Under the pieces are notes generated by a model, which had not been told where the DNA came from, did no database searches, and was given only the letters and a program-made list of their open reading frames with translations. The position numbers and the translations under genes are program-made. A stretch of DNA of 64,000 nucleotides from Candidatus Nitrosocosmicus arcticus. Lineage in GTDB: Archaea > Thermoproteota > Nitrososphaeria > Nitrososphaerales > Nitrososphaeraceae. Below are positions 1 through 64,000 of the stretch, one piece after another (positions within the stretch are counted from its first letter, which is position 1; each line of letters begins with the position of its first letter). The DNA is taken from the NCBI RefSeq assembly GCF_007826885.1, contig NZ_ML675578.1:248001-312000 (forward strand), given 5' to 3'.

Positions 1-100
1 AAATACGAAATGGAGGATCTGGACATATTGATCATGATAGTTTTGGTGGCGATTTGAGAATATTTATGAGCCATTGAGCGTATGATTTAATGCCGATGAA

Positions 101-361
101 ATGGGTGCATCATGTCATAGAAAGAAATTGTTTTTTCCTTGGTTTGGGAGTACGTATGGAGTAATGACTGAACGGTTTTGTTGTGAGAAATTTAAAGAAG
201 AATATGAATGTGAATGTATTAGACGTGATACAGAGATTTTTAAGTATTCTGGAGATCACAAAGGGGTTTACTATCTGATGTTTGAAGGTTGTATTGCGAG
301 TGCGCCTTTAGTATATTGTCCATATTGTGGTAAAAGGTTGATTGTGGGACCAAAGTCCTAG
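101..361 (+). CDS. small cysteine-rich zinc-ribbon-like protein
   Basis: Unrecognised 86-residue protein. Cysteines cluster in three places: CC near residue 27, CEC near residue 37, and a C-terminal CPYCGKRL, which is the typical second half of a zinc ribbon. No membrane segment or signal peptide is visible. An in-frame ATG at 164 would give a 65-residue version that keeps all these cysteines. The N-terminal 21 residues look less protein-like, so the shorter start is possible. Function unknown; a metal-binding role is inferred only from the cysteine spacing. Confidence 0.55.
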   Translation: MGASCHRKKLFFPWFGSTYGVMTERFCCEKFKEEYECECIRRDTEIFKYSGDHKGVYYLMFEGCIASAPLVYCPYCGKRLIVGPKS

Positions 362-807
362 AATCTTAGTCATTAATACTATACTCATCTCCATCAAAAA
401 TTCTGATCTATGCAAATAATTCCTTAGAAGCATTCCAAAGAAATAATGAAGTTCAACAAGAATATAATCTAGTTGACAAATAATGAACCTAAATTAGCTA
501 TGATATTTTTATGCATTTTAGGATCAATTAAAACTGAAAGATTTGATGACATTACATAGGCTAGTTTCATAAGTAGTGAGTAACCAGATTATATTTGAAT
601 TATAAATGAGAAAACTTGCATAGTCAGACTTGTGATAAATATATTACTAAACCCTTTGCCCATTTATTACATGGGTTCATACACCTGAGCGTAAAAATTT
701 TATTTAGATCATGACTCAAAGCTATGCTGAGATAAACTCGCAAAAACTCTTTATAGATTTGGTCATGATTGCCAATATTAGGCATCAAAAACCGTTTAAT
801 ACCAGTA
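362..807. other. intergenic, no gene seen
   Basis: AT-rich stretch without a convincing ORF on either strand. It ends in the promoter of the phasin-like gene. Confidence 0.5.
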
Positions 808-815
808 TTTATATA
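808..815 (+). promoter_or_regulatory. TATA box of phasin-like gene
   Basis: TTTATATA centred about 25 bp before the ATG at 837, the position expected for a leaderless archaeal transcript. It argues for that start over the longer frame opening at 711. Confidence 0.55.
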
Positions 816-836
816 GTATGGTACCTAATAGATACT

Positions 837-1427
837 ATGTCAAAGAAGATAGAAACTAACCAAAATTCAAATAATACCAATGAACAAAATAATTTCAATG
901 AATCAGTTAACCAATCATTAGATGAAACCAAAGATAATATCAAAAAATCAATAGATGAATCAAGAAAACAAATTCCACGAATTAATGATATTGTAAATAG
1001 TTATCAAGAAGAATCACTACAAACCGCAAAAGAGATTTCAGAGGAATATATTGATTCTCAAAAAGAAGTTGTTAATTCACTCCAATCAGCATGGAGACCA
1101 TATAATGAGGCCTTTAGTGGATTAGTTACCAACTTCTGTTCTCCTGATGCAGCAGCTAAAGCATATACAACATTTGTAAGTAATGTTGCAGACAACACGG
1201 TATCAGCTATTAGACTTTCAAACAACGTTATTTTCTCTACCCTTGATGCATGGAAACCAGTACTACAACAAACAAAAGACGCTGCAAGACACATATCAAA
1301 CATGGGAGTAAACACCGCAAGAGTGTTTGAACAAAATTCAAGACAATTAGCAGCAGAAGTTAAAGATGCAGCCAATTCAAACGTAAACGCATCTACTACA
1401 TCCACTACAAACTCCACACAACATTAA
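837..1427 (+). CDS. phasin-like helical protein
   Basis: A 196-residue, hydrophilic, almost wholly helical protein. Asn/Gln/Ser-rich ends flank a central region (about residues 60-170) with the amphipathic heptads and conserved-looking Trp-Lys/Arg-Pro segments typical of phasins, which coat polyhydroxyalkanoate granules. The frame is open from 711, but the ATG at 837 follows a TATA box at 808-815 by about 25 bp and starts a clean MSKK terminus, so the 42 upstream residues are probably not translated. No pha synthase gene lies in the window. Phasin is a family-level guess from composition and fold; any granule or surfactant-like helical protein would fit. Confidence 0.6.
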   Translation: MSKKIETNQNSNNTNEQNNFNESVNQSLDETKDNIKKSIDESRKQIPRINDIVNSYQEESLQTAKEISEEYIDSQKEVVNSLQSAWRPYNEAFSGLVTNFCSPDAAAKAYTTFVSNVADNTVSAIRLSNNVIFSTLDAWKPVLQQTKDAARHISNMGVNTARVFEQNSRQLAAEVKDAANSNVNASTTSTTNSTQH

Positions 1428-2055
1428 CAAAGCGAAAAGAGAAATTAGAAAATACTAAATAAATTCATCCTTTAGTTTTTCCTTTTGGGGTTAAATAAAC
1501 TCAAGAATTTCTAAATTTATCAATACTTAATTAGATTCACTTTTCTCACCTTTGTCTTTTTCATCATTATAAGGAACCTTGATTTAAAAAATAAACTCAA
1601 ATTAAGGCTTGACTCATGTGAATATCCCCATGATTTCCACCTAACCCGCGCTTTATACCGGGCTATCTACTTGTTATTATTAATATTATCTCCTATCATA
1701 TGATCGATTTCATTCACTTTTGAATTAGATCCTTTCTTGCCCGCATTAAAATTGAGAACGCATACTTATGGTAGTTAATCATAATCGAATCACCAGAACC
1801 CATCTCCTATCCGGAACCTAATCTTAGCATCCAATCTTCATTAATCATTAGTAATTTTTCCCAACAATTAAATCCTAAATAATCAAAGTTTAAGCCGGTT
1901 CCCATGACAATCACTATTCGATGATCACATTACTAAAATAAGAAATGATTGATATAGGCAATTTGATAAGTGGGTTTGGGGTTCAATATTGAGGTTAGAA
2001 GAATTGGATAAAGAACCTTAAAAGTTATATAGAGACATCAAAAAATCATTATTAA
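1428..2055. other. intergenic, holds dispersed repeat copy 1
   Basis: No convincing ORF. Apart from the dispersed repeat at 1611-1666, I see only AT-rich sequence. Confidence 0.5.
1611..1666 (+). repeat. dispersed repeat, copy 1
   Basis: About 56 bp sharing the core ATATCC..CATG.TTT.CA and a following C-rich stretch with 2709-2758 and 46398-46453. All three copies are intergenic and in the same orientation in this window. This copy includes the palindrome-like CCGCGCTTTATACCGGG tail. Nature unknown. Confidence 0.5.
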
Positions 2056-2607
2056 CTAGCGATACGAAGGCGACCTGCTGGATTTTTCTGGTATGGAAAG
2101 GGCGTAGTCACCGTTAATTTCTTGTTTAATTATTAATCCTTGCTGCTCAAGTGAGTCCATTATTTGAATTATTGGTATTACTCCTAATCTATGACTATAC
2201 CGTTTTTTTAGACTATTAATCGTTACAAGATCTGCATTGGTTGTTAATTCAAATAACAAGTTTAAAAATGATTGCGAATACTTTTCCAAATCATTTCTTG
2301 ATAAAATTCCAAAGGTTTCTGGAGATATCTGATAGTGTTCTGAAACTTGGTATATCCCCTCATAGGTGATGTTTAATTCATCTCTTTCATCCCAACCGAC
2401 TAACTTGTCTTGAACAAGAATTGGTATGATATTATCTTTAAACGCTGTCTCTGTTATAGGAAAATTGATACCCTCGCCTACAATTCCCGTCCAAACTTTC
2501 CTCAATTGGACTTTTTTTCGGACATCGCCATTGACCAATTCAGCTAATGTTTTTAGAAAATTAAATACATGGAATTGTTCAGCATAGTCCAATTCTGAAA
2601 TTTTCAT
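2056..2607 (-). CDS. hypothetical protein, possible winged-helix regulator
   Basis: A 183-residue soluble protein I do not recognise. Alternating helices and short hydrophobic strands suggest two helix-turn-helix-like units, about residues 20-85 and 115-170. The second runs LKKRYSHRLG to MDSLEQQGLI, which resembles the recognition helix and wing entry of a winged helix. No enzyme motif or membrane segment is visible. It stands alone between long intergenic stretches. DNA binding is an inference from the predicted fold. Confidence 0.6.
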   Translation of the reverse strand: MKISELDYAEQFHVFNFLKTLAELVNGDVRKKVQLRKVWTGIVGEGINFPITETAFKDNIIPILVQDKLVGWDERDELNITYEGIYQVSEHYQISPETFGILSRNDLEKYSQSFLNLLFELTTNADLVTINSLKKRYSHRLGVIPIIQIMDSLEQQGLIIKQEINGDYALSIPEKSSRSPSYR

Positions 2608-2708
2608 TATTAAAGAGTTCTTGCATATTTATTACATTTAAAGATAAGTCGACCTAATGCTTATTCTCCTTGAAAATAACCATCATCCTAAATTTATGAT
2701 GTATCTAG

Positions 2709-2758
2709 AATTCCTGTGGATATCCTCATGATTTTCATCGAGCCCTTAAACCCTAGGG
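2709..2758 (+). repeat. dispersed repeat, copy 2
   Basis: Shares TGTGGATATCCTCATGATTT and the following TCATC..GCCC region with copies at 1611-1666 and 46398-46453. Confidence 0.5.
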
Positions 2759-2916
2759 AATCAAATCCATCGAATATGCTCTCCATTATAGTAACTCTAT
2801 CAGTGACTGCTTGATGTTAGATCGATTACTCCGTCCCTATTCATATGAGTCAATTTAAAAGCATTGAATATCAAAGAAATATCAACCTTCCTTCAATAGA
2901 TTTTCCATATGAATCC

Positions 2917-2926
2917 TTTTATATAT
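2917..2926 (+). promoter_or_regulatory. TATA box of serine hydrolase gene
   Basis: TTTTATATAT centred about 27 bp before the ATG at 2949; supports a leaderless start. Confidence 0.55.
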
Positions 2927-2948
2927 GCAATTTTAAGTAGACCTATCC

Positions 2949-4277
2949 ATGTCTGCAAATCTATCATTATATGTGATGATTGTATTTTTAATAACCGTTG
3001 TAATGAGCCCAACAATAAGTTCAGTATCCGGCTCTCCTTCTACCCCAAATAATAATTCTTCTACTTATCCTATATCCAACCTCTCTGCCTCTACTCCTTC
3101 GACAGCACAAAAAATAAAAAATAATTTAACCTCAACATTTGAAATAACTGATCAGATAAAAGCGCTCATAGATGATCGTTTAGATAAAAGTAAAACTAAT
3201 GCTGCAATGGTAATAGGGTTTATTGACCCAAATGGAACTCAGTTTTATGGTCATGGTAAAATGTCCAATACAAGTAACACTACAGTAGACGAAAATACAA
3301 TTTTTTCCATAGGTTCTACTACCAAAGTATTTACTACAGTTCTTTTGGCAGATATGGTAAACAAAGGTCTTATTGAGTTAGGCGATCCTATTGAAAAGTA
3401 TCTTCCATCTACTGTTACTGTGCCCCAATATAAGGGATATAAAATCACCATCGAAGATTTAGCTACTCATACTTCAGGTTTACCAGAGTTTCCTGGTAAT
3501 TATTGTCCATCTTTCGATCCTGCAAGAACAGCAGTTGTGGATTCAGTCCAATACCGAAAAGATTTGATGAACTGTACCAAAAACTATACATTTGACCAAT
3601 TCCATCAGGCACTTTCTAACACCACAATCACAAGAGAACCTGGTTCAAAAGTTGAATATTCAACCTTTGGTATCGGTTTACTTGGTCACATTTTAACCTT
3701 AAAATCTAATGTGCCATCTTTTGATAAACTATTAGAATATACTATTCTGGATGTGTTGGGAATGAATGACACAAGCTTTGGTCTTTCAGAGTCTCAAAAA
3801 TCGCGGTTAGCAGTAGGGCACCTTAACGGTCAGGAATTGCCTACATTGAACATGTCAAGTTCTATTGCACCAGGGGGCGCCCTTCATTCAACTGTCAGTG
3901 ATATGCTAAAATTCTTGTCAGCTAATATGGGATTAATTAAGACAGAATTAGACGATGCTATGCAAGAATCACATTTAATAAGACTTAGTACTGGTCAAAT
4001 ATTACCTAATAATCTAGAAATATCCGAAAGGAACAATAACATCGGACTATATGTTGGTTTAGGGTGGTTTATAACTACAAACTTTGGTCACGAAGTCATA
4101 TGGCATAACGGGGCTACCATTGGTGGTTATAATGCCTATATGGCCTTTAATCCTGTTACGGAGAGAGGTATCGTTATACTGTGTAGTACCGATCTTGAGG
4201 ATATTAATATTACAACTATTAGTTTCAGTCAGGATGATGAGCTATCATCTTTGATATGGAGTTTGCTCAATCAATAA
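2949..4277 (+). CDS. exported beta-lactamase-family serine hydrolase
   Basis: A 442-residue serine hydrolase of the class C beta-lactamase/penicillin-binding fold. Residues 1-28 form a signal peptide with a hydrophobic core, followed by a Ser/Thr/Asn-rich linker to about residue 60. The catalytic SxxK is S123-T-T-K126 (within SIGSTTK). The second motif is Y237-S-T, in place of the usual YxN, and the third is H386-N-G, in place of KTG, as is common in esterase and D-aminopeptidase members. It probably acts outside the cell on an ester, amide or peptide substrate. True beta-lactamase activity is unlikely to be its role, since archaea lack murein. The start is supported by a TATA box at 2917-2926. 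Confidence 0.85.
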   Translation: MSANLSLYVMIVFLITVVMSPTISSVSGSPSTPNNNSSTYPISNLSASTPSTAQKIKNNLTSTFEITDQIKALIDDRLDKSKTNAAMVIGFIDPNGTQFYGHGKMSNTSNTTVDENTIFSIGSTTKVFTTVLLADMVNKGLIELGDPIEKYLPSTVTVPQYKGYKITIEDLATHTSGLPEFPGNYCPSFDPARTAVVDSVQYRKDLMNCTKNYTFDQFHQALSNTTITREPGSKVEYSTFGIGLLGHILTLKSNVPSFDKLLEYTILDVLGMNDTSFGLSESQKSRLAVGHLNGQELPTLNMSSSIAPGGALHSTVSDMLKFLSANMGLIKTELDDAMQESHLIRLSTGQILPNNLEISERNNNIGLYVGLGWFITTNFGHEVIWHNGATIGGYNAYMAFNPVTERGIVILCSTDLEDINITTISFSQDDELSSLIWSLLNQ

Positions 4278-4401
4278 GTGGGCGATTACCCCAAATTGCA
4301 TTATCCTCCCTTAATTTTAATTCCTATGCAGTATTCTTATAATTTTGTAAAGAATTAATGTAATATGCTAATTTACGTTATATGGAAGGCATAAGGATAA
4401 C

Positions 4402-4560
4402 ATGACAGTAAGCGAAACAGAATCTGTTGCAATTACACCCCTGAGTGGAGAAGCAAAACCTATAACCCAAACTACATTCATCAATGTCAAAGCTATGCTT
4501 GAGCACCGCAAGTTTTGTTTGGTATCTATTGGAATGGTGCATATACAGAGTAAAGGATAA
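4402..4560 (+). CDS. small hypothetical protein upstream of aldo/keto reductase
   Basis: A 52-residue ORF starting MTVSETES and ending 5 bp before the ATG of the aldo/keto reductase, so the two could be translated from one transcript. A TATA-like GTTATATG lies about 22 bp before its ATG. No motif is recognised and coding quality is modest. Alternatively it is only the transcribed leader of the reductase gene. Confidence 0.35.
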   Translation: MTVSETESVAITPLSGEAKPITQTTFINVKAMLEHRKFCLVSIGMVHIQSKG

Positions 4561-4565
4561 CGGAA

Positions 4566-5582
4566 ATGGAAGAAAAAGGCCACCGCTACCAAATAGGCCC
4601 TGATTTGACAATACATAGAATAGCCAATGGCATGTGGCAGGTCGCAGGAGGACATGGGTATATCGATCATGAATTGGCATTTGATGATATGATGAAGTAT
4701 CACGAAGCTGGATTTACCACCTGGGACCTGGCGGATATTTATGGCCCTGCAGAAGATTTCATTGGACTGTTCCGACGGAGATTATCTGAGATAAAAGGAA
4801 AAGAAGAACTCGATAGAATTCAGGCATTAACAAAATGGGTACCGCAACCCGGAAGAATCACATATTCTATCGTTAAAGAGAACATACAGAAATCGCTTAA
4901 CAGAATGTGTGTTGACTCTCTGGATTTACTTCAGTTTCACTGGTGGGATTATAATAATCCGTCCTACATGGACGCTCTCAAATACTTATCGGACCTTCGC
5001 GAAGAAGGACTAATCAAGCATATAGGTCTCACAAATTTTGATACTGAACGTATGCAGCTTATGATGGATTCAGGTTTACAAATTGTATCAAACCAAATTC
5101 AATATTCAATTATAGATCGTAGACCTGAAGTTAAGATGATGTCATTTTGCCAGGAGCATAATATCCGACTTCTTGCCTACGGAAGCCTGTGTGGGGGACT
5201 TATGTCAGAACGATACCTAAGGAGAACACAAGAACCAGCTGTTGCTGAGCTAGATACGCTAAGCTTACGGAAATACAAGAAGATGATAGATATATGGGGC
5301 GGATGGAGTTTGTTCCAAGAACTTTTATCCACTTTGAATGAAATTGCACAAAAGCACAATGTGAGTATTGCAAATATAGCAACTAGATATATCCTGGAGA
5401 AACCTGCAGTGGCAGGCTCCATTATTGGTGTTAGGCTTGGAATATCTGATCATAGAATTAATAATGCCCAGGTATTCAACTTCAGTTTGGGCAAGTCAGA
5501 TTATGATGTCATCGATACTATATGTGCGAAGTCAAATAACTTGTTTGACATAGTGGGAGACTGTGGTGATGAGTATAGATGA
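4566..5582 (+). CDS. aldo/keto reductase
   Basis: A 338-residue NAD(P)H-dependent aldo/keto reductase with an (alpha/beta)8 barrel. The catalytic tetrad is complete: D54 and Y59 in WDLADIYG, K90 in ALTKW, and H125 in LQFHWW. The C-terminal part carries the IATRYIL and later IIGVR elements that contact the cofactor in this family. It should reduce an aldehyde or ketone in the cytoplasm; the substrate cannot be read from sequence. It follows a possible 52-residue ORF by 5 bp and has no other partner. No signal peptide. Confidence 0.88.
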   Translation: MEEKGHRYQIGPDLTIHRIANGMWQVAGGHGYIDHELAFDDMMKYHEAGFTTWDLADIYGPAEDFIGLFRRRLSEIKGKEELDRIQALTKWVPQPGRITYSIVKENIQKSLNRMCVDSLDLLQFHWWDYNNPSYMDALKYLSDLREEGLIKHIGLTNFDTERMQLMMDSGLQIVSNQIQYSIIDRRPEVKMMSFCQEHNIRLLAYGSLCGGLMSERYLRRTQEPAVAELDTLSLRKYKKMIDIWGGWSLFQELLSTLNEIAQKHNVSIANIATRYILEKPAVAGSIIGVRLGISDHRINNAQVFNFSLGKSDYDVIDTICAKSNNLFDIVGDCGDEYR

Positions 5583-5957
5583 TGATTTTAGAATATGATA
5601 TCTTTCTCAAACATTTTGGATTCTTATTCCTATTTGGGAGTAGGTAGGCGACGCGTAATACTCGCTCAATGTTTGTATCAGACTATAGTTAATGATGTAG
5701 GGGAGGAGGAGGAGGAGGAGGTTATTGAGTTTCCCTTCTTCCTTACCAGCTAATAATGAATAATTTTGATGATTTCTGAAACCTAGTACACTTTAAGCCG
5801 GTAGCAATATTATGAGTCGGGATTATTGAGACTTCATCTGAAAATTGATTTATCCAATACCTATTACTAATATCAGGATTGTACGCAATTCCAAATGGAC
5901 CCTATCCAATGGGTATAGTATCTATAACCATGTTAGTGCCCCATCAATTGTATTACT
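5583..5957. other. intergenic with GGA triplet run
   Basis: No gene seen. A run of about seven GGA triplets lies near 5702-5721, unusual in this AT-rich background. The region separates the reductase from the dead multicopper oxidase that reads towards it. Confidence 0.5.
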
Positions 5958-7346
5958 TCACTTCATTAACCCGACAACACCCATCATGCCACCATCCCCA
6001 TGAAACATAATGTGGCAGTGATAAACAAACTTTCCAGCGAAATCGTCAAATGCGATACGAATTACTACTTCACCGTGCCCAGGAAGAACTACAGTATCCT
6101 GCAAACCGCGTGCCTCGTATGGTTTACCATTTACTGACATTACTTGGAAGTCATTAGTGTGAATATGAAAGGTATGAAATTACTCGTTGCCATCCATATT
6201 TCTGATTGTCCACTCCTCGACATCTCCCAGCTGAACTTGCTGGTCCACTCGATTAGGGTCAAAAACCTTACCGTCGATCATATAACGTCGCTCTTCATCA
6301 TTTGACGAGAATACAAGTGTCCCCTGACGATCAACTGGCAGATTGCCTAGGTCATCAAGTGTTGTGAGATTAAATGGTATTGTCGCCAGGGCTATGGGGG
6401 CGCCTTCTACGTTTAGATGTGCCATTGTTACCTCCGGACATTCCACACAGCCCAGATGGGTGGCCAACGCTGTGAGAGGATACTCTCCCGCTGCCCCTGT
6501 AGTGATTAATACATCCTATCTCTTACCTGAAGGAAGCAGAAGCTGTCCTGCATCCCAAACACGCCCGACGGGCATCCCATCTTCAGCGACTACATGGAAG
6601 ATGTGGTCGGGCAAGACAATGTCGTAAAATGTTTCAGATCCAATATTTGCTAACCGCCAGAGCTGTGTCTCTCCTGGCTGAATGCTAATATCTGGGATTG
6701 ATTTGGCCATTGACAGTACGCTGCAAGGGTACGACTGGATCGCTTGAGATTGGAAAGTCCCTCAAAGATATTGTCTACTGCTTGAGACCTTGCAAAGATT
6801 CTGGGAGCAACCCTACCAGCCCGTCGATCACGATTAGACCAGACAATCCGTTTGAAACTTGTTTATATGAGGGACGATGTAGATGCGAATGATACCAGAA
6901 CGTTCCTAATGGATGGTTACTGGAAATTTGAATAGTATAGTTTGCAGTTTACCCAGGACTTGGCAAAAAACATTGTCGGAGTTGTTTGAGGGCGAGACAT
7001 GTAATCCATGGAAGTGCAAATTTGTAGGCTCGTCAAGGGAGTTAACTAGTTTCAGTTCAATCTGGTCGCCTGGACTGGCCAGCAGAGTTGGTCCCACAAG
7101 GGATCCATTATAGACCATAGTTGGGATCGATTGATTAGCCAGTTTACTCTCCTGCTTTGAAGCAATGATCGTCGTCTGTAATACTTCGTTTCCTATCTCG
7201 TTACTGCGTCCACTAACACCTTCCTCCAGGTCTCCTGGTTCTGATGTCGTAAAAGCGGGATTAATACTTAGAATACAGGACATTAGGCTACCAAATATCG
7301 CAGCGATAATAACTAAACATGCTATCTTTGATGTAAAAAACAACAA
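5958..7346 (-). pseudogene. multicopper oxidase (laccase-like), broken
   Basis: Remains of an exported multicopper oxidase of about 460 codons. The N-terminus (start 7346) has a signal peptide, then HFHGLH, the first copper motif. WYHSHLH follows near 6897 but in a different frame. TVNGQINP then passes by a second frameshift (near 6690) into DISIQPGETQLWR. The C-terminal copper motifs FHIHTND and VYHCHIMFHG are intact. In-frame stops interrupt it at 6775-6777, 6516-6518 and 6180-6182. With at least two frameshifts and three stops it cannot make an active enzyme. All copper ligands I can identify are still readable, so the loss looks fairly recent. The live version would have oxidised Cu(I), phenols or similar outside the cell. 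Confidence 0.9.
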
Positions 7347-7699
7347 CGGTCTAGAGTACAGGCAAATAATTAAGCCTTTTTGTAATTGGAAACGCCTCCT
7401 TCCTGAATTATCAATTTATGATATACAAAACAAACTTATTCAAAATATGTTCTTATATTTTTTAGATGATCTAATCTGAGAAACAAGCGACCCTGTCTAC
7501 TTAATCTAATCTTCTATTCATACTTATTCTCTATTGACTTATCAATATGACGGTTATTTTTGATACTTGACTAAGATTAATGGTAGTAAATAGAAGATTA
7601 TGTATCAGTAAAATTGTTTTATATTAAATTTAAGGCATTTTTAAAGCTAATGAGAAGATTATAAAATTTGATAAATATTATTAAATATGAGAATCGGTT
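7347..7699. other. intergenic, divergent promoters
   Basis: No gene seen. An AT-rich TATA-like stretch near 7668-7685 fits the start of the next gene at 7700. Confidence 0.4.
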
Positions 7700-8086
7700 A
7701 TGATATCTATATTCCTAAATCAAGAAAATGACGATACTAAAGCATCGCGCAAAGACTATCCCCAATCCAATAGAAAAGGGAAATATGCGACTTCCACTGA
7801 AAACCGTAGATTAGTGTGGGAATATATTGTATGGCCCCTAATTCTAAAGATTAACAGAAATTATTTTACTCCAAAGGAATATCATGTGATCAGGGACAAA
7901 GTTTCGATGGAAAAGAATATTTCTACCTCAAAGGTGTCTGGAGGGCTGGTATCACTATTGCTTAAAGGAATTCTCACTCAAGATAAGGAATATTATTCAA
8001 TTCATTACAAATTAATTCCTTATTTGAGAATAAAATCTCAACTGGATTACGGAACAGTTTTAAGAGAAACTTGTTCTAGAAAATGA
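7700..8086 (+). CDS. hypothetical protein, winged-helix-like
   Basis: A 128-residue basic protein without signal peptide or membrane segment. The segment from about residue 55 to 105 (EYHVIRDKVS, then KVSGGLVSLLLKGILT and a strand pair) reads as a helix-turn-helix with a wing. A TATA-like stretch sits about 25 bp before the ATG. The C-terminus looks complete. Probably a small DNA-binding regulator, by inference. The next 300 bp hold a second helix-turn-helix-like fragment without a start. Confidence 0.55.
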   Translation: MISIFLNQENDDTKASRKDYPQSNRKGKYATSTENRRLVWEYIVWPLILKINRNYFTPKEYHVIRDKVSMEKNISTSKVSGGLVSLLLKGILTQDKEYYSIHYKLIPYLRIKSQLDYGTVLRETCSRK

Positions 8087-8144
8087 GTACTATGTAGTAA
8101 AGTAGTGGTAAGAAATATTTCACCTTCATCATCCTCAACAATAA

Positions 8145-8378
8145 AAAATAACTAGAAATGAAAAAATACGATCAATTATTAAAAAAGCAACACTGATTCG
8201 TGAGTTTTCAGACCCGTCTCACCGGACCCGCTATGTTTTAGTATCTAAATTTAAGTTGGCAATGCTAATTAACAGTATCATCCAACCATTAAAGAACTAC
8301 AATTATCTTATTGAAAGATTACTAAAAAACATTCAGATATCATTTATGCATAGTTTTGGCAAGCTAACTGTTGAGTAA
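8145..8378 (+). pseudogene. helix-turn-helix protein remnant
   Basis: An open frame without ATG, GTG or TTG near its beginning, and with a stop at 8142. It reads about 77 codons that look like the C-terminal half of a MarR/ArsR-type winged helix: LIREFSDPSHRTRYVLVSK resembles the wing, followed by a long helix LIQPLKNYNYLIERLL. It overlaps the TTG start of mscL by 8 bp. Probably a truncated regulator. Short length makes this tentative. Confidence 0.4.
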
Positions 8379-8772
8379 TGATGATATAAAGAAGAGCGAG
8401 CAAAATGAGGAAGTATTAATAGTAAGAAAAACACTCGCTCAAGAATTTTTTGACTTTTTAAAAACATTTGGTATAATTGGGTTGGCACTAGCCTTTGTTG
8501 TAGGTCAGGCTGCTTCTGGACTGGTAACTTCATTAGTAAATGACATTGTAAATCCGCTAATTGGATTATTTTTACCTGCGGGAAATCTAGATGCAATGTC
8601 TGCTAAAATGACCAATATATCAGGTGAGATTACAGAGTTTAGATATGGGCATCTTATATCAAAAATTATCGATTTTCTGATAATTGCTCTAGTGGTGTTT
8701 ATTGCATATAAGCAACTATCGCGGTTTAAACTGGTAGACGATAAAACTATACCTAAGAATAATAGTCTCTAA
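8371..8772 (+). CDS. mscL: large-conductance mechanosensitive channel MscL
   Basis: A 133-residue MscL-type channel that opens under membrane tension to release solutes during hypo-osmotic shock. The first transmembrane helix (about residues 30-55) has the family pattern FGIIGLALAFVVGQAASGLV followed by SLVNDIVNPLIG. The second runs about residues 97-115 (ISKIIDFLIIALVVFIAY). The amphipathic N-terminal helix is longer than in bacteria. The start is TTG at 8371: the frame is closed by a stop just upstream and has no ATG before the first membrane helix. It overlaps the end of a regulator remnant. Confidence 0.88.
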   Translation: MSNDDIKKSEQNEEVLIVRKTLAQEFFDFLKTFGIIGLALAFVVGQAASGLVTSLVNDIVNPLIGLFLPAGNLDAMSAKMTNISGEITEFRYGHLISKIIDFLIIALVVFIAYKQLSRFKLVDDKTIPKNNSL

Positions 8773-8821
8773 TATTTTTCTGGGCTTTTATATTTATTTT
8801 AGATAAAATAAAAAATTACAT

Positions 8822-9055
8822 TTAGTAATAGGAAGCCGCTCTAACGAATTTATATCCTGATTCTTCTAATCTTTCTTTAATATCTTGCTTGGTTATTGAT
8901 AAGGGGTCGAACTCAACAATCACCGTATTTGTTATATTGGTTATAGCTATTTTTTTAATTCCATCTTTATCTTTTAATTGTTTTTCTACAATAGGTTTGC
9001 ATGTAGTGCAGTACATTCCAACAACTTTAAAGTAGGCTTTTTCATAGGATACCAA
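8822..9055 (-). CDS. HMA-domain copper chaperone (CopZ-like)
   Basis: A 77-residue heavy-metal-associated domain. The metal site is G13-M-Y-C16-T-T-C19 and the fold runs beta-alpha-beta-beta-alpha-beta to VEFDPLSITKQDIKERLEESGY. It should bind Cu(I) in the cytoplasm and hand it to a P-type ATPase. It lies divergent from the copper ATPase at 9222, which itself lacks an HMA domain, so the two probably work as separated halves of the usual fused protein. Confidence 0.85.
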   Translation of the reverse strand: MVSYEKAYFKVVGMYCTTCKPIVEKQLKDKDGIKKIAITNITNTVIVEFDPLSITKQDIKERLEESGYKFVRAASYY

Positions 9056-9221
9056 TAATTCTATTGATCTAATCTAATTTATTTAATTAACTGATCTGTT
9101 CACAGGATTATGAATATAAGTTCCTGAGAATCTATCCTTCTAGAAAAATTTTTTCCAATATAAATTGATTTTATACTTGTAAAGCCTTGTTGTTATATAT
9201 CTATTAATTATTACTTTATGT

Positions 9222-11462
9222 ATGGCAAAGGACCCCATATGCGGAATGTTCGTTGAAGAAAGTCAAAACTCCATTCATCATACTAAAGATGGAATAACCT
9301 ATTATTTTTGCTCATCTCAATGTTTAAATGAATTTCTTGAACCCGAAAAGGCCCTAAAAAAATTAAAAATGCATATTATAATAAGTATAATACTAACCAT
9401 ACCAATCGTTTTGCTTAGCTTACCACATATGATTCCAGAACTGGGATCTCTTTATCCAATGGAAATGATGGAGTATACCAATTACATACTTTTAGCTTTG
9501 GCGACTCCAATACAATTTTGGATTGGGTGGCGTTTCTACAGGGGATTCTGGGATGGTATCAAAGCTAAAGCCTCAAATATGGATACATTAATTGCTATTG
9601 GAACAACATCTGCATATGTTTATAGTGCTATAGTTACTATAATTCCAGGATATTTTCCATTTACAGCGGTATATTTTGAAACAGCTGCAATCATAATTAC
9701 CCTTATTCTAGTAGGAAGACTGCTTGAAACAAAAACAAAGGAAAAGGCATCAGTTGCAGTCAGAAAGTTATTAGACCTAAAACCAAGGACTGCACGTGTA
9801 TTAAGACTTGAAATAACAGAAAAAAATGATGTAGATAGAAATGATAATAATCAAAGTAATACTGCTTTAGATAGTTCTAGACTAAAACTAGTTGCAAAGG
9901 AATTTAGAGAATTAGAAATTCCTATTGAAGAAATTGTAGAGGGTGATTTAATGATTATACGCCCAGGTGAAAGAGTTCCTACGGATGGAATGATAAAGGA
10001 TGGTTCGTCTTCTATGGACGAATCTGCGATAACAGGCGAAAGTATGCCTGTTGATAAAGTAAAAGGCGACGAAGTAATTGGAGCTACAATTAACAAAAAT
10101 GGCCTCTTAAAAGTAAATGCAACTAAAATTGGCCAGGATACAGTATTATCTCAAATAATAACACTTGTAGAAGAGGCCAAAACAGGGAAAGCTAAACTGG
10201 AAAGAATGGTAGACCAGGTAGCCAAGTATTTTGTTCCTGCTATTGTAATAATAGCAATTGGAGTGTTCCTTGGGTGGTATTTTGTAGGAAATGCAGGATT
10301 AACTTATTCAATACTGGCATTTGTTTCTGTCATGATAATAGCATGTCCTTGTGCTTTAGGATTGGCCACACCAGCTGCATTAATGATGGGTGCTGCAAAG
10401 GGTGCTGAAAATGGTATCTTGTATAAAGGCGGCGAGTATATAGAAATAGCAAGTAAAGTCAATTTAGTAGTATTTGATAAGACTGGAACATTAACAGAAG
10501 GAAAACCATCTGTTACTGACATAATACAACTTAATCAAATTGATGATAACGAACTATTAAAACTAGCAGCGATAGCAGAATCAGGGTCTGAACATCCATT
10601 GGCTAAAGCTATTATAACAAAAGCAAAGGAAAAAGCAATTTCTATAGTCTCGCCTGATACATTTGAGGCCGTAGCAGGTCATGGTCTTAGAGCCAGCTAT
10701 TCTAACCAGGTTATAATGATAGGAAATAGAAAGATGATGCTAGACAATAATATATTAATTCCTGGAAACGCCGAAACAACACTTTCGGAATTAGAACAAG
10801 ATGGTAAAACTGCAGTATTAGTTTCGATAGATAACTATCTATCGGGAATAATCGCAATATCTGATACCATAAAAGAAGGTGCCAAAGAAGCGATATTTGA
10901 CCTAAAAAATATGGGAGTTGAATCAGTAATGCTTACTGGAGATAATGGAAGGACCGCAAAGGCTGTCGCTTCCAAAATCAAAATTGAAAGAGTAATGGCG
11001 CAGGTATTACCTCATCAAAAGGAAGAGATTGTAAGTAATATCAAAACGAAAGAAAACAAAGTTGTGGCAATGGTCGGAGATGGAATTAACGATGCTCCTG
11101 CTTTAGCCAGCGCAGATTTGGGAATTGCAATAGGGTCAGGAACAGATGTTGCCAAAGAAACTGGTGGCATAATTTTAATAAAAAACGATATTAGAGATGT
11201 TGTTACAGCATTGAAATTAGGAAAGAAAACCGTGTCAAAAATAAAACAGAATTTGTTCTGGGCTTTTGCTTACAATACCGGATTGATACCTATAGCAGCC
11301 GGTGCACTGGTTCCTATTTTGGGACTATCAGTATTTGGATGGCTTCCAATCCTTGCTGGGGTAGCAATGGCCATGAGCTCTGTTACCGTTGTTACAAATT
11401 CTTTATTATTGGGAGGGTATAAACCAGCACCAAAAAATAGATCAAAAACAGAATCGGTTTAG
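9222..11462 (+). CDS. copA: copper-translocating P1B-type ATPase with N-terminal YHS domain
   Basis: A 746-residue heavy-metal ATPase that exports Cu(I). Residues 1-45 form a YHS/TRASH-like metal domain (KDPICGM, then YFCSSQC) in place of the usual HMA domain. Transmembrane helices follow. The membrane metal site is C375-P-C377 in IIACPCALGLATPAA, the phosphorylation site is D419 in DKTGTLT, the HP motif is SEHPLAK, and the hinge is G619-D-G-I-N-D624. The actuator loop has the expected TGES. Everything needed for activity is present. It is divergent from the HMA chaperone, and the 166 bp between them probably hold both promoters. Direction of transport is inferred from the CPC class. Confidence 0.93.
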   Translation: MAKDPICGMFVEESQNSIHHTKDGITYYFCSSQCLNEFLEPEKALKKLKMHIIISIILTIPIVLLSLPHMIPELGSLYPMEMMEYTNYILLALATPIQFWIGWRFYRGFWDGIKAKASNMDTLIAIGTTSAYVYSAIVTIIPGYFPFTAVYFETAAIIITLILVGRLLETKTKEKASVAVRKLLDLKPRTARVLRLEITEKNDVDRNDNNQSNTALDSSRLKLVAKEFRELEIPIEEIVEGDLMIIRPGERVPTDGMIKDGSSSMDESAITGESMPVDKVKGDEVIGATINKNGLLKVNATKIGQDTVLSQIITLVEEAKTGKAKLERMVDQVAKYFVPAIVIIAIGVFLGWYFVGNAGLTYSILAFVSVMIIACPCALGLATPAALMMGAAKGAENGILYKGGEYIEIASKVNLVVFDKTGTLTEGKPSVTDIIQLNQIDDNELLKLAAIAESGSEHPLAKAIITKAKEKAISIVSPDTFEAVAGHGLRASYSNQVIMIGNRKMMLDNNILIPGNAETTLSELEQDGKTAVLVSIDNYLSGIIAISDTIKEGAKEAIFDLKNMGVESVMLTGDNGRTAKAVASKIKIERVMAQVLPHQKEEIVSNIKTKENKVVAMVGDGINDAPALASADLGIAIGSGTDVAKETGGIILIKNDIRDVVTALKLGKKTVSKIKQNLFWAFAYNTGLIPIAAGALVPILGLSVFGWLPILAGVAMAMSSVTVVTNSLLLGGYKPAPKNRSKTESV

Positions 11463-11497
11463 GGCTCTGTCAACTCCTCGTCTGATATTGGCATATT

Positions 11498-11743
11498 TCA
11501 AAGGTGTAAAAAAACGTCAGATGACTTAAGTTGATATTCTTTCTCTTTCGAGGTTTTTAGCATAATTTCTAGCCATATCAGTGCCATAGGTTTCATAACT
11601 TCACAGGTATACTTACACATAATATCAAAGCTTGCTTCAGTTGTTTTTTCATATATTTCAGTATTATTGACGACAAACTGATACCAAGCATTTTGTAATG
11701 ACTTAATGAACTGATTAAATGAATCATTTTGATAGAGTATCAC
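11498..11743 (-). CDS. small helical hypothetical protein
   Basis: An 81-residue, wholly helical protein with amphipathic heptads (FNQFIKSLQNAWYQFV, then IYEKTTEASFDIMCKY). The composition is phasin-like, as in the larger protein at 837-1427, but too short to assign. No signal peptide. It is convergent with copA, with 35 bp between stop codons. Confidence 0.5.
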   Translation of the reverse strand: MILYQNDSFNQFIKSLQNAWYQFVVNNTEIYEKTTEASFDIMCKYTCEVMKPMALIWLEIMLKTSKEKEYQLKSSDVFLHL

Positions 11744-11841
11744 TCATTACTCTGACAATTGAAACATTTGATATAAATGGTAGGTGACTTTTATGAATCT
11801 AAAATTTATTGATCCTTGTTATTAGAGTAATCATAAGACAT

Positions 11842-11964
11842 TTACCCTGGATGGAATATTTTTTGTTCTTCGTCATTTAAGGATGCCAATAAATCCATAA
11901 GTTCCAGTTGTTTTTCATAAAATTCTATAGCTATTTGTTTTGCCTTATCTATCCTTTCAGACAT
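11842..11964 (-). CDS. small helical peptide
   Basis: A 40-residue ORF, MSERIDKAKQ to IFHPG, strongly amphipathic and rich in Glu/Lys/Leu. A TATA-like TTAAATAC lies about 25 bp upstream of the ATG on the minus strand, fitting a leaderless transcript. It sits directly upstream of the 81-residue helical protein on the same strand. Function unknown. Confidence 0.5.
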   Translation of the reverse strand: MSERIDKAKQIAIEFYEKQLELMDLLASLNDEEQKIFHPG

Positions 11965-12305
11965 ATTGAATTAATCAGGAGAAAAGTATTTAACAAAATC
12001 AATAGGTTGTCTGGTGGAACAATGAGCTAGGGAAAAGCCACAAAATATTTTTAATCAAGTATTTTGAATATCAAACCGTTGACCTATCCTGACCTTACAT
12101 TCTATGTATCTCTAGATGTGAGGTCGGATAATCTTGTCTTTTTAATAAATTACAATATAAAAAAATAGTATTGACTTAGGAAGAACAAATAATTGTTTGT
12201 AATACTTGTGGATCTGAATTAGGATATAAAGATAATTTGGTGAACTGAACATCTAAAAAAATTTTTTTCACATAGGGATTATACACAAATGAAAAAAGAG
12301 ATTAG
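11965..12305. other. intergenic with zinc-ribbon-like fragment
   Basis: No complete gene. Near 12180-12248 the plus strand reads a 22-codon open frame with VCNTCGSELG, half a zinc ribbon, behind a TATA-like AATATAAAA. It lacks a recognised start codon, so it is only a possible remnant. Confidence 0.4.
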
Positions 12306-12533
12306 TTAGAATTTCTTCCAATTCCAGAAATAAGTTAATGGTTTATACCAATAAAGTCGATTATCCCTGTTACATTCATGACATTTTACGTTCATACTTG
12401 CCCTATTATGCCAATCGAACCATGTACCAGCAGTTCTAATTTTGCTGTTTGCTTCCGTATGCACTGCATCAGGTGACCTCGTTTGAATATTATTACCACA
12501 ATGGACGCAACCAAACTCGAATGAAGTAGACAT
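12306..12533 (-). CDS. small zinc-ribbon protein
   Basis: A 75-residue protein with two CxxC pairs: CVHC near residue 9 and CHEC near residue 52, separated by a DWHNR segment. It probably binds one zinc ion. The frame is open to 12569, but the ATG at 12533 is preferred: a TATA-like AATTATAAAA lies near 12575-12585, which puts the transcript start downstream of the longer ATG. Function unknown. Confidence 0.6.
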   Translation of the reverse strand: MSTSFEFGCVHCGNNIQTRSPDAVHTEANSKIRTAGTWFDWHNRASMNVKCHECNRDNRLYWYKPLTYFWNWKKF

Positions 12534-12590
12534 AATGAAGTTATTATTCACATATCTAAGGTTTTTCAAATTTTATAATTTTGCTAAAGT

Positions 12591-12631
12591 TTACCTATGA
12601 GAAGAGGTTTGGTTTAACTTCTCATAGGTAA
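12591..12631. repeat. inverted repeat, 14-bp perfect stem
   Basis: TTACCTATGAGAAG (12591-12604) is repeated exactly as its reverse complement at 12618-12631, with a 13-nt loop. A stem this long and perfect is not expected by chance. Confidence 0.8.
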
Positions 12632-12636
12632 GACCA

Positions 12637-12674
12637 TTTATACCATATTTAAATTCCTTTGAATATGGTATAAA
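12637..12674. repeat. inverted repeat, 13-bp perfect stem
   Basis: TTTATACCATATT (12637-12649) pairs exactly with AATATGGTATAAA (12662-12674) around a 12-nt loop, 5 bp after the first hairpin. Could be a structured RNA, a double terminator or the ends of a small mobile element. Confidence 0.8.
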
Positions 12675-12949
12675 GTTCAAATAATGGGTTAGGATTTAAA
12701 TTTTAATCGAACAAATTTCTGCTCGATTGTCTCATAAATACCTATTAAGATATGGAACGTATATTTCACTTTGAATCCTTTGAGGATTCTAAGGGCGATA
12801 TAAAGCCCGAGACCAGCACCCAAAAATAAAATACCTTTCAAGATTAAATCGTCCGCTAATTTATCAAAGAGATGGATATCTGATGGTCGATTTGTTTATC
12901 TATCATTCTAATAAGTTAACTATAAGATACGAGAATAATAAAAAAAGGG

Positions 12950-13207
12950 TTAGTTGTTTGCTTGTGCTAATGCGTTATTTCCTGTATTAGATTGGAATTG
13001 GAAGTTTAAGTTGTTGCCAGAAAGTACGGAGCTTTCGCCAGAAATAACCTGACTATTCTGTTTTGATTTTTGAGATTGGCTAATGATTTGTTTTGCTTTG
13101 TTACTCTTTTTTGCTAATGCGTCTTCTGAAATTGCTATTGGGGCTAAGACCAAAGCAAGTGCGAGAACAACTGCTGTTGATACTAGTATTGTTTTACTTG
13201 TGTTCAT
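12950..13207 (-). CDS. small exported Asn/Gln/Ser-rich protein
   Basis: An 85-residue protein with a signal peptide (residues 1-33: MNTSK, a long Leu/Val/Ala core, then ISEDALAKK) and a polar tail rich in Ser, Gln, Asn and Lys, ending in QSNTGNNALAQ. No cysteine. Probably secreted or cell-surface. Function unknown. Confidence 0.7.
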   Translation of the reverse strand: MNTSKTILVSTAVVLALALVLAPIAISEDALAKKSNKAKQIISQSQKSKQNSQVISGESSVLSGNNLNFQFQSNTGNNALAQANN

Positions 13208-13875
13208 ACTTGTAAACTATATTACTACAATTCAACTTATATTAGATATTTCAAATATTTCTATGATCATTTAGAGGAAAAATTGAATAGAAATAATTTC
13301 TAGGTCCATAGTCCATATCATAGATAAGGTAGAGTATGATGGAAAATCTGGAATAAGTTTTTGGAAATAGATTTAAACATATAGTTAATGTCTGAATGTT
13401 GCTTTTTATCGATAGTGATCATTTATCATTTTCCTCTCGATTTCAACGTGTTTTGATTATTCCAAATATCTACTATAATATCAGATGATTTTACAGATTA
13501 TCTAATTATTTATCCCAATCAATTATAAATCTCGTAAATCATTTTTGGATACTATTCCTTCTGCATGGCTTGTTCAATTAAGAGATGCCGAGCATGGTTG
13601 GTTAATCTGTACCCCAATCAATTTGATAAAGTGGTATCGACGTTCCTAGAAACAGATAGTTGGGTGCTAGTACATATACATAAATAACACTCTGCCCGGC
13701 ATACTGATTTATGTATAGTCATCCGTGTATTACCAATCCTACTTAAAATATTTGGAATTTAATCTTATTTAAAGACAGGGAATTGTTGGGCACTATTAAT
13801 AATAGAAGCATAGGGATACGATATTCTGATTGTTAATATCGTTGTTGTTGTTATCGTTAATAGTATAATAGTAAT
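13208..13875. other. intergenic, no gene seen
   Basis: 668 bp without a convincing ORF on either strand. Confidence 0.5.
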
Positions 13876-14346
13876 TTGACGTTCAAAAAAGAAGAAGTGA
13901 ATGAGAAAAGCTCCCCTAAAGAGTATTGCAGTTGGGGGGAAGTAGGATTACTAACACAGATTGTTGCAGCTAAAATACAAAGTTCAAACAAAAAGTATGA
14001 TGTAATTCTGGGAATAACAAATGGAGGAATCATTCCATCTAGGTTGATCGCACTCCAGCTTGATATGGATCATATACAGTTTATACCAGTTAGAAATAAA
14101 AAACTGTATTTAGACGAAATGCCTCAATTAGCGACCGATAAAAAATATCTTGTAGTGGATGAAATATACGATACTGGTGAAACGTTTACTAAAGTCCACT
14201 GTGCAATGCAAAATTTTGATTGCGATTATGCATTTCTTATGAGAAGATTCAACGACACTAATGGCAATGGAACAGCATTTATCGGAAAAATATTAAACCA
14301 TTACAAATGGATTGTTTTTCCCTGGGAACAAAAAACATTATCATAG
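13876..14346 (+). CDS. phosphoribosyltransferase-domain protein
   Basis: A 156-residue type I phosphoribosyltransferase. The PRPP-binding loop is residues 91-104, YLVVDEIYDTGETF, and the upstream ILGITNGGIIPSRLIA segment is the usual first loop. The closest family pattern is xanthine/hypoxanthine salvage-type enzymes, in which a base plus PRPP gives a nucleotide and pyrophosphate. The C-terminal WIVFPWE is also common there. The start is TTG at 13876; a GTG seven codons later (13897) is an alternative. It stands alone. Confidence 0.78.
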   Translation: MTFKKEEVNEKSSPKEYCSWGEVGLLTQIVAAKIQSSNKKYDVILGITNGGIIPSRLIALQLDMDHIQFIPVRNKKLYLDEMPQLATDKKYLVVDEIYDTGETFTKVHCAMQNFDCDYAFLMRRFNDTNGNGTAFIGKILNHYKWIVFPWEQKTLS

Positions 14347-14732
14347 TATGGTTATATATTCAGAAATATTTCTAATTTATGAAAAGGATAACATTAGTGA
14401 TCAGATCCGCCATAAAACTATAAAAACTACAGTCCTTAAAAGAACCCAGATATTTGATCAAGAAATATTCTTTCTTTATTATTTGTCCTATCTTTGATTC
14501 TCGTTCTTGATTAAGAATTAATGTATTTGTAAAAACATGTATTTTCATTAAGTTATGGGAATAACTTGTTTCGGCTCTGTTCACCTGACGATAAATCCAT
14601 CGGATAGCTAGAATTGATTAGCATAATATCATAATTATGCGGGGGGGGGGGGAAGTACACTCGTCATTTTGCAATAGGCAATTTTGAAATTGCAATTGAA
14701 AGATAAAAGCATCGGATTAGTATGGTTACGTT
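14347..14732. other. intergenic with 12-G homopolymer
   Basis: No gene supported. It contains a run of twelve G at 14641-14652, 80 bp before the luciferase-like gene. Confidence 0.6.
14641..14652. repeat. poly-G tract (12 G)
   Basis: Twelve consecutive G in an AT-rich genome, upstream of the GTG start at 14733. Such tracts can slip in length. Confidence 0.9.
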
Positions 14733-15737
14733 GTGCAACATCCTAGTAAGAAAATTGACCTACCTGTGTCGGTTCTTGACTTGGTAATGGTAAACGATGA
14801 TGGTTCTCCACGCCAGTCAATGCGAAACAGTTTGGATTTGGCTCAGCACGTAGAACTCTGGGGGTATAAGCGATATTGGTTAGCAGAACATCATAATATG
14901 AAAGGTATAGCCAGTGCAGCTACTTCAGTGCTAATTGGATTTATAGCAGGAGGTACTTCTTCCATTCGAGTCGGCTCTGGCGGGATAATGCTTCCAAATC
15001 ATAGCCCACTGATCATAGCTGAACAATTCGGAACCCTAGAAAGTTTGTATCCTGGCAGGATTGAGCTAGGTTTAGGCCGTGCCCCAGGAACTGATAGGCT
15101 AACTGCTATGGCCTTAAGGCGTGGTAGTCTAGATGAATCAGAGGAAGATTTTCCTAACAGCGTAGAGGAATTAATGAACTATTTTGCCCCCCAAACCCCT
15201 GGTAGAGAGGTAAGGGCAACCCCGGGAGAGGGATTGATTATTCCGATCTGGCTTTTGGGTTCCAGCATGTTTAGTGCTCAACTGGCTGCAGCATGGGGAC
15301 TCCCATACGCCTTTGCTAGTCATTTTGCTCCTGCATACTTGGAGTCGGCTGTAAGTATCTATCGAGAACGGTTCCAGCCTTCTAAAACTCTAAAGGAACC
15401 TTATGTCATGGCTGCTGTCAATGTGTTTGCAGCTGATACCGATGATGAGGCAAACCGTCTATTCACCTCTGTACAATTAATGGCTTTGGGAATGATTAGA
15501 AGAAACCATGGACTATTACAGCCTCCTGTAAACAATATGGATGACATATGGGACCAACTTGAGAAATATGCCGTAGGTGAAAGGCTCAAATATTCTTTTG
15601 TTGGAGGTCCTTCGAAGATTAAAAAGGGTTTAGAATCCTTTTTGAATCGAACCCGGGTGGATGAAATCATGACTGTTTCTCATATTTATGACCATACTGA
15701 AAGACTGCGCTCTTATGAGATTTTATCTTCAATCTGA
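14733..15737 (+). CDS. luciferase-like flavin-dependent monooxygenase
   Basis: A 334-residue LLM-class (bacterial luciferase-like) flavin enzyme with a TIM-barrel fold. Diagnostic stretches are WLAEHHN near residue 50, [15 protein letters not shown] near residues 79-93, and [14 protein letters not shown] near residues 107-120. It should use FMNH2 or F420H2 to oxidise a small organic substrate. Nitrososphaeria make F420, so either cofactor is possible. The start is GTG; the frame closes at a stop 15 bp upstream. No linked flavin reductase. Confidence 0.85.
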
Positions 15738-16106
15738 CAACAGCAAAGACATCGCTGAATACATGACTTCTAGGTTTTAAAAACAATCAGCCTACCTACT
15801 TTCAAGTGGTTGGGAAAATGACTAAATGTTTTGGTTATTGTTTGATTCTTCGACATTGCTATTAGTTATTTGTGTATAACAAAGCGATCCTAATCGTATG
15901 ACACTAGCAAAATTGATTCGTGCGGTGTTGTAGTAGCGCTACGACAATAGTAAAATCAGCAACATGATAACCAAATATAGCAACAATACTCTGAAATGAC
16001 ACTGTTAACTGCATAACTTAAGATATTGAAATTTAATCATTATTTATAGCCTGAAATCTTGTAAGTTATAGACAATCTTTTATAATTACTAATTTATCAC
16101 CATTTC
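15738..16106. other. intergenic, no gene seen
   Basis: Only a 10-bp palindrome, GTAGCGCTAC at 15933-15942, stands out. Confidence 0.5.
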
Positions 16107-16835
16107 ATGGATAAAAATTCTAATGTCAGCAAACAATATAGAAAGGCTGCTTCTCTGTTAACTTTTCTTGTTATATGTTCATCGATTCTTTCTATGATTG
16201 TATCGATTAACACTGGAGGTTTTGTTTTTAATGTAACCCAATCAGTGTTTGCTCAAGGTAATCAAACAGATGTTGGAAACGTTCAAAAAGAGTCTTTAGT
16301 GAAAGATGAATCCTTGCAACAGGACCCAAAAAATGAAGATAATGCACCGCAACGTGGAATAGTTACCAATCCAGTGCCACAGAACTGTGGAATAAATCCA
16401 AATGCACCGCCATGTTGTACACCTGGAGAGGATGAAGGATGTATCGGTAGTGATAATGATAATAAGACAAGCATATTGCATTTAGAAACAATTCCACAAA
16501 ACCTAAAACAAGGGGATGAATTTAAAGTGCAGGCAACCATAATAAATAATCTGGAGGTCCCGATAAAATACACTGGCGATCAATGTGGTGGTTCACCTTT
16601 AGACATACAGTTTGATAAAAATGTAAATATATTCTACGCGATAGCATGTCAGGGAATATCTACAGAAACATTGGATGCTCATGACTCAACAACAGTACAA
16701 GGGAAAGGATATGACGTATTAAGAACAGAAAATCCTGGTAATGTAAATGCTCAAGTCACATTCAATTATGGAGTAGAAGGTGACAGCAGTAATCAGCAAG
16801 AAATAACAGAATCATTTTCATTTGATGTAATGTAA
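16107..16835 (+). CDS. exported protein with beta-sandwich-like domain
   Basis: A 242-residue protein with an N-terminal membrane or signal segment (residues 17-50). A linker contains the cysteine-rich PQNCGINPNAPPCC and DEGC, then a C-terminal domain (about 128-242) of alternating strands (LKQGDEFKVQATIINNLEVPIKY). The domain resembles Ig-like or BsuPI-like sandwich modules found in secreted proteins. Probably anchored outside the cell. No catalytic motif; function unknown. Confidence 0.65.
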   Translation: MDKNSNVSKQYRKAASLLTFLVICSSILSMIVSINTGGFVFNVTQSVFAQGNQTDVGNVQKESLVKDESLQQDPKNEDNAPQRGIVTNPVPQNCGINPNAPPCCTPGEDEGCIGSDNDNKTSILHLETIPQNLKQGDEFKVQATIINNLEVPIKYTGDQCGGSPLDIQFDKNVNIFYAIACQGISTETLDAHDSTTVQGKGYDVLRTENPGNVNAQVTFNYGVEGDSSNQQEITESFSFDVM

Positions 16836-17165
16836 TGAACTAAAGGGTAACATCTATATCGCTTCAACTTACTTGCCTCATAATCCTTTTCTAATTAATT
16901 GATACATCAATATTTTATTTTTTAGATATGCTCGTTTATTGAATTGACAGTCATTTGTTTGGGAGTACTACACATCTTGAAAATCTGAATCAACAGACTG
17001 TAGACATGTAAAATGCCTTTTCTTAGATCCATATTCCAAGAATATGTCATCTATTGTTATCTTTGAATTCTAATCAAACAAACTTGTCTTAATTTGTAAT
17101 TTGGGTCTGACTGGTTTCAAATACCTCCAAACTAGGTACTATTAACAGTAACTATTTTCGTATTC
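16836..17165. other. intergenic, no gene seen
   Basis: 330 bp, AT-rich, with nothing convincing on either strand. Confidence 0.4.
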
Positions 17166-17300
17166 ATGAGCGAATTTGAGCTACGATACAATAGACAGCA
17201 AATTGATATCAGAAGGTGTTCTTATAAAACAGAATGTAATAAATCTCAAGCCACATTTGGAACCCACGTTCAATGTTGTGATCTGCAGAATCTATCTTAA
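17166..17300 (+). CDS. small cysteine-containing peptide
   Basis: A 44-residue ORF starting MSEFELRYN with four cysteines (residues 18, 24, 38 and 39) and no signal peptide. The composition is more protein-like than the AT-rich surroundings. It is too short to assign and has no known relatives that I recognise. A clear TATA box is not visible. Confidence 0.4.
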   Translation: MSEFELRYNRQQIDIRRCSYKTECNKSQATFGTHVQCCDLQNLS

Positions 17301-17449
17301 TAAAATAAAAAATTAAAAGAGTATACGTTTCAAATCGAAGGAGAGAATTTTATCCATTCGAGAGATCTTTTTCTTCCAATTAGTCAAAGACCGATCACCT
17401 TCGCTTGCTTCTAGGGATATCTAGCATCTAGCCTTGGTAATAGATCTGT

Positions 17450-17815
17450 CTACTCTTTCGATGTGGTTAGGGAGGAAGGAAAATTGCCTAGTCCTTGAAA
17501 TTGCTTTACTGGATCCTTTGTTCCTAATATATTGCTGTCTGGCACTGAACCTGGAGGTCTGACGGTTTTGCCTTCAGATTTGTTAGGTACTTCCTTGCAA
17601 TTTGATTTTTCACCTGTTTCAAGGTTCACATCGCACTCAAGGCATTTCTCGTTGCCGTCTGGTCCATCACAACATATTTCTTTATTTGTGCCATTGTCAT
17701 ACACACAATTAAGAAAAGTGTATCCGCCATTATCTAGTGCATATACTCCGTTTAAGGATATAATATTTGTCAAGAACAGAGCTAGAACAGCTATAATGCC
17801 TGTTGCTAGGAACAT
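17450..17815 (-). CDS. exported cysteine-rich protein
   Basis: A 121-residue protein with a signal peptide (residues 1-27, cleavage near VYALD). The mature part has six cysteines, including CVYDNGTNKEICC and CLECDV, spaced as disulphide or metal sites. The C-terminal tail is Pro/Ser/Thr-rich. An ORF on the opposite strand (17532-17837) is the shadow; this one carries the signal peptide and cysteine pattern. Confidence 0.65.
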   Translation of the reverse strand: MFLATGIIAVLALFLTNIISLNGVYALDNGGYTFLNCVYDNGTNKEICCDGPDGNEKCLECDVNLETGEKSNCKEVPNKSEGKTVRPPGSVPDSNILGTKDPVKQFQGLGNFPSSLTTSKE

Positions 17816-18077
17816 TTTATTGTATTTATATTGTTGAATTTATTCATAGCCCACTTCCAGTATAAAATATAAACTCTTATCAATTTTTGCAAGGTTCTTA
17901 GATTCTACTTCCCATAGAATCTTGGACTTAATTGGTGCAAGAAATTTTGAATTGGACTGTCATTAGCATATTCACACTCAATGAAATAAGTACATGTGGT
18001 CATTAGTTATGAAGAACTAGATTCGTTGATTATATTGAATCTCAAATTATAAAATATTAACAATAGGATGTTCTTGA

Positions 18078-18524
18078 ATGGTATTGAATAATGATATCAT
18101 AACAATAATTGTGGTTTTTGGATCCATACTGTTTTTTCCTACAATAATTTGTCCTCAAACATCATTAGGAGCTGAAGAAAGTGGTAATCAATCTAATTTG
18201 CAAAACCAAATTATTAAAGAACAGGATCATGAGAAAAATTTTGAGAACATGTCAAAAAAAGATCCTAATAAAATACTTGGCATAGTAAAAAATGAAACCC
18301 TTTTTCCCATAAATACAAAAAGTCCAATGATTCTAACTAGCGTTATGATGCAGGAAGCCAGAACTCCGGAAGCAGGGATTATTGAACTACGCCAATATGA
18401 GGGACAAATAGTACTCGTATCGTATCAACAATCGGATGACAAGATTGTATGGGGCACAGGTATAGTTGATGTAGTCGGACCTAATTCGACAATAATGGTA
18501 AAGAAGAGTTTTGGTTTGGAATGA
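18078..18524 (+). CDS. exported hypothetical protein
   Basis: A 148-residue protein with a signal peptide (residues 7-33), a polar helical linker, and a C-terminal strand-rich domain (about 100-148: IELRQYEGQIVLVSYQQ to GTGIVDVVGPNSTIMV) that looks like a small OB/SH3-type barrel. Function unknown; extracellular by inference. Confidence 0.6.
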   Translation: MVLNNDIITIIVVFGSILFFPTIICPQTSLGAEESGNQSNLQNQIIKEQDHEKNFENMSKKDPNKILGIVKNETLFPINTKSPMILTSVMMQEARTPEAGIIELRQYEGQIVLVSYQQSDDKIVWGTGIVDVVGPNSTIMVKKSFGLE

Positions 18525-18754
18525 ATTACTTAGAAATCCATCAATCATTGAAGAAATTTAATAATGAAATTTGTGGCAATAGATGAATCCTCTGGTCAAA
18601 TATAACCGGGTAAGCATTATCAATTTTATTGTTATAGTTATTAGAATTAAATTTTGATCCATAAGGTCAAAATATTCATAACCATTGTAATAATGCTAGA
18701 CTAGGTATATAAAAAAATAGGATCTAAAATAAAAGGATGATGTTGAGATTATTC

Positions 18755-19489
18755 CTATCTTGCTATGGTAATGTTCTTCACGATATCGAAGCTGGCGCCT
18801 GATTTTTTGTCGTGAATTACATACGTAATTATGTAGTTACCTTCTGGAAATGGACTAGATTGTGTGATGGTAAAAGGTATAAACAATTCTTTATTTTTAT
18901 GGTGTGAAACGATCTTATCGAAGGTAATGCCTTGTTGATTTGTTAGTATGTTCCCACTTTCATCTGAAATTGTAAAATCGATTGCAAAATCCATAGTATG
19001 TAGTTTATTGCCGGATTTATCAAATAAGGTGCCGTATTCATAACCTTTAGGTTCAATGTAGAGGATCATTTTCTCTCCGGGCATAAATACACTCGATTCT
19101 TTTGCCTGATAAATTCCATATCCCTGAGGTTCGAAATTCACATAAGTATCTAATCCAGATTTAAATTTAAGTTCAGCAATAAAATTTTTTATTTGATTTA
19201 TATTATTATCCACTAGTTCAGTCATGTTGCCTATTGCTTGTTTGTCACCAGAGGTTAACGTTTGAAACGCTTTGTTAATTTTTGAACTAAGAGAATACAA
19301 CGTGTGATTTCCCGTGTTGGTCTTATTATCCACTAGTTCAGTCATGTTGCCTATTGCTTGTTTGTCACCAGAGGTTAACGTTTGAAACGCTTTGTTGAAT
19401 TTGTCCATGAAGTTAGTTTCAGCTGATACAGACTGTGCTAAAGGCATCAAAAGTACTAATGGTAAGACGAAGAATAATGTATACTTCAT
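18755..19489 (-). CDS. exported protein with internal tandem duplication
   Basis: A 244-residue secreted protein. Residues 1-23 form the signal peptide. A helical unit containing NKAFQTLTSGDKQAIGNM occurs twice, 40 residues apart. The C-terminal 135 residues form a strand-rich domain (ESSVFMPGEKMILYIEPKGYEYG). That domain resembles the macroglobulin-like or Ig-like modules of archaeal surface proteins. The repeat is exact at DNA level over 74 bp (see the repeat feature), so the duplication is recent or kept identical. The 71-residue protein at 35344-35559 has a similar N-terminus. Confidence 0.7.
   Translation of the reverse strand: MKYTLFFVLPLVLLMPLAQSVSAETNFMDKFNKAFQTLTSGDKQAIGNMTELVDNKTNTGNHTLYSLSSKINKAFQTLTSGDKQAIGNMTELVDNNINQIKNFIAELKFKSGLDTYVNFEPQGYGIYQAKESSVFMPGEKMILYIEPKGYEYGTLFDKSGNKLHTMDFAIDFTISDESGNILTNQQGITFDKIVSHHKNKELFIPFTITQSSPFPEGNYIITYVIHDKKSGASFDIVKNITIAR
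19203..19396 (-). repeat. exact 74-bp direct repeat, 120-bp period
   Basis: Bases 19203-19276 are identical to 19323-19396. The repeat is within the exported protein gene and keeps the reading frame (120 bp is 40 codons). Confidence 0.9.
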
Positions 19490-19860
19490 AACCTAAAGGT
19501 TCAATGTATCTTTAAAACCTTTTCCTATGCCGGTATATTTTATACCAAAATATTATATAATTGACAAAAAAGTTGGAATTATTCTATGTAGACAGTAAGA
19601 AAGTTATCCGAGCCTAATCCTATATGGCGGCCAATTTTCTAAATAGTTGTAAATAGATAAAGTATGCTTTTCATATCGATTAGTTTGGTTTGCTTTGGGA
19701 TGTTAAGTCCTGTATATACCGTACTTCCTTTCGAAAAACATCGCCTCTACATATTCTATTCCACCAGAGAATTAGTTCAGTAAATTCAGAAATTAGCATA
19801 TTTTCAATAAAAAATGGAAAATTTTAATAAGAGGGATGTTAATTTACAACATTAATTAAA
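19490..19860. other. intergenic, divergent promoters
   Basis: No gene seen between these divergent exported-protein genes. Confidence 0.5.
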
Positions 19861-20436
19861 ATGTATATGAAAAACCTAAAAAAATTATTATTTATCTGGA
19901 TTCCTATCTTGAGCGTGGTTATATTAATTCAAAATCCACTCATGGTAGCACTTGCAAGTCCTGTGCCAAATACAAATCCAAATGTAGCTTCTTCTGTAAG
20001 CAATTCCAGTATGACAGGAAATGAAGGCTTTGGGACGGGCGGACCAGAAGTAATTGCCAAACTTTTATCCGAAGAGGACGCGGCTAATTCTAATTCCACG
20101 ACAAATAATAGTATTACATCTAATTCTGCTGAAAATACAAATGTATTTCATACAAAGGAATTGGATATAACTAAACATACTTTAAGATCGGGGGATACCT
20201 CTGATGCCATAACTGGAACAATAGTTAATAATTCTCCTGTAGAGGTAAACTACGTGGACATCAATGCGGCTTTATTTGATGCTAATAATAACTTAATTGG
20301 AACAGTTTCTGGTACAGTCGATTTTCCAACTCTCAAACCCGGTGAAGATTCAACTTTTAAGGTAGACGTTAGTGCTGACCTAAAAGAATTACTCGATCAT
20401 TATATGTTATTTGTCTTGGGAACACCAAAGGCGTAA
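19861..20436 (+). CDS. exported FxLYD-domain protein
   Basis: A 191-residue protein with a signal peptide (about residues 5-31), a Ser/Asn-rich linker, and a C-terminal FxLYD-type beta-sandwich (about 97-190). The typical features are GTIVNNSPVEVNYVDINAALFD followed by LKPGEDSTFKVDV. Such domains sit on the cell surface and often bind partner proteins. The frame continues past two adjacent stops for about 45 more codons of protein-like sequence, so an older, longer C-terminus is possible. Confidence 0.75.
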   Translation: MYMKNLKKLLFIWIPILSVVILIQNPLMVALASPVPNTNPNVASSVSNSSMTGNEGFGTGGPEVIAKLLSEEDAANSNSTTNNSITSNSAENTNVFHTKELDITKHTLRSGDTSDAITGTIVNNSPVEVNYVDINAALFDANNNLIGTVSGTVDFPTLKPGEDSTFKVDVSADLKELLDHYMLFVLGTPKA

Positions 20437-20733
20437 TAATTTGATGGGTCTAAACCTCAACACCAACAACTTCTGATGACCGTATATCTCCAACCGAAAG
20501 GACAGAACCAGCAGATAGTGAAAGCACCAGCAATACAATCTGACGAAGAAGATTCTGATTAAACATTTTTTTTTACTTTTTAGTGTTATTGATTACTAGA
20601 TCTGATAGCCCTGAATTTATATCATAATTAATTTAACTTGGATATTAAAGATGATACAATTTGTCTCCCCGTGTATTATCATGTGAAGTCTTATAACTTA
20701 CCAATTTCAAGACCACTAAAATTTTTCCATCTA
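20437..20733. other. intergenic with T-rich stretch
   Basis: Contains a C-terminal-like extension of the FxLYD frame behind two stops, then a T-rich run near 20564-20582 that may end transcription. Confidence 0.4.
20564..20582 (+). terminator. T-rich terminator candidate
   Basis: Ten consecutive T followed closely by five more, the usual form of an archaeal intrinsic terminator. Confidence 0.4.
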
Positions 20734-20740
20734 TTTATAA
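20734..20740 (+). promoter_or_regulatory. TATA box deciding the GTG start at 20761
   Basis: TTTATAA centred 24 bp before GTG 20761; it lies inside the longer frame that opens at 20638. Confidence 0.55.
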
Positions 20741-20760
20741 GATGTTTTATAATCATTCAT

Positions 20761-21381
20761 GTGAATTCAAAAATTGATTGGAATAATGTCATAAAAAAAG
20801 AAGCAAGAGGAGCAAATGGTGAAGATTTAGGAGAGGTTCAAGAAGTTTCAAATGGTTATGTTTTTGTACAAAAAGGCTTTCTTAACAAACAAAAGTTTTT
20901 CATTCCGCAGGACAAAGTTGAGAGCTTTGATGACAATATCCTTCGATTCAATATTTCGAAGGAGGAAATTTCAAACAATTATCAGAGAGACATATATCCC
21001 GAATCTTACGCTCACAGTGAGACTGATAAAACCTCCACCATTGCGGAACCAGAAAAAGTGACCATACCTGTAACCGAAGAAAAATTAGACATAACTAAAA
21101 GAGCTGAGGGGCGTCACGCTTCACACGTCAAAGAATCGAAGAAGGAAACAAGAACTGTTGAAGTTCCAGTAGTTCATGAGGAAATATCTGTAGAAAGAGG
21201 ACGACCTAAAGGAAATCAAACAGTTTCGTCTCAAAAACCTATATCTTCAAGACAAGAAATAGAAATACGACTAAAGCAAGAAGAGATAAAAGTATCCAAA
21301 AATCCCTATGTAAGAGAAGAGATAGTGATAAAGAAGAAGCCACTTAGAGAAACTAGGCAATTAACAGAAAAGGCGAGTTAA
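20761..21381 (+). CDS. PRC-barrel/DUF2382 stress protein
   Basis: A 206-residue protein with an N-terminal PRC-barrel-like domain (IDWNNVIKKEARG, DLGEVQEV, then FIPQDKVESFD) and a C-terminal DUF2382 (YsnF/AvaK-type) region. The latter has repeated charged strands such as IPVTEEKLDITKR and VPVVHEEISVERG. Proteins of this type are linked to general stress response; the biochemical role is unknown. The frame is open from 20638, but GTG 20761 aligns with the start of the paralogues and sits 24 bp after a TATA box. It is the first of at least five paralogues here. Confidence 0.8.
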   Translation: MNSKIDWNNVIKKEARGANGEDLGEVQEVSNGYVFVQKGFLNKQKFFIPQDKVESFDDNILRFNISKEEISNNYQRDIYPESYAHSETDKTSTIAEPEKVTIPVTEEKLDITKRAEGRHASHVKESKKETRTVEVPVVHEEISVERGRPKGNQTVSSQKPISSRQEIEIRLKQEEIKVSKNPYVREEIVIKKKPLRETRQLTEKAS

Positions 21382-21872
21382 ATAAACCGGATTCAAACAA
21401 CAATTGTGATCTCTATATACTGGTCGAATTAATAATTGATTTAAAGAATTATCTATTATCTATCCGATAATAATTTTGGTATTGACATGTCTTTCAATTT
21501 TTTACCTAAATCTAAATTGCATAATTTTGATTGAATTAGCAAGATAATTTCTAACTAAGTATAACATATATGTTGAAATTTGAAAGCAACGTAAATTGAA
21601 ATAGTTAAGATTATGAAGATTATAATTGATATAGTTATGAACTCCACACGTTTTTTGATACTGCACTCATTTAGGCATTTTATTAAGTAGGATACCTAAT
21701 GCCAATTAAAAAAAACTGGTAGGCACATTGCTGCTTAAATATTAGCTATAAATTTGTTATTTTCAATACGACCTCATATTTTCCCGATATCATAATTAAA
21801 AATCACCTCAAAAACCAGTAAATAATTTGATGCATTTGTTATGGTTATATAGTTTTTTCTCAATAGTAATTT
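21382..21872. other. intergenic, no gene seen
   Basis: 491 bp, AT-rich. Only a weak inverted repeat GGCATT..AATGCC near 21673-21703. Confidence 0.4.
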
Positions 21873-22583
21873 ATGAGTAACGCTAACAATGATGGTAGTA
21901 ATTTTGAATGGAAAGACAATAGTATAGATTGGAAGGATATCTTAAAAAAGGAGGCTAGGGGCCACGACAAAGGCGATGATTTGGGAGAAGTTCAAGAACT
22001 TGGCCATAATTTTGTAGTGACGGAAAAGGGAAGGATAAGCAAGCACAAATTCTATCTACCAAAGCATTTGGTGAAAGGTTATGACGGCGAAACCTTATGG
22101 TTTAATATATCTCAAGAAGATGCTGAAGATAATTTCAAAAAAGATAGACCTCCAAAAGAAGGAGAATATTCAAGATATGAATCAGCTTCTGTAACCCAAC
22201 AGCCATCTGAATCAAATTCTGCATCAATCAATCAAGGAGACAATAATAGCAGATCGCCAACTGGTAACATTAATCTTAATGAACGCGTTCCTTTAATAGA
22301 ACGGGGCAGGCAGGTTTCAAGTTCTAATGCGAATTCCACTAATTCAACGACAGCTGTGGAAAATTGGGATTCAATAATTCATAAAGGAGTTAGAACGGTG
22401 GACGGACTAGCCATAGGAAGTGTTACTGCAGCTAATGCCGATTCCATAATTGTCACTTCTGAAGGAGCACGCGAAGAATATAGCATTCCTAAAAATGAAG
22501 TTGAATCATTTAATGGTTCAGAAGTCGTTTTAAATATCTCAAATGATCGGGTAAGTCAATTTAAGGTAAAGGTCCCTAGATAA
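21873..22583 (+). CDS. tandem PRC-barrel-domain protein
   Basis: A 236-residue protein with two PRC-barrel-like domains. The first (about 18-85: IDWKDILKKEARG, DDLGEVQEL, FYLPKHLVKGYDG) is closely related to the other paralogues. The second (about 165-232: WDSIIHKGVRTVDG, AIGSVTAANAD, YSIPKNEVESFNG) replaces the DUF2382 part. A Ser/Asn-rich linker joins them. Role probably like its neighbours, but the architecture is different. Confidence 0.75.
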   Translation: MSNANNDGSNFEWKDNSIDWKDILKKEARGHDKGDDLGEVQELGHNFVVTEKGRISKHKFYLPKHLVKGYDGETLWFNISQEDAEDNFKKDRPPKEGEYSRYESASVTQQPSESNSASINQGDNNSRSPTGNINLNERVPLIERGRQVSSSNANSTNSTTAVENWDSIIHKGVRTVDGLAIGSVTAANADSIIVTSEGAREEYSIPKNEVESFNGSEVVLNISNDRVSQFKVKVPR

Positions 22584-23005
22584 AGATCGGGTTAGGAACA
22601 AATCTAGAGTACAAAATGATAATGGGTGGCATGTTTTTTCCTTATTGCTGCTCACCGCATATCAGTGTAGTAACATACCTTATCAAATAATTAGAAGGGC
22701 ATCGACTGGATAAAATCTTATTTTGATTTCTTCTGTAGTGTATGTTTCAAAGTGGAGCCCTACTACCGATTTCCTAGTTTCTAAATTATAGTATTTGAAC
22801 TGCATCCGAATTCATATCTAATATTGTAAAAATTAAAAAATAAATCCACTCATAAGGGGATTGCCATCGTCATAAAACTTGTCCTATTTCGAAATAAAAC
22901 TTTCGTATTCCCGTTGAAGGATGTTTTAATACAAAATCTCTTCAATAGAGGTTTTGAAAAGGCCCTTTAATATTTAATATTTTAAATGTTATCTTCAGTT
23001 TAGTT
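22584..23005. other. intergenic between convergent genes
   Basis: No gene seen. Confidence 0.4.
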
Positions 23006-23014
23006 AAAAAAAAA
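23006..23014 (-). terminator. oligo-T terminator candidate
   Basis: Nine T on the minus strand just after the stop of the small exported protein gene. Confidence 0.45.
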
Positions 23015-23019
23015 TTTAT

Positions 23020-23286
23020 TTATGGACTTGAGCCATTTACTATATCTTTAAATCCCTCCATAATACCTCCAGTAACATTTGAAAGGGCTTCTCCAGTCTG
23101 ATTCAAAGCATCCCCTAAACCTTCGGTTACATTTCCAGCTGCTTCACCGGTTTCATTCATAGTACCTTGGACGCTTTCCCCTGTTTGATTTACTTGACTT
23201 GTATTTTGAGCAAAGGCGTTTCCTCCTATGCTTCCTACGAAAAGAGTCAAGGCCATACAAATTGTGAACAACATTGTATTATTCAT
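23020..23286 (-). CDS. small exported Asn-Gln-Thr-Gly repeat protein
   Basis: An 88-residue protein with a signal peptide (residues 1-26, cleavage after AFA). The mature part consists of degenerate repeats of the type NQTGE(A/S)xxNVTxG, rich in NxT sequons that archaea can glycosylate. Function unknown; probably secreted or surface-bound. Confidence 0.65.
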   Translation of the reverse strand: MNNTMLFTICMALTLFVGSIGGNAFAQNTSQVNQTGESVQGTMNETGEAAGNVTEGLGDALNQTGEALSNVTGGIMEGFKDIVNGSSP

Positions 23287-23641
23287 TTCTAAAAAGAAAT
23301 AAGTACTAGTCTATAAACTTTATGTTCCTATGAATTTTCTCAATCTCGAAGATGGGAAATAAATGCTTCAATCATCGAATTAGAACTTCTTTCTCTAACT
23401 AACTCTTTGTACCTTTCATTAAATCCTGAAACAAAAATCAAGAGAAAATCTATATTGTTTTTTCTTTTGTATGAATTATGGTAATACTTATGATAGTCCT
23501 CGCTCTTCTATGCTAATTTTTGGTTAGAATCGTATAATAAATTATTTTTTAGAATACGACCTGGAATTAATACTCATCCTAGGTCCACTACGCCACTATT
23601 AGAATGTAGATTATTATAAATTATCATGACCTCTCTGTTAT
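23287..23641. other. intergenic between divergent genes
   Basis: No gene seen. Confidence 0.4.
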
Positions 23642-24355
23642 ATGGATAACGCTTTTAGAGAAAAAGGAGATCCCGAAGACGGCAAAGTTAACCAGTATGG
23701 GTATAAGGATACTCCTTCAACCAATTCCGATCTGCAAGATGAACAAATTGTAAGCAGAATTCCACTATATGACGAGGATTTTGAACTAACAAAAAAAGAG
23801 TTAGAAACCAGTATCCAATTGGAGAAAAAATGGGTGCACACGACACAGAAAATTGAAATCCCATTGAAGTATGAAGAGATCCTACTTAACGGTAAAGAAT
23901 TCAGTTCCTATGAACAGAAGGAAATAGTAGAAATGCTGTCAAAGATAAAACATAAAATCTCACATGTTTTTCATCACGACGCGGAGGATGGCAAAAACGA
24001 TAAGGATGACTCTCAAACTGAAAACAAGTCTGATAAGCAGCAGTCCGATAACCATGATCATCGTCATGAAATTAGTGAATTAGATGTTCATTATACCAAA
24101 CAAGGTTCGAAAAAAGATACACGCAACTCCTCGTCAGCTCCATCAGTATCAACAAACGGCAACAATACTAGTCAATTCGAAAAAATCATTCCTCTGTGGG
24201 GGGAAGAAATAACCGTCACTAGAAAAATAGTCAAACTAGGGGAGATCATTGTTAGAAAGTATCAGATTAGTGAAAATCATGAGGTAAAAGTTGAATTAAA
24301 TAAAGAGAAGTATTCAATAAAGTATCCTGACGGTTTTGATGTTCAAGAAAAATAG
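23642..24355 (+). CDS. DUF2382-type stress protein without PRC barrel
   Basis: A 237-residue acidic protein. Residues 35-95 carry one DUF2382-like unit (SRIPLYDEDFELTKKEL, then IEIPLKYEEILLNG). Residues 100-175 are a His/Asp/Lys/Ser-rich disordered linker. Residues 178-237 hold a second unit, IIPLWGEEITVTRKIV to KYPDGF. It ends 56 bp before the next PRC-barrel/DUF2382 gene, and the pair forms a module. A decayed copy of its second unit lies at 36700-37030 upstream of the homologous partner, in inverted orientation. Confidence 0.75.
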   Translation: MDNAFREKGDPEDGKVNQYGYKDTPSTNSDLQDEQIVSRIPLYDEDFELTKKELETSIQLEKKWVHTTQKIEIPLKYEEILLNGKEFSSYEQKEIVEMLSKIKHKISHVFHHDAEDGKNDKDDSQTENKSDKQQSDNHDHRHEISELDVHYTKQGSKKDTRNSSSAPSVSTNGNNTSQFEKIIPLWGEEITVTRKIVKLGEIIVRKYQISENHEVKVELNKEKYSIKYPDGFDVQEK

Positions 24356-24411
24356 AAATCTAGGCAATCGATTGATAACAGGAATATATCTTTTGTTAAA
24401 TATCAGAATAT

Positions 24412-25119
24412 GTGTCTACCACAAATGACAAAAATATCGATTTGGATACTTTAGTCGAAAAAGAGGCCGTCGGAACTGATGGCCTAGACTTGGGTACTGT
24501 AAAAGAAATTGGAGATACCTTCGTTATTACTCAAAAAGGTTTGATAAATAAAAAAAAATATCATCTTCCTGTCACGTTTATAGAGAGTTATGATGGTGAT
24601 ATAGTAAGGTTCGCCATAAATGAATCGAACTTGGAAAGTTATGAACAAAGGGAGGCTGATTCGTTTGATGATTATTCTTCATTTAAAGCCTCCGATATGT
24701 CAAAGGCAGTTGAAACAACAATTCCTTTAATGAGCGAAGAACTTCAAGTCACAAAAAAAATTATCGAAGACAATGTAAAAATAATAAAAGAGCCTGTGAA
24801 GGAAACCAAAACTGCTCAAATTGAATTAATCCATGAAAAAGTAACAATTGAAAAAAGGCCATTTAATAATGAAAATAATATTGGAGAAAATGTTTCTGCA
24901 TCAGATCTTGAAGGTTCGACGGATTCAAAATTCGAAATCACTATTCCAATAAAAAGAGAAGAACCTGTAATCACAAAAAGATCCTTTGTTAGAGAAGAAG
25001 TAATTGTAAAGAAAGAACCCATAACGGAAACTAAAACGATAACGGAAGAAATAACAAATGAAGAAATAAAGTATGACCGCAAGGATAATGATGAAAGTAA
25101 AGAGAAGATGCCGCTTTAG
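24412..25119 (+). CDS. PRC-barrel/DUF2382 stress protein
   Basis: A 235-residue protein: PRC-barrel-like domain at about 8-75 (IDLDTLVEKEAVG, LDLGTVKEI, YHLPVTFIESYDG) and DUF2382 at about 100-230 (TTIPLMSEELQVTKK, VTIEKRPF, VREEVIVKKEPITET). The start is GTG at 24412. An out-of-frame ATG at 24410 overlaps it. It is closely related to the gene at 35880-36638; a 73-bp block (24742-24814) is identical in both. An oligo-T run follows the stop. Confidence 0.82.
   Translation: MSTTNDKNIDLDTLVEKEAVGTDGLDLGTVKEIGDTFVITQKGLINKKKYHLPVTFIESYDGDIVRFAINESNLESYEQREADSFDDYSSFKASDMSKAVETTIPLMSEELQVTKKIIEDNVKIIKEPVKETKTAQIELIHEKVTIEKRPFNNENNIGENVSASDLEGSTDSKFEITIPIKREEPVITKRSFVREEVIVKKEPITETKTITEEITNEEIKYDRKDNDESKEKMPL
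24742..24814 (+). repeat. 73-bp block identical to 36233-36305 (inverted)
   Basis: Exact match in opposite orientation between two DUF2382 genes whose flanking codons differ at many positions. Confidence 0.9.
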
Positions 25120-25139
25120 TTTTTAAACACCGTTTTTTA
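25120..25139 (+). terminator. oligo-T terminator candidate
   Basis: Two T runs (five and six T) right after the stop of the PRC/DUF2382 gene. Confidence 0.45.
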
Positions 25140-25334
25140 TTTAACAAAAATTATAATAAAAAAATAGGAATATTTTGTTATCATCTCATTCAATGTTATT
25201 GATCAAATTCTTCTAGTTATGAAAATAAGGCAGAAAAATCTGGGCGCTGCTATGTTTACATATACTTCTATATTCAAAACAATCTTTTATTAAATTTATT
25301 TTATGGTTTATTATACTACTTTTAATGATATGTT

Positions 25335-25342
25335 GTATATGG
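25335..25342 (+). promoter_or_regulatory. TATA box of KGG-motif gene
   Basis: GTATATGG centred about 26 bp before ATG 25364. Confidence 0.45.
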
Positions 25343-25363
25343 TTTGTTTTCACTTTGTTTTAA

Positions 25364-25540
25364 ATGGTATCTAAGAAAGTTACTCCAAAGGATGAAAATA
25401 AAGGATTAGCATCTGCTGATAAAGAAACAAAAAAGAAGGTCGCAAGTAAAGGTGGAAAGGCTAAAGCCAAGGCAACAAGTACTAAGAAGAGTAGCAGCAG
25501 CACTACTAAGAGTAGTAGCAGTACTACTAAGAAAAAATAA
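25364..25540 (+). CDS. KGG-motif, Lys/Ser-rich small stress protein
   Basis: A 58-residue basic protein. The first half contains LASADKETKKKVASKGGKAK, which matches the KGG (GsiB-type stress) motif, where a DPEKxxEIASKGG pattern is usual. The second half is a low-complexity Lys/Ser/Thr tail (KKSSSSTTK repeated), resembling histone H1 tails. Probably a stress-induced, disordered or nucleic-acid-associated protein. A longer antisense ORF (25360-25554) is only its shadow: Leu/Val-rich by complement. A TATA box at 25335 supports a leaderless start. Confidence 0.75.
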   Translation: MVSKKVTPKDENKGLASADKETKKKVASKGGKAKAKATSTKKSSSSTTKSSSSTTKKK

Positions 25541-25863
25541 TAGTATTTGATCAATAATACATTACTTGTACTACATTTTATTTATTTATTAATTTTGAAA
25601 TCATGAAATAAATAACATGATCGGTTGAATAAATCTTCCAACTCGATATTTCCTTGTATAAATAAAAGCATCTTTTCATCTTGTGAATTCCATTAGGGTT
25701 TCTGTTTCCTCTGTTGTGGAGCATCTTTTTTTATTGTTGTCATCAAAAACTATTTGAATATAAATATTATATACACCTGATAAGCTGCTGAAATAGTTAG
25801 CAGTGCTAGTAGTATCGTACAAGAAGTAGTAGAAGCAATCAACAGGTCGAAGTTATATACAGT
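25541..25863. other. intergenic between convergent genes
   Basis: No gene seen. Confidence 0.4.
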
Positions 25864-26154
25864 TTATGAAAATAACTGTTTAAGTGATTCATATTTTTTG
25901 ATGTAATCTATCCCTTTTGGAGATATAACGTAATGAGGCACATCAGTGTATTCACTATTCAATATAAGATTTTTGTTAGTAACGGGTTTAATAAATTGAT
26001 TAGATAATAATGATACTAATGTATGTTTGTTTGTTGAAATTTTATATTTAGTTAATGGGATGGGCTGGTTTTTTAAATAAAGCAGCGCATCATATACGCA
26101 ATCATAGTGGGTTCTATATTCTTTCACTTTTTGACTTCGAATTACCACTGTCAT
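25864..26154 (-). CDS. winged-helix DNA-binding protein
   Basis: A 96-residue protein with a compact winged helix: helices around CVYDALLYLKNQ, PLTKYKISTNKH and HTLVSLLSNQFI, then a wing with ILNSEYTDVPHYVISPKGIDYIKKY. The PHYVISPKGIDYI ending is the common pattern of small archaeal transcriptional regulators. The target is unknown; the neighbouring stress genes are candidates. No effector domain. Confidence 0.75.
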   Translation of the reverse strand: MTVVIRSQKVKEYRTHYDCVYDALLYLKNQPIPLTKYKISTNKHTLVSLLSNQFIKPVTNKNLILNSEYTDVPHYVISPKGIDYIKKYESLKQLFS

Positions 26155-26673
26155 GCCTGATTCAAACAGTATAAAATAACCACAAATCCTAATACATCAA
26201 TCGATTAAAAATACTTAATTTTTATTATAGTTAGATAAAGTAGTAAAAACATTGATAAAATAGTCCAGAACAAAAATAGTGATTATCAACGCAGATCCAG
26301 GCTTATTCCACCTCCGATTATTCAACTCTCTTGACTTGAAATGTGGAAATGTAATAATTGAAATCATAACAACAGCAATTTAATGAGTTTTGATATCAAA
26401 ATTAGAGAAAACTGATGTATATATGCACTGTTCAATGAATGATATACAAGACAAGTTTGGATGTTTGCTATACTCATTTACTATGAATTGGTTCGAGGAC
26501 AAGGACAAGAACATGAATCAAGAGCCGGTATGTAAACCATTGTTGTGAGCATCAGCCGAGATACCATGTAAAAGTTTGTAGCTTCGGCGATAAAACTACT
26601 GTAGTCTCATATCAGTCCAGGACAGAGGAAAGTAAATTTACAAATATCAAAAACGATCATCCATATTCAAAAA
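26155..26673. other. intergenic, possible older coding remnants
   Basis: No intact gene. Scattered protein-like short frames around 26510-26670 on the plus strand precede the dead receiver and may be its lost N-terminal part. Confidence 0.3.
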
Positions 26674-27053
26674 TTAACTAATCAAACACGCATTCTAATT
26701 GCTGAATCTGAGTCAGAAATACGTTCGTTATTTAAAACCTATCTTGAGTTGGCTTGTGCCGAATCAGTAACAGCTGACAATGGCGGTAAGGCCCTTCGAA
26801 TTTTTCCACAGGATAAAAAAGAAGGACAGAATTATGATGTCATCCTTTTGAACACTCATTTGAAAGGTACAGGTGTCTAGATGTTGCAAAGATAATATAC
26901 ACTAGCAGCCCAAATCAACGGATAGTTTTGCTACCGACCAAAATGAAAGAAGAATTGCCACAAGAGGCTTTGAACTCCACGTCAATTGACGACAAAGACA
27001 TCCTTGTTATGCCATTTAAGCTTTCACAATTGCATACAGTATTAATTCAGTGA
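26674..27053 (+). pseudogene. receiver (CheY-like) domain, degenerate and frameshifted
   Basis: About 126 codons of response-regulator fold in two frames. Frame one reads RILIAESESEIRSLF to DVILLNTHLKG and hits a stop at 26878-26880. Frame two continues with LDVAKIIYTSSPNQRIVLL and ends at 27051-27053 with the K-type loop DILVMPFKLSQL. No start codon is evident. The acidic pair is ES instead of DD, and the phosphoacceptor is Asn in LLNTHL, so phosphorylation had been lost as well as the frame. Confidence 0.75.
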
Positions 27054-27236
27054 AGTTTCTACATTTTATCATCAAGCGTATACAAACAATAAATTTCGTT
27101 GTTTTAATCTGTCATAAAATTCTTAGGGATTCGAGGATAGGACCTGACAGGAATAGTCTACAGAATCAGTAGAATGGCTTCTAACTAGAACTACATAAAT
27201 TTAATTATCTGTTAAACGATATTTAAAATCATTATA

Positions 27237-28199
27237 ATGGATTCTTGGTATAGCAAAACTGCACCCGCGTTTGACAGTAAGAAGAGTAAATCCATTCTCC
27301 ATCCTTTTACTGTGAATAACCACAAGGGTAACACTTTAAACCTATACCAAGGATGCCAACACAGATGTGGATACTGTTATGCTACCTATGAATGGTCGCC
27401 AGAATTTTATGACAAAATTTATGCAAAAAGTAATGCACCTGAAATATTAGAAAATCAGTTACGATCTTGGAAGTCACAAGTTGTACAACCTGTCATGATT
27501 TCCTCAGCCACCGATGCATACCAGCCAGCAGAACTAAAGTTTGAATTAACAAGAAAATGTGTTAAAGTTTTACAGAAATACAATATACCTTATTATGTAT
27601 TCACAAAATCTGCGCTAATATCAAGAGATCTACAACTCCATAAACAATACAAACATAATTGCTTTCTCGTGTGGTCGATTACAACTTGTAATGAAAATAT
27701 ACGACGAATAATAGAACCTGGGACTCCACCCTCATTTGTCCTGTTTAAAGTGATAAAAAAGTTTAGTGATTGTGGAATTACCTGCGCTGTAAATATCGAT
27801 CCCATTATTCCTCGAATTACAGACACATCAAGCGAGATCGAAGCAATAGTAGAGAATTGTTTAAAGTCCGGCGTTAGTTATGTTTTTGGTGCCCCTTTAA
27901 GACTTAGATCGGATATTTGGGAAAGAATGAAAATTGTATTCAAACTATTAAACAGGGAAGAAACCGGAGTCATCAAAGATTATATCACACTTTATGATTT
28001 TAAGGAACCAATGGGACCAGGTTATAATCTACATGTGGATAAAACTTACGCAGGTACTATGCTGAAAAATCTAGAGGAAAAGGTAATAGAGAAAGGCATG
28101 TTGTTCGGTTTCCCCAATCTAGATGAAAATAGGCACATGGCAAAAACCAAGCTTAAAGTGTGTAATGAGAATCAACTTACATTGATGAATTTCATGTAG
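27237..28199 (+). CDS. radical SAM protein, SPL-like family
   Basis: A 320-residue radical SAM enzyme. The 4Fe-4S motif is C40-QHR-C44-GY-C47 within NLYQGCQHRCGYCYA, followed by the VMISSATDAYQPAE segment that binds SAM. The architecture matches the SplB-like/Rv2578c group of radical SAM proteins, whose members include spore photoproduct lyase and uncharacterised enzymes. The DNA-repair role of SplB should not be assumed. No partner gene is adjacent. Cytoplasmic. Confidence 0.85.
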   Translation: MDSWYSKTAPAFDSKKSKSILHPFTVNNHKGNTLNLYQGCQHRCGYCYATYEWSPEFYDKIYAKSNAPEILENQLRSWKSQVVQPVMISSATDAYQPAELKFELTRKCVKVLQKYNIPYYVFTKSALISRDLQLHKQYKHNCFLVWSITTCNENIRRIIEPGTPPSFVLFKVIKKFSDCGITCAVNIDPIIPRITDTSSEIEAIVENCLKSGVSYVFGAPLRLRSDIWERMKIVFKLLNREETGVIKDYITLYDFKEPMGPGYNLHVDKTYAGTMLKNLEEKVIEKGMLFGFPNLDENRHMAKTKLKVCNENQLTLMNFM

Positions 28200-28320
28200 G
28201 AAAAAACCTCTGCTGTAGATAAATATGCCCTATATGGACAGAATAGTGATAGAGAACAGTTTTTCATCTTTTATATGAAATTAAACAATATGTGCAAAAG
28301 ACATTATCAAAACTAGGAGA

Positions 28321-29082
28321 ATGTCTAGAGAAGAAAGTAAAAAAAAGAAAAATTACCAAGTATTTAATCTATATCGTAAATTTTATTGCATGGGTAAAAC
28401 GAAATTACTGAATCTTACATCACAATCAAGGAAGAAGGAAATGTCAATTGCGATTTCGATTCTTCTTATGAGCGGAATTTACGCTATCGCATTTTCAATA
28501 GAGCAATATAATACTCTACAAGTCTTCGGACAAGCTAACAATACTACTATCCCTTCTCCTATGAACGCTACTCAGGCTAATGCTACTTCTGCTAATACTA
28601 CAAAACCAGTTGATGGTTATGGCGGTCCACCGACAGGTCCGTTAACTGCGGTTCGACACGTATTTGACGATCCTACTCTTAGAGTGTATCATTTCTGTAA
28701 GCCTAACGATAAAATTATGATGCTATGTCAACTATATGACAGCAGTTCTCCAAATGCAACTTTGATAGGAGTAGAGTATATGATTGACTCTAAAACATAT
28801 CAAGTATTACCAGATAGAGAAAAGCCAAATTGGCATTATCATAAAGAGGAGTTTTCTCCAGACAGAGCAAATCCGAAATTCCCATTACCAAATGATCAGC
28901 AACAAAAAGAATGGCTATTGAAAATATCTGAGTCATATGGGAAGGTCATACTGAATTGGAATTCTATGGATACATTACCCACATTTCCACCTCAAGTACA
29001 ACAAGTTCAACATCCTTTTATGGTGAACCAGACTGTAAACATAGTACTGAAAAGTTTGTTGGTAGCTTTAATCAAACGTTAA
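28321..29082 (+). CDS. exported DUF1264-like protein
   Basis: A 253-residue protein. A basic N-terminus and a membrane segment (about 42-60) probably act as a signal anchor; an internal ATG at 28441 would give a more typical signal peptide. After an Ala/Thr/Asn linker comes a domain matching DUF1264 (oil-body-associated-protein family): HFCKPNDKIMMLCQLYDS, LIGVEYMID, and PNWHYHKEEF, with YGKVILNWNS near the end. His and Cys in HFC and WHYH could bind metal. Function unknown. Confidence 0.72.
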   Translation: MSREESKKKKNYQVFNLYRKFYCMGKTKLLNLTSQSRKKEMSIAISILLMSGIYAIAFSIEQYNTLQVFGQANNTTIPSPMNATQANATSANTTKPVDGYGGPPTGPLTAVRHVFDDPTLRVYHFCKPNDKIMMLCQLYDSSSPNATLIGVEYMIDSKTYQVLPDREKPNWHYHKEEFSPDRANPKFPLPNDQQQKEWLLKISESYGKVILNWNSMDTLPTFPPQVQQVQHPFMVNQTVNIVLKSLLVALIKR

Positions 29083-29127
29083 AGTACTAGAGTATTCTTA
29101 TTTTTGATTCTGTTCGATTAAGGGACA

Positions 29128-29388
29128 TTAGCAGAGTGGTAGAAAATCCAAATTGTTTTCATACATACTATCTGGCTCGGTAGTAAGAAACCATCTTTTT
29201 GATACGTGATGTTGTTTAGCGTATACCTTAGCTGGATTATTATTTCTGATTGTGTAAAATACATCTTGCGGGTGTTGATGAATATGATTTACAACGTTCA
29301 CAATTTGATAAATTCCACTATTTGCTATGCCTACTTCAAGTATAACTCCTCTATCATCCTTTCTTACACATGTTATTTGGAAGTCCGT
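29128..29388 (-). CDS. DUF3892-like protein
   Basis: A small protein with the DUF3892 pattern ITCVRKDDRGVILEVGI, followed by YQIVNVVNHIHQHPQDVF and a C-terminal strand pair. The frame is open to 29412 with an ATG. I favour the TTG at 29388 (LTDFQITCVRKD), because the residues ahead of it look like spurious hydrophobic sequence. The start is not settled. Function unknown. Confidence 0.62.
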   Translation of the reverse strand, partial: TDFQITCVRKDDRGVILEVGIANSGIYQIVNVVNHIHQHPQDVFYTIRNNNPAKVYAKQHHVSKRWFLTTEPDSMYENNLDFLPLC

Positions 29389-29431
29389 CAATATTATTAC
29401 AATAATGTGCAATAATAAAAGGATTTTGCAA

Positions 29432-29737
29432 TTACGTATGCATTAGAATTCTACCTTTTTTGAAATCCTCATTAATACAGTCCATACATGACCAGATAAT
29501 TTGAGGATTTAAAAGATGATTTATGTGGTCTTTAACAGGTATGTCTAACTCGCCTTCATCTTTCAGGGGTTTCCCGCATGTATCACATCTAAATTCTTCA
29601 TTATCATACATTTGATAAATCTCTGAATAAGTCATATCATCAATTATTCGTAAGCCTTTATTGATATAAGTAGGATGATTAACGTACCAAGGCTTATCGT
29701 CTTTCTTTCCCTTTTTTAGGTAAATTGCATTTGACAA
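29432..29737 (-). CDS. hypothetical zinc-binding protein
   Basis: A 101-residue protein with two widely spaced cysteine pairs, FRCDTCGKPL near residue 49 and WSCMDCINEDF near residue 83, likely forming one zinc site. It begins MSNAIYLKKGKKDDKPWYV. No signal peptide. It reads in the same direction as the DUF3892 gene 44 bp away, so the two may be co-transcribed. Function unknown. Confidence 0.65.
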   Translation of the reverse strand: MSNAIYLKKGKKDDKPWYVNHPTYINKGLRIIDDMTYSEIYQMYDNEEFRCDTCGKPLKDEGELDIPVKDHINHLLNPQIIWSCMDCINEDFKKGRILMHT

Positions 29738-29791
29738 TACTACAAATGGGAATGATGTTAGCTTTAGCTTTTTCGATTAAGGGGAAAAAGG

Positions 29792-30024
29792 TTATTTCAA
29801 GGATTCCTTGTCTTTGATTAAAAATGGCATATTATTGACAATATCTTCCACTACTCCAGAATCACATAAATATAAAAAAGTTTCAAATTTTATTTTGTCA
29901 TCTGCTATAATAACCTTCTCTCCTTCTATGTGCAAACCAAATTTATTAGAATTATAATTTGTATTACCGTTAATATGGAAATATGCTTTTTTAAAATGTT
30001 GAAAATCTCAAAAAAATTTTCCAT
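29792..30024 (-). pseudogene. small hypothetical gene with one-base frameshift
   Basis: From ATG 30024 the minus strand reads MENFFEIFNILKK. A six-A run then puts the frame off by one. With one extra A it continues AYFHINGNTNYNSNKFGLHI to SGVVEDIVNNMPFLIKD and a stop at 29792-29794, giving 77 residues. The downstream part is clearly protein-like and too long to be chance. Either a real single-base loss, a sequencing error in the homopolymer, or a programmed slip. Function unknown. Confidence 0.6.
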
Positions 30025-30059
30025 ATAGCGGACTTAGTTTTGAAGCAAAGTTTCATTTT

Positions 30060-30326
30060 ATGGCATATGGCTTACCCTATCCACTAATAGATATAGAAGA
30101 AACAAAGCAACACATACTTTCAATATATCCAAAAGTCAATGCCAAATTACTTAAAATTGATGAAAAGATGTTAGCCTATAGCAAATTGAATCTCAGATTT
30201 AAAAGGTCTTTGAAATCTGTAAAAGCTAGATGGGTTCTTGGATTGAAGGGAAAGTGTCCCATTGAAAAAGAATTAAGTCTGCGATATAGATTAAAACGTC
30301 GATTCAAAAAGGGTAATGTCCCTTAA
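30060..30326 (+). CDS. small basic hypothetical protein
   Basis: An 88-residue, strongly basic protein (C-terminal half rich in Lys/Arg: RFKRSLKSVKARW, RYRLKRRFKKG). It is divergent from the frameshifted gene with 35 bp between starts. No motif. Possibly nucleic-acid binding by charge only. Coding status is moderately certain. Confidence 0.45.
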   Translation: MAYGLPYPLIDIEETKQHILSIYPKVNAKLLKIDEKMLAYSKLNLRFKRSLKSVKARWVLGLKGKCPIEKELSLRYRLKRRFKKGNVP

Positions 30327-30634
30327 TCGAACAGAATCTTATTTTTCATAGTTTTTGGTCTTTATTCTAATAACTAGAAGTTTCCAATTTTCTAACGATA
30401 AAGTAAAAAAATATAAAAAAATTAGCAAATTTGTAATTAAGGTGATTTTTATCATAATTGCTGTCAATGCTTTTTAGTTACAACTGCTATTATGATCTCT
30501 ATTAGTAGTAAGGATACGAAACGATAACAACTAAGCAATTCTTGAATCTTAACACTACTTGAGGTGATTTAATTTCGACTGGCACTGTAAGAACTATGGA
30601 TAAAAATAATTTGAGGAATGAAATCGTGTAAATA
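30327..30634. other. intergenic between convergent genes
   Basis: No gene seen. Confidence 0.4.
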
Positions 30635-31054
30635 TTATTTGGTAGTTTTTGAAAGTTTGTTCTCTGTATCTCTTTCTAATCTGGGACCTATCGAAGCCCT
30701 TCCACCACCGGCTCTCGAGCCTCCAATTTCAATCACCTCGTCAAAATCACTAAGATAGCGTAAGGTTTCAAAATTCACACGATGCTCTATGGCTGCATGC
30801 TCCCCATACTCTTCATCCTTATGAAACGCTGGAACTACCCCAAAATCTTTAATTATTGTCTCGCGGAAAGTGTCCGTATCAGCACCCTCTTTTAAAAAGA
30901 CCTGAAGCGTGTATCCCGGATAATCATCTTCCTTTAAAGTTTGTAATAACTCCATGATTAATTTTCTCTCTACTTTGGGTAAGCAGGTTTTCATGGCATC
31001 CTCAAATTCAGTAAATTTCTTTATGATACCATCTGTACAGTCCATTAATTTCAT
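30635..31054 (-). CDS. hypothetical cytosolic protein
   Basis: A 139-residue acidic protein I do not recognise. It has a helical N-terminus (IIKKFTEFEDAMKT), two strand-helix units (YPGYTLQVFLKEGADTDTFRETI, HRVNFETLRYLSDFDEVIEI) and a Gly/Arg-rich C-terminus (SRAGGGRASIGPR). It follows the manganese catalase on the same strand after about 300 bp, which may hint at stress-related use. Function unknown. Confidence 0.6.
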   Translation of the reverse strand: MKLMDCTDGIIKKFTEFEDAMKTCLPKVERKLIMELLQTLKEDDYPGYTLQVFLKEGADTDTFRETIIKDFGVVPAFHKDEEYGEHAAIEHRVNFETLRYLSDFDEVIEIGGSRAGGGRASIGPRLERDTENKLSKTTK

Positions 31055-31354
31055 CTTTTATTATTTATTATACTATAAATAATAGATAAGTTCGACAAAA
31101 TTTGTCCTCTTTGCTGGTAACATCCGGAGATAGCTTCCGCATACATCCTAGACAGTAATTTGCTTAACTTGGTGATCTACTATTTCAATAATGATGGGAT
31201 GCAATCGACATTAAATATTTCAGGAAATATAAAATATATTGGGAATACTGATGTCTATTTTATCTTATAGATACAGGACTTTAACGAGTATAGAAACACC
31301 AATTCCTATTTTAAACATATGAATTGATGCTATCCTCTTCTTTGATATTCCTTT

Positions 31355-32230
31355 TTATATTTTCTTTGCCAATTTCATTAGATCAGCATCCAACCCTGGT
31401 GAAAATTCCTGTGGTGCTTCTGGCATACTTGGGATCTCAACACCTTCGGGGAATCCTTCAATTACCTCAAGGGTACCCCCATCATCAAATGGGGAGTCAC
31501 CTTTGAAAATCTTTTCTAATAGCGATGTTTCTCCTTTATTTGCAAATGTCCACATCTGGTTATGCAGATTTTTGTTTTCCAAATCTCTAACTTCAGGCAT
31601 ATTAGATGTATCTATTCTTGGAACAGGTAATGATTTGCCCCAGTTTACCCCTAGAGTCTCCAAGGCTTTAGCAAAAACCTTTTCATGCACTAAATCCCTG
31701 ACGATTAAATAGGAGACTGTGGACCTGAATGCTTTATTATCACACATTTCATACAGTCGACACTTTTGTAATCTTCCTGTGGCTTCAAGCATTAAATTAT
31801 ATATCATATTGAGCACTAAATTCCCGCTATCATAGACGTAGGTAGCAGACCAAGGATTTCCTGCTGCATCTACTGGTCGAGCACTTTGAGCTGCCACTAA
31901 AAAGTGGTGAATGTTTGGAGATTCTAATGCTATTGATAATGGTAGTTCATTTGGTTGGGTTGAATTAGTTGAAGCGCCTTCCAAAAGGATGTTTATTGTA
32001 TTTGTTATTTGTTCAACATGTCCCATCTCCTCTGTGGCAATGCTTCTTAGTAAATCCTGATAGGGTTTGGCATCTCCTCTAAAATTCATGTTTTGGAAAA
32101 AATACTGCATCATCGTACGCATCTCTCCAAATTGACCTCCTAATCCCTCTTGCAATGCTTGAGCAGCCTTTGGATCAGGTTTATCTGCAGGTGGTATTGG
32201 ATGTGGAATTCTTTTTACTGATAAAAACAT
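31355..32230 (-). CDS. manganese catalase
   Basis: A 291-residue di-manganese catalase converting H2O2 to water and O2 in the cytoplasm. The four-helix ferritin-like core holds the ligands: E36 in FGEMRT, the ATEEMGH pair with E68 and H71, E149 in NLMLEATGR, and H182 in DLVHEKVF. These correspond to the ligand set of the Lactobacillus plantarum enzyme within one or two positions. The C-terminal tail wraps the subunit, as usual. It is downstream of a cysteine-rich protein gene on the same strand. Together with the ferritin-like gene nearby it suggests peroxide defence. Confidence 0.93.
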   Translation of the reverse strand: MFLSVKRIPHPIPPADKPDPKAAQALQEGLGGQFGEMRTMMQYFFQNMNFRGDAKPYQDLLRSIATEEMGHVEQITNTINILLEGASTNSTQPNELPLSIALESPNIHHFLVAAQSARPVDAAGNPWSATYVYDSGNLVLNMIYNLMLEATGRLQKCRLYEMCDNKAFRSTVSYLIVRDLVHEKVFAKALETLGVNWGKSLPVPRIDTSNMPEVRDLENKNLHNQMWTFANKGETSLLEKIFKGDSPFDDGGTLEVIEGFPEGVEIPSMPEAPQEFSPGLDADLMKLAKKI

Positions 32231-32365
32231 ATCATAAAGTACTAATTATCAAAGTATTTAACAAGCATACTGTAGCAATTTATGGATTGTTTTGGGAAAG
32301 GATATCAAATCAAATCAAATCATTCTAGTGTTACTAGAAATATATGCCTGTAAAAAAGAACAAAC

Positions 32366-32878
32366 CTATAGTTTAATCCCATTTCCGATTTTTACAATAA
32401 AAGCACAACTCATCTCAGGTTCCAATTTACCTTTTAGTAACGAACATTCATGGGAATCCAAATAATATTTACAATCTTTGCATTGAAATCCTTCTGCGGC
32501 TTCATCTATCACCCGTCCTTTTTCATAATTTAATTTTTCACCCTTCTGGTTGACATAGTGCCAGAGAATATCTCCTGGCAACATTCCATGACCTCTTGGG
32601 GAAAAATATTTCGATATTCCTTCCTCGTTGTTAACCTCTCCCTCGACGATATGACATAGCTTCTCTGCTGGTAGATTAAACTTGCATTTGTCACAGGATG
32701 TTTGTTGTTGTGTTTGGTCAATACCTCCTTGTTCTCGTCGCCGTTCTTTGTAACCGGCCTCAACCTTTGAAATCTTTTTGCCTGTCAACAAAAAGTTTAC
32801 CAACATTTGATCTGCAGATTGCATGTCTTGTTCATTTTGATCTCCAATTGATTTTGCAATACCTGACTCTTTTGCCAT
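32366..32878 (-). CDS. protein with two HiPIP-like cysteine clusters
   Basis: A 170-residue soluble protein with two cysteine sets. The first is CDKCKFNLPAEKLCHIVEG; its expected fourth cysteine is not obvious. The second, complete set is CKDCKYYLDSHEC followed 12 residues later by MSC. The spacing resembles high-potential iron-sulphur proteins, so a 4Fe-4S or zinc site is plausible. The frame is open to 32929, but ATG 32878 gives a cleaner start (MAKESGIAKS). Upstream of the manganese catalase on the same strand, 135 bp apart; a redox role is inferred. Confidence 0.65.
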   Translation of the reverse strand: MAKESGIAKSIGDQNEQDMQSADQMLVNFLLTGKKISKVEAGYKERRREQGGIDQTQQQTSCDKCKFNLPAEKLCHIVEGEVNNEEGISKYFSPRGHGMLPGDILWHYVNQKGEKLNYEKGRVIDEAAEGFQCKDCKYYLDSHECSLLKGKLEPEMSCAFIVKIGNGIKL

Positions 32879-33030
32879 AACTAAATTATTTAATTTATCA
32901 AAACTTAATAACCAATAACAATTCAACACTCATACAAAATTCTAATTAAACTGCAGAGTAGGTAGGATTATTCAACTACGGTATTTTTAGAACCGCATTA
33001 TTTTCAAGTCGAATACATAACTATGTATTA

Positions 33031-33038
33031 ATTATATA
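33031..33038 (+). promoter_or_regulatory. TATA box deciding the ATG at 33062
   Basis: ATTATATA centred about 27 bp upstream of the second ATG of the frame. Confidence 0.5.
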
Positions 33039-33061
33039 GTATGTTATTTAATAGCTTAGTA

Positions 33062-33316
33062 ATGTCTGAGAATGATAATAACAAAAAAACAGAAAATCGT
33101 GGGGAAAAGCTTGTTGACATAACAAATGAATATAATGAAAATGAAAGGCCTCAAGATGAATCCGAGAGTGTTCTGGATGAAGCAGTAGATAAGGTAAAGG
33201 CAGGAACAACAGAAGCAGTAGATAAGGTAAAGGCAGGAACAAAAGCCGTTGTAAATAAAGTTAAAGATACGGACAAAGACCTTGGTAACGAATATAATAA
33301 AGAAAAAACAACCTAG
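33062..33316 (+). CDS. small LEA-like amphipathic repeat protein
   Basis: An 84-residue charged protein. The central part repeats an 11-residue unit, EAVDKVKAGT(T/K), as in late-embryogenesis-abundant or apolipoprotein-like helices that fold on drying or on membranes. The DNA repeat unit is 33 bp, nearly exact at 33179-33241. The ATG at 33062 is preferred over 33041 because of the TATA box at 33031. Desiccation or osmotic protection is an inference from the repeat pattern. Confidence 0.65.
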   Translation: MSENDNNKKTENRGEKLVDITNEYNENERPQDESESVLDEAVDKVKAGTTEAVDKVKAGTKAVVNKVKDTDKDLGNEYNKEKTT

Positions 33317-34083
33317 TTATTCCAATTTACAAACTAGTAGTAATCTTTCTAAATAACCTCCATAGAATTTTGTATTATTGATTAATACAACTTTCAGATG
33401 GCCGGTAGTTTATACTTTAAAAACTATTTCTCTAATAAAGAAAATAATTAATTAGAACTAAAAGAGTAACCTTCTCCATCGCCTATTTCTCTTTAAGTGC
33501 TGGAATCGCGTCTGAATATTCATAAATACCATGACAAGCCTCTGACAGCCTGGACAGAACTGGTAGTAAATGTCATAGTTCATTTTTGTTTTTTTTTGTT
33601 CCTTCTCCATCTTTTTTCCATTTGAGGTTGAAATGTAATTGTACAATTAAGGCATTGCATACTTTATATTTTGATAATAAACTATTTGAAATGTACAAAT
33701 TAGTCACTAATCGCCTCTAATTTGATCATATTATCTTAAAATGAATCTTATAGACTAGCTGGTTATAGTTTTAGCTCTAGTTTTATCCATTGCGTATCCC
33801 TTAAAAGGATATATTATTTTTTGAGTCTATAGGGCCAATAGTGTTTATTGACTACAAGAATCTTTTTCTTACTGCGCGAATCCTTACCACGACTCGAGGA
33901 CAATTATAATCTATTGAGGGATTAGGATATTGCTAATTAATAGCATTAAAATCCAATACAACTAAATGGAAAATTATTACATAATTTCATAAAAACTATT
34001 ATTAAAGTGCTATATTGAAATGCGGCATAGGATAAATTGACTCTTAGTGGAGTTATTTAAATTTTTATACATATAGATATTAA
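33317..34083. other. intergenic, weak ORF only
   Basis: Holds one doubtful minus-strand ORF (33458-33646, with CPGC and a basic C-terminus) that I do not accept as a gene. The rest is AT-rich. Confidence 0.4.
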
Positions 34084-34581
34084 ATGCCAAACAAAAAAGA
34101 AAACATAGAAAATCTGCAACAGAAATTAGGTGAAGTGCTAGGCTTAGAACGAGCAGCTCAAAAAGCAGTAACTGAATTGATATCTATGAAGTTATTAAAA
34201 GCTGATTCCAAAAATGAAGCTAAGGAAATCCAAGGAGAGGCAAGTACTCATGAGGAAAAAATTCAAGAGGTTGTAAGTATTTTTTCTGAAGATAAAGATG
34301 TCCAATTGGATATAAATAAAGTCGAGGAATCGGCCAAAGAAACAGAGGAGAAAGTTACCCAAATCATGAAGACTTATCTTGGTGAAGAGCCAGATACATC
34401 AGAAGCATTAGAATTCTTGTGTTTAGCAGAAGGCGGCGAAGTCTCTCATTATGAAGTACTATCCACTATTTGTGAAAACTTTGATAATAAAAAGGCTAAA
34501 ACAACAGTCAAATCAATCCTAAAAGAAGAACAAGAACATCTGACTCGATGCATCACAATGGCTAAACAGGCTGTCTCCTGA
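34084..34581 (+). CDS. ferritin-like (YciE/YciF-type) protein
   Basis: A 165-residue four-helix protein. Helix 1 has GLERAAQKA with E22, and helix 2 has EASTHEEKIQE (E52, H56). Helices 3 and 4 carry AEGGEVSHYEVL and KEEQEHLTRC, together giving the Glu/His set expected for a di-iron site. The family is stress-induced. Direct function unproven; iron handling or peroxide reduction is likely. It clusters with the manganese catalase. Confidence 0.78.
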   Translation: MPNKKENIENLQQKLGEVLGLERAAQKAVTELISMKLLKADSKNEAKEIQGEASTHEEKIQEVVSIFSEDKDVQLDINKVEESAKETEEKVTQIMKTYLGEEPDTSEALEFLCLAEGGEVSHYEVLSTICENFDNKKAKTTVKSILKEEQEHLTRCITMAKQAVS

Positions 34582-34697
34582 TAGTGGTTATCGGTCGCGT
34601 TTATGTTAGAAAAATCGTCTGTTGAATAAGATGAAAGGGAATGATCCAATTCTCTCTTTTAATAATCAGACTGAAAATAATTCATTGAAATAAGGAT

Positions 34698-34991
34698 GTG
34701 TACGAAAGCATAAGATTCAAAGTCCATATCTTTGATCCTAGACCTAATGATCAAAGTCCATTTACCCTTCTCTTAACTAAAGGAACCAAGGTAATTGGTT
34801 ACAATTTCAGTATGGATCAACATGATACAATCATCTGCGTGGAAGATGATTCTATAAGTGAAAAAGAAAAAAGAACTTTTCAATGGATTATGGATGGCGA
34901 TATAATAGAGAATCTAGAGGACTACCGATATCTCGGAACAAGCAATGGTTATCGCTATTTATTTGAAATTACAGGAAAAGATCTGGTATAG
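34698..34991 (+). CDS. hypothetical protein
   Basis: A 97-residue soluble protein starting at GTG 34698 (MYESIRFKVHIFDP). Strand-rich, with no cysteine and no recognised motif. It follows the ferritin-like gene by about 115 bp in the same direction. Function unknown. Confidence 0.55.
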   Translation: MYESIRFKVHIFDPRPNDQSPFTLLLTKGTKVIGYNFSMDQHDTIICVEDDSISEKEKRTFQWIMDGDIIENLEDYRYLGTSNGYRYLFEITGKDLV

Positions 34992-35343
34992 TTGTCATAC
35001 CATCATATCTTTTATTCTCGTGGTATCGCTAATTGTATTTTTAATGATCGTGTTAAAGTTGTAGACAAATTCTGCATTCTTTTAAACAATACCTAGAAAG
35101 ATAATCGACTAATGGGGAAATATCTATAATCATTTAAATCGTGCTCCAGCGGGAAAGTATCCACCATACTTAAATTTGAAGGATAACCAAAGATTAAAAG
35201 CCTAATCAACAATATTTTATTCCATTCATTATCAAGTTTAGTAGAACTAAATCTTTCCAACTTCAGCGACTGTAAACGTTTCTAATCCTATTCTACAAAA
35301 ACTTCTCATGGCAATAACCGAGGAAGGTTTAACTTGAAGACAT
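34992..35343. other. intergenic between convergent genes
   Basis: No gene seen. Confidence 0.4.
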
Positions 35344-35559
35344 TTAATTGTCAGATATAGAACTTGCAGGTATTGAAGTATTAGAAGAATTAATTATTGT
35401 CTGATTAATTAATGACTGGTCAATATCCTTTTCGCCCATGAGGCCTGAAGTCAAATTGCTAAACGCTCTACTGATTTCATCTAGAATATTCTGTGCGTAA
35501 ACTACATGAGTTAGAGGTACTATTACTATTAAAAGTAATAACGTCAATAAAAACATCAT
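35344..35559 (-). CDS. small exported protein
   Basis: A 71-residue protein with signal peptide (residues 1-22, cleavage near VYAQN) followed by NILDEISRAFSNLTSGL and a Ser/Asn/Ile-rich tail. The mature start resembles the duplicated helical unit of the exported protein at 18755-19489. Function unknown. Confidence 0.6.
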   Translation of the reverse strand: MMFLLTLLLLIVIVPLTHVVYAQNILDEISRAFSNLTSGLMGEKDIDQSLINQTIINSSNTSIPASSISDN

Positions 35560-35879
35560 TAATCAAATTGCAACTTAATAAGTTAAATAGATTCGTATAT
35601 TTTTTAAAGAAAATTTCAAATTGTTTATTGCACAAATTAATTGTCAAACTATGATTATCGTGAGTGATTTATTTCCTTAATTTTTAAATACAAATTAATC
35701 ACATGTAGTACGGAGTGGGAAATAATTGAACATCCGCAGAGGTCTAAGATATGATCTAAATTTTTATTACCAATTGAAATCTCTTTAGAATAACTGAGAT
35801 ACATATTGACTTCTAAGGACTGTCGTACAAATTAGAAGTAATAAATTGAATCCGTTTTACTGTTATGTAGTTTTTAAGA
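35560..35879. other. intergenic, no gene seen
   Basis: AT-rich spacer on the 3' side of the PRC/DUF2382 gene. Confidence 0.4.
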
Positions 35880-36638
35880 TTAGAGGGGGATATTATCTTT
35901 GCGTTGGATGTTCTGCTCATCTTTATAGCTAACTTCTTCATTTGTTATTTCTTCAGTAATAGTTTTTGTTTCGGTTACTGGCTTCTTCTTTACTACAACT
36001 TCCTCTCTTACAAATGATTTTTTCGTAATTACTGGCTCTTCTTGTTTGATTGGAATTAAAAATTCAGCCTTTGAATACATCGAACCTGCTCTCTCCGATC
36101 CATTATGAGTTTCTTGATTTAAGGCCTCATTATTATTTAAACTAGTATTCGTACCTCTGTTATAGGTGTCGGTATTCATATTGACATTTCTTCTTTCTAT
36201 TGTTACCTTTTCATGCATTAACTCAATTTGCACAGTTTTGGTTTCCTTCACAGGCTCTTTTATTATTTTTACATTGTCTTCGATAATTTTTTTTGTGACT
36301 TGAAGGTCTTCACTGATGAGTGGAATGGATGTTTCTACGTTTGCTGGCATATCCGGTGATTCGGACAAAGAATTATCATTAACGGCACTTTCGTCAATTT
36401 TTTGTTCATAAGTTGTAAGACTTGACTCATCTAACGAGAAGTTTAGAAAAACTCCATTAAAGTATTTTACAGAAGACTTTGGTAGGTGATATATTTTCTT
36501 ATTGAGCATACCAATCTCAGTAACAATATAATCGCCAGCTACTTCTTTGATCGTACCAAAGTCTGTGCCATTCTCTCCAAGTGCTTCTTTGCCTACAATT
36601 TCATTCCAATTGATTTGATTATCATTTTGAGATGACAT
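35880..36638 (-). CDS. PRC-barrel/DUF2382 stress protein (inverted paralogue)
   Basis: A 252-residue paralogue of the 24412-25119 product: PRC-barrel domain at about 8-75 (INWNEIVGKEALG, TDFGTIKEV, YHLPKSSVKYFNG) and DUF2382 at about 100-245. One 73-bp DNA block is identical between the two genes while flanking sequence differs. Upstream lies the ruin of the usual partner gene (36700-37030), so this is an inverted second copy of the two-gene module with only one working member. Confidence 0.82.
   Translation of the reverse strand: MSSQNDNQINWNEIVGKEALGENGTDFGTIKEVAGDYIVTEIGMLNKKIYHLPKSSVKYFNGVFLNFSLDESSLTTYEQKIDESAVNDNSLSESPDMPANVETSIPLISEDLQVTKKIIEDNVKIIKEPVKETKTVQIELMHEKVTIERRNVNMNTDTYNRGTNTSLNNNEALNQETHNGSERAGSMYSKAEFLIPIKQEEPVITKKSFVREEVVVKKKPVTETKTITEEITNEEVSYKDEQNIQRKDNIPL
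36233..36305 (-). repeat. 73-bp block identical to 24742-24814 (inverted)
   Basis: See the partner feature at 24742; exact reverse complement. Confidence 0.9.
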
Positions 36639-36699
36639 ATACTATATATTAATATAACAAATTATATATTGCTGATAGGATTCTAATTCTAGATTTCTA

Positions 36700-37030
36700 T
36701 TACTCTTGTATATCAGAACCATCTAGATACTTTGTTGAAATTTGTTCCTTTTGTATCTCTACATCTAATTCATACTTTTCTGATATCTGATACTTTTTAT
36801 TCAAGATTCCTCCGACTTGAACTAGTTCTATATTAATCGTTATTTTTTCGCCCCATAGAGGATGACTTTTTCCAAATGAATTTTTAGGATTATCGAAATT
36901 TCTGTCAAAGAATTGGAAATAGAGGCTGAGAAGGCAAAGGAAGGATCGACACTATCCTTACCTTCACTTTTCCTTCAGGTTCATAAGTGTGATATTTATT
37001 GTCCAGATCCTTATTAGAATGATGGGCTCA
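36700..37030 (-). pseudogene. DUF2382 partner gene, decayed copy
   Basis: The minus strand reads SHPLWGEKITINIELVQVGG to STKYLDGSDIQE before the stop at 36700-36702. It aligns with the C-terminal unit of the protein at 23642-24355 (IIPLWGEEITV to KYPDGFDVQE). Upstream bases show only broken pieces of the linker and no start codon. It lies 62 bp upstream of the paralogous PRC/DUF2382 gene, the same order as the intact pair. Confidence 0.7.
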
Positions 37031-37063
37031 GGTGTCCTTCTTGATCCTGTTTTACAATCTTAG

Positions 37064-37073
37064 CTATTTATAG
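37064..37073 (+). promoter_or_regulatory. TATA box deciding the ATG at 37094
   Basis: CTATTTATAG centred about 26 bp before ATG 37094 and too close to serve the ATG at 37079. Confidence 0.5.
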
Positions 37074-37093
37074 TATGTATGACATTAAAAATC

Positions 37094-37378
37094 ATGAGTG
37101 CAAATTCTAATTTTACATCTACACAAAAGATACCACAAGAGGCAACACAGCTTGTTAAGTTGACTAAGGTATCCTCACGATATTTGGAAGTACCATCTTT
37201 TAAGGATTCAGATACACATAGAGGATATTTTTGTTATAATTGCATATATTTTATGAAGCCAAATCATTGTGCAGTTGTTACTGATGAAGGTCAAGATGTG
37301 AATGGTAATGTATCTAATGTAATTGCGGCTCATGGTATTTGTTCCCTATGGACACCGAACGAAAAAGAGATTAAATAA
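37094..37378 (+). CDS. small HiPIP-like cysteine protein
   Basis: A 94-residue protein with one cysteine set, FCYNCIYFMKPNHCAVV and, after a linker, HGICSLW. The pattern C-x2-C-x8-C..C is like that of high-potential iron-sulphur proteins and of the second cluster in the protein at 32366-32878. No signal peptide. A redox or metal-binding function is inferred. Confidence 0.6.
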   Translation: MSANSNFTSTQKIPQEATQLVKLTKVSSRYLEVPSFKDSDTHRGYFCYNCIYFMKPNHCAVVTDEGQDVNGNVSNVIAAHGICSLWTPNEKEIK

Positions 37379-37976
37379 AAATCTCTGACCGTAACATAAT
37401 TGAAAAGTTGAAGAATAAAGAATTAGTAACCAATCTTTTGCTCCAGACATGTAAATTCCACTTATGGAAATAGAATGAAACTTTTATACTGTGTGTCCAA
37501 GATTATTGTAAAAAGATAGTTATCTAGAATTCGTCGGGGGCCTCTTTAATTTCTGCTTAATTAGGTTAATTTAACCACTATCCAGGTTAAACAAAGGAGA
37601 TCTATCAGTTCGGCGGAGGTTGATTCCACCATGTTAATCCACAGCCACAATACGTTTACATTTTCTTTTCCTATCATTTTCTTTAACCCTCTAGAATTAT
37701 AATGAGTAGTTATTCTAGCGGGAGTTGCTTGCAATGACAGGTTGATTATTCTTTGCAATAAAAATAGTTTAGATAAAATGACGAATTTCTTTACAAGGCA
37801 GACTGGTGAGATAATTTCCGTAAGAAATTTTATTATATTCAAAAGCAATGTATTAACTGGTCCATAGAACACCGATATTACTATTGTAAGATATAATTTA
37901 ATTGCATGGACATAATAGGTTATAGACCGGATTTTGAGTAAATGAGGTATTCATAATATGTTATGTTAATATATAC
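37379..37976. other. intergenic with one doubtful ORF
   Basis: A minus-strand frame at 37561-37872 (103 codons) looks partly protein-like, but I recognise no family in it and do not annotate it as a gene. Confidence 0.35.
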
Positions 37977-38223
37977 ATGAATACAGAAATCGATTGGAAT
38001 GATGTTATAAAAAAGGAAGCAAAAGGTAATAAAAATCTCGACCTAAGCGTTCAAGAAACATCAAATGGATTGATTTTAGTACAGAGGTATAGGAAACAAG
38101 GAAGTTTTCAGCATTCCTCAGTACAAGGTAGAAAGTTATGATGGTGGAGTTTTGAAATTTGCTATATCAGAGGGCGAAGCGTTAAAAAAGTACAAAAAAA
38201 GATTTGAGGCAGACCAATCATAA
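37977..38223 (+). pseudogene. PRC-barrel protein, frameshifted
   Basis: From ATG 37977 it reads MNTEIDWNDVIKKEAKG and LDLSVQETSNGLILVQ, then loses frame near 38081-38092. In the next frame it continues GNKEVFSIPQYKVESYDGG to FEADQS and stops at 38221-38223. The closest match is the N-terminal domain of the protein at 20761-21381. There is no DUF2382 part, so it was either a short form or is truncated. Confidence 0.8.
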
Positions 38224-38406
38224 AATTAGCATTACCGACTAACTCGTTTACCTTTCAGCATCCTAAAATTTATTTTAAAAACTTGGCTATACGTGGAAAT
38301 CTAGATCATTGAATAGTGGATATATTTTCCCGGATTCTCTATCATTTAATTATCATCCGACCCTCAAATTACTGAACTATTTAAAAATTGATGTATAGTT
38401 AAAGTT

Positions 38407-38733
38407 ATGATAGGAATTTTAATATTAGTTTCACTATTGTTTATACCTTTAGCGAATACAGTCAATGCACAAAACATAGCGGGACCTGGAGGAGTATTTG
38501 ATCAGGCTTCGGATAATAACGGTAATGTATCATTTATTCCGGGAGATGGAAAAATGAATTTTTCAACTGATAATGCTACAGTAGGATCAGAAAAGGCACT
38601 TAACAATACCATCGGGAATACTACTGAATTTATGAAACCTGATTTTGATCCAAGTAAACCCATAGAGGAATATGATACTAATTCTTCTAACTGGAATAAG
38701 ATCGATCCATTCCCTGAGGGAAGAAGTGATTAA
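38407..38733 (+). CDS. small exported protein
   Basis: A 108-residue protein with a signal peptide (residues 1-21, cleavage near VNAQN) and an acidic, Asn/Asp/Gly-rich mature part with several NxT sequons (NNTIGNTTEF). It ends PFPEGRSD. Function unknown; extracellular by inference. Confidence 0.6.
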   Translation: MIGILILVSLLFIPLANTVNAQNIAGPGGVFDQASDNNGNVSFIPGDGKMNFSTDNATVGSEKALNNTIGNTTEFMKPDFDPSKPIEEYDTNSSNWNKIDPFPEGRSD

Positions 38734-39017
38734 TCATTAGATAGAACTACTAATCAATCCACGACCTTTTATCATTTCTAGTCTTAATGGAACATTCTAT
38801 AACAATTATTTATTTAAGCTGTCTCACAACCATGGTATAGGAATTTCAATTTTAGTTTCGATGAATACCGACGCATCATAAATAGAATCCTACAAGTACT
38901 TGTCGGTTATACAATGAATCTTTTTATGAACGAATTCATCGGATAGACCATGAAGGATCGGAGTCTGTATTTTTGTAGTTGTCATGACAGGTAAGTGGTG
39001 TACGATTTTGTTTGGCC

Positions 39018-39170
39018 GTGGTTTCTCACAAGGCAAAAAAGAAGAAGAGAGAAAGGAAGGCAGCAAAGTTAGTAGAAAAGCTTTTGGAGTTAGGAATGTC
39101 CACGGATGACTATAGTCAATCCATCAAAAATCTTAAAGAAATGTATCTTAAAAATAAAAGAAAAGTTTGA
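39018..39170 (+). CDS. small basic helical protein
   Basis: A 50-residue ORF from GTG 39018: a Lys/Arg-rich start (SHKAKKKKRERKAAK) then a helical hairpin LVEKLLELGMSTDDYSQSIKNLKEMYL. Amphipathic and clearly protein-like, too short for confident assignment. Possibly an RNA- or DNA-associated peptide. Confidence 0.5.
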   Translation: MVSHKAKKKKRERKAAKLVEKLLELGMSTDDYSQSIKNLKEMYLKNKRKV

Positions 39171-39297
39171 GTCTATGAAAAGACAATTGAGTACTGTTCT
39201 GTATCAGGATTTTTCAATATTCTTATTGGCATCAAATAGCGTAGTAGCTACCAAACTCTGAGTGTACTGAGGATTTACATTGCTATCCGCATCTATA

Positions 39298-40404
39298 CTA
39301 TATCGTGGCTATGAAACAGCTTAAATAATAATAATTATACGGATATTGTTTTAACAATTCATTCGGATATGGACAAAGATATGAACCCGCAAAAGGTTTT
39401 TCATGCCACCCGTTCTCTAGATTAATACATTGTTCAAAATACTTATTTTTTAGTAACGATGTAGCGCAATCTGCAGTTAGGAGTACGTGTTTATCATTTC
39501 TTTTATCATCATTCTTTGCTTTTTCTATTATTTCTGCCTTCAAATTATCAAATGCATCCAAGTTTTCGGTCATTGCATTTACGTAGAAATCTGCCCGGTT
39601 TACAAGCAACAAGTTTCCTTCACCTACGTTCCGTTTATAATAACTAATTTTTCATGAAAAATTTTGAATGTAGTTAGGTACATTCAATTGGCCGGATGCA
39701 TGAACACAAAGCTGTCCTCGCTTTAAACCCTCATTAATATAATTGGCAATAGCAGTATCTAACTCCTGCTGATCTTCATATAATAAAATTATATGACAGT
39801 TTAAGAAAGGATCCGTCAAGTAGCCATAATTTTTATTACTCACCAAACCATGATGCTCAAGTAAGGTTTTCATTTGTCTTTTGTCGAGTTTATTTAGATC
39901 TTTTGATTCGTATGCACAAAAACCATTTAATGAAATAGAGAACTCTCTCTCAAGGGACTCTTCATAACTAATTAAATCTCTGTTATGCCATTTTCAAAAA
40001 GAGGCTTGGTGTCTTCCAATACCCTTAATACAGTTATTTTTCCACCATCTAACGCCTCGGATTTTTTTGAAATAATTCACTCCACTGTCTCTTTCAATTT
40101 ATCTTTTATTCTATTGATATCAAAAAAGCCGTTCGAGAAATACCATTCAGTAGAAGAGTGTATATTTATCATTCCTTCTTTTATTAGTCGCAATACATCA
40201 AACTTATCTTCAAACTTTGTAGTCATGATCTCTATTGCTTCAGTCTGGGTAGATCATCTGTTATCAACAAAACGACTTCGTTGTTTGATAACCCTTCCTT
40301 TAGAATTCAAAAGCTGCATCTAAATTTTCTTGGCTATTTGAATAAACGGCCATAATATGTTTACCCAATTTTGAGGAGGAAGGGAGCTCCATTTGAGCGG
40401 TCAT
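39298..40404 (-). pseudogene. two-domain MEDS (DcmR-type) sensor, broken
   Basis: About 368 codons. From ATG 40404: MTAQMELPSSSKLGKHIMAVYS begins a first MEDS domain, which loses frame near 40320, resumes as NNEVVLLITDDLPRL and meets further stops and shifts to about 39970. The second MEDS domain starts near 39800 (CHIILLYEDQQELDTAIANYI, RGQLCVHASG). It is cut by one in-frame TGA at 39652-39654 and continues GNLLLVNRADFYVNAM to EKPFAGSYLCPYPNELL. MEDS domains are thought to sense small organic ligands in methylotrophs and methanogens. No kinase or HTH part is attached. Confidence 0.78.
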
Positions 40405-40661
40405 TTTATAATTGTATTATAGACGGAAGTTACTTATCTTTTTTCTAGTTTTATATATATTAGACGTTATCAAATAACGATTAATTCGAGTTTTAAGACG
40501 TCAAAATCAAATTATATAAATTATCAAGCAAAATAAAATAATAAATTTAATTCATGTCAGTGTGATAATTTCCAATACGATACTTATAGAAATGCTTTCA
40601 TTTATCTAACATCTATTTATGTGATATTTTGTGATTATGAGAAATAAAAAAATAAAATAGA

Positions 40662-41105
40662 CTATTGTCCAAATGGGGCCTGTAACTCAGCTCCTCCATA
40701 TGTACCTGCTGCGTTTGGATCTGCATCATCAATTGGTTCTTCGGTTATAATGAATTCGGTATACGTATATGGATTCACCATATGATCTGAAACTTTCAAG
40801 CTACTTCCATCAATTGCTCCTAGACTCAATTTGTAATTTGATCCATCGGCGTCGACCAGCCATGCTTCAAAAACTTTGTCTTGTTTTGGTACAGCGGTCA
40901 AGTTAACTGATAAATCCACAGTCTTATCTTGTGTATCGATTGAGAGTGTCCCTAACTTTTCTGACCCAAACCCCGGTCCTGGGTCCTCGGCTTTATTTAT
41001 GTCCATTGTGACTGGTTCAGCTTTTAATGGCTGAAAATTAGCTGTGGTCATTGAGAATAGAGTAGCTATTACGATTAACACCAAAGTTATTTTTGTTTTT
41101 ATCAA
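40662..41105 (-). CDS. exported anti-sigma-K-like domain protein
   Basis: A 147-residue protein with signal peptide (residues 1-29) and a mature domain resembling the C-terminal extracytoplasmic domain of RskA-type proteins: LSVNLTAVPKQDKVFEAWLVDADGSNYKLSLGAI, then FIITEEPIDDADPNAAG. Archaea lack sigma-K, so this is a fold-level match only. Probably an extracellular beta-sandwich. Confidence 0.65.
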   Translation of the reverse strand: MIKTKITLVLIVIATLFSMTTANFQPLKAEPVTMDINKAEDPGPGFGSEKLGTLSIDTQDKTVDLSVNLTAVPKQDKVFEAWLVDADGSNYKLSLGAIDGSSLKVSDHMVNPYTYTEFIITEEPIDDADPNAAGTYGGAELQAPFGQ

Positions 41106-41303
41106 TGAAATTAAATATCATACAAAACATAAATAGTTAGTAGATCCCTAACTTATCGATTCTCCCATTGTCAAAATCTTAAGACCTATTATCATTATTA
41201 TTAAGTAACCCTATCCACAATTGTAGTATCAAATTATAAATTTTCTTTTACTGATCTAGACTATCAATTTACAAAAATATCAAATACTATTCGTATAATG
41301 ACT

Positions 41304-41900
41304 TCACAATATTAATACTGCCGCGCTAATTACTGTTGTCCACATACCATCTTTATTTCCTGCAGCTGACTGGGTGAAATTTTGTGTTTTATAAATTTTT
41401 CCTGATAGCTTCCATTGTTCTTCATTTTGATCCCAAGTAAGGGTTGGATCTGTGGGTAATCCAATTGTTGTGGCAAGCATTTCCATAGCCAAATCCTCTG
41501 CATAATCTCCGGCCTTTACAGCCGTCTCCCCAGTTGAATGGTGCTCTGATAAATATCCATATTGAGCATCATCCGCTGGTCTGGCTAAGCCAATGGATGC
41601 GGCAATTAGTCTGTTTGGCTCATTTGTGGATGATCTCGCCATTACCGTAAAAACAATTTGTCCTGGTTTCAGATATTTTCTTCCCTCTTCTTTATTTACT
41701 ATCTTGCATTGTGGTGGTTTGATACTAGATACCGATACAAGATTTAGATCGCTTATTGAAGCATCACGCAAGGCAAGTTCAAAACTTGTGAGATAATCTT
41801 TGTGGGTGCCTCTACCTTTAGTAAAAAACATTATCTTTGGAAGATATGACATAGGATTTGACAAAGGTATTTTTTTGCTTGATTCATGTTTTGCATCCAT
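41304..41900 (-). CDS. pdaD: pyruvoyl-dependent arginine decarboxylase
   Basis: A 198-residue proenzyme that cleaves itself between S58 and S59 ([10 protein letters not shown]) to make a pyruvoyl group, then converts arginine to agmatine. The flanking family signatures are [43 protein letters not shown] and [12 protein letters not shown]. Agmatine feeds polyamine synthesis and, in archaea, agmatidine of tRNA-Ile. The N-terminus carries about 18 extra residues. It is not linked to other polyamine genes here. Confidence 0.92.
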
Positions 41901-42172
41901 CTCTAGACAAATTGTGTAAATGATAGGTTAAAAACATGATTTATTAATTACAGCTTACTAAAATGTATGGAGTTCTTGGGCAAGAACGCCATTGTCGTAT
42001 CAACATCGGTGTAATTAAAATTCAAAAAATTACCATTTGATTTTCTGCAAATTAGGTTTTAGCGTTTTAGACTGAGACGTCGAAGTGTATAGTTCAAGTC
42101 AGAAACATAGTCGCAAGACTTTTTTACTTGATCACCTTTGACCATCTTGTTTTTTCTGCAAAGAAAATTTTT

Positions 42173-42180
42173 GTATAAAT
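42173..42180 (+). promoter_or_regulatory. TATA box of the dead receiver-reductase gene
   Basis: GTATAAAT about 23 bp before the GTG at 42199; the promoter outlived the reading frame. Confidence 0.45.
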
Positions 42181-42198
42181 ATTCTTATCAATGCTTCC

Positions 42199-43908
42199 GT
42201 GTACATTCTACTAGAGGAATTTGATACGAAACCAGCAGTTCTGATAGTGGATGATAATCTACAAATGTTAAAATCAATGAAACGTCATTTAGACCGACAA
42301 TATTGTAATCTATTTCATATATTATTACCATAATCTGGTCACCAGGGTCTTGAAATAATAACGCAGCTAAAGGCACGCAATGATATTGTCGCATTATTTA
42401 TAGTTGACTAGAGGATGCCTCAAATGACTGGTGTGGAATTCTTGAAAAAAACTATGGAATATTTCCTGATGCAAGGCGGGTGTTGCACACCGATTATGGT
42501 GATACAGATTCAATTATGCCGTCAATCAATGAAGTATAAATTGATATTACTTAACCAAGCCTTGTGAACCTCCTGAAATACATCTTTACGTGCTTTAAAT
42601 GATATTCTTGATGACTGGAGGTCTTCTATAGCCCACCATTTGAAGGCATTAAAGTTATAGGTATAGTATGGTCTCCGATCTCACGAAATAAAGGAATTTC
42701 TGGCTCGAAATGGTATACCTTATCAATGGTTTGATATAGAAAGTGAGGAAGCTCATAGATTAGTTTCTTCTATTAATTTCACCTATTCGAAACATCCTAT
42801 AGATTACAATTCTTTACATTTCCCTATCATTATATTTTCTAATGGTTCATACATTATTGAGCCAACCAATTCACAAATAGCCGAAAAAATTGGTCTTAAA
42901 ACACATCCAAATATGACATTTTATGATTTACTGATAATAGGAGGAGGTCCAGCTGGATTGGTTGCCGCTGTATACGGTGCGTCTGAAGGTGTGCATACAA
43001 TATTAGTAGAAGTACAGCACCTGGAGGGCAAGCTGCTGCAAGTTCTAATATAGAAAACTATCTCGGGTCTTCGTCTGGCTTGACTGACTATAACTTGACC
43101 CGACGTGCTGCGGCGCAAGCCATAAAATTTGGTGCAGAAATTCTAAATCCTCAAAATGTCAAAATGTCACAGGATAAAAGTTAATGGTCAGTACCTAATA
43201 GCTACGTTCACGGATGGAAATGAAATAAAATACCATATGATGCTAATTGCTTGCGGAGTAACATATCGTAAACTTGATGATGTTAGAAATATTGAAAAAT
43301 TGACCGGAGCTGGTATATATCATGGATCTCCCATCGTAGAGGCATTACATTGTAGAGGACAGGGCGTTTATATTGTTGGAGGCACCAATCCTGCAGGACA
43401 GGCCGCAATTTATTTTTCAAAATATGCTAGAACGGTAACGTTACTAGTGGTTTCTGATACCCTTACCGAAAAAATGTCCCCATATCTCTTCCATCAAATA
43501 AATGAACCCAGCAATATCAAATTGCGGTTGAATACAGTAGTAACTCAGGTTAGTGGTGAAAGTAAACTAGAGTATATTACTATTGTGAATACTAAAACAA
43601 AGGAACAACAAACTGTTCCCGCTGCAATACCCTTCATATATATCGGTGCAGAGCCCAATACAGACTGGCTTAATGGAATAGTGCTACGAGATAGCCATTG
43701 CTTTATTCTTACTGGATCGGATTTGTATAACAATGAACATCCACAAGATTTGATAATGGATCCTCACCCTCTTTTATTGGAAACGAATGTCCCTGGTATA
43801 TTTGCAGCCGGAGATGTTCGTCGTGACTCGATTAAAAGGATCGCTTCTGCAGTGGGGGAAGGGGCTACGGGTGTCCAGTTAATCCATCCATATTTAAAAA
43901 AGGTGTAA
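42199..43908 (+). pseudogene. response regulator-thioredoxin reductase fusion, broken
   Basis: About 570 codons. From GTG 42199 a receiver domain reads AVLIVDDNLQML and LFIVD; a stop follows immediately after the phosphoacceptor Asp, then RMPQMTGVEFL. Several shifts and stops run to about 42660. A linker region (YQWFDIESEEAHRLV) leads into the FAD-binding LLIIGGGPAGLVAAVYGA, then more shifts near 43010-43150. The last 250 codons (43156-43908) are open, with the NAD-binding VYIVGGTNPAGQAA and the C-terminal GIFAAGDVRRDSIKRIASAVGEG. Once an electron-transfer flavoprotein controlled by phosphorylation; now unlikely to work. It is convergent with a histidine kinase. Confidence 0.88.
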
Positions 43909-43957
43909 ATAATTTTACACTGCCTAAGAGCAAATGGATAAGTGATAATCTGAACTC

Positions 43958-46129
43958 TTAAAAATCTAAAAATAAACTAAAACTAAACGTGGCGCCTTGA
44001 CCATGCTTATTGTTACTACCCCAGATATTCCCACCATGAGCCTCAATTATATTCTTTGAAAGATATAAGCCCAATCCTGTTCCTTGGAATGATCTTGAGG
44101 CGAATTTTGTAAAAAGCCTTGAGAGCATCTCCTTATCAATTCCTATACCATTATCTTTTATAGAAACAATTACAAATGGTTCTTTTTGATCATTTTTATC
44201 TGTAATAGTGTTCTTCTTTTCAACAGTTATAGATATAATTCCTTCATCTTCTGAAATGAATTTAAGAGAATTTTCAATTAGATTATAGATCACTTGACCT
44301 ATTTTTGTTTTATCGGCGTTTACCAAATATTCTTGATTAAATCTATGATCGAATTCAAATATTATATTATTGTTCTTATCTCCTTTCTTAAGCTTATTTT
44401 CAAAATCCTTAACAATATTTAAAATCAAATGATTTAGACTAAATTTTTCTTTTTCACATCTAAATAATTTACCCTCAATTCGAGTTACATCTAAAATTTT
44501 TTCAGTTAGAATTTGTAATTTCTTTGAATCGTTAATGACTATATCAAGCAATTTCCTTTGTTCACTATCTTTTAATTTATCTCTTACATGTTCTGTTAAA
44601 CCAATGATGGGTGTTATGGGTGTCCTTAACTCATGAGCAACTATATCTATAAACTCCTTTTGCATTTTATCATGGAGTTTAAGATGGTCGTAGGCCTCCT
44701 GTAGTTGATCATACATTTCTGATTGATTCCATAAATTATCAAATATCGATACATATGATAGTGCAGTGGATTTACTTTCGATAAATAACGATAAACCTAC
44801 TGCATGCACAAAACTGTCATTTGAATCGTCTTTTATTTCTATTAACATAGTTTTTTCTCTATCAAGTATGGTAATTCGAATTATGTGTCTAAACTTGGAT
44901 TGCAAGCTCCTGAATTCGATGTGAGGACAGTTTAATTTTATTTGCTTAATGGTGGTTTGATTACTATCTTTGATTTCGTTATGAAGGAATTTCACTTTTA
45001 TCCCTTTTGATGCCAATTTGTCTAAAATCTTGAGAATTCCAACAGCTTCAATCCTAAAAAACCCATTGTCAGACGGGACTATTATCAATACCTCTCTTTT
45101 GACATTTTTTATTGAATCAAACATTAATTTAAGAGATTCTTTTGAATCGGGAATTATCCTGGTGTTACTATAATGTCCGTTCTCTATATCGTTAATTCTA
45201 TCTTCAGCTTCAATGCCTGATTTCCATGACTCCTTGAAGATCATATTGTAGTGATTAAGGTACAAGGAGTCATTACTGCTTAGTAGATTAGTGACCATTT
45301 TTCCATTTTCCATTTTTTCAATCGTAGAATTTAGCATTTTATCACTTAACGCAAAACTTGGTAGGGGTACATTATCTACATGACGCATCTTAATCCCTTC
45401 CTCTAAAAAAAGTTTTGCTAAACTAGCTTCGTCCTTATTACTAATTGATGCAATCCATTTAATTCCCTTATGATCTCCGTTACTATGTTTTCTTAATACT
45501 TCCTTATACGGTCCAAAAAAATCGTTATAGATCAATTGCATCCCGCCTGTAGTAGAACAAATATACATTTCATTAGACTTTTGAGCAAGTTTTATGATCC
45601 TTTTTGAAATTTCATTTCCATCTTCTAATATTTCTGTTTTGATTGGCTCTATGCCTTCTTCTATTTCTCTTATTTTAAGGTCAGCAGGTATTGAATTTTT
45701 CCAGAAGGTATCAAAAATGTATTGCTGTTGTTCCACAATCTCTTTTTCTTTGCTATATAGTAATTGATTTAAATATTGTTTTTCTTGTAACAATGATGTT
45801 CCTACAAATTCTGATTCACTCACAGCGATAGCTCCTTTTAGTCCATCCAAGTGCCTCAATTCATCAACATATTGTCTTAATTCTTTACAATAACGAATAT
45901 TATCTTGAGTGATCTCGGCAATAAATCTTATTTTCACCCCCCTGGTTCTTGCTTTAATGTAATTGTCTTTGTAAACACTAAATTCCATAACAATGTATGG
46001 TCCGTTTTTATCCGTACAAAGGTCGAGTTTTATTTTGGCATTCTGAAGTTGCTTTTCCCCGTATGAAACGGTATCTTCGATACCGCGTAAAATCTTTGTA
46101 TTTTCAGGAATAAAACTCGTGTCACTCAA
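43958..46129 (-). CDS. large sensor histidine kinase
   Basis: A 723-residue soluble kinase. The first 470 residues form a multi-module sensor with three similar units around residues 10-110, 170-280 and 330-440, reminiscent of TrmB/PLD-like effector domains (ARTRGVKIRFIAEITQDN; LASKGIKVKFLHNEI). A coiled linker follows. The H-box has H499 in VAHELRTPITPI. The ATP domain has N in NLIENSLKF, G1 in KDNGIGID and G2 in FQGTGLGLYLSK. No membrane segment, so it senses a cytoplasmic signal. A shorter protein at 50469-51575 shares the sensor but lacks the kinase. Convergent with the dead receiver-reductase fusion, its likely former target. Confidence 0.9.
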   Translation of the reverse strand: MSDTSFIPENTKILRGIEDTVSYGEKQLQNAKIKLDLCTDKNGPYIVMEFSVYKDNYIKARTRGVKIRFIAEITQDNIRYCKELRQYVDELRHLDGLKGAIAVSESEFVGTSLLQEKQYLNQLLYSKEKEIVEQQQYIFDTFWKNSIPADLKIREIEEGIEPIKTEILEDGNEISKRIIKLAQKSNEMYICSTTGGMQLIYNDFFGPYKEVLRKHSNGDHKGIKWIASISNKDEASLAKLFLEEGIKMRHVDNVPLPSFALSDKMLNSTIEKMENGKMVTNLLSSNDSLYLNHYNMIFKESWKSGIEAEDRINDIENGHYSNTRIIPDSKESLKLMFDSIKNVKREVLIIVPSDNGFFRIEAVGILKILDKLASKGIKVKFLHNEIKDSNQTTIKQIKLNCPHIEFRSLQSKFRHIIRITILDREKTMLIEIKDDSNDSFVHAVGLSLFIESKSTALSYVSIFDNLWNQSEMYDQLQEAYDHLKLHDKMQKEFIDIVAHELRTPITPIIGLTEHVRDKLKDSEQRKLLDIVINDSKKLQILTEKILDVTRIEGKLFRCEKEKFSLNHLILNIVKDFENKLKKGDKNNNIIFEFDHRFNQEYLVNADKTKIGQVIYNLIENSLKFISEDEGIISITVEKKNTITDKNDQKEPFVIVSIKDNGIGIDKEMLSRLFTKFASRSFQGTGLGLYLSKNIIEAHGGNIWGSNNKHGQGATFSFSLFLDF

Positions 46130-46694
46130 TAATTACCTTTAATTAAAATACAATATATATTCGCAATTTTAGGGAAAGTAATAATGAATGAAATTGCACT
46201 TATCAAGATAAAAGCATCCTTTGACTAACTTTTCACAATACTTGTTAAAAGGTTAGCAATTAGGCAAAACAAGATAACTTTCATTTGATAGCCTTAAATC
46301 CTACGATTTTAGAGAGAAGACCGTATTGTCATATGTTGAGAATAATTGATCCAAATAATTTTAAATTGACTTCCTCGCCGGGAATTTAGCTTAAATTGAC
46401 TCATTGGGATATCCTAATGGTTTTCACCCAACGCGCCGTGTGTACTGGTCCATACAGTAATTGTGCTTTTTATTGTACCATAAAACGATGAATTTCGTTA
46501 AAGTTGATTGTGCAGGAAAATGGATCTATCATGCTTGCTAAACTTGAACCAGCTATTAACAATATTCGATAACTACGGAACCTAGGAGTTCAGATTTAAT
46601 CTACCACTTTTTGTTCATGCCTCTACCAAAAGAGGCTTGGCATAGTGATTGTGGAAATAGGAGATAAAATGTTCTGGTATTCCTGTAAATTGGA
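46130..46694. other. intergenic with dispersed repeat copy 3
   Basis: No gene seen apart from the repeat at 46398-46453. Confidence 0.4.
46398..46453 (+). repeat. dispersed repeat, copy 3
   Basis: Begins GACTCATTGGGATATCCTAA; shares the GACTCAT start and most of the following 45 bp with copy 1 at 1611-1666. Confidence 0.5.
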
Positions 46695-46787
46695 TCAATC
46701 TAATTTCTTTACCACGTAAAGGTAATAGCCCCTTCTACTAGACACTTCATAACGGTACACGCCTACAATTTTGTCATTATTCGACAA
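46695..46787 (-). CDS. small peptide or gene remnant
   Basis: A 30-codon frame from TTG 46787 reading NNDKIVGVYRYEVSSRRGYY and ending VVKKLD. Protein-like and strand-rich. A TATA-like box lies about 40 bp upstream on the minus strand. Could be a genuine peptide or the end of a lost gene. Confidence 0.3.
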   Translation of the reverse strand: MSNNDKIVGVYRYEVSSRRGYYLYVVKKLD

Positions 46788-46799
46788 AATGCCCCTCTA

Positions 46800-47262
46800 C
46801 TATGCTATAGATGGGGATAATTAATATAAAAGACTATCAGCAAAACCGATGTTTTTTAATTATGAGTTGGGGTTTGATTTACCCTACAGGCAATAACCGT
46901 TTACACCTTTAAACCGGATTTTATTTACCATCGTATTCTAAAACCTATGAATTGATTGAGTTCGAATTAATTTGAACTTGAAACGTCCCTACATTGTCCT
47001 TTCCTCTTATCCATCTAATTTTGTTTAAAGTCCTATTGATTTATTTTGGAGTTTTTAATGTTTACCAACCCACCATCAATACTAATGCAAAAGTGTACAT
47101 TCCTTGTGCTTGAGCCGCATCCGATTCTACGGTAAGAATTTTGGAATGCTGTAATACTAAAATTTTGATCCAACAAAGGTACACGTCCATCACCATGAGC
47201 TTTAATTGTTCTTAATTTCATCAAATAAAGCAATGAATTATTGTTTCACACTAATAAGGTTA
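46800..47262. other. intergenic, no gene seen
   Basis: The AT-rich run at its end includes the promoter of the ParA-type ATPase. Confidence 0.4.
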
Positions 47263-47272
47263 AAATATATAA
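47263..47272 (+). promoter_or_regulatory. TATA box deciding the GTG at 47290
   Basis: AAATATATAA centred about 23 bp before GTG 47290, inside the longer frame that opens at 47206. Confidence 0.55.
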
Positions 47273-47289
47273 TAGTAAATTTTGAGTTA

Positions 47290-48162
47290 GTGGCGAAAGT
47301 CATAGCATTCCATTCGTACAAAGGAGGGACAGGTAAAACCACACTAGCAGTAAACCTTTCTGCAAATCTAGTGTCAAAGGGTTACAATGTTCTGCTTATT
47401 GATATGGATGTCTATGCTCCAAGCTTATATGTGTATTTTGATATCCAACCCAAGAAATGGATTAATGATTACTTGAATGACAAAATTTCCTTTTGTGATT
47501 CTATTTATGATTTCTCTCATGTTATTGAGGAGTTTCATTCAGGTACACTGATCAAGGACACTTGTGGCTCATTTCATGCTGTGTTTTCTAATCCTTCAAA
47601 ACAAGAAATAACCGATTTAGATTCAGTCATGAGGAAAGACTCATCAAAGTCCCAAATGTTAAAAAAGATGTTATTTTTAAAAGAAACAGGTATTGCAGAA
47701 ACAGATTATGATTTTATCATACTGGATACAAGTCCTGGCATTCGATATTGGTCAATTAATTCATTGGCCATTTCAGACACCATCTTTCTGTCTCTAAAGA
47801 TGGATAATATAGACATAGAAGGTACTAAACACATGGCTATGGATGTGTATGGTTCTTTTACAAGTTATGGAACTACATCTTATCTTTTGTTGAATCGAGT
47901 TGCAGGCTATTGCGAACCACCGGTACTCCTCGATTCAAGCAACTCTGTTTATGGTGAAAATTCTTCCTCTTTTAGCGCTTTAGTGTTAGAACAAAATGAA
48001 ACAATTAAGAATCTAGAAAAGTTAATAAAAATGGATGTTGTTTCGATGATTCCATGTTATTGTGATATGCAATTTGAAAGGCAGGAATATTTGACTGCCT
48101 TGAAAAATCCTGATCACCCTTTCTCAAAAAAAATCGATGAATTGTCAAAGAAAATTGAGTAG
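47290..48162 (+). CDS. ParA/MinD-type ATPase
   Basis: A 290-residue SIMIBI-class ATPase. The deviant Walker A is K11-G-G-T-G-K16-T-T. LLIDMDVYAPSLYVYF is the switch I region and FIILDTSPGIRYW is Walker B/switch II. Such proteins position cargo or regulate partners through ATP-dependent dimerisation. The GTG at 47290 is preferred over the TTG-rich upstream frame because of the TATA box at 47263 and because family members begin a few residues before the P loop. No ParB or plasmid gene is nearby. The next gene, a KaiC-like/cyclase fusion, follows after 98 bp. Confidence 0.85.
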   Translation: MAKVIAFHSYKGGTGKTTLAVNLSANLVSKGYNVLLIDMDVYAPSLYVYFDIQPKKWINDYLNDKISFCDSIYDFSHVIEEFHSGTLIKDTCGSFHAVFSNPSKQEITDLDSVMRKDSSKSQMLKKMLFLKETGIAETDYDFIILDTSPGIRYWSINSLAISDTIFLSLKMDNIDIEGTKHMAMDVYGSFTSYGTTSYLLLNRVAGYCEPPVLLDSSNSVYGENSSSFSALVLEQNETIKNLEKLIKMDVVSMIPCYCDMQFERQEYLTALKNPDHPFSKKIDELSKKIE

Positions 48163-48260
48163 TTCATATCAATTACGACGGTTGAGGATGGGTTAACCAC
48201 AAAATTATAGACCCCTTATATGGAAAAAAAGAAATATCTACTAAACATAGTAATTTTTGG

Positions 48261-49685
48261 ATGAAACATTTCCCTGGTAATGACATCATAAATAGAAACT
48301 TAAAGCAACCTGATCTTGGAGTATATCTCATTTATGGGCCGAAGTCATCGGGAAAGTTACATTATTGCAATAATTTTATATTAAATGGTCTAACAGACGG
48401 AGTTTTTTGTATTTGTATCAGTTCTTCATTCATAGAAAAAAAATATAAGAGCATTTTCTTTTCGGGACAGGAGATCTTATGTGTTAATTTGAAGGTGTTG
48501 AATCCATATACTTTGAACGGATACGATAGGTCCGATTTCGATAATAATCAAGCGCTCATGCATCTTTTTGAAGAAATTAAACAATTAATTGACGCCCATT
48601 CAAATCGACCTGTATACCTCGTGTTAAGTTCATTGACCAACTTTCTAGAAAATTTTAATGAACAAAATGTAATCAAATTTGTAACCAGTTTAGTCTTTCT
48701 TCTCAAAAACTATGAGATAAATTCAATATTTACGATCGATAATACAGACCCTAATTCATCTATATTGGTTAATAAAATAGCACATCTTTTTGATGGACTG
48801 CTTGAAACCAAGTTACCTTCTGATTCTTCCCAACCCCAAAAGTACATAAAATTAGTATCTATGTTTGGGAATAATAATTGCAAATCTGATTGGATAAGTT
48901 ATACACTAGACAATAACAATATTATCACGTCTATTAGTAATCAAACTAGATTAATTTGCAATTTATGTAAGGAGCAGATTAATGAATTCCCAGTATTCTA
49001 TCAAGACCTTTCTTTTCATCAGGAGCATTTAACCGTCTATATGAAATTAGTTAATTTCTACGGAAATTCTAAAATTGCGGAATTTGGATCATCTGGAATA
49101 TTATATGCAAATTTCTTCTTTATTGATATCGTTGGATTGTCAGATCCGTCTTTGTCAGTAAAAAATCAAATAGAAAAGATCCAGATTTTAAATAACTTGA
49201 TCAATTCATGTAATTCTTATAAGAAAGACCGAGACAAGAAAATCCTTCCTACTGGAGACGGTATGGCGATAGGTTTCTTGACTGATCCTAAACTACCTGT
49301 AGAATTAAGCTTGGAACTTCACAAGAAACTGGGAATACATAATTCAAATTCGTCAAATCAATCTGTAATTCAAGTGCGTATAGGAATTGGTTCGGGTCAT
49401 GTATTTATAGTCAATGATTTGAATGATAACCAAAATTTATGGGGTCCAGGCATAATACTTGCTAGGAGAGTTATGGATTTGGGGGATCAAGGCCATATTT
49501 TGATCGAAGGAGGTATTGCAAATAGCTTATTTAGTATTGATAATGAGTTAAAGAAAGACATACATTATCTTGGGAATTTCTGCATAAAACATAATCAAAA
49601 AATTGATGTTTATTCTCTATATAATCAATATGCAGGCAACGCAAAGATTCCACAAAAATTCTTGGATCAGCGTAAATCAATTTGA
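48261..49685 (+). CDS. KaiC-like ATPase fused to class III nucleotidyl cyclase domain
   Basis: A 474-residue two-domain protein. Residues 15-220 resemble a KaiC/Rad55-type P-loop ATPase: VYLIYGPKSSGKLHYC with K32, where the usual Thr/Ser after Lys is Leu (L33), and PVYLVLSSLTNFLE near Walker B. A cysteine pair (CNLC) sits in the linker. Residues 280-455 form a class III adenylate/guanylate cyclase domain: metal Asps D289 (FFIDIVG) and D333 (PTGDGMAIGF), exactly 44 apart, then RIGIGSGHVF and GPGIILARRVMDLG. The Asn usual before the catalytic Arg is Ile. It may make or sense a cyclic nucleotide. Part of the signalling cluster. Confidence 0.78.
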   Translation: MKHFPGNDIINRNLKQPDLGVYLIYGPKSSGKLHYCNNFILNGLTDGVFCICISSSFIEKKYKSIFFSGQEILCVNLKVLNPYTLNGYDRSDFDNNQALMHLFEEIKQLIDAHSNRPVYLVLSSLTNFLENFNEQNVIKFVTSLVFLLKNYEINSIFTIDNTDPNSSILVNKIAHLFDGLLETKLPSDSSQPQKYIKLVSMFGNNNCKSDWISYTLDNNNIITSISNQTRLICNLCKEQINEFPVFYQDLSFHQEHLTVYMKLVNFYGNSKIAEFGSSGILYANFFFIDIVGLSDPSLSVKNQIEKIQILNNLINSCNSYKKDRDKKILPTGDGMAIGFLTDPKLPVELSLELHKKLGIHNSNSSNQSVIQVRIGIGSGHVFIVNDLNDNQNLWGPGIILARRVMDLGDQGHILIEGGIANSLFSIDNELKKDIHYLGNFCIKHNQKIDVYSLYNQYAGNAKIPQKFLDQRKSI

Positions 49686-50005
49686 TACAGAATATATCAT
49701 AATTGATAAATCTTTAAAATCTGATTTAATAAATAATCAATAGCATTATTATGGAATTCATTTCCTGTTGCTGACTTCCTTTACAGAAACCAATTTTAGT
49801 AACACTATTTTTTCTCCAAAGCCATATCTTTAACTCAATTTAAATACTAAAGATGATCAAATTGTTATAGAACATATTATAACAATATATTCCCCAATAC
49901 CTAAAAGCAACCCCATAACCGTTTTTTTAGGATTTTAACAAATATTAAGTGTAAGTCAAGTATTTTGGAGAATGTTTTTATATCTTTACCATATAGAAAG
50001 CGTGT
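49686..50005. other. intergenic with promoter of DUF4242 gene
   Basis: No gene. A TATA-like TTTATATC lies about 26 bp before ATG 50006. Confidence 0.4.
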
Positions 50006-50269
50006 ATGGCTATTTTTCTTGATGTTCATAAAGTGCCATTTAAAGAAGAGAATCTTCAAGAGCTAGTTAACGCTCCCATAGACGAATACGGGGTCGCACA
50101 TGTAAACTTATTTTACAATATGGAAGCTGGTGTATGTTTTTGTTTATTGAGCGCTCCCGATAAAGAAGCAGTGATTAAACATCACGATAAGGTTAACATA
50201 GAATGCGAATGGATCACAGAAGTTAGTATGGCGACAGGCAATGAATCTTTGAAATTCACTACCAGGTGA
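50006..50269 (+). CDS. DUF4242 protein (nickel-binding-like)
   Basis: An 87-residue ferredoxin-like-fold protein. FLDVHKVPF at the start, VNLFYNMEAGVCFCLLSAPDKEAVIKHH in the middle. The pattern matches DUF4242, whose Streptomyces member SCO4226 binds nickel. His and Cys residues (H8, C52, C54, HH near 70) are candidate ligands. It lies inside the signalling cluster; role unknown. Confidence 0.72.
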   Translation: MAIFLDVHKVPFKEENLQELVNAPIDEYGVAHVNLFYNMEAGVCFCLLSAPDKEAVIKHHDKVNIECEWITEVSMATGNESLKFTTR

Positions 50270-50468
50270 ACGCATTTACATCTGAAAAATTGTTTCATCT
50301 TGCAAAATAGATGATAACAAACTGAATATTGAAGCAGAAAAACAAAAGAATGAGAATAAGACTTAGACCCGGAATTTTCAATTATCATTATTGGGTTCTA
50401 TTAAAAAGTAAAATAAAAAAGATAATCTTATATTCGTAGGTGAATTAATAACCTATAAGTTAGCAAAA

Positions 50469-51575
50469 ATGCCCGTAGATTATGGCATAAAGGAAGTCAA
50501 TGTAAATCATACCCTTGATGAAGCCATAAATTTAATATTTAAAATATTTTCCAATACAGAGCGACATTTAGAAATAATTATAGATCATGATTGGTTATGC
50601 CATTTAGTGGAGAAATCATCAATTCTTACACTTTTCAGGAAATTAAAATTGCGGAGTATTGATATCAAGATCGTAGTCGAAATTAACAAGAAGAATGCTA
50701 ACTATTCGAAGCGACTAATGAAATTTTCTGATATACGACATTCAGATGGACTAGAAGGTTGCAGCTTTAGAAACGAACAATCCTACTGTTTCTGCCATAT
50801 CCCAGAAAATGAAATGAGCGATCAGGGGCAGAAAATCGAACCGCTGGAGAAATTGGCCCAGCTTTTCTATATCGATAACATGCATTTTGTCAATCAACAA
50901 GATTTTTTATTTAAACATCTATGGGATGATTCCGTTCCAGCAAGGGAAAAAATAACTGAAATTGAAAAAGGTGTAATGGAGGTCATCTTAAACCACGAAC
51001 CAAAATCAGAAATTGACATCAATTCAAATGAAGTACTTTTTCGCATAGTGGAATCTTGCGTAGATCAAATATTGATATTAATTCCCTCAACTCCTCTCTT
51101 TTGGGATTTTTATAATAGCAGGCTGCTTGTTTCAATCTCAAGGATGTTAGTCAAAGACGTGACGGCGAAGATCCTAATTCATTTGGAAGATGGACAAATA
51201 GCCATAAAAGATGAAATACGATATAAACTCAAGGAATTATCTCAGGATTTAGATATTAATACTAATTTTTTCTCAAAAAAAATTCCCCAATCTCATCTAT
51301 CAATAATTATAGACAATGTTGTTTTAGTAGAAATTGATTACAAGAATGAAAAATCTATTCTTTCCAAAAACGAACTGAACCCGATAGTTTCCTTTTCCAT
51401 TAATGATACTCGAGTATCGTCTTCAACGTCAGTTTTTGACATATTGTGGATACAATCTGATTTTGAAAGACAAAAAAAGATTAAACAAACCTATTTTGAT
51501 ATTTTTAAAGGATTCAATATGAAAAGCGAAAAATATAGTAGAGATTGGAATTTTGAAAAGAAAAGTAACAAATAA
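50469..51575 (+). CDS. kinase-less relative of histidine kinase sensor region
   Basis: A 368-residue soluble protein. Residues 60-100 (SIDIKIVVEINKKNANYSKRL, FSDIRHSDGLEG), 150-180 (FVNQQDFLFKHLWDDSVPAREKI) and 325-350 (SSTSVFDILWIQSDFERQKK) match successive parts of the sensor of the 723-residue kinase at 43958-46129. It ends just before the region where that protein has its H-box. There is no histidine or ATPase domain. It may be a decoy, a ligand-binding regulator or a co-sensor for the kinase. Confidence 0.75.
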   Translation: MPVDYGIKEVNVNHTLDEAINLIFKIFSNTERHLEIIIDHDWLCHLVEKSSILTLFRKLKLRSIDIKIVVEINKKNANYSKRLMKFSDIRHSDGLEGCSFRNEQSYCFCHIPENEMSDQGQKIEPLEKLAQLFYIDNMHFVNQQDFLFKHLWDDSVPAREKITEIEKGVMEVILNHEPKSEIDINSNEVLFRIVESCVDQILILIPSTPLFWDFYNSRLLVSISRMLVKDVTAKILIHLEDGQIAIKDEIRYKLKELSQDLDINTNFFSKKIPQSHLSIIIDNVVLVEIDYKNEKSILSKNELNPIVSFSINDTRVSSSTSVFDILWIQSDFERQKKIKQTYFDIFKGFNMKSEKYSRDWNFEKKSNK

Positions 51576-51759
51576 TTTAACACCATGTTTCACATACTCT
51601 ATATAAAAACAAACTTCGTTCATGTCTTTCATGTCCATTGAATCATTGAATTAATTTCTAGAATTAGCGCAATACTTATGTTTAGTAACTATATATATGG
51701 TAAGTACATACCCCAATTGTATCCAAAAGTTTTTTAGTTGATTTTAATTAATAACTAAT

Positions 51760-51779
51760 ACGTACGTACGTATGTATGT
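51760..51779. repeat. ACGT/ATGT tetranucleotide run
   Basis: A 20-bp simple repeat, ACGT three times then ATGT twice, between genes. Confidence 0.6.
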
Positions 51780-51806
51780 CATCGCAAATAGGCTAGAAAG
51801 AAAGAA

Positions 51807-52787
51807 TCATGAGAGCCTAAATTGTATTTTTATTCCATCGTGATCGTAAACATAAAATGATGATTTATAGTGCAAATCTGATTCAAGTACCTTTTCATCA
51901 ATAGGTATGCCATTACTGGTGAGGAGGCTTTTCAATATGTCTATCTCTTTTCTGACATCAGGTATCCGTATTGCAAAATGGTCAAGACCAGTTTTGCCCG
52001 AGTTATTTGCACTATTAGGTAAGATGTTTGTTCCAGTCCAAGTGTTGGTGGCAATGTGATGATGATAGCTATCTGCAGCAAAGAAATACACCCCAGGATA
52101 GGATGCCGTATGGTGAAGACCGAGCATACCTTGATAGAAATTTTTGGCTTTAGGAAGGTTTGATACGTGCAAATGAACGTGACCTATTGACGTTTTACCA
52201 GGAAAACCATTCCATGTTCCATAACTCTCATGATTTAGTAAATTGTTGATGTCAAGAGGTTCTGTTACCATGTGTACATTGTTTGCACCTGTCCATACCC
52301 ATTCAGATGGTTTCCTATCTCGGTAAACTTCGATTCCATTATTATCAGGGTCATGGAAATATAGAGACTCAGAGACGGCGTGGTCAGCCATACCTTCATA
52401 GTATTGTGGATCAAGATTATTCTGAATGTGTTGTAGAAACGATGCCAAAAATTTTCTTTCAGGTAGTAATATGGCAAAATGATAAAGGCCGGCCGCCCTT
52501 TTTACTTTGCTAGGTTGGCCTGTCTCACTATTGTTACTATCGATTTGATTTAAGACCAATAGGGATGCACGCTTATCCTGTCCAATCTCCTGCGAGGCAA
52601 GATATGCTAGGTTTTCTCTTGAACTGTTCTCTAATACCCTAAACCCTAACATGGAGTGGTAAAAATCTATGGATTTTTGCAAATTAGACACTTTAAGGTG
52701 AACATGATCTATCTTTAAAGAAGGATTAGCGATAAATCTATTGTCTGCAGGCTTCGTACTATTATTATTATTATTACTATAATTCAT
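51807..52787 (-). CDS. two-domain extradiol dioxygenase-like (CatE-type) VOC protein
   Basis: A 326-residue protein with two vicinal-oxygen-chelate domains. The first (about 25-165) has HVHLKVSNLQKSIDFYHSMLG and YFHDPDNNGIEVYRDR. The second (about 200-326) has GHVHLHVSNLPKAKNFYQGMLG, GLDHFAIRIP and DHDGIKIQF. The Fe(II)/Mn(II) ligands in this family are the His of HVHL, the His of LDHF and a final acidic residue; here the final position reads DGIKIQF, so the usual Glu appears replaced. It resembles catechol-2,3-dioxygenase CatE of Bacillus. Substrate unknown. Confidence 0.82.
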   Translation of the reverse strand: MNYSNNNNNSTKPADNRFIANPSLKIDHVHLKVSNLQKSIDFYHSMLGFRVLENSSRENLAYLASQEIGQDKRASLLVLNQIDSNNSETGQPSKVKRAAGLYHFAILLPERKFLASFLQHIQNNLDPQYYEGMADHAVSESLYFHDPDNNGIEVYRDRKPSEWVWTGANNVHMVTEPLDINNLLNHESYGTWNGFPGKTSIGHVHLHVSNLPKAKNFYQGMLGLHHTASYPGVYFFAADSYHHHIATNTWTGTNILPNSANNSGKTGLDHFAIRIPDVRKEIDILKSLLTSNGIPIDEKVLESDLHYKSSFYVYDHDGIKIQFRLS

Positions 52788-52983
52788 AAATATATTTCAC
52801 ATCAGATCTATTTAATACCAAAACCCAGTTCAAAAGATAACAAAAAAATAAAATTATTTGTGCAGTTATGAGTACAAACAAATGACAGTTAATTGCAGCT
52901 TGACGAAATGCTATGAAGTGTAGGGGAACGAATTGTTTCTAACATTCCTTCTTCCATTAGTTTTTCTCTTTCTGATGCATTTT

Positions 52984-53800
52984 CTAGGCCAAGTTCCCTC
53001 CTTCTGCAAGTTTTTCATTCATAGGTACTACTGCTGAATTAATATTCTCATAGGCGCTGCCAACTCTTTCTGGGAGTTCATCTGCTTGTTCCTGGGTTGT
53101 TATGACACTCCCTGGAGGAACAAATTTGTCGTCTGCAATTTCTACCCTCCTGTTATATACTTGAAACACCAATTGCCACGTCATTCCCCAGTTTTGCATC
53201 AAATAGTAAACTTTACATTCCAACAAATGTGTTATTTCCTACATACGCAGGTCCATATATCAGGACGCCATGTAATAAGCTTACATTTTCACCGACATAG
53301 ACAGAATATCCGTTATCAAATCTGCTGTCATTCCCTAACAAACGGTCTCCATTACTAGCAAACCTCATATCATCCAAATTCTTTCCATCTAGAGTATTTA
53401 TCAATCCGTGTACTACCGCACCATCTTGAATGTTAGAGAATGACCCTATATGCAGCGGTGTCCCTTCATAGCCTCTGTACCCAGCTGTAGGTGCAACCAG
53501 AACATTCTCTTCTATGTAACAATCTCCAATAACTACTGCGAATGGATGGATGAATGCAGATCCTCGGGTAGATGGAGAAGTTATATTTGGATTAAAATCG
53601 GTTTTAACATTTTCGTGAATATTTGGTCATTCCTAACTATTTGAAGAAACTTGTTCACCTAATTGTTCTTTTTGTTGCTGATGCTGATGCTGCTGCAATT
53701 GGCTCGCCTGTCCATAACTTTGAGGTAGAATAGTTATCAAGATAGCAAGGCTTGCTACTGCAACTATATGAGTATGTAATCGATAGTTTTTTTGTAACCC
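52984..53800 (-). pseudogene. exported gamma-class carbonic anhydrase, broken
   Basis: The minus strand from about 53800 reads a signal peptide (HIVAVASLAILITILPQSYG) and a Gln/His-rich linker that ends in stops. Then comes the left-handed beta-helix of a Cam-type carbonic anhydrase: SNIQDGAVVHGL with the first ligand His, and SVYVGENVSLLHGVLIYGPA. The second His is kept in SLLHG, but the third metal His of the usual VHGPA is Tyr (IYGPA). A stop follows VGNNTFVGM, then a frameshift leads to FVPPGSVITTQEQADELPERV. Not functional. The live enzyme would have hydrated CO2 outside the cell. Confidence 0.82.
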
Positions 53801-54091
53801 TTGCTATCACCTTGACATGTCTCACTTAAAACCTAAAAGTAAAATATTATTATCCTTTTGCACCATATTCTCTTTATATTGAAATTCTTAGTATCAGTTA
53901 TCGATAAAGTAGAAAAAAACTTCATCCCAACCAGTCTGTATGAAATGTGATCATTTGACTTATGTCTATATGGATCTGATTCGTGAAGATGGTGATTTGA
54001 TAAAATAGGAATCCACTTTGCACGGGAAAAATGAAACAAGTAAGAAGCATTCAATTAAATTATATGAGGACTATAAAGTGAACCTTAATAG

Positions 54092-54724
54092 ATGAAAAGT
54101 TCGACAATAATTTTGTCAAGTACTTGTTGTTTGATAGTTTCAATCACTTTAAGCGTCTCTCTCTTTTCGGGGAATTCAGAAGCAACGTTAGAGATTAATG
54201 ATGAGTCACTAAACATGGAACGCACGGCCTATACCATCTTTAGCAACTCTTCTATAGGAATATCATTTGAGTATCCTTCTAATTGGACGTTAACTGAAAA
54301 ACAATATTTATTTGATGTTGGAGAACCGGATGTTCAGGTATCAGAATTTGAATTTCCATCAGTTTATCGGATGTTTAATTACTTTAATAGCAGTGAAGAA
54401 ATAGAACAAGATCTTAATCGTGGTCTCGACATAGAGGAAATAACTAAAGCGTATAAGGACCATCTAATAAGTAAATATGAACTAGCAAATGTGACCGACT
54501 CCCCTGCATTACAAAAGTACATCATAGGGAACTATTCCGTAGGAACATTTATTTTAAACACGAATGATGAAATGCTCGGTTCAACAGTTACGCAACAAAT
54601 ATTCTTGATTGAAAGAAATGATCAGATTAGCATTCTAGAGTATATCGCTCTTGAAGACGACTTTTGGTCGAAGGAAAGTCAGGATATTTTGAATCACATC
54701 ACTAAATCATTCAGATTTATTTAA
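54092..54724 (+). CDS. exported PsbP-like protein
   Basis: A 210-residue protein with signal peptide (residues 1-31) and a domain of the PsbP/Mog1-like fold: ISFEYPSNWTLTEK near residue 57 and SILEYIALEDDFWSKESQDILNHITKSFRF at the end. The start (ISFEYPSNW) and end (phenylalanine after the last helix) are the hallmarks. Common among archaeal surface proteins; function unknown. Confidence 0.7.
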   Translation: MKSSTIILSSTCCLIVSITLSVSLFSGNSEATLEINDESLNMERTAYTIFSNSSIGISFEYPSNWTLTEKQYLFDVGEPDVQVSEFEFPSVYRMFNYFNSSEEIEQDLNRGLDIEEITKAYKDHLISKYELANVTDSPALQKYIIGNYSVGTFILNTNDEMLGSTVTQQIFLIERNDQISILEYIALEDDFWSKESQDILNHITKSFRFI

Positions 54725-55185
54725 CAGCTAATTTCCTATTTTTTATTGGTTAATACTTTGTAAAAACCTCTACCATATGTATTTACCATTCACAAAGGTT
54801 ACATTGACTTATCTTTTTTTTTGAGTTAGCACAGTTAATCCCTCAGAGATATCAATACTTACAACAATAATACGTTGGCTACATATATACTATATCTGCT
54901 AATAGTATGCTAGAGAGAACTAGATTTTTTTGAATAAACTTTATCCTACTTCTTTCAGATATTCCAAAGAATGCTACATGTTCATTCGTCTCCTTCAATT
55001 TTGTATCTAGCGGATCATGAAATTAGCAGATTATAGTGGTTAGTAATCTGGCACAGTTTTACTAGTCTATATCAAAATCTTTCCTACTAATCGAATAATT
55101 ATATTCGCCCTACTTTGGTATTATTGACAAAAAAAGAGTAGTTTAAGTTATTGTCACAGAATCATTCAAAAAAAATTATTTAGGT
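54725..55185. other. intergenic between convergent genes
   Basis: No gene seen. Confidence 0.4.
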
Positions 55186-55701
55186 TTATTTTGTACTTGA
55201 TAATTGTCCCCTTATTTCGCCATTTGGATTTTGAACTGTGTGAACGTTAACATAGGTGCTATTGCTATTAATTGCAGTTAGTAAATCAGATATTGGTTTT
55301 CCTTGTAACGGCCCTTCCAAATTAATTGCTGTGATATTACCATCTATAGTGATCCCATTTTGATCAGGATTCTGTGTGGGATCGAATGTGAATAGAGTTA
55401 CCACAATTGGTCCGTTTTCGCCTAGAACTCCACTATGGATATGACCTGCGGTTACATTCTGGATACCAGAAGCATTTACGTTAAATTGTAGTGTATCATT
55501 GCTTGGGGCAATTGGAATAAACCTTGCTTCTCCTGTTGCTTGCGTATCTACTACCGGAACTTCCTCTTGACCCGTAAGGTTAGCAACAAAATCGTGGTTT
55601 GCGAATACTGTTGATGGACTTGAAATTGCTGATACTGCGATTACACTTCCTAGCGCTAGAGCCATGGTTAGAAATAACATCGTATTATTTTTGATTGTCA
55701 T
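55186..55701 (-). CDS. exported CHRD-domain protein
   Basis: A 171-residue protein with signal peptide (residues 1-35, cleavage near VFANH) and one CHRD domain: FVANLTGQEEVPVVDTQATGEARF, GHIHSGVLGENGPIVV and YVNVHTVQNPNGEIRGQL. CHRD domains are extracellular beta-rich modules, some binding metal through the His residues. The ATG at 55701 is preferred over 55734 because a TATA box lies 25 bp ahead of it. Function unknown. Confidence 0.85.
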   Translation of the reverse strand: MTIKNNTMLFLTMALALGSVIAVSAISSPSTVFANHDFVANLTGQEEVPVVDTQATGEARFIPIAPSNDTLQFNVNASGIQNVTAGHIHSGVLGENGPIVVTLFTFDPTQNPDQNGITIDGNITAINLEGPLQGKPISDLLTAINSNSTYVNVHTVQNPNGEIRGQLSSTK

Positions 55702-55722
55702 CCACTTTATGTCAATAATATC

Positions 55723-55730
55723 GTATATAA
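55723..55730 (-). promoter_or_regulatory. TATA box of CHRD gene
   Basis: TTATATAC on the minus strand centred about 25 bp before ATG 55701. Confidence 0.55.
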
Positions 55731-55734
55731 CCAC

Positions 55735-56057
55735 TTTGTTTGGCTTCTCACTCCTCTAGAAAACAACTCGAGCCCCGAATCATCCTCTTACACTACTTTG
55801 GATAAATTTCAATAAATGAGGATTAAATGAGCATAATTTTGATAATTCTAAATTATAGATACATAACCACAGAAATAATACTTCAATGAATAGTCTCAAT
55901 AACTAAAGAGTGATTATTTCTATCTTCCTCTTTGTAAAAAAAGATAATAATGAAATATTTGACAGAAAAAAAGGTAACATAGTTTTATACAGTATTTCGC
56001 CGAAGAAACATTATATAATCAATCAAATATTAGGATGTCCAAATAACCCCATATTTT
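55735..56057. other. intergenic, no gene seen
   Basis: Nothing but AT-rich spacer. Confidence 0.4.
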
Positions 56058-57224
56058 CTAAACATTATCACTTGATCTCTTGGTGACGGGCCATTTTTCC
56101 TTACGTAATGAGCCCATTACGGTCTGGTTCAGGTTGAGATGAGCTTGTACAAGTTCTTTAGGCGTCAAAGCCATCCACTGATTTAGGGATACATCTTGAA
56201 AACGTGAACTTTTGAACATCTCTAGGAAACGCAAAGGAGAATCGCCAATATTTTCTATGTAATGTCCCATAGCAAATGGGACATAGCCGACATCCCCTGC
56301 CTGGTAGTCAAAGGTGCGCGCTTTTCCTTCCGATGCAAATACTCCCATTCTGGCGGACCCCTCAATATAATATTGCCATTCATCAGTATTGGGGTGCCAA
56401 TGCATCTCTCTCATACCGCCTGGTTTGACCTCCACGAGTCCAGCCGCAATATTAGTCGCTTCTGGAAAGTTGGTCGAATCGACCAGGCAAACCATCCCAC
56501 CACTAGTCTTCAATGGTTCTTGATTCGGTAAATGATAGCTAAACAATCTTTGCCCTTGATTGTTGTCCACCTTGTCAGACGTCAACGGGCCGGGTATCTT
56601 GGTAGGAAACATGTAGTACCTGTGATCAAGTTCGTGCATAGGAATATTGGCGAATTCAATTATCGGTAGCCCAAAATTCTTTGCAAGTACTTCTTTGGGT
56701 GTGTGGGCGAACCAATCAGTAATGAGGAACGTTGAATCTTCGGAAAAGTTGCCATCATCAAAAACGAGGAGAAACTCACAGCCTTCTTCTAATCCTTGAA
56801 TAGAATAGGGAATGCCAGGGGGAAAATACCATATGTCCCCAATGCCTACATCGTCTAAGAAGTTACAACCATCTTGGTCCACTGCGCTGATTCGTGCCCG
56901 TCCATTGAGCATATAAGCCCATTCCGCTTCCTTGTGCCAGTGCAATTCGCGTACTCCGCCGGCATTTAACCGCATGTTAACGCCCGCTAGCGTAGTGGCA
57001 ATAGGCAACTCTCTAACTGTTACTTGTCGTGTCCACCCGCCCTTCTGAAGTCGATTATGTGCCAAAGCAAAAGAAAATTTTAAGTTCGGTAGCGTACCTG
57101 AGTCAGTGCTAGGCGGTGTAAGAATGTCGGGATTCTGGCGGTCCAATTCTATATTGCGTGGACCCGGATCAGTACCGCCTATATTAAATCCAGTAGGTTC
57201 TGGCGGGGAAGTATCTGGCGCCAT
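56058..57224 (-). CDS. oxdC: oxalate decarboxylase (bicupin) with altered N-terminal metal site
   Basis: A 388-residue bicupin that should split oxalate to formate and CO2. From ATG 57224, the numbering coincides with the Bacillus OxdC as I recall it. First cupin: H95-W-H97..E101 in [10 protein letters not shown], but position 140, normally the fourth Mn ligand His, is Tyr (PPGIPYSIQ). The lid loop is S161-E162-D163-S164-T165, keeping the decarboxylase Glu. Second cupin: HWHPNTDEW and MGHYIENIG, complete. A TTG at 57281 would add 19 residues. A 22-codon ORF ends 1 bp before this ATG. No signal peptide. Confidence 0.85.
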
Positions 57225-57225
57225 A

Positions 57226-57294
57226 TTATAGCACCGCTTCCTGATCAGGGATAATAATAGAGGTGTTATCGGAGGTTCCAATTTCTAATGTCAT
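57226..57294 (-). CDS. 22-codon leader ORF before oxdC
   Basis: ATG 57294 opens [22 protein letters not shown] and stops one base before the oxdC ATG. A TATA-like ATAAAAATA lies about 20 bp before it, so transcripts would begin at this ORF and reach oxdC by re-initiation. Alternatively it is the original N-terminus separated by an indel. Confidence 0.4.
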
Positions 57295-58080
57295 TGAACA
57301 ACTGAAGATATTTTTATCCTGTTTAATCTTGGTCACTTTACAAGGTATCCAAATATCTATCAACTTATACATCATATAGGTAAAGCCAAACCGAAGAATG
57401 ATTTATACTTAGTGGGATCTATAGCGAGGATCTGTATAAAAATAATCCTACCAAAGGCAATTGTATAATATGAGAATTGCAATTCGATTAGTTGAATTTT
57501 TTTTTACAATAAAGGAATAACCTGTTTCTTTTATATATCCAAAGCCTGTCAGATTTGTTCTTACATAATATGTAATAAGTAATCATATTAGTAACGATAT
57601 AAATTGAAATCAAGATGATTATTTTTCATTAGTGTTCTAATGGCCTAAACTCCTAACTTTCACCCAATTTATAATTAGGTTATAATTCACCATGAACACG
57701 CAACATACTAAAATTCCTACGAGCTTTCATTTGCCATGCTTTTGAAAAAGAAATAAAAAAAGCAGAATTAATATGCCTCTGTCGTCTCTTTTGATTTGAA
57801 TTTGTGACTATTAGTAAGCGAATTCCAGTGTTTGTTCCATAATTAAAAAAAAATTTATATCATTTGGACCATACTATATATTATTTAAATGAAATAATAC
57901 TGCTTTAGATATTGATATTAAACCGATCTATGTATATTGCTAAATTTTGAAATTTTAAACCAGTAATAAAAACATTGGACATATTGTTATCGTCTAGTAT
58001 CTCAAATAGAAAAAAATATGAAGTAATATATTATACAAAGAGTTATGTTTTTTATACTATGATGCTAATGTAAAGAGAGT
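57295..58080. other. intergenic between divergent genes
   Basis: 786 bp without a gene that I can support. GAATTGCAATTC at 57474-57485 is a 12-bp palindrome. Confidence 0.5.
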
Positions 58081-58299
58081 ATGCATGCTCTAAAATTAAT
58101 ACTATTAGTTTGTATACTTGCTACCGTAACTTTCATTTCTGGAACTGTAGCACTCTCGCCTCAAATAAATGCTAATACGCCAACCACATCTGAGCTGCCT
58201 GCAACCGTTGGGAATGAATCAAACTCTGACCTGGGATTATCAAATAGCACCGTACCGGCAGAAAACACAACAACAGTAACACCGGTATCTCCTATCTAA
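58081..58299 (+). CDS. small exported protein
   Basis: A 72-residue protein: signal peptide (residues 1-25, cleavage near VALSP) followed by a Thr/Asn/Ser/Pro-rich mature part with several NxT/NxS sequons and no cysteine. Likely secreted and possibly glycosylated. Function unknown. Confidence 0.6.
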   Translation: MHALKLILLVCILATVTFISGTVALSPQINANTPTTSELPATVGNESNSDLGLSNSTVPAENTTTVTPVSPI

Positions 58300-58483
58300 C
58301 TGAGCATAAGGGTAGATTATAATCAGAGTTAGTATACGCTCAAAACAGAAACATTCTGGATTCAATTTTTAAGGATAATTCAACAACAGAATTCCAAAGG
58401 GATTTAGTTCTTTGTATGGACTACAAAAAATGATATACAATTACTATTCAAATTATTTATTTAATATCATATTGACATTGACA

Positions 58484-58722
58484 ATGAAATTTTTAGTACG
58501 AGTTTTATTTCCTACTTCACAAGGCCCCGACATGGTAAATGATTCAATCTTTTTACAAAAAGATGGAAGAATACGTATACAATACAAAGGCAGAATTGCA
58601 TATTTTACTCTGAGGGAGAAAGAACTGCCATGTTTGTAATGGGTATATCTTCTTCTTACCAAATGTGTGACATTTATGAACCTCTGTTAATGTTAGCTGG
58701 AATAGTCACAGGGATATGGTAA
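58484..58722 (+). pseudogene. small conserved-type protein, multiple frameshifts
   Basis: From ATG 58484, MKFLVRVLFPTSQGPDMVND starts a protein of a small cytosolic family. The frame then moves: KMEEYVYNTKAE is read one base over, AYFT returns to the first frame, and RTAMFVMGISSSYQMCDIY to VTGIW ends in the third with stop 58720-58722. Three indels leave the total one base short of 80 codons. A TATA-like TTATTTAT lies about 25 bp before the ATG. Function of the parent family unknown to me. Confidence 0.65.
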
Positions 58723-58904
58723 TGACCATTAATCACATAAGGAAAGAATTTTAAACTATTTATCAATCTCTCGAATTACTTATTCCCTATTTAGGTAAAT
58801 TATTGTCCTATTAAAAGTCAAATGGCCTGTAATGGATATTCCATGACCTTTTCTCTATACCTGATGGGGGGACCAATTGGGAATAAATAAAAAAATATGA
58901 TTTA

Positions 58905-59195
58905 TTAAGGAAAATTCACAATCTCCGGAACGGGTGCAGGATTATTAAATTGTATCTTGAAGACAGGATTTCTTATAGTTTCGCTTTCATTGACTGCAAG
59001 CAATAGTGCCAAATAATTTTCATTAGGTTCAACAGGTTTCCCATCAAAAACAAACTCCTCTTGTAAGTTTTTCTCTGTATTAGAATATTCTAGTCTCTTT
59101 ATCTTGGATCTTCCATCTCTAAGAAAAACCATTCCGTAGTACGTATGCTCATCATTTGTTTCTGACGGATGTTTGATTATGACTTTAAATGCCAT
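58905..59195 (-). CDS. hypothetical protein
   Basis: A 96-residue soluble protein, strand-rich (MAFKVIIKHPSETND, YYGMVFLRDGRSKIKRLEY) with a C-terminal Pro-rich end. No cysteine, no signal peptide, no recognised family. Function unknown. Confidence 0.55.
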   Translation of the reverse strand: MAFKVIIKHPSETNDEHTYYGMVFLRDGRSKIKRLEYSNTEKNLQEEFVFDGKPVEPNENYLALLLAVNESETIRNPVFKIQFNNPAPVPEIVNFP

Positions 59196-59674
59196 AGTCT
59201 ATTATAGTTTCCAATGATATTAAGGTTTTGATATATGGTTCCAATAATTTGCAATTGTAATCGTTCACTAACTAAATGTCATTCCAAATTAGTAAACAAT
59301 TATGATACCCAATCTTTCCATTGAAATCGAAATGATTTGGATATTACATCCATAAAAAGTAGATCCTATGATTATCAATATGTGAAAATAATTTCAGTAA
59401 CATTTAAAGACCTTCTAAAATGGACGATATATCTATAAAAAAAATTAATTTGATTATTTGATACGAGTTTGCCTTAGCGGTTTGATCATTAGTTGATGAT
59501 ATCATTATTGATCATCCATTTAATTTTGCAAATTCCACTTTTAGCTACAACCTATCTAATATCGGAGAGTAGGGGAAACCGGCGACACCACATTAGAATC
59601 AGTAACTAATTCCAATCAAATCTAGTACACTTCTTAAACTTGAAAGATAAATACAACTGTGCACTGTGTTTATA
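59196..59674. other. intergenic between divergent genes
   Basis: No gene seen. Confidence 0.4.
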
Positions 59675-59682
59675 GTATATAA
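59675..59682 (+). promoter_or_regulatory. TATA box deciding the ATG at 59705
   Basis: GTATATAA centred about 26 bp before ATG 59705; it is too close to serve TTG 59687. Confidence 0.55.
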
Positions 59683-59704
59683 GTAATTGCTGAGAATACA
59701 TTGT

Positions 59705-60775
59705 ATGAAAGTATGCGGATATGCAGCCAACGAACCTAAATCCGTTCTCACTCAACTCTCATTTGATAGAAGAGAACCACATGATCACGATGTGGTCATA
59801 GATATCCATTACTGCGGTATTTGCCACTCTGATATACATCAAGTTAATAGCGAATGGGGTGGTAATGGGATTTATCCAATGGTCCCTGGACATGAGATCA
59901 CTGGTATCGTGTCTGAGGTTGGAACAAAAGTAGCAAACTATAAGAAAGGCGATAGAGTTGCTGTTGGTTGCATGGTAAACTCATGCAGAAAATGTAGTCC
60001 CTGCAAGAACGGCCTGGAGCAATATTGCATAGGAGGCGGACCAGTTCTGACGTATAACGACGAGGAATTCATAAATGGGAGGAAAACACCAACTCATGGT
60101 GGTTATTCAAATAAAATAGTTGTCGATGAAAATTATGTGGTTAGTGTTCCGGAAAGTCTTCAATTAGATAGGGCGGCACCTTTACTTTGTGCTGGGATTA
60201 CTCTTTATTCACCACTAAAACATTGGAAGGCAGGACCTGGAAAGAGAGTTGCTATCCTGGGTCTTGGTGGCCTTGGACACATTGGAGTAAAAATTGCTCA
60301 TGCACTTGGAGCAGAAGTTACTGTTTTGAGTCACTCACTTAAGAAACAAGAAGATGGAAAAAGGTTAGGTGCCGACAACTTTTGTGTCACATCAGATCCA
60401 ACGACCTTCGAATCCTTCAAAGGATATTTTGACCTGATTATCAATACTGTATCAGCGAACATAGATTTGAACAATTACTTGAGCATGCTTGCGCTAGACG
60501 GGGCTATGGTTGTGGTGGGAATTCCTGAGAAGGATGCATCACTTAGCGCTCCCGTGCTCGTTACTTCTCGTCGAAGTATAGCCGGCTCGGGAATAGGCGG
60601 GATTAGGGAAACCCAAGAAATGCTTGATTTTTGCAGTACGAATAACATCACCTGTGATATCGAATTGATTCCGATTGAAAGTGTGAATGATGCTTATGAG
60701 AGAGTAATTAATAGTGATGTCCGGTACCGTTTTGTGATTGACATCGCAAATTCACTAAAGTGTGAAGATAACTAA
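59705..60775 (+). CDS. zinc-dependent alcohol dehydrogenase (CAD/YahK type)
   Basis: A 356-residue medium-chain dehydrogenase. Catalytic zinc ligands sit in [10 protein letters not shown] (Cys) and VPGHEITG (His-Glu). The structural zinc is bound by four Cys in [21 protein letters not shown]. The Rossmann motif is [11 protein letters not shown]. The spacing and the [19 protein letters not shown] block match the cinnamyl-alcohol dehydrogenase branch, whose members reduce broad aldehydes with NADPH. ATG 59705 is chosen over TTG 59687 from the TATA position. No operon partner. Confidence 0.9.
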
Positions 60776-61169
60776 TCAAGTTTAGTAACCTGAACTATGA
60801 AAAATAAAATAGTCCTCACCTAAAAGATTCATAACGATCACATATCCATACCTATGTTCTTAGTTTTTGAATTTGAATATAGCGTGCGGCTTAATGGAGA
60901 AATCATAGTAGAAACCGTTTGGAACCCAATAAATTAGCAAACTCTTAATTTTTGTAACGATATTATTATCAAAAAAATGTTTGTAAATATTCAGTATATT
61001 AAAGGATGAAAGATTTTGTGTTTATGACTCAAGCAAGGTTTTAAAGTGGAAATAAAATATGCATTTATGTACTGCAATTCAACACATAAAATTTCAACTA
61101 TGAAAAATTCATCCAAAAGTTTCCCCTAACGCCTAGTAATAATCAAGGCTTTTATTAGTATCAGGAGGT
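60776..61169. other. intergenic, no gene seen
   Basis: AT-rich spacer. Confidence 0.4.
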
Positions 61170-61380
61170 ATGAAAGTATGTTTGAAATTGTTGTATACTA
61201 TTATTGTTTTTTGTCATATCATTCCTGTTCTTCTATACTGGAATAATTTTCTCAATACTGGAACCATTCGTACAAGGGACCGTAACTACCGCAACGACAG
61301 AAGATAATGTTTATCCCTTGCTTAAAGATCCCAATCTGAAGGTTGCGAAAGTAATAGAGGGCTTTTTTTTGCCTACTTAA
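61170..61380 (+). pseudogene. glucose/sorbosone dehydrogenase N-terminal remnant
   Basis: From ATG 61170 a signal-peptide-like MKVCLKLLYTIIVFCHII starts. After a frameshift near 61240-61250 the strand reads TEDNVYPLLKDPNLKVAKVI and EGFFLPT, then stops at 61378-61380. The DPNLKVxKVxEGLxLPT pattern is the N-terminal hallmark of exported PQQ-type glucose/sorbosone dehydrogenases. The rest of that enzyme (several hundred residues) is absent, so only a stump remains. Confidence 0.6.
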
Positions 61381-61947
61381 AACATCAATCCTCAAATAGT
61401 TTATTAGTAATTATCTCGTGAGTATTGTTTTTAAGGTCCTGATCTAAAGTACAGGAGAGGTTGGGATTATATTTGTTAATTACTAAAGAACTCAGTATTG
61501 GACATTGGTAACAGTGGTAGTAGGGTTGATGGTTATTGTGCTATGAAAGGAGTGAATCAGATTTTAACCTCGGATTTGTTTTATTGCATCCAAAACGATA
61601 ATAGAGAATTCGTACCTCTTTTTACAAAGATTAAGATTCAACAATTCTTTTCAATAATGATTTGTATACTAAGGCCGTTTGCATTGTCATTATGATATAC
61701 TCTAAAAAAAGCTAGATCCGATCATGTGATTATGTATTACAAATATTAAGGATTGTTATAGTTTCCTCTTTACTATAATATGAAAATACATTTTACATGT
61801 CCCTTAGTGCATACAACTTTATTCTATCCGTTTTTGAAAGAAGGGTGGGATAAATCTGAAGAAAATGGTTATTCTTACTACAGAATGATTTCTAGAATTT
61901 AACACCATGATACAAGATTGAAGGTTTTGATGATTATATTTACTATC
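61381..61947. other. intergenic, possible tail of the dehydrogenase decay
   Basis: No gene supported. A 65-codon TTG frame at 61498-61695 does not look like protein. Confidence 0.4.
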
Positions 61948-62250
61948 TTACTTTGATTTTTTATTTTTATCATTTGCAACTTTGATCATATTCTCCTTTT
62001 CATGATTTAATTCATCATCGGTCAAGTTAATTGCAGATATTATGGTAAGGTTACCTCCATTAGGAGGAACTTCAGTAAAAATGATTACATGGTTAGAAGT
62101 CTTTAATATATTAATTACCGATTCATCATATAATGGCAGGTTCAATTCAAGATCTTTTATTGGAACAACGGATCCAAGATCATCGATATCTAGTAAAGTA
62201 ACATTTACCTTGTATTCTGCCTCGTTTATTTTATTAATCTTAACTAGCAT
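61948..62250 (-). CDS. hypothetical protein
   Basis: A 100-residue soluble protein of alternating strands (EYKVNVTLLDIDDLGSVVPIKDLELN, HVIIFTEVPPNGGNLTIISAI) and a charged Lys-rich tail. No motif recognised. Function unknown. Confidence 0.6.
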   Translation of the reverse strand: MLVKINKINEAEYKVNVTLLDIDDLGSVVPIKDLELNLPLYDESVINILKTSNHVIIFTEVPPNGGNLTIISAINLTDDELNHEKENMIKVANDKNKKSK

Positions 62251-62651
62251 TAATATAATACATCATCATCTCTAATACATTTTTCGTTTGACTACCTATG
62301 TGATAATCTATGAGATGTTTTTTATAAACACATGACTCGGAGATAATCTTCCTTGCCTCCCTAACGTTTTGTCCATTGCACACGGGAACAGCACCAAGAA
62401 ATGAAACTAAATCTTTTGTAAAATTGTAAAAGCAAATGATTTCGATAGGAATATCGAAAATACGTCTGAATACCCAAACGATACCTTATCAAATCATACG
62501 TATAAAATAACTCATTTGACAAAATTTACTACAGCATAATCATGATATTTTTTGAATTTATTTTGATTGTTTCATACAGGTGTTATTGAAAATGTAATGG
62601 ATACCCCATCAGCATTTTTTGATCTAGATTGTAATCTATGCCTCCATTATA
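62251..62651. other. intergenic between divergent genes
   Basis: No gene. It leads into the hsp20 control region. Confidence 0.4.
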
Positions 62652-62695
62652 TTACAGAATGTAAGATAACTTTATATATTGTAATGTGTATTACA
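62652..62695 (+). promoter_or_regulatory. hsp20 promoter with two palindromic operator candidates
   Basis: TTACA-gaa-TGTAA (62652-62664) and TGTAAT-gtgt-ATTACA (62680-62695) flank a TATA box, TTTATATATT (62671-62680). The ATG is at 62716. Same half-site in both, so one repressor or activator dimer type could bind on each side of the TATA box. Confidence 0.55.
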
Positions 62696-62715
62696 TATAG
62701 TAGGTATATTATAAA

Positions 62716-63375
62716 ATGAGTAATAAAGACATAGTACCAAGCGATTGGATAAGCAGATTCTTTGATACAGGTTTAGGAAGAGGAAGGGGAAGAGGATTAT
62801 TTAATAGAGACATGTCCAGCGATTTTGATGACATTCATGAAGAACTGAATAGAATGTTTGATGTTTTTAACAATATATCAATTAACGCCCCAAAAGAGCT
62901 TGTAAGAGAATATGAAACAAAAGAAGGCGGGAAGGTTAGAGAAGTAGGACCGATAGTGTACGGATATTCAATGACGATCGGACCGGACGGTAAACCTCGC
63001 GTAAGGGAATTTGGAAATATCAAATCTTTGGGTGATAACAATGTAACTAAAAAAGGAGGACAACCGGATCACCCACCCCAAATATCTGCTGAAAGAGAGC
63101 CCTTAGTTGATGTGAACATGACGGATAAAGAAGTCAAAGTAGTGGTTGAAATGCCTGGTATCAGAAAAGAAGATATAAAAATTAAAGCATATGATTCTCA
63201 AGTTGAAGTAACAACATCAAAGGATGCCCCAAGAAAATATCATAAAAATATAGAACTTCCAGAGCAAGCCGAAATTGAAACCGCAAGATCTGCATATAAC
63301 AATGGCATATTGGAAATAACCTTCGACAAAAAGATAGTAAAAAAACCCGCAGGTAAAGAAATTAAAATAGAGTAG
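62716..63375 (+). CDS. Hsp20-type small heat-shock protein
   Basis: A 219-residue archaeal Hsp20 with a long N-terminal arm (residues 1-125: a Gly/Arg-rich GLGRGRGRGLF and an acidic FDDIHEELNRMFD helix). The alpha-crystallin domain runs from about 126 to 205, with EREPLVDVNMTDKEVKVVVEMPGIRKEDIKIKAYD and the GILEITF motif near the end. It binds unfolding proteins and prevents aggregation in the cytoplasm. The promoter carries two matching palindromes around the TATA box, suggesting stress control. Confidence 0.92.
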   Translation: MSNKDIVPSDWISRFFDTGLGRGRGRGLFNRDMSSDFDDIHEELNRMFDVFNNISINAPKELVREYETKEGGKVREVGPIVYGYSMTIGPDGKPRVREFGNIKSLGDNNVTKKGGQPDHPPQISAEREPLVDVNMTDKEVKVVVEMPGIRKEDIKIKAYDSQVEVTTSKDAPRKYHKNIELPEQAEIETARSAYNNGILEITFDKKIVKKPAGKEIKIE

Positions 63376-64000
63376 ACTTTAAATCGATACTCTGGACCTC
63401 AATAACTTTATTTTTTTTATTTTTCCAAAATAACAACTACATGTTAGTTTTGTTTTATTCAAAATTATTAATAATCTCAAGAATTTATATCACGAGACCT
63501 ATACAGATTGGTCGTAATCGGAGCTAGACCATGGTTAATAGTACGTTACTTTAATTTGCTGCGACACAGACATCTACTTTGAGACATTATCTAGCTAAAG
63601 GTAGAGGAATGAAAATAATTAGTTCCGCCCTGGGTTTAAACGAATCAATATAACTTGCATCCAGACGAGCTTATTTCAACTCACCTGGATGTAAGCATCA
63701 AGCCTAAATGATGCATACTATGGTGATCCTTCATGAATATTAAATATTTGGATGACCTGTAGGTGAAATTATCCTAAAATAACCAAATTGATTCGAAGTA
63801 TATAAATGAATTATTGCGGATTGTTGGATTCGGCATGAGCATATATTTGATCAAAACGAGTGAAGCTATTTTGATTGACTGCGAATTCGCTTTATCTAGT
63901 TAAGCATCACTTTTAGTCATATCTGTCGTTAATTTCAAATAAGTCACAGGATCCATAAATCGAGTGTAATCTCAAAAGCCTAATTAAGAGTTTTTCCATA
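63376..64000. other. intergenic to window end
   Basis: No gene seen. Two short hairpin-like repeats, CATCCAG..CTGGATG and GCATCA..TGATGC, lie near 63657-63713. Confidence 0.4.
63409..63425 (+). terminator. T-rich terminator candidate after hsp20
   Basis: A run of eight T and a following five T, about 35 bp after the hsp20 stop. Confidence 0.45.

Follow-up and report, generated by a model that had tools for sequence, protein, structure and literature searches.

The window analysed here, a 64,000-nucleotide stretch of the Candidatus Nitrosocosmicus arcticus genome (2.64 Mb in 22 contigs), harbors on its forward strand an ORF (48261..49685) that begins with an ATG codon and encodes a 474-aa protein, with Pfam matches, homologs and purifying selection all in support of the gene. 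The protein comprises three predicted domains, a treble-clef-like module sitting between KaiC-like and class III cyclase-like halves. The KaiC/RecA-type domain spans residues ~18-228 (48312..48944) and contains a degenerate Walker A motif (GPKSSGK-L) and S123 in Walker B; the treble-clef zinc-finger-like domain, recognized from conservation in the family and HMM comparison, covers residues ~231-272 (48951..49076) and includes C233, C236, H253 and H256; and the class III nucleotidyl-cyclase-like domain, in which D289, D333, R403 and K443 are kept, occupies residues ~281-467 (49101..49661), all on the forward strand. Upstream, across a gap of 98 bp, lies a co-directed gene (47290..48162) for a 290-aa partner of the MinD/ParA type, an assignment that follows from its deviant Walker A motif, KGGTGKT, and its match to Pfam AAA_31 (1.1e-23). 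The Pfam-annotated neighbors in the window are this ParA gene, a histidine kinase and a small SCO4226-like protein.

The initial annotation presented the protein as a KaiC-like ATPase fused to a class III cyclase domain and suggested HMM comparison with both families, which bears out the fusion. Residues 18-204 match PF06745 (KaiC ATPase) with 31.5 bits against a cut-off of 26.6, and residues 286-453 match PF00211 (Guanylate_cyc) with 26.6 bits against 21.9. A profile of 30 homologs detects KaiC crystal structures (E 2.6e-25) and, used at full length, the cyclase Ma1120 (E 9.9e-6); a profile built from the cyclase domains of 40 family members detects Ma1120 at E 1.8e-10, and 39 of 40 cyclase-family members match PF00211 individually (E 0.01). 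Given the profile matches to KaiC structures and to Ma1120, neither half is a chance similarity. AlphaFold models had very low confidence, with a mean pLDDT of 41 for the full protein (six close rows) and 38 for residues 229-474 (four close rows), so that the fold assignment rests on sequence homology. The two-domain homology of the initial annotation stands, but the annotation overlooked the zinc finger, the ParA partner, S123, the lack of the KaiC Glu pair and the L329/N392 pair described below.

In the KaiC half, Walker A reads GPKSSGK32-L33, with Leu directly after the Lys, as originally noticed, and the Walker A Thr missing. Walker B is YLVLS123SL, with Ser at the usual Asp position, and S56-F57 stand where KaiC has its catalytic Glu pair. 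Both GK[TS] and the Walker B Asp are kept in 35 of 44 homologs, and the EE pair is absent among the commonest residue pairs listed for these 44 sequences. The Walker B Asp is lost in all four readable Nitrosocosmicus members and retained in most other genera; this loss falls on a single tree branch that unites the four Nitrosocosmicus sequences with 100/100 support. Walker A is broken separately (GKR/DK) in the L075/L076/L078/L079/L054 group, the exact join of which is uncertain on account of long branches. The decay of the ATPase motifs looks like an event of apparently separate lineages, the Nitrosocosmicus clade and the L075/L054 group, and D, D, R and K of the cyclase site are kept in every broken-ATPase protein sampled in family alignment A3. 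To judge from these motifs, most relatives have Walker A and Walker B intact and lack the KaiC catalytic glutamates, and in Nitrosocosmicus the Walker motifs are broken too.

The Pfam search found one KaiC domain and no tandem RecA domains of the CI-CII kind present in circadian KaiC, and the protein falls outside circadian KaiC by the NCBIfam KaiC equivalog model, scoring 17 against a cut-off of 408 bits. The KaiC half is best read as a predicted nucleotide-binding regulator that would be a pseudo-ATPase in Nitrosocosmicus. The proposal of a RecA-type switch is accordingly doubtful for this genus, in which none of three residues, the Walker A Thr, the Walker B Asp or the catalytic Glu, is retained. 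By itself, degeneracy of a KaiC domain has precedent: PMC5847659 describes inactivated KaiC (iKaiC/MEDS) domains in Nitrososphaera and Nitrosocosmicus response regulators.

The module between the two halves is laid out as C233-x2-C236 ... F252-H253-x2-H256, followed by Y260-x-K262-L263. C233 is present in every one of 44 homologs and C236 in 40 of them; the third and fourth positions vary among His, Asp and Cys. The module shares the CxxC ... H/D ... C/H spacing of the LIM, TRASH, YHS and VATC treble clefs, but the models of these families match weakly, every one below its curated cut-off (LIM gives 15.1 bits against 22.9 for the window domain, and the best TRASH match, from a standalone relative, 21.5 against 27), and the module is followed by a conserved K-L-x3-Y-G motif. 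We infer that this treble-clef-like module binds metal.

The same zinc finger is present at the N-terminus of several histidine kinases encoded beside ParA genes (E down to 2.4e-8), as found partly through ParA-centred searches; examples next to ParA paralogs of the same subfamily are L142 2592-4058, L143 5120-6595 (-), L145 2706-4121, L148 5559-7028 (-) and L140 5222-6658 (-). A zinc-finger profile search of the genomes of the family also yielded standalone ORFs of 50-90 aa, many of them within ParA clusters (L139 4003-4206, L055 3201-3374, L056 3639-3809, L043 5901-6068 and L044 6264-6452). The standalone ORF touches the ParA gene in L139 and is separated from it by 71 bp in L055 and 88 bp in L056. 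Other standalone ORFs, for example those of L175 and L176, lie away from any ParA gene, and at the search threshold none was found near the window gene.

The metal Asps of the cyclase-like half, D289 and D333, are spaced 44 residues apart, exactly as initially reported. Alignment of the motif NLWGPGIILARR to Ma1120 places I399 at the transition-state Asn position and identifies R403 as the transition-state Arg, in agreement with the original reading of an Ile in place of the Asn. The same alignment puts L329 at the position of the base-specifying Lys (D-4) and N392 at that of the base Asp (G-3). The profile, the two metal Asps and the transition-state Arg are those of a class III cyclase; the Asn and the base Lys/Asp, or their GTP counterparts, are missing. 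Among 40 diverse family members, D289, D333, R403, K443, H444 and W394 are invariant (40/40), position 329 is Leu in 35, position 392 is Asn in 35, and position 399 is Ile or Val in all. As it appears from the alignment, L329, N392 and I or V399 are a fixed alternative signature across this family of ammonia-oxidising archaea, and K443 is, by its position, a putative phosphate-binding Lys. The replaced Asn, to which weight was originally given, is not decisive for activity, because Ma1120, an active adenylyl cyclase, naturally has Ala at this position and is inactivated by substitution of Asn for it (PMC4215837).

Seven other PF00211 proteins encoded in the same genome retain the base Lys and Asp and have Lys in place of the transition-state Arg. 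The base-residue change is therefore specific to the family of the window protein, which, given the differences at Lys, Asp and Arg, is not simply the local kind of cyclase. Three genes of the same genome, with Lys/Asp kept and Arg replaced by Lys, join the cyclase-like domain to a C-terminal response-regulator-like segment (L095 1372-2526, L097 1342-2544 and L099 937-2100 (-)). The sole cNMP_binding match in the genome lies in L103 196-1872 (-), the product of which continues into thioredoxin-reductase-like sequence.

Compared with the G100 homolog, the nearest relative at 88% identity, dN/dS is ~0.11 for the KaiC half and ~0.04 for the cyclase half; in this comparison the cyclase half is the more strongly constrained by purifying selection. 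For more distant members of the genus dS is saturated, but every comparison with the window gene still gives the lower pN/pS for the cyclase half. The initial annotation had left a choice between cyclic nucleotide chemistry and a nucleotide-sensing remnant of it. The invariant D, D, R and K (40/40), together with the cyclase dN/dS of ~0.04, favor a preserved, remodelled site over a decaying remnant, and the best reading of this half is that of a preserved two-metal nucleotide site with a predicted alteration of base recognition.

The initial annotation had named the lack of relatives with the same two-domain architecture as grounds for rejecting it; such relatives exist. In a class sample of 400 genomes, the KaiC-zinc finger-cyclase architecture is present in 43 of 62 Nitrososphaeraceae genomes, as counted by hand, and was found in none outside this family. 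The gene is patchy within the genus, several members being without it, and a search of genome contigs with the window protein alone returned four near relatives, with the nearest contigs coming mostly from Candidatus Nitrosocosmicus MAGs. In one MAG, the homolog (L033 4196-5619) is split across two overlapping frames, a sign either of misassembly or of a broken gene. At a strict profile threshold, the cyclase-like family was detected in 34 of 398 genomes of a phylum sample, all from families f1 and f2. Nitrosopumilaceae-type genomes (f2) encode zinc finger-cyclase proteins without KaiC (L055, L056, L057) as well as cyclase-like domains joined to other C-terminal regions. The remodelled cyclase-like domain with differing C-terminal regions occurs in other ammonia-oxidising archaea at L058 4197-5396 (-), L069 4686-5882, L070 4412-5821, L087 3505-5070 (-) and L071 3671-5014 (-); the L087 protein additionally has an MG2-like N-terminal part. 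Weak phmmer overlaps had hinted that Nitrosopumilaceae proteins of ~400 aa might carry a permuted KaiC domain C-terminally, a candidate that was rejected when Pfam showed the cyclase domain only in the one protein scanned (L058). No relatives were found in plasmids or phages by tblastn with the cyclase half, nor in viral contigs by a pattern scan. The window protein matches no PADLOC model, whether for Pycsar (PycC) or for another anti-phage cyclase, and nothing in PHROGs, and a defence or phage origin was rejected on these grounds.

The link to ParA extends well beyond the window. Among 47 distinct zinc finger-containing loci with enough flanking sequence, a ParA of the same subfamily is adjacent in 39; in 36 of these it immediately precedes the zinc-finger gene in the same orientation. 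ParA is not adjacent in the remaining eight loci, one of which has it at 2 kb and several of which are mutual close relatives. None of the 24 cyclase-like loci without the zinc finger has ParA beside it. The Fisher test gives 2e-12 for this difference, a value that was computed without regard to relatedness and, the 47 loci being related, overstates their independence. With 39 of 47 against 0 of 24, the association with ParA tracks the zinc finger and not the cyclase domain. Elsewhere, ParA copies often adjoin histidine kinases.

Our preferred explanation, to which we assign about an even chance, is a ParA-linked signalling protein that combines a KaiC regulator, a treble-clef adaptor and a cyclase-like two-metal output with altered base recognition. 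The treble clef would serve as the docking site for the product of the upstream gene, the ParA/MinD-type ATPase, or for a partner that the two proteins share. Docking, together with nucleotide binding or oligomerization of the KaiC half, would then set the dimerization of the cyclase-like domains, and the dimer would be the conserved output, its two-metal site binding an NTP with non-canonical base recognition and probably turning it over. In Nitrosocosmicus, the KaiC half would act as a scaffold or nucleotide sensor rather than as an ATP-hydrolysing switch. In the main rival explanation, which we consider a serious possibility although one well short of even, the cyclase-like domain would sense NTP/NDP without catalysis: binding of metal and nucleotide at the dimer interface would switch the oligomeric state and signal through ParA, and no cyclic nucleotide would be made. 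The joint replacement of the base Lys, the base Asp and the transition-state Asn throughout the family fits a non-catalytic nucleotide binder, and the adjoining KaiC half is already without catalytic residues. Yet simple nucleotide binding should not demand that both metal Asps, an Arg and a C-terminal Lys be invariant in 40 of 40 members, and Ma1120 is active although it likewise lacks the Asn (PMC4215837).

An ordinary adenylyl or guanylyl cyclase under the control of the KaiC domain, making cAMP or cGMP, appears distinctly improbable. Such an enzyme would be in keeping with the above-cut-off match to PF00211, with the retained metal Asps and Arg and with the other PF00211 proteins and the one cNMP-binding protein encoded in the genome; it is hard to reconcile with the replacement of the purine-selecting Lys/Asp pair by Leu/Asn in 35 of 40 members, a change that is peculiar to the family of the window protein, as paralogs in its own genome retain both residues, and the only cNMP_binding match is fused to a thioredoxin-reductase-like protein. 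The degraded Walker motifs of the genus, the absence of the gene from several of its members and the frameshift-split copy in one MAG could be taken as signs of a decaying gene, or of a chance two-domain similarity, with no conserved role. This reading is scarcely credible and is already contradicted by the 43 genomes with full-length homologs, by the low dN/dS of each half, by invariant active-site columns and by a conserved operon. Beyond the preferred ParA-linked protein with altered base recognition, a bolder version, which we advance tentatively as rather unlikely, is a lineage-specific class III-derived enzyme of ammonia-oxidising archaea whose signal product would be neither cAMP nor cGMP and which the treble-clef adaptor, the KaiC-type domain and the ParA/MinD-type ATPase would control in soil lineages, amounting to spatially organised nucleotide signalling.

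Each component has known counterparts. The archaeal KaiC-like hubs, as described in PMC5847659, are similar in having a single RecA-type KaiC-like domain within a signalling protein and broken catalytic motifs in this genus; the partners named there are REC, HalOD1 and PAS domains, as opposed to the treble clef and class III cyclase-like domain of the window protein, and the paper nowhere uses the word 'cyclase'. Ma1120 of Mycobacterium avium, the closest solved relative of the cyclase half, likewise has the two metal Asps and the transition-state Arg but no Asn (Ala in Ma1120). It recognizes the base through K101 and D157, where the window protein has Leu and Asn, and does not share the signature N-x-W-G-P-G-I-I-x-A-R-R-V-M of the window family. 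The upstream gene resembles MinD/ParA ATPases in its KGGTGKT deviant Walker motif and AAA_31/ParA profile but, as far as local gene pairing goes, is paired with treble-clef signalling proteins in place of the ParB- or MinE-type partners of known MinD/ParA proteins. Mycobacterial cyclases such as Rv0386 carry a class III cyclase and a P-loop ATPase in one chain; going by their general description, they differ from the window protein in ATPase class, domain order and accessory domains. A partial literature search, for KaiC with cyclase or cyclase with Thaumarchaeota, returned no published description of the family. The individual kinds (KaiC-like hubs, class III cyclases, ParA ATPases) are known, and the literature search gave no description of their combination.

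The evidence suggests an uncharacterised nucleotide-signalling switch in soil ammonia-oxidising archaea. It defines a concrete module, in which a conserved, remodelled cyclase site shares one chain with a KaiC-type domain and one operon with a ParA/MinD-type ATPase, and the zinc-finger module of which is also carried by histidine kinases. The family offers a direct route to asking whether ammonia-oxidising archaea use a cyclic nucleotide signal and, should they do so, which one.

Some further genes recur in these neighborhoods. The window encodes a 368-aa protein without a Pfam match (50469-51575, +) that lies beside the gene across the genus and resembles the sensor portion of kinases like the nearby one at 43958-46129 but has no kinase domains. 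Another ParA paralog is accompanied by a protein of ~210 aa that has a single hydrophobic stretch and an N-terminus rich in Lys and Arg (L141 5143-5775, L144 3996-4628 (-), L147 3665-4297 (-), L149 3460-4083 (-) and L159 3735-4367 (-)). In L149, a similar-looking ~210-aa protein adjoins the KaiC-zinc finger-cyclase gene itself.

Follow-up and report, generated by a model that had tools for sequence, protein, structure and literature searches.

The hsp20 promoter of Candidatus Nitrosocosmicus arcticus carries two palindromes around its TATA box, of which the downstream one (site 2) is, judged by sequence, an ancient element with an unchanged position ahead of hsp20 in Nitrosocosmicus and some other members of its family Nitrososphaeraceae, as well as in Nitrosopumilaceae. 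We consider the chances somewhat better than even that these palindromes form, as their sequence predicts, an operator at the hsp20 core promoter, bound by a dimeric regulator that is most likely a repressor and for which a protein that we call X is the leading candidate. The window analyzed here is a stretch of 64,000 nucleotides of this Candidatus Nitrosocosmicus genome (G000) that contains hsp20, and positions given without a contig name refer to it.

The first-pass annotation had described palindromes of the form TTACA-N3-TGTAA and TGTAAT-N4-ATTACA around the TATA box TTTATATAT (62671-62679, plus strand), and both coordinates and letters are correct. Site 1 (TTACA-GAA-TGTAA, TTACAGAATGTAA; 62652-62664, no strand assigned) abuts the BRE position, with the BRE-like stretch and TATA box together spanning 62665-62679 on the plus strand and owing their presumed promoter function to analogy with archaeal promoters. 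Site 2 (TGTAAT-GTGT-ATTACA, TGTAATGTGTATTACA; 62680-62695, likewise without strand) lies directly 3' of the TATA box and is the predicted ancient operator. The hsp20 open reading frame (62716-63375, plus strand) encodes a small heat-shock protein of 219 aa with a PF00011 match above cut-off. Because the usual archaeal spacing between TATA box and start puts the beginning of the hsp20 transcript near 62700 (expected region 62698-62704, plus strand, placed solely by this distance), site 2 should lie between TATA box and start and thus outside the transcript. The half-sites of sites 1 and 2 have opposite orientations, which is unusual for one dimer. Two further TGTAAT half-sites are found upstream (62593-62598 and 62630-62635), neither of which the closest orthologue (L003) has retained, and a 100-aa open reading frame on the minus strand upstream of hsp20 (61948-62250) is conserved in position across 12 Nitrosocosmicus loci.

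Either palindrome by itself is unremarkable in frequency, in the window as well as in the genome. The window has 17 occurrences of TGTAATNNNNATTACA at up to two mismatches versus 11.2 expected and 9 of TTACANNNTGTAA at up to one mismatch versus 5.2 expected, and the 16-mer has 4 exact places genome-wide and 30 places at up to one mismatch versus 28 for the reversed control. Such near-chance frequencies are what one would expect of chance palindromes in AT-rich DNA, which together with a feature of the transcript (a leader hairpin or RNA thermometer) make up an explanation that we hold to be very improbable, given that conservation far exceeds both shuffles and flanks. The whole composite of both palindromes and TATA box, a pattern derived from the same window sequence, occurs once in the window and in none of 100 dinucleotide shuffles. 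An RNA thermometer or leader hairpin was set aside because the region 62680-62760, were it transcribed at all, shows no folding beyond that of shuffles (z -0.23), and the window has no Rfam match. The signal beyond chance is conservation, not frequency.

Among orthologues the hsp20 promoter block is kept while the DNA upstream drifts: in a comparison of 10 promoters from close relatives, average identity rises from 0.51 in the upstream DNA to 0.85 for site 1, 0.89 for BRE/TATA and 0.94 for site 2, the last value being favored by the choice of promoters with site 2 required. No other block of the promoter is conserved as well as site 2 in this comparison. When the best hsp20 match of each genome is taken, site 2 (at least 11 of 12 letters) follows the TATA box in 14 of 15 Nitrosocosmicus promoters, and L016 of this genus has a similar site located farther upstream instead; seven further hsp20 paralogues of the same comparison are without site 2. 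Site 1 (at least 9 of 10 letters at the same offset) is present in 11 of these 15 best-match promoters, the other four being one cut by a contig end, L012 with one additional base and two without site 1, and Nitrosopumilaceae show other half-site arrangements at its position. The proposal of twin palindromes as a conserved pair thus survives for the ancient downstream member, and the upstream one is an elaboration of Nitrosocosmicus.

The same distribution is seen in a motif-blind set of 80 hsp20 loci collected by protein similarity, of which 76 were used (L099, L118, L121 and L124 were dropped for too little upstream DNA) and scored for a site of at least 11 of 12 letters, with A or C at the fourth letter and the mirror form allowed. 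Nitrosocosmicus, with L077 and L093 counted in, has the site in 14 of 18 loci versus 0.2 expected from shuffles, three of the 14 (L090, L096 and L100) being variant sites that lie farther upstream and precede a different TATA-like stretch. Other Nitrososphaeraceae/Nitrososphaerales have it in 8 of 25 loci (0.18 expected; some of the eight are genus-mates as well), Nitrosopumilaceae in 3 of 3 (0.04 expected) and outgroup archaea in none of 30 (0.02 expected). Outside the main lineage, site 2 is absent from many hsp20 genes. Absence of the motif from orthologous hsp20 promoters, named beforehand as the observation that would speak against an operator, is not what these loci show, as the element is kept in both orders of ammonia-oxidizing archaea.

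A search with TATA box and site 2 combined (TATNNTGTAANNNNNATTACAT) found 51 places in 70 genomes of the family versus 4 for the reversed control, and a pattern shorter by one base matched in 126 genomes out of 400 from the class, the control giving 14 matches in total (the figures of 51 and 126/400 were counted by hand from result tables). The hsp20 coding sequence lies just 3' of the pattern in 90 of 115 fetched loci (L047 and L171 being one place), and the remaining 25 include cut or truncated hsp20-like starts, two Cdc48-like genes, L175-L178 and apparent chance matches. In four genomes, L175-L178 (family f3) have TATTCTGTAAGATC(C/T)ATTACA before one and the same gene, which by its look may encode a CsaA-type tRNA-binding-domain protein. 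L172 (G338:C51) has a perfect TATA-plus-site promoter before a gene whose product is, again by its look, presumably a stand-alone Lrp-type ligand domain. All 20 Nitrosopumilaceae gaps between X and hsp20 that were fetched via X, and in which the strict pattern is missing, have TGTCAT-N4-ATTACA at the same place. Of the 63 readable among 64 X-hsp20 gaps, all have ATTACA and 62 have TGT[A/C]AT, with the site immediately 3' of the TATA box; most of the 64 were found through the motif, and the independent sample is the 20 fetched via X.

The target set of the putative operator looks narrow, comprising hsp20 plus cdc48, either via the operon or via a copy of its own in two genomes. Reading 15 of the 30 genomic places at up to one mismatch revealed the TATA-plus-site layout only at hsp20, and neither the three thermosome genes nor five Cdc48 homologues of G000 have a site of at least 10 of 12 letters. 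With the motif missing from the three thermosome promoters of this genome, the targets do not look like a general heat-shock set. In Nitrosopumilaceae, hsp20 is followed by the gene of a Cdc48-type AAA+ ATPase, and a Cdc48-like open reading frame lies downstream of the operator-bearing hsp20 in 49 of 153 pattern loci. L159 (G008:C283) and L160 (G009:C104) have a Cdc48-like AAA+ gene whose promoter itself shows the TATA-plus-site layout and whose short leader is similar to N-termini of Hsp20 from that genus, a picture that would fit capture of an hsp20 promoter. G000 has a second hsp20-like gene (L040 920-1422, minus strand; G000:C2 near 210258; also L030) that is split over two frames, with a one-mismatch site (TGTAATATATTTTACA) 94 nt before it and no TATA box beside that site.

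Protein X (ca. 220 to 250 aa) has a DUF7523-like helical N-terminus and tandem ACT domains. Its gene is back-to-back with hsp20 (then cdc48) in Nitrosopumilaceae and several other genera; this divergent arrangement occurs at 47 of the 153 pattern loci (44 of the Nitrosopumilales set and 3 Nitrososphaeraceae), where X usually starts about 70 nt from the hsp20 TATA box. In Nitrosocosmicus and genus g9, X is unlinked from hsp20 and its promoter has no full site 2. X of G000 (246 aa; G000:C7:38235-38978, minus strand) is instead back-to-back with the closest Cdc48 homologue, which starts at C7:39150 on the plus strand, and between the two there is a degenerate TATATAA-TGTATAAATTATTTCA (9 of 12 letters by hand count) 64 nt from the start of X. 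The simplest history would be an ancestral cluster of X and hsp20-cdc48 that hsp20 later left together with its operator. Two positions relative to site 2, -58 and -38 (spaced by 20 bp), each have a TGT[A/C]A half-site in 48 of 63 Nitrosopumilaceae gaps (e.g., L155 and L279), near the presumed core promoter of X, and autoregulation of X is possible. The region upstream of X in genus g9 has a site-1-like TTACA-N3-TGTTAG.

The matches of X to DUF7523 and ACT_7 are both under their cut-offs: all 21 aligned X members match DUF7523 (PF24367) at E up to 1, the best at 2e-6, and the two members detailed reach 25 and 22.5 bits versus the curated cut-off of 27 bits. A structure model of X (pLDDT 79) has four N-terminal helices followed by the tandem ACT region, which matches the regulatory domains of aspartokinases (6mx1_B; Z 14.9, rmsd 2.6, 138 residues aligned). 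By this model, the C-terminal part of X thus shares the fold of the tandem ACT domains of aspartokinases but, unlike these enzymes, X has no kinase domain and its N-terminus is a small helical domain with weak likeness to DUF7523. Modelled alone (pLDDT 84), this domain forms helices 7-17, 19-26, 32-47 and 53-78, the last of which (from N52) may be a recognition helix. Structure comparison of the models found no convincing solved relative for it, with weak best matches to the DNA-binding domain of ColE2-P9 Rep (Z 3.7, rmsd 5.5, 78 aligned) and second to sigma-H (Z 3.3, rmsd 2.6, 53 aligned). A sequence search of solved structures with X gave no credible relative. ArgR appeared among fold matches only at an rmsd of 9-10 and was set aside. 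The idea of a stress operator for a dimeric regulator gains a conserved operator-like element, but the candidate regulator is a DUF7523/ACT protein and not of a recognizable winged-helix family.

With presence of X defined at E of at most 1e-15, the 70 Nitrososphaeraceae genomes comprise 34 with X and operator, 11 with X only, one with the operator only (G059) and 24 with neither. Five of the 11 X-only genomes (G015, G018, G024, G033 and G039) have a site of at least 11 of 12 letters in the X-hsp20 gap. The co-occurrence has a Fisher P of 5e-9, or 3e-6 without Nitrosocosmicus, both values ignoring ancestry and draft gaps, and many of the genomes are drafts. More telling than this P value is the operator-less hsp20 of genomes without X: 11 such genomes, each at least 92% complete, retain hsp20, and none of 23 hsp20 promoters from X-less genomes (matches with a locus and a usable start, with short or partial matches dropped) reaches 10 of 12 letters for the operator. 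Some X-less genomes have weak, distant X-like matches. Nitrosopumilaceae give no contrast between X and operator because X is nearly universal there. Paired GTTA[C/G]TCAC-type half-sites are present in 9 of the 23 X-less hsp20 promoters, with paired GTTACTCA(C/T)/GTGAGTAAC or repeated GTTAGTCAC half-sites upstream of hsp20 in L304, L305, L321, L322 and L324 as well as L308, L318, L319 and L328; they are possibly another operator.

It is less probable, though worth serious consideration, that the operator is real but served by a different regulator encoded elsewhere (ArsR/Phr-like, Lrp/CopR-like or with another HTH), with X as a conserved and perhaps co-regulated neighbor. Such a regulator would account for G059, a 92% complete draft with three operator-bearing hsp20 genes in which X was not found, and it would fit the unlinked position of X in Nitrosocosmicus and an N-terminus of X without a proven DNA-binding fold. 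It does not readily explain why the operator is missing where X is missing though hsp20 is there, or why X keeps a fixed back-to-back layout across distant genera.

If X is the repressor, its dimer on site 2 would cover DNA where RNA polymerase loads and, because this site lies between TATA box and start, would keep the polymerase (or TFB contacts) off, and stress-triggered release of the dimer would turn hsp20 on. Site 1, abutting the BRE, may be an extra regulator site in Nitrosocosmicus. That X binds there and represses is inferred, as is what induces hsp20, which could be heat or a small molecule that the ACT domains of X would sense; the repressor would target hsp20 (and cdc48).

The palindrome might instead be a core-promoter element for a basal factor (a TFB or TBP variant), with hsp20 switched by an alternative initiation factor and not by a repressor. 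The distance from TATA box to site 2 is constant in the promoters read, as expected of a core element, and Lu et al. in 2008 reportedly proposed a TFB-based heat response in archaea, going by the title of their work. Proposals of TFB-based heat responses in other archaea also feature in a passage on BRE and TFB (PMC10653856). We nonetheless judge a basal factor unlikely, as site 2 has the two-fold symmetry that fits a dimer, is found almost exclusively at hsp20 promoters and disappears along with X. An activator, or a regulator acting both ways, would bind as dimers at sites 1 and 2 and help to recruit TBP/TFB, and site 1 indeed lies directly 5' of the BRE where the activator CopR has its motif according to an excerpt of PMC7830388. 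This, too, seems improbable to us, since the ancient site 2 is downstream of the TATA box, where a bound protein normally blocks polymerase, and site 1 is not general.

For the preferred reading of a repressor at site 2, the closest parallels are the euryarchaeal systems of Phr and HSR1. Phr of Pyrococcus furiosus is described in part of PMC9133787 as binding over the start site and stopping polymerase from joining TBP/TFB, and the targets that a passage of PMC10653856 gives for Phr and HSR1 are sHSP and AAA+ ATPase genes, with no thermosome among them. The system described here resembles Phr in its putative regulatory site over the hsp20 core promoter and in its presumed sHSP and AAA+ ATPase targets in place of the thermosome, as far as these parts of PMC9133787 and PMC10653856 go. 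It differs in that the Phr site, in the same excerpts, overlaps the start (TTTA at -10, TGGTAA at the start and AAAA at +10), and the hsp20 promoter has no match to this motif within 2 mismatches when 6-base gaps are assumed; X is moreover an ACT protein by model, whereas Phr is described otherwise. HSR1 of Archaeoglobus fulgidus has a palindromic site, sHSP and AAA+ ATPase targets and a regulator gene beside hsp20, as presumed for the present system, but its gene is in an operon with hsp20, whereas X is divergent from it. The HSR1 motif CTAAC-N5-GTTAG is not in the hsp20 promoter, the nearest match (up to 2 mismatches) being at 63433, past the gene. CopR of P. furiosus, an Lrp-type regulator, has a semi-palindrome TTNNCAWWWTGNNAA directly 5' of the BRE that roughly matches site 1 in place and look (PMC7830388, in excerpt); it differs in its copper-efflux targets, as given there, and has no bearing on site 2, and the hsp20 promoter has no exact match to its motif. 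By analogy, the best reading is that the operator would work like the Phr and HSR1 systems while carrying neither motif.

In the literature searched, which was mainly open-access, we found no description of this operator, its letters or DUF7523. Ammonia-oxidizing archaea carry out much of soil and marine nitrification. Their hsp20 is used to indicate stress from copper or ammonia, as stated in a passage of PMC11334935, and the parts consulted of PMC9133787, PMC10746257 and PMC10653856 name the euryarchaeal Phr and HSR1 as the only archaeal heat-shock regulators identified, with none known in Crenarchaeota. With a confidence that falls just short of even, we propose that X is a novel archaeal stress regulator that joins a DUF7523-type helical DNA-binding domain to aspartokinase-like tandem ACT sensors and, in most ammonia-oxidizing archaea, controls the proteostasis module hsp20-cdc48 via a core-promoter palindrome, perhaps tying chaperone expression to heat and also to the amino-acid or nitrogen status, and that lineages losing X rewired hsp20 to a GTTA[C/G]TCAC-type palindrome. 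If the reading of X and its operator is true, it would provide the first testable case of a heat-shock regulator in ammonia-oxidizing archaea and a function for a DUF7523/ACT protein, and the X-less lineages would be a natural experiment in operator replacement.
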